Position numbers and translations under genes: made by a program. Positions 1 through 11,203 of a DNA stretch of 11,203 nt are shown piece by piece; position 1 is the first letter of the stretch; every line of letters begins with the position of its first letter. The notes beneath the pieces were generated by a model that worked only from the letters and a program-made list of their open reading frames with translations, was not told where the DNA came from and searched no databases. The DNA is from Acidaminococcaceae bacterium (GTDB lineage Bacteria > Bacillota > Negativicutes > Acidaminococcales > Acidaminococcaceae), in NCBI GenBank assembly GCA_024405585.1, contig JAKSOM010000023.1, positions 1 to 11,203 of the forward strand, in the 5' to 3' direction.

Positions 1-1643
1 TCATCTTCAATATTTGTTACCACCGCAATCTTAGGCTTGAACTTCAGAAAAGAACCGTCACTCTCATCCGCCTCTGCAACTACATAACTTCCATCACCCG
101 TAATCGCATTTCCCCCTAGTTGGGCCACATCCCCGCCTATAATGGCAGTCGCACCAATCCCTGATTTACTAGCAATAAATGCCAGCATAGATGTAGTAGT
201 AGTTTTCCCATGCGCTCCGGCCACAGTTACACCATCTTTCGCATTCACCATCCAACTCAAAATATTGCTACGATGAAAAATGGGTATACCTTTTTCCTTT
301 GCCGCCACTACCTCGGGATTATCGGCATGAATGGCAGTACTCAAAACCAGACAATCCGCCCCTTCAATATTCTCAGCGGCATGCCCAATCTTTACTTGCG
401 CCCCCTGCCCGATCAGGCGGGAAACAACCTCACCGGAATTCAGGTCACTGCCTTGAACCTTGTAGCCACGCTTCAACAGGACGCTGGCAATGGCACTCAT
501 CCCAGCTCCTCCTATACCTACGAAATGGAAATTTTTATATCCTTCAAACAGGCAGGCCATTACCCTATCTGCAATATCCCGTCCAGCCCTGGGTTTCGCT
601 TCCCTCAAAGCGGCCACATGCATATCCTGCAATACATCCGGACTATCCAACAATTCCTTAATTTGTTCAAACAAAATTCCCCCGTTCAAATCTTTATCCA
701 GGATAACCTTAGCAGCCCCCTTATTTTCCAATGCTCTGGCATTGAATTCCTGATGATTGCCGGTTGCAAAAGGAAAAGGAATCAAAATTGCCGGCAAGCC
801 CTTGGCCATAATTTCCGCCAAACCAATGGCTCCGGCACGACAGACCACAAAATCAGCTACTGCCAAAGCAGAAGGCATATTATGCAGATAGGGAACAACA
901 TGAATATTTCCATTGACTCCCCCCTTACCGCCTAATGCCTTAATATGATCCGTATAATTAGCCTCCCCAGTTGCATGCAAAACCTGAACATCGTTACGTT
1001 TACTCAACTGCAACTCCACGTCAACCATAGCACTATTGATACTCTTGGCACCACGGCTGCCACCGAAAACCAGAACGGTCTTCAGTCGAGGATCTAAGCG
1101 CAATTCCTGATAACTGCATTCCCTGTCTTGCAACAAAATTTCGCTTCGAATAGGATTACCGGTATACACCACCTCACCCTTGGCTTTGAAATACTTTGCC
1201 GCTTCTTCATAACCCAACAGAACTTTCTTCACCATCCTGGCCAAAATTCTGTTAGTCACACCGGGCAAAGCATTTTGTTCCTGGATGCAGGTGGAGATTC
1301 CCGCCTTAGCCGCCTGATAAACAACAGGACCACAAACATAACCTCCAGTACCAATCACCAAATCGGGTTTTTCAGTCGCAATAAGTTCCTTCGCCTGCTT
1401 CAATCCTTTGTGCAATAAATAAATGCTTCTGAGCGTATCAAAACTCAAACTTCTGCGAAAGCCCGCCACCTCAATATAGCGCATGTCATAACCGTAACGC
1501 GGCACAATATCCCGTTCCAATCCCGCTGCCGTTCCCACATAGATAATCTCAACATCAGGAACTATTTTCTTGATTTCATCTGCAATTGAAAGGGCCGGAT
1601 AAATATGCCCTCCCGTACCGCCGCCACTAATCAAAATCTTCAT
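1..1643 (-). CDS. murG-murC: MurG-MurC fusion: lipid II-forming GlcNAc transferase joined to UDP-MurNAc--L-alanine ligase (3' end off window)
   Basis: One open frame of 547 codons plus 2 nt runs from ATG at 1643 to the window edge without a stop. Residues 1-361 are a complete MurG, the membrane-associated enzyme that adds GlcNAc to lipid I. It shows the N-terminal loop GGGTGGHIYPAL (7-18), QEQNALPG (121-128), GGSRGAK (194-200), and the UDP-GlcNAc-site region CRAGAIGLAEI (268-278) with NHQEFNA (296-302). From about residue 368 the same frame is the N-terminal part of MurC, the cytoplasmic ligase that adds L-Ala to UDP-MurNAc. It shows HFVGIGGAGMSA (373-384), the ATP loop GAHGKTTTT (476-484) and EADESDGSF (524-532). 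I checked the frame codon by codon across the junction. The start overlaps the murD stop (ATGA). Met362 (558-560) could start a separate MurC, but there is no MurG stop and no well-spaced Shine-Dalgarno. The MurC C-terminus is outside the window. Confidence 0.93.
   Translation of the reverse strand, partial: MKILISGGGTGGHIYPALSIADEIKKIVPDVEIIYVGTAAGLERDIVPRYGYDMRYIEVAGFRRSLSFDTLRSIYLLHKGLKQAKELIATEKPDLVIGTGGYVCGPVVYQAAKAGISTCIQEQNALPGVTNRILARMVKKVLLGYEEAAKYFKAKGEVVYTGNPIRSEILLQDRECSYQELRLDPRLKTVLVFGGSRGAKSINSAMVDVELQLSKRNDVQVLHATGEANYTDHIKALGGKGGVNGNIHVVPYLHNMPSALAVADFVVCRAGAIGLAEIMAKGLPAILIPFPFATGNHQEFNARALENKGAAKVILDKDLNGGILFEQIKELLDSPDVLQDMHVAALREAKPRAGRDIADRVMACLFEGYKNFHFVGIGGAGMSAIASVLLKRGYKVQGSDLNSGEVVSRLIGQGAQVKIGHAAENIEGADCLVLSTAIHADNPEVVAAKEKGIPIFHRSNILSWMVNAKDGVTVAGAHGKTTTTSMLAFIASKSGIGATAIIGGDVAQLGGNAITGDGSYVVAEADESDGSFLKFKPKIAVVTNIED
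534..560 (-). other. MurG-MurC domain junction
   Basis: The MurG C-terminal helix (ADRVMACLFEG, residues 358-368) passes straight into the MurC N-terminal strand (YKNFHFVGIGG, 369-379). There is no stop codon, spacer or obvious linker. MurC proteins normally begin a few residues before this glycine loop, so each domain is essentially full length at the joint. An ATG at 558-560 is in frame and is the only plausible internal start. The run AGGG lies only about 2 nt before it, too close for a normal ribosome site. Confidence 0.85.
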
Positions 1644-2917
1644 AATGCTTGTACCAATTCCTTAAACTTTTTCCCCCGTTCTTCAAAACAACTGAACATG
1701 TCATAACTGCTACAGGCAGGACTCAACAGAACAACTTGGGGCTTCTTGGCAACTTTTCTGGCCAACGCCACCGCCTCATCATAGGAATCCACCAAATAGA
1801 TATTTTTAACACCTTCCGCTTTAGCTGCGGCTAAAAACCTTGACTTGGCTTCCCCCAGCAAAATCAAAACATCAACAAATTTTTTCGTTGTTCCCATAAA
1901 GTCACGCAAATCTGTTAATTTGTCATGTCCTCCCGCAATAAGTATCACATGCCCATCAGGAAATGCTTCCAACGCTTTCACCGCACTGTCCGTATTGGTG
2001 GCCTTGGAATCATTATAATACCTGACACCGTCCAAAGTGCGAACATATTCCAAGCGATGTTCCACCGGCTGAAAATTTTTGATTACCTTGGCCAAATCCG
2101 TTACCCTGCAGCCTGCCAGATAGGCAACAGCGATGGCCGCCAAAACATTTTCCTCGTTGTGGGGCCCAAAAATCTTCATATCTTTCACTGAACATACTAT
2201 CTCTTCCTTGCCGTCCCACGCCACAACAAAACTGCCGTCCCGGATAAATACACCTTCAGGCAATTCCATACGCCGACTAAAATAACACACCCTGCACCGC
2301 AAATCATAAGCCCAACTGCGAATATTGGCATCGTCGTAATTCAGTACGGCAAACTGGTTTTCCCTTTGCTGCAAACAAATGTTTCTCTTGGCCCGATAAT
2401 AATTCTCCAACGTGTGATGCCGCTCCAAATGGTCCGGGGTTAAATTCAAAACACAACTGATGGCGGGGGCAAAGTTTTGTACCGTTTCCAATTGGAAACT
2501 GCTCAATTCCGCCGCCACCCAGGCATCGGCGGATAATTCCTCTGTTTCCTTACTCAAACTCAGCCCGATATTGCCGGCCACTTTCACAGGCACACCCAAG
2601 GTCTTCAGCATCTCCCCCACCAAAGTTGTGGTGGTGGTTTTTCCGTTCGTACCGGTTATAGCTGCCATCCTGCCGGAACACCGTGCAAAAGCCACTTCAA
2701 TTTCCGGCACAACCTTAATTCCCCTACTTAAGGCCAACCGTACTTCCTCTTTTTCCGGCGAAACACCGGGAGAAAGCACAAGCAAATCAACCCCTTCAAC
2801 ACTTGTTGCAAAAGAGTTCATTGCATCCGTATAGACCAGCACATCATTCCCTGCTTTTTGCAGGACCTCAGCCACTCCCTTACCGCTGACACCTGCGCCA
2901 TAAACCAATACCTTCAT
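1640..2917 (-). CDS. murD: UDP-N-acetylmuramoyl-L-alanine--D-glutamate ligase MurD
   Basis: MurD is the cytoplasmic ligase that adds D-glutamate to UDP-MurNAc-L-Ala with ATP. The 425-residue product has the N-terminal Rossmann start VYGAGVSGKG (5-14), the ATP loop GTNGKTTTT (89-97), ELSSFQLE (137-144), NLTPDHLERH (158-167) and the lysine usually carbamylated in this family (Lys177 in RAKRNI). It also has EHRLEYV and NDSKATN of the C-terminal ligase domain. I chose the ATG at 2917 because MKVLVYGAG is the normal family start and GAGG precedes it. The longer frame back to 3025 only reads into mraY. It starts 11 nt after the mraY stop and its TGA overlaps the murG ATG, so translation is probably coupled. 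An ftsW gene often found next to murD is missing. Confidence 0.97.
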   Translation of the reverse strand: MKVLVYGAGVSGKGVAEVLQKAGNDVLVYTDAMNSFATSVEGVDLLVLSPGVSPEKEEVRLALSRGIKVVPEIEVAFARCSGRMAAITGTNGKTTTTTLVGEMLKTLGVPVKVAGNIGLSLSKETEELSADAWVAAELSSFQLETVQNFAPAISCVLNLTPDHLERHHTLENYYRAKRNICLQQRENQFAVLNYDDANIRSWAYDLRCRVCYFSRRMELPEGVFIRDGSFVVAWDGKEEIVCSVKDMKIFGPHNEENVLAAIAVAYLAGCRVTDLAKVIKNFQPVEHRLEYVRTLDGVRYYNDSKATNTDSAVKALEAFPDGHVILIAGGHDKLTDLRDFMGTTKKFVDVLILLGEAKSRFLAAAKAEGVKNIYLVDSYDEAVALARKVAKKPQVVLLSPACSSYDMFSCFEERGKKFKELVQAL

Positions 2918-2928
2918 ATCACCACGCC

Positions 2929-3897
2929 TCAAATCACAAATTTCAGTACCCACAAGCCAAAACTTACGGCTGCCAGCAGGCAACTTACCAGGGAGAACAC
3001 CTTCACAGTCAGCACCTCTCCCCAACCGCCCAACTCAAAATGATGATGGATGGGAGCCATACGAAAGATTCTTTTGCCATGCCGCAACTTGAAAGACCCC
3101 ACCTGCAAGATAACGCTCAATGCTTCCGCAACATATATTCCGCCCAAAACAATCAGCAACAACTCGCATTTCAAGAGCAGGGCCAAAGCCGCCACCGCAC
3201 CGCCCAGAGCCAAAGAACCGGTATCACCCATAAATACCTTGGCAGGATGCCGGTTATAAATCAAAAATCCCAACAAACTGCCAAACAGGGCAGCACTAAA
3301 CCCCATAAGGTCCGTCTTTCCGAGGGTATAGGCAAAAAAGCCGAACGTCAAAAACACAGGCAAGGACACCAAAGATACCAACCCATCCAAACCGTCCGTA
3401 AAATTCACCGCATTGGTCGTCCCCAAGAGCAAAGCGAGAACTATCAAGTAATAACCCCACCCCAGATCAAAGTAGATATTAAATCCGGGAACCCACAATT
3501 CAGTCGGGAAATTGGTCATAACCCCATACCAAATAAACCCCGCCGCCACCAATATCTGCAAGGCAAATTTCTGCTTCACATTCAAACCGAGATTACGTTT
3601 TTTAACAATCTTAATCCCATCATCCAAAGCCCCTATCACACCATGGGACAAAGTCAGAAAAAGCGCCACCTTGAGGGCCGACGTAAATTCGCCAAAAATT
3701 GCCACCGCCACCATAAGCCCCATCAAAATCATTACCCCGCCCATAGTTGGGGTTCCGGATTTCTGTTTATGACTTTCAGGACCGCACCCCCGCACGCTTT
3801 GACCAAATCTTAACTTATGCAACAAAGGAATAACGACAGGTCCCAATGCTCCGCAAACTGCGAAGGCAACCGCCCCCGTCCACATAACATTATTCAT
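2929..3897 (-). CDS. mraY: Phospho-N-acetylmuramoyl-pentapeptide transferase MraY
   Basis: MraY is the integral membrane enzyme that transfers phospho-MurNAc-pentapeptide to undecaprenyl phosphate, forming lipid I. The 322-residue protein is strongly hydrophobic, with about ten membrane segments. Family motifs are present: HKQKSGTPTMGG (43-54), the catalytic aspartate pair in GALDDGIKI (89-97), NFTDGLDGL (165-173), FMGDTGSLALGG (222-233, with the family's third key Asp at 225) and APIHHHFELGGWGE (281-294). The ATG at 3897 is preferred over a TTG one codon upstream. That ATG overlaps the original murF stop by 8 nt (ATGAATAA) and has only a poor ribosome site, so it probably relies on ribosomes finishing murF. 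This matters because murF carries an amber codon about 150 nt upstream. Confidence 0.96.
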   Translation of the reverse strand: MNNVMWTGAVAFAVCGALGPVVIPLLHKLRFGQSVRGCGPESHKQKSGTPTMGGVMILMGLMVAVAIFGEFTSALKVALFLTLSHGVIGALDDGIKIVKKRNLGLNVKQKFALQILVAAGFIWYGVMTNFPTELWVPGFNIYFDLGWGYYLIVLALLLGTTNAVNFTDGLDGLVSLVSLPVFLTFGFFAYTLGKTDLMGFSAALFGSLLGFLIYNRHPAKVFMGDTGSLALGGAVAALALLLKCELLLIVLGGIYVAEALSVILQVGSFKLRHGKRIFRMAPIHHHFELGGWGEVLTVKVFSLVSCLLAAVSFGLWVLKFVI

Positions 3898-5284
3898 CAA
3901 AATAACCCAAGACTTTATTCACTTCCATAGAATGACTACCCTTCAGAAGAACCACATCCCCTGAACGTACCACATGCATCAGACACTCATAAGCCTGTTT
4001 GACATTATCACAAAACTGAGCTTTTACCCCTGCTTTCTTTGCTGCCCACTAAATATTCCTCGCATTTTCTCCATAAGTGATAAGGTAATCCACACCTATA
4101 TCTTTACACATCAAGCCGATTTCTTCATGGGCCTTTTGGGCAAGATCTCCCAATTCCAGCATATCCGCCAAAATAGCAATACTGCGACAGCGATATTTCT
4201 TTTCCGAGCCATCCTTCACCATTTTCAAGGTCTCCAAAGCCGCCATCATGCTATGGGGATTAGCATTGTAACTGTCATCAATAAAAGTCACATCACCCCG
4301 CTTGACAATTTGCAACCTCCGTTCCGACAACTGTACACTGCCAAGTACATTGGCACTTGCTGCCATATCCACCCCGTAACATACCGCCATAGCAATTGCC
4401 GCCAAAACATTATACACGTTATGTATTCCTAAAAGTGGCATATGCACGCTAACCTTATGCCCGCTGATTCTCTCATGGCAAACAAAATCCGTGCCCTCAG
4501 AATGCATTACCAAATCCGTCGCATAGTAATCGTTACTGTCCTGCATACCAAAGTAAATCGGTTGGGCCAGACACTCCTCCCCCATCTTCCTTGTGTATAC
4601 ATTATCACCGTTCAGCACCGCATAACCGTCACTATTCAAACCTTCCAGAATTTCCCTCTTGGCATTAGCTATATTTTCACGGGACCCCAATATTTCTATG
4701 TGACTAACCCCCACATTGGTAATCAAAGCACTTTCAGGACGGGCAATATAACACAATTCCCGAATTTGATTCAATCCCCGCATACCCATTTCAACCACAG
4801 CGATTTCCGTATCATCCCGAATTTCCAAAATAGTTTTTGACAAACCAATTTCATTATTAAAATTGGCCTGTGTCTTAACCACCCTGTACTTTGCTCCCAA
4901 ACAATGGGCCAGAATATCCTTAGTGGAAGTTTTGCCGTTAGAACCGGTAATGCCAATAACTTTCAGCTTTTTCTTACTCTTACGGTAAGCGGCTGCCAAT
5001 GCCTGATAGGCCTTAAGAGTATCCTCCACCAGTAATTTTGCCACACCGTTCGGTACATCCATATCCTTGGCAATAACCACACCCTTGGCTCCGGACGCGA
5101 CGGCCTTACCCACAAAATCATGCCCGTCAAACTTTTCACCTGCCAAAGCAACAAACAAATCTCCAGGTTGGACATCCCTGGAATCAGTTGTTACCCGTCC
5201 GAAAAACACCTCTTCCTCCTGGTATCCCAAATCCAATTGATAATCCAGATAAAGATACCGTTTTACTTCATCAAGTGCTAACAT
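3890..5284 (-). CDS. murF: UDP-MurNAc-tripeptide--D-Ala-D-Ala ligase MurF, interrupted by an in-frame amber codon
   Basis: MurF adds D-Ala-D-Ala to the UDP-MurNAc-tripeptide, the last cytoplasmic precursor step. Codons 1-411 show the N-terminal domain (TTDSRDVQPGDLFVAL, 32-47), ATP loop GSNGKTSTK (114-122), ANFNNEIGLSK (140-150), EMGMRG (165-170), SERRLQIV and DDSYNANPHSM. Codon 412 is TAG (4049-4051). Beyond it the same frame continues for 52 codons with the classic MurF C-terminus, including SGDVVLLKGSHSME, and ends at TAA (3890-3892). Full length with the amber codon read would be 464 residues, normal for MurF. Stopping at TAG gives 411 residues lacking the end of the third domain, though the ATP site and central domain remain. 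The start overlaps the murE stop (ATGTTAG). The interruption could be a sequencing or assembly error, a real nonsense mutation or a suppressed codon; the sequence alone cannot decide. Confidence 0.9.
4049..4051 (-). other. In-frame TAG (amber) codon inside murF
   Basis: The codon follows GENARNI (405-411) and precedes WAAKKAGVKAQF. The frame stays open on both sides, with no frameshift and no second stop before the native TAA. Related MurF proteins usually have a small or charged residue near here, so a one-base change from GAG, CAG, AAG or another sense codon is enough to explain it. The base after TAG is T. Confidence 0.9.
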
Positions 5285-6753
5285 TTTTTCAAAAACTCCT
5301 CTGCAACTTTCTTGTCATCAAAATGAATTGTTCCCGTCTTCAAAATCTGATAATTCTCATGTCCCTTGCCCGCAATCAGCACCACGTCACCTTTTACAGC
5401 ATTTTGCAGAGCATAGCCAATTGCCTCCCTGCGGTCGGCAATACGCACATATTCCTTCCTGTCATCATCCAACGCCCCACAAATCTGATCCAAAATCTTT
5501 TCCGGATCCTCGGTTCTGGGATTATCGCTGGTCACCACCACATTATCCGCCAAAACACCCGCTATATGCCCCATGATGGGCCGCTTGGTATTATCCCTAT
5601 CACCGCCGCATCCGAATACCGCCCATAATTTGTTCTCCGTAATCTTCCGTGCCGTATTCAAAACATTTTCCAATCCGTCCGGAGTATGTGCATAATCCAC
5701 AACAACAGTAAAATCCTGGCCGCAATCCACCAATTGAAATCTGCCAGCAACCCCGACAAAAGCACATATTTCCCTCTCAATAATCTTAATGTCTATCCCC
5801 TCTGCCAACAAAGCCCCAACCGCACTCATTATGTTGTACACATTGAATGCACCGGTGATTTTGGTGTGCAGTTGCATAATTCCCTGGGGAGTCACCAATT
5901 GCACATCCATCCCCCTGGCAAAAATTTTAACTTCTTTCGGATAAATGTCATTGGTGTCCTGCATACCATAGATCAGAACAGGTGTTCCGGTCCTGGCCTT
6001 GATAACGGGGGAAGAAGCATCATCCATATTAAACACCGCAGTTTTATCAGTTTTTACGCCCTCACTCAAACCCTCAAACAAAATGCTTTTGGCGTCCCGA
6101 TAATTATCCATAGTCTTATGAAAGTCCAAATGATCCTGAGTAATGTTTGTCAGCACTGCACAATCGAACTCCACACCCGCCACCCGTTTCAAAGCCAAAG
6201 CATGACTGGAAACTTCCATCACACAATAGTCACAACCCTTCTCCACCATGGCAGCCAGAACCCTCTGCAAATCAATTACATCCGGAGTCGTATTATGGCT
6301 CACAATTACTTCGTCTCCCACCACCATATTTATGGTACCGACCAACCCGGCCTTGTGCCCTGCAACATTCAAAATCTTTTGTATGATATTGGTGGTTGTA
6401 GTTTTACCATTGGTTCCCGTCACACCTATCATCCGCAATTTTCGCCCCGGATAGTCAAAAAAATACGGAGCTATCACTTCCATGGCCTCCCTTGTGTCGG
6501 GAACTAAAACCACAGCCACTCCCTCCGGCAATTTCTTCGGCAAAGTATCCACTACAAGGGCCTTGGCCCCCTTCTTCACCGCCTGCTCCAAAAAAGAATG
6601 ACCGTCAACTGTGGCTCCCCTTAATGCAACAAAAAGTCCACCCGGTTGAACGGTCCTACTGTCAGCGGTTATGTCCGTGATACGCTGATTTATGTCGCCA
6701 TACAGTTCAAATTCCGATAAAGTCGACGTAATCTCCACAAGATGCTTTAACAT
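5278..6753 (-). CDS. murE: UDP-MurNAc-L-Ala-D-Glu--meso-diaminopimelate ligase MurE
   Basis: MurE adds the third stem-peptide residue to UDP-MurNAc-dipeptide in the cytoplasm. The 491-residue product has an N-terminal UDP-MurNAc domain (DSRTVQPGGLFVALRG, 31-46), the ATP loop GTNGKTTTT (113-121), HNTTPD (153-158), the likely carbamylated Lys222 in DAKSILFEG, and VDYAHTPDG (352-360). DNPR (410-413) is the motif established as marking meso-diaminopimelate enzymes, as opposed to lysine-adding ones, and GKGHE (462-466) supports it. The wall is therefore predicted to be meso-DAP type. The ATG follows AAGGGGAAG at good spacing and lies 15 nt after the ftsL stop, leaving no room for the ftsI/spoVD transpeptidase gene often found here. 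It ends with TAG, the only terminal TAG in the window, inside a 7-nt overlap with murF. Confidence 0.97.
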   Translation of the reverse strand: MLKHLVEITSTLSEFELYGDINQRITDITADSRTVQPGGLFVALRGATVDGHSFLEQAVKKGAKALVVDTLPKKLPEGVAVVLVPDTREAMEVIAPYFFDYPGRKLRMIGVTGTNGKTTTTNIIQKILNVAGHKAGLVGTINMVVGDEVIVSHNTTPDVIDLQRVLAAMVEKGCDYCVMEVSSHALALKRVAGVEFDCAVLTNITQDHLDFHKTMDNYRDAKSILFEGLSEGVKTDKTAVFNMDDASSPVIKARTGTPVLIYGMQDTNDIYPKEVKIFARGMDVQLVTPQGIMQLHTKITGAFNVYNIMSAVGALLAEGIDIKIIEREICAFVGVAGRFQLVDCGQDFTVVVDYAHTPDGLENVLNTARKITENKLWAVFGCGGDRDNTKRPIMGHIAGVLADNVVVTSDNPRTEDPEKILDQICGALDDDRKEYVRIADRREAIGYALQNAVKGDVVLIAGKGHENYQILKTGTIHFDDKKVAEEFLKKC

Positions 6754-6768
6754 ATCTTCCCCTTTTTA

Positions 6769-7332
6769 TCATTTTCCCAACACCCAAAATGTATCATTCA
6801 TTGATTTGGCGTGATACCGCTCAGCAATCGTCTTTGATTTGGAGGCATTCACATAAACATTATCCCTCGCTACAACCATACCTAATTTTGATGAGGCAAT
6901 TTCCCTGATTCTTTCAGGTCCCTTCAACTGTTCCACCGCTATCTGCATTTCACTAATTTCCCTTATCAGACGGGCTTCCTCATGCTGCATGGCAACCAGT
7001 TGCGTCTGTACCGCAACAGTCAAATTACCAACCACAACACAGGCAAAATAAGTGAGGGCAACAATCCCGAAACACATTGCAGAGGCCACCTTGAACAACT
7101 TCGCCCTATAATTCTGTCCGCCCCTGGGATAAACTTTTTTCTCCTCCCTGACTAAGGGTTTCTTAGCCCGTTTGAAGAAAGTCCACTTAAATTTCTTCTT
7201 TTTTACTACTTTTTGGGGGACAGAAACAACCTCGGTCTCCCGCTCTGCAACAGACCAGATATCTTCTGCCAAATTACCGTAACTGTAATTGGTGTCAAGA
7301 TTTTCATATTCAATTCTCCTGAACTGTCTCAT
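6769..7332 (-). CDS. ftsL: Cell division protein FtsL (septum formation initiator family)
   Basis: FtsL is a small bitopic divisome protein that pairs with an FtsB/DivIC partner through a periplasmic coiled coil. The 187-residue product has a long basic cytoplasmic tail (1-80, very lysine/arginine rich at 41-80), one membrane segment (about 81-106), a predicted coiled coil (about 107-137) and the family's post-coil motif GPERIREIASSKLGM (138-152). Identification rests on this architecture plus its position after rsmH; the family diverges too much for sequence recognition alone. The tail of about 80 residues makes it longer than common FtsL proteins of around 110-120. It starts 13 nt after rsmH with AGAGG upstream of the ATG. 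Confidence 0.88.
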   Translation of the reverse strand: MRQFRRIEYENLDTNYSYGNLAEDIWSVAERETEVVSVPQKVVKKKKFKWTFFKRAKKPLVREEKKVYPRGGQNYRAKLFKVASAMCFGIVALTYFACVVVGNLTVAVQTQLVAMQHEEARLIREISEMQIAVEQLKGPERIREIASSKLGMVVARDNVYVNASKSKTIAERYHAKSMNDTFWVLGK

Positions 7333-7345
7333 CGGATACTACCTC

Positions 7346-8275
7346 TCAAACTTTGATGCCAAACCTGAATCTGGCACTTCTGGCTCTTGAATTAACCGTA
7401 ATTTCCTCACTACTGGGAGTCATATTCCCCACATCCCTGAGAGATGGCTTTCGGCCACATACACAAGGCAGCCGAGGCGGGCAAATGCAACCCTTTTGCA
7501 ATTCCTGAAAAACTTTTTTCACTATTCTGTCTTCCAGGGAGTGAAAAGTAATGACACCGATACGTCCGCCCGGTTTCAACCTTGCCACTGCGGTCCGCAT
7601 GGTGTTATCCAAAATCTTCAACTCGTTATTGACCTCAATCCTAATGGCTTGAAAAGTCCGTTTTCCCGGATGCGGCCCCTCTTTTCTTGCCCCCTTTGGA
7701 ATTGCTTTTTTGATAATCTCTACTAACTCAAAAGTAGTGGTAATAGGCCTTTCTTTCCGTTCCCTGACGATAAACTGGGCAATGCGTCTGGCCCAACGTT
7801 CTTCCCCGTAATTCCAAATAATCTCTGCCAAATCATCTTCGCTGTAACTGTTAACCACCTGATAAGCGGAAAATTCTCCGTTTCTGTCCATCCGCATATC
7901 AAGAGGACCGTCCTGCTTGTAACTAAACCCCCGTTCCGCATTATCAAGCTGATAACTGGAAACACCCAAATCAAAGAAAATGCCGTCAACCTGAACAATA
8001 TTCAAACCGTCCAAAACCCCGTCAAGATTTTTGAAATTATCACGGATAACCTCTATCCTGCAAGGGAACTGTCCTACCAACCGCTCTTCTGCAGTCCGAA
8101 CTGCGTCACCATCCCGGTCCATACCCACCAAAGTGCCCTGAGCATTCAATTTATCTGCAATGGCCTGACTGTGACCGGCCCCGCCTAAAGTGCAATCTAC
8201 ATATGTCCCCTCAGGATTCACAACCAGAAAATCCGCACATTCCTGTCTAAGAATGCTCACATGCCGAAATTCCAT
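7346..8275 (-). CDS. rsmH: 16S rRNA (cytosine(1402)-N(4))-methyltransferase RsmH
   Basis: RsmH (MraW) uses S-adenosylmethionine to methylate N4 of C1402 in the decoding centre of 16S rRNA. The 309-residue protein begins MEFRHVSILRQE and shows the SAM-binding loop DCTLGGAGHS (27-36), FFDLGVSSYQLD (100-111), DGPLDMRMD (122-130), RTFQAIRIEVNNEL and the C-terminal ITFHSLEDRIVK, all typical of the family. Its length is normal. I took the ATG at 8275, two bases after the mraZ TGA; a TTG two codons upstream overlaps mraZ and is less likely. GGGA lies about 6 nt before the ATG, and expression is probably coupled to mraZ. Confidence 0.97.
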   Translation of the reverse strand: MEFRHVSILRQECADFLVVNPEGTYVDCTLGGAGHSQAIADKLNAQGTLVGMDRDGDAVRTAEERLVGQFPCRIEVIRDNFKNLDGVLDGLNIVQVDGIFFDLGVSSYQLDNAERGFSYKQDGPLDMRMDRNGEFSAYQVVNSYSEDDLAEIIWNYGEERWARRIAQFIVRERKERPITTTFELVEIIKKAIPKGARKEGPHPGKRTFQAIRIEVNNELKILDNTMRTAVARLKPGGRIGVITFHSLEDRIVKKVFQELQKGCICPPRLPCVCGRKPSLRDVGNMTPSSEEITVNSRARSARFRFGIKV

Positions 8276-8277
8276 CG

Positions 8278-8709
8278 TCAAATCCCAAAATCCTTCATCT
8301 GTTCTGCCAGATCCTCGATATTTTCAATCAAATTCTCCTGCTTGTTCTTCCAAACCTCTGCATTCCAAATCTCGGCGTGAGTTCCTGCCCCGGCAATAAC
8401 TATATCTTTATCCAGTTTCGCATAATCTCGCAAATTTTGCGGCAAAAGCACGCGGCCCTGCTTGTCGTAATCACTGTCCGTCGCTCCACTTACAAAGAAA
8501 CGGACAAAATCACGGGCATTCCTGTTGCTCAAAGGCAGAGCTGCGAGCTTTGCATCAAGGATCTTCCACTGCTCCGTACTATACATGTACAAACAGCCGT
8601 CCAACCCCTTGGTGATAACAAAACCGTCGTGCAAGGCATCACGAAGTTTCATGGGCATAATGAAACGACCCTTGTCATCTACCGTATGTGCATATTCACC
8701 CAACAACAT
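8278..8709 (-). CDS. mraZ: Transcriptional regulator MraZ
   Basis: MraZ is a DNA-binding protein of the AbrB-like swapped-hairpin fold that controls the dcw operon, usually as an autorepressor in Gram-negative models. The 143-residue product has the two tandem SpoVT/AbrB-like half-domains with their DxxxR signatures, D11-R15 (in VDDKGRFIMP) and D82-R86 (in YDKQGRVLLP). The first half starts MLLGEYAHTVDDKGR, the standard family start. GGAGG lies 7 nt before the ATG and is part of the third operator repeat, so MraZ binding would overlap the promoter-proximal transcribed region. It is the first gene of the operon. Confidence 0.97.
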   Translation of the reverse strand: MLLGEYAHTVDDKGRFIMPMKLRDALHDGFVITKGLDGCLYMYSTEQWKILDAKLAALPLSNRNARDFVRFFVSGATDSDYDKQGRVLLPQNLRDYAKLDKDIVIAGAGTHAEIWNAEVWKNKQENLIENIEDLAEQMKDFGI

Positions 8710-8719
8710 AGAATCGCCT

Positions 8720-8746
8720 CCATTTCACTCCACTTATCACCACTTT
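8720..8746 (-). promoter_or_regulatory. MraZ operator: three 10-bp-spaced direct repeats
   Basis: Read on the minus strand, three heptamers AAAGTGG (8746-8740), TAAGTGG (8736-8730) and GAAATGG (8726-8720) are separated by exactly 3 nt each. This matches the known MraZ target plan of G-rich repeats with a 10-bp period upstream of mraZ. They sit between the -10 box and the mraZ start, and the last repeat runs into the ribosome site. A fourth AGTGG lies in the promoter spacer, 21 bp upstream. MraZ binding here is inferred from family knowledge. Confidence 0.85.
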
Positions 8747-8751
8747 GCTAC

Positions 8752-8780
8752 ATTATAAAACCACTATTTCCCCTTGTCAA
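8752..8780 (-). promoter_or_regulatory. Sigma-A/sigma70 promoter of the dcw operon
   Basis: On the minus strand a perfect -35 TTGACA (8780-8775) and a perfect -10 TATAAT (8757-8752) are separated by exactly 17 nt. Transcription should start near 8745, within the first MraZ repeat, giving a short leader of roughly 35 nt before mraZ. No other comparably strong promoter was noticed within the downstream genes. Confidence 0.88.
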
Positions 8781-8811
8781 GCAAATTTTAACTTTTTCCC
8801 CACGATTAGCA

Positions 8812-8829
8812 AAACATTACAAACATTAC
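8812..8829. repeat. 9-bp tandem duplication upstream of the dcw promoter
   Basis: The plus strand holds AAACATTAC twice in direct succession (8812-8820 and 8821-8829). It lies about 30-50 bp upstream of the -35 box in an A/T-rich stretch. It could be an activator site, an UP-like element or chance; nothing in the sequence settles this. Confidence 0.4.
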
Positions 8830-8842
8830 ACTTTTCAAGCAA

Positions 8843-8874
8843 AAACCCCGACTTTCATTTGAAAATCGGGGTTT
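8843..8874 (-). terminator. Rho-independent terminator after uvrC
   Basis: On the minus strand a 14-bp stem opens with AAACCCCGA and closes with TCGGGGTTT, around a 4-nt AAAT loop with one G-T wobble. It is followed by TT and a short mixed tract, so the T run reading out of the stem totals five. It lies about 45 nt past the uvrC stop and separates uvrC from the dcw promoter. The symmetric stem could also form on the plus strand, but no plus-strand gene needs it. Confidence 0.8.
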
Positions 8875-8900
8875 CCCATCCTTTTTATGCCATGTTCTGT

Positions 8901-8930
8901 ATCCTTCATTCTTCATTCCTCATCCTTCAT
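8901..8930. repeat. Short CTTCAT-rich imperfect repeats over the uvrC stop
   Basis: ATCCTTCAT occurs at 8901-8909 and 8922-8930, with further CTTCATTC-like units between. The stretch spans the uvrC TGA (8920-8922). It looks like a small local duplication of simple sequence; no function is proposed. Confidence 0.35.
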
Positions 8931-10398
8931 AACGATGAAAAAATTCAAACAAATTTTCTGCCGCCAACCGGTTCATACCCTCCAACCCGGCCAATTCATC
9001 GAAAGTAGCAGCATGCATCTCCTCCAATGTTTTGTACCGCTTCCACAAGGCCGCTCTCCGCTTAGGCCCGATACCCTCCACATGGTCCAAAACACTCACC
9101 ATGTTCCGTTTGGAGCGCAACTGCCTGTGAAAAGTAATAGCAAAACGATGGGCTTCATTGCGAATCCGTTGAATAAGATGCAGGGCAGCACTCTCACGGG
9201 GCAAATAAATGCTCTCATTCTCACCTGGCTTGAAAATCTCTTCATTCCTCTCCGCCAGACCAACCACCGGCAAATCATCCAATCCCAAGCCTTTGAGCAC
9301 TCTCAAGGCACTGGAAAGCTGACCCTTGCCTCCATCTATAACTACCAAATCGGGCAAATCCTCATAATCCTTGTAACGGCGGTACACCACCTCCTGCATG
9401 GACTTGAAATCATCCGGTTTTCCCTCCGCACTGCGAATCTTATATTTGCGATAATCTTTCTTGGAAGGTGTACCGTCACGAAAAACCACCATGCTGGCCA
9501 CCGTCTCAGCCCCCTGAGTATGACTGATGTCAAAGCAATCCATCCGTCCCAACTTCTTCCCCACACCCAAAATCTGTTGTAATTCTGTCGCAGCCGTCAC
9601 ATCATCCTTCAACTGCAAATTCTCCAGCCGGGTACGCTCAAGCATCAATTTTTGTGCCCGTCCAACCACCGCCTTATGGCTTTCGTTCAAGCGGGTCAAT
9701 GCATTCAACAAATCCCGATAGCTGGCCGCCTCCTCAAACCTTGTATCCTCCGCTGCAGCCAGCATTCTCTTGGTCAGTTGTTCCTCCAAATCCTTGGTCC
9801 GTCCTGCTAAAATCATCAGCACACATTCCACCCTCCGAACATACTCATCCTTGGAAATAAAGCCAGCACAGGGGCCTGGACACCTCTTGATATGGTAATT
9901 CAGGCAAGGCCTAGTCCCCATCTTCGCACAAGTACGTAAAGGAAACAACTTCTTGAGCAACCGCAACATCACCTGCATAGAACCTACGTCTGTATAGGGG
10001 CCGAAATACTTGGCCCCATCTCTCTGCTGACGCCGAGTTTGAAACACCCGAGGATACTCATCCTGCAAAGTAACCTTAATGCATGGATAGGACTTGTCAT
10101 CCTTCAAGCTGATGTTATAACGAGGCCGGAACTTCTTAATCAGGTTGCATTCCAACACCAGTGCCTCCGCCTCGCTCTGGCAAAGGATAAATTCCAAATC
10201 CTCAATCCTCTCCACCATGGAACGCACCTTCACACTATGAGTACTGAGATTACGAAAATAACTCCGTACCCGATTTTTCAAATTCACTGCCTTACCCACA
10301 TAAATAACCTTGCCCTCACCGTCCCGCATTAGATAAACCCCGGGCTGCTCCGGCAAAACAGCGATATTCTGTTGCAGTTTTTCACCAAGTTCCATCAT
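8920..10398 (-). CDS. uvrC: Excinuclease ABC subunit C (short form)
   Basis: UvrC makes both incisions around DNA lesions marked by UvrAB. The 492-residue product has an N-terminal GIY-YIG nuclease (GVYLM 20-24, VIYVG 32-36, catalytic-type Glu in SEAEAL 75-80), four cysteines at 157, 165, 173 and 177 in the pattern known to bind an iron-sulfur cluster in UvrC, a UVR motif that binds UvrB (about 203-238), and an RNase H-like nuclease with Asp290 (CFDISH), Asp355 (VVIDGGKGQ) and His417 (EAHRFA). It ends in paired helix-hairpin-helix motifs (EGIGPKRR, 441-448). Compared with the usual ~600 residues, about 95 are missing between the UVR motif and AVVGRAQK (243-250), without a frameshift. A longer frame to 10548 crosses a terminator and is rejected; ATG at 10404, 10398 or 10395 are all possible starts and none has a clear Shine-Dalgarno. 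Confidence 0.95.
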   Translation of the reverse strand: MMELGEKLQQNIAVLPEQPGVYLMRDGEGKVIYVGKAVNLKNRVRSYFRNLSTHSVKVRSMVERIEDLEFILCQSEAEALVLECNLIKKFRPRYNISLKDDKSYPCIKVTLQDEYPRVFQTRRQQRDGAKYFGPYTDVGSMQVMLRLLKKLFPLRTCAKMGTRPCLNYHIKRCPGPCAGFISKDEYVRRVECVLMILAGRTKDLEEQLTKRMLAAAEDTRFEEAASYRDLLNALTRLNESHKAVVGRAQKLMLERTRLENLQLKDDVTAATELQQILGVGKKLGRMDCFDISHTQGAETVASMVVFRDGTPSKKDYRKYKIRSAEGKPDDFKSMQEVVYRRYKDYEDLPDLVVIDGGKGQLSSALRVLKGLGLDDLPVVGLAERNEEIFKPGENESIYLPRESAALHLIQRIRNEAHRFAITFHRQLRSKRNMVSVLDHVEGIGPKRRAALWKRYKTLEEMHAATFDELAGLEGMNRLAAENLFEFFHRYEG

Positions 10399-10405
10399 AC
10401 TCATA

Positions 10406-10434
10406 ATTTTACCACAAAAAAACATTAACGTAAA
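10406..10434 (-). promoter_or_regulatory. Candidate uvrC promoter
   Basis: Between the upstream terminator and uvrC there are only 35 nt to the first ATG. On the minus strand a -35-like TTTACG (10434-10429, 4 of 6 consensus bases) and a -10-like TAAAAT (10411-10406, 5 of 6) are spaced by 17 nt. Transcription would start at or next to the ATG at 10398, implying a leaderless or nearly leaderless message. The region is A/T rich, so a chance match is possible. Confidence 0.4.
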
Positions 10435-10439
10435 ATAAA

Positions 10440-10473
10440 ATTGAACCTCGTTGCCAACACAACGGGGTTCAAT
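10440..10473 (-). terminator. Rho-independent terminator after the flavoprotein gene
   Basis: On the minus strand ATTGAACC and GGTTCAAT form the base of a stem. One C-A mismatch follows, then CGTT pairs with AACG around an 8-nt loop. TTTATTTTA follows directly. The hairpin lies about 40 nt after the flavoprotein stop, so it should end that transcript before uvrC. Confidence 0.78.
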
Positions 10474-10513
10474 TCTTACTATCCCATACTTGCAGAAGAA
10501 CAATTTTAACCTA

Positions 10514-11023
10514 TTACAAACTTGCCCCCAATTTTTTAGCCTCAGCACAGGCCTCCTGCAAATTGTTTTTCTCCATACTGGTTTTGATTATACCCACAAT
10601 TTCCCCGCCGCAATAGGGCAGGCAGGCCTTCATCTGGGCTTCAATGCCCTCATACACCCCTTCACTGCCGCTGGCCAACAATACCGCATACTTGGTGGCC
10701 TTGGCTGGTTTATGCGGGGCATACCAACGGGTAAGGCAGCTTTGCAACTGGCCGCTCAATCCCCAATAATCTACCGGACTGGCCAAAACAACCATCTCCG
10801 CTTCCGCCAACAGGGGATGAATCTGCTGCATATCGTCATCTTGAATGCACTTACCTTTTCCTTGGGTATGACAGTATTCGCAGGCCAGACAACCGTTGAT
10901 TTTCATATTTCCAACCGGCACAACTGTAATGTCATGTTTAGCGGCACCCTCCTTGAACGCTTCAATCAACTTATAGCTGTTGCCATTTTTCCTGGGGGAA
11001 CCGGCCAAAATCAAAATCTTCAT
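10514..11023 (-). CDS. NAD(P)H-dependent FMN reductase / iron-sulfur flavoprotein-like protein
   Basis: This 169-residue protein belongs to the flavodoxin-like NADPH-dependent FMN reductase family. The N-terminal strand and phosphate loop LILAGSPRKNGNS (4-16) would hold FMN phosphate, and SPVDYWGLSGQL (82-93) is the second flavin loop. Cysteines 45, 48, 51 and 59 form C-x2-C-x2-C-x7-C followed by DDD, which fits the compact motif of iron-sulfur flavoproteins, so a [4Fe-4S] cluster next to FMN is plausible. The electron donor and acceptor cannot be read from the sequence. AAGGAAG lies upstream of the ATG, which overlaps the symporter stop by ATGA, so the two genes are likely co-translated. A terminator follows. 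Confidence 0.85.
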   Translation of the reverse strand: MKILILAGSPRKNGNSYKLIEAFKEGAAKHDITVVPVGNMKINGCLACEYCHTQGKGKCIQDDDMQQIHPLLAEAEMVVLASPVDYWGLSGQLQSCLTRWYAPHKPAKATKYAVLLASGSEGVYEGIEAQMKACLPYCGGEIVGIIKTSMEKNNLQEACAEAKKLGASL

Positions 11024-11202
11024 AATCCTTCTTCCTTCTTACCAAATAACCCTTCAAGCATCAAGGCCAACGCCCCATCACCGGTAACATTGCAGGCCGT
11101 ACCAAAACTGTCCTGCAAAGCGAAGACGGTGAGCATAAGCGCCACACCCGTATCATTGAACCCCAAAACAGAAATAATGATGCCCAGAGACGCCATTACC
11201 GT
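11020..11202 (-). CDS. C-terminal end of a sodium:dicarboxylate/amino-acid symporter family protein (5' end off window)
   Basis: Only the last 60 residues are inside the window; one base at 11203 belongs to the preceding codon. They begin in a hydrophobic membrane stretch (TVMASLGIIISVLG), continue with the polar re-entrant segment LQDSFGTACNVTGDG and the helix ALALMLEGLFG, and end in the short tail KKEEGL. The asparagine- and aspartate-bearing NVTGD matches the final substrate- and sodium-binding helix of the DAACS (GltP/DctA-like) family, whose members import dicarboxylates or acidic and neutral amino acids with Na+ or H+. The substrate cannot be told from this fragment. Its TGA overlaps the flavoprotein ATG. 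Confidence 0.75.
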   Translation of the reverse strand, partial: TVMASLGIIISVLGFNDTGVALMLTVFALQDSFGTACNVTGDGALALMLEGLFGKKEEGL

Positions 11203-11203
11203 T

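Follow-up and report, generated by a model that had tools for sequence, protein, structure and literature searches.

The TAG that interrupts murF is very probably a wrong base in the consensus, introduced by an error of base calling, assembly, or strain mixing; if so, the organism itself would carry a normal, unbroken murF of 464 codons within its dcw operon. Error is favored because essential genes of the same bin are broken in several ways, and it is favored over readthrough of UAG because readthrough cannot explain a TGA, a frameshift, or a scrambled stretch. It is implausible that one cell would have murF, dnaX, nrdD, infB, and fabD disrupted at once, and the bin is probably thinly covered. 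As an artefact, the stop has little consequence beyond a warning about in-frame stops in fragmentary bins, where a bin-wide look is needed before recoding is claimed from stops in essential genes.

The window is the whole of contig C146 (11,203 bases) of a metagenome bin that totals 1,194,912 bases over 271 contigs (completeness 80.87%, contamination 4.84%) and whose named neighbors in a protein search are Phascolarctobacterium and Acidaminococcaceae bins. Its minus strand encodes mraZ, rsmH, an ftsL-like gene, murE, murF, mraY, murD, and a murG-murC reading frame that runs off the contig; uvrC and others lie upstream (outside the genes submitted to Pfam, these are the names we presume to apply). 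The murF frame runs from 5284 to 3893 on the minus strand with a single stop, the TAG at codon 412 (Table 1). Codons 413-464 read on as MurF (SGDVVLLKGSHSMEVNKVLGYFDE) and finish at a TAA (3890-3892) that lies where murF overlaps the start of mraY. The sequence-only reading, which had reported an amber codon followed by 52 MurF-like codons and a native TAA overlapping mraY, is thereby confirmed on both points. All three Mur ligase domains are matched in murF (Pfam PF01225, PF08245, and PF02875), and the TAG cuts Mur_ligase_C (PF02875) to profile positions 1-80 of 127, of which the full-length protein P0002, described below, covers 1-127. Because the mraY ATG overlaps the murF end, a premature stop in murF could also uncouple translation of mraY.

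Table 1. Positions of the murF stop, its neighbors, and the other features of the bin discussed in the text (window positions unless a contig or locus is named)
Feature	Position	Strand	Remark
In-frame TAG, codon 412 of murF	4049..4051	-	
murF 5' part, 411 codons + TAG	4049..5284	-	N-terminal, middle, and start of C-terminal Mur ligase domain
murF 3' remainder, 52 codons + TAA	3890..4048	-	Conserved
murE	5278..6753	-	Ends at TAG 5278-5280, overlapping murF ATG
mraY	2929..3897	-	ATG 3897-3895 overlaps murF end
dnaX TAG	C1:8000-8002		
nrdD TAG	C46:11801-11803		
glnN TAGs	C228:7796-7798 and 7745-7747		
glnN, type III glutamine synthetase	L150 (G000:C228) 7706-9583	-	Two TAGs 17 codons apart
infB frameshift and DHH-family TGA	L262 (G000:C221) 4260-4380 and 6002		
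fabD scrambled stretch	L150 (G000:C228) 2400-2600		
Cluster of radical SAM (SPASM), MurF-like, MurE-like, and radical SAM genes	L038 (G000:C212) 217-6793		

An artefact calls for a near-identical intact copy of the gene elsewhere, and a search of about 5.8 billion proteins yields one. P0002 (464 aa, full length; its source field reads "-", so that its origin is unstated) is 99% identical to the murF product of the window, with 5 differences in 464 positions, among them a Tyr facing the stop. The next five proteins (P0003-P0007, 74-89% identical) likewise have Tyr at the stop position. A full-length murF without a stop is found in 39 of the 40 relatives searched, among the matches listed, while G028 gives a weak murF match alone (4.8e-9). 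The comparison of codon 412 across related genomes, suggested by the sequence-only reading, thus shows no stop in the 39 relatives with a listed full-length match, nor in P0002. The column itself is variable: over 29 relatives' loci, taken from a genome search and including both same-genus genomes, it holds 11 Ser, 8 Ala, 4 Tyr, 2 Gly, 2 Val, 1 Ile, and 1 Gln.

The same artefact should leave mixed breaks across essential genes of one assembly, and these were found. The bin-wide survey for stops compared 57 of the 271 contigs (617,844 bases) with the ORFs of a genome of the same genus, G002, over 112,309 aligned codons. Within sense genes it shows TAG in murF, dnaX (C1), nrdD (C46), and glnN (C228, two near the gene end), and TGA within a DHH-family gene on C221. 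On the same contig, infB shifts frame where 14 G002 residues face 19 bases, so that sequence is missing. On C228, some 30 residues of fabD are unrecognizable in any of three frames, in a stretch that contains a TAA. (Except for dnaX, the names of the broken genes are our presumed assignments.) The dnaX gene is intact in all 38 other genomes with a match, and a stop-free homolog 97% identical to it occurs in the protein collection; glnN is intact in 37 of 37, and nrdD in seven of eight relatives; the remaining match is distant and contains both a TGA and a TAA.

The survey list for the bin had 10 rows before any were dropped. L194:184 precedes the start of a 148-codon ORF, L145:7937 is a TAG facing Tyr but antisense, judged by eye, to a ribosomal-protein-like ORF, and at L153:12867 a 412-codon frame on the opposite strand scores higher; these three were dropped. 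The fabD TAA was entered as a scrambled stretch rather than a stop, and a second frameshift-like row (the L236 query on L189) was left out, its two pieces sharing one frame. In the reverse control, G002 shows 23 rows with in-frame stops and 2 frameshift-like ones. In 19 of those 23, the ORF that spans the position and matches best lies in another frame, which makes them antisense or wrong-frame matches; L180:11644, L180:11671, and L175:7034 resemble gene edges by eye. No clear sense-gene stop was seen in G002, where the reading of these last three rows is tentative and L209:5925 and the two frameshift-like rows are left over from the 23 and 2.

If the five to six stops counted in the survey are single-base errors, the implied error rate is 4-5 per 10,000 bases. 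Deviations at invariant columns number 0 of 66 in murF, 0 of 96 in dnaX, 6 of 195 in glnN, and 2 of 282 in nrdD, where fewer than one would be expected at that rate (a hand estimate). The corresponding figures are 1 of 67, 0 of 96, 2 of 191, and 0 of 280 in G002, and 5 of 71 (murF) and 2 of 98 (dnaX) in G001. Error does not fully account for the pair of TAGs in glnN or for the mild excess of Tyr columns described below. The glnN pair is hard to explain by independent rare errors and could be true C-terminal decay.

The study of Cooley and Wright (2024, PMC11017572) attributes many false internal stops and frameshifts to assembly errors, with low coverage contributing, and links spurious pseudogenes to coverage, platform, and assembler. 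The spurious internal-stop pseudogenes it describes are stops and frameshifts in genes intact in near-identical genomes, as here. That work drew on public assemblies together with read data, whereas the present analysis covers the consensus sequence. No paper tying premature stops in bins to low coverage and sequencing error came up in a literature search.

That the sampled strain has a real and recent nonsense mutation in murF, or that the consensus picked up a minority allele, is unlikely. Such a change would fit a gene in which one codon alone differs, with the frame and the downstream sequence conserved and a near-identical intact copy in existence. It would also leave a MurF of 411 residues, lacking part of the C-terminal ligase domain, and the cell would have to survive by leaky readthrough or as part of a mixed population; several other essential genes of the bin are, moreover, broken too, and in differing ways. 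The sequence-only reading had proposed three explanations for the TAG: very recent mutation, sequence error, and translation by a suppressor or reassigned tRNA. The mixed breaks in the bin support the second of these, and the third fares badly.

That third explanation would have UAG read in part as an amino acid, most likely Tyr, by a suppressor tRNA or through weak termination, and we consider it very improbable, along with its corollary that murF, dnaX, glnN, and nrdD all yield full-length proteins. Amber suppression by a suppressor tRNA, like pyrrolysine insertion, is seen as TAG inside otherwise intact genes. The bin resembles such systems in having in-frame TAG in otherwise intact genes, and the sense genes sampled contain five in-frame TAGs against one TGA, with TAA solely inside the scrambled fabD stretch. 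Unlike them, it shows no CUA-anticodon tRNA among its 16 tRNAs and, in a PF01409 search of the incomplete genome, no PylS (the hits were a strong PheS-like one and a weak one). Searches for that tRNA and for PylS, both among the checks advised by the sequence-only reading, came back empty in an incomplete bin. Many isoacceptors are missing as well, and because the bin has just 16 tRNAs, the absent CUA tRNA proves little. Of the 24 ABC_tran matches found in the bin, none contains a stop.

There is also evidence that UAG still terminates. An RF1-type gene is intact (350 codons, contig C250), with PET and GGQ stretches that we take to be release-factor motifs of the RF1 type; contig C24 has an RF2-type ORF of 364 codons. 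Among 281 gene ends supported by a G002 homolog (57 contigs, at least 50% identity, at least 120 aligned residues), 123 are TGA, 107 TAA, and 51 TAG. A looser, earlier count over 37 contigs gave 105 TGA, 93 TAA, and 43 TAG in 241 ends, the last a larger share than the 27 of 251 for the matching G002 queries and a point against error. The terminal TAG of murE is apparently ordinary stop use within murF's own operon.

The prevalence of TAG is in line with codon usage. Because 55% of the single changes that create a stop at this codon usage give TAG (32% TAA, 13% TGA), its presence in four of the five stop-carrying genes is unremarkable (P = 0.26). Readthrough as Tyr draws some support from the three TAGs of five that fall in Tyr or Tyr/Phe columns (P = 0.043; by gene, 2 of 4, P = 0.15), Tyr codons being the expected source of 18% of TAGs. 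The dnaX column has 26 Tyr and 3 His in 29 relatives, and the first glnN column 19 Tyr and 10 Phe. Against this, two TAGs lie in Leu or Leu/Ile columns: 26 Leu, 2 Val, and 1 Ile at the second glnN position, and 3 Leu, 3 Ile, 1 Met, and 1 Thr in nrdD. Because the columns split in this way, no single reassigned amino acid fits. Tyr codons and one Leu codon are each a single step from TAG, and of the bin's 3,477 codons aligned to Tyr, 3 are TAG versus 2,873 TAT or TAC.

The possibility that an RF1-bearing lineage of Negativicutes reads UAG inefficiently as Tyr, or as a mix of Tyr and Leu, in a few essential genes is accordingly slim in our estimation. Were the TAGs genuine and translated, this would be a bacterium using UAG as both stop and sense in core genes, which would be very surprising; to our knowledge, partial amber suppression as a fixed trait has no precedent in bacteria. 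TAG recoding was pursued as a candidate after the TAGs in dnaX and glnN, and larger samples added nrdD alone, together with the TGA, the frameshift, and the scrambled stretch. It was set aside in view of a TAG share that matches codon usage and columns that disagree.

Stop-codon reassignment has been screened for in bacteria with Codetta, and the paper describing it (PMC8629427) relates that some reassignments were first noticed through in-frame stops in critical genes, as in this bin. A reassigned codon aligns mainly to one amino acid, whereas the TAG columns here disagree; the bin departs from reassignment, too, in retaining its RF1-type gene and ending genes with TAG. For yeasts, the same paper traces some of the seeming recodings of stop codons to pseudogenes with in-frame stops, which it says come about mainly through single transitions (PMC8629427). 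Here, the one-step route to TAG from a Tyr or Leu column is a transversion, and finding none of the five to be a transition has P = 0.40, 0.18, and 0.05 at a transition bias of 1, 2, and 4, respectively. Transversions weakly suggest sequence error rather than ordinary decay.

The sequence-only reading also described murF as normally single-copy, which needs qualifying: contig C212 contains a second MurF-like gene, encoding a 434-aa protein, apparently as part of an accessory pathway and with no sign that it takes over from MurF. The protein is 35% and 38% identical to the murF product in two stretches. At E 1e-40 it has a match in one of the 40 relatives, G030, at that genome's ordinary murF. 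Its own relatives form a small group without the N-terminal Mur ligase match: among the 120 matches listed, 18 are 48-96% identical and the rest fall to 39% or below, apart from one short stretch at 41%. The cluster possibly serves a natural-product or cell-wall modification pathway. That this protein substitutes for a dispensable MurF, leaving murF to decay, is hardly credible: it adjoins a 492-aa MurE-like protein, but it has no N-terminal Mur_ligase Pfam match, shares with its neighbor a position between two radical-SAM genes, matches nothing at E 1e-40 in either genome of the same genus, lies on what may be a contaminant contig, and is accompanied by a murF whose remainder shows no decay.

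The dcw cluster (window 1-8709, minus strand) has some features of its own. Between the ftsL-like gene and murE it lacks an ftsI-like ORF, and between murD and murG it lacks ftsW; contig C68 carries two FtsW/RodA family genes. A full-text literature search for "MurG-MurC fusion" found no paper. Separate murG and murC ORFs occur in all 52 scanned loci with both motifs, a scan whose motif missed the G002 fusion and may miss others. In the window, murG and murC form one continuous reading frame (3-1643, minus strand), which the contig end cuts at 547 codons. The frame is complete at L058:9573-12041 and L172:16303-18771; it has 822 codons in G002, and a frame of 824 codons is also present in G001.
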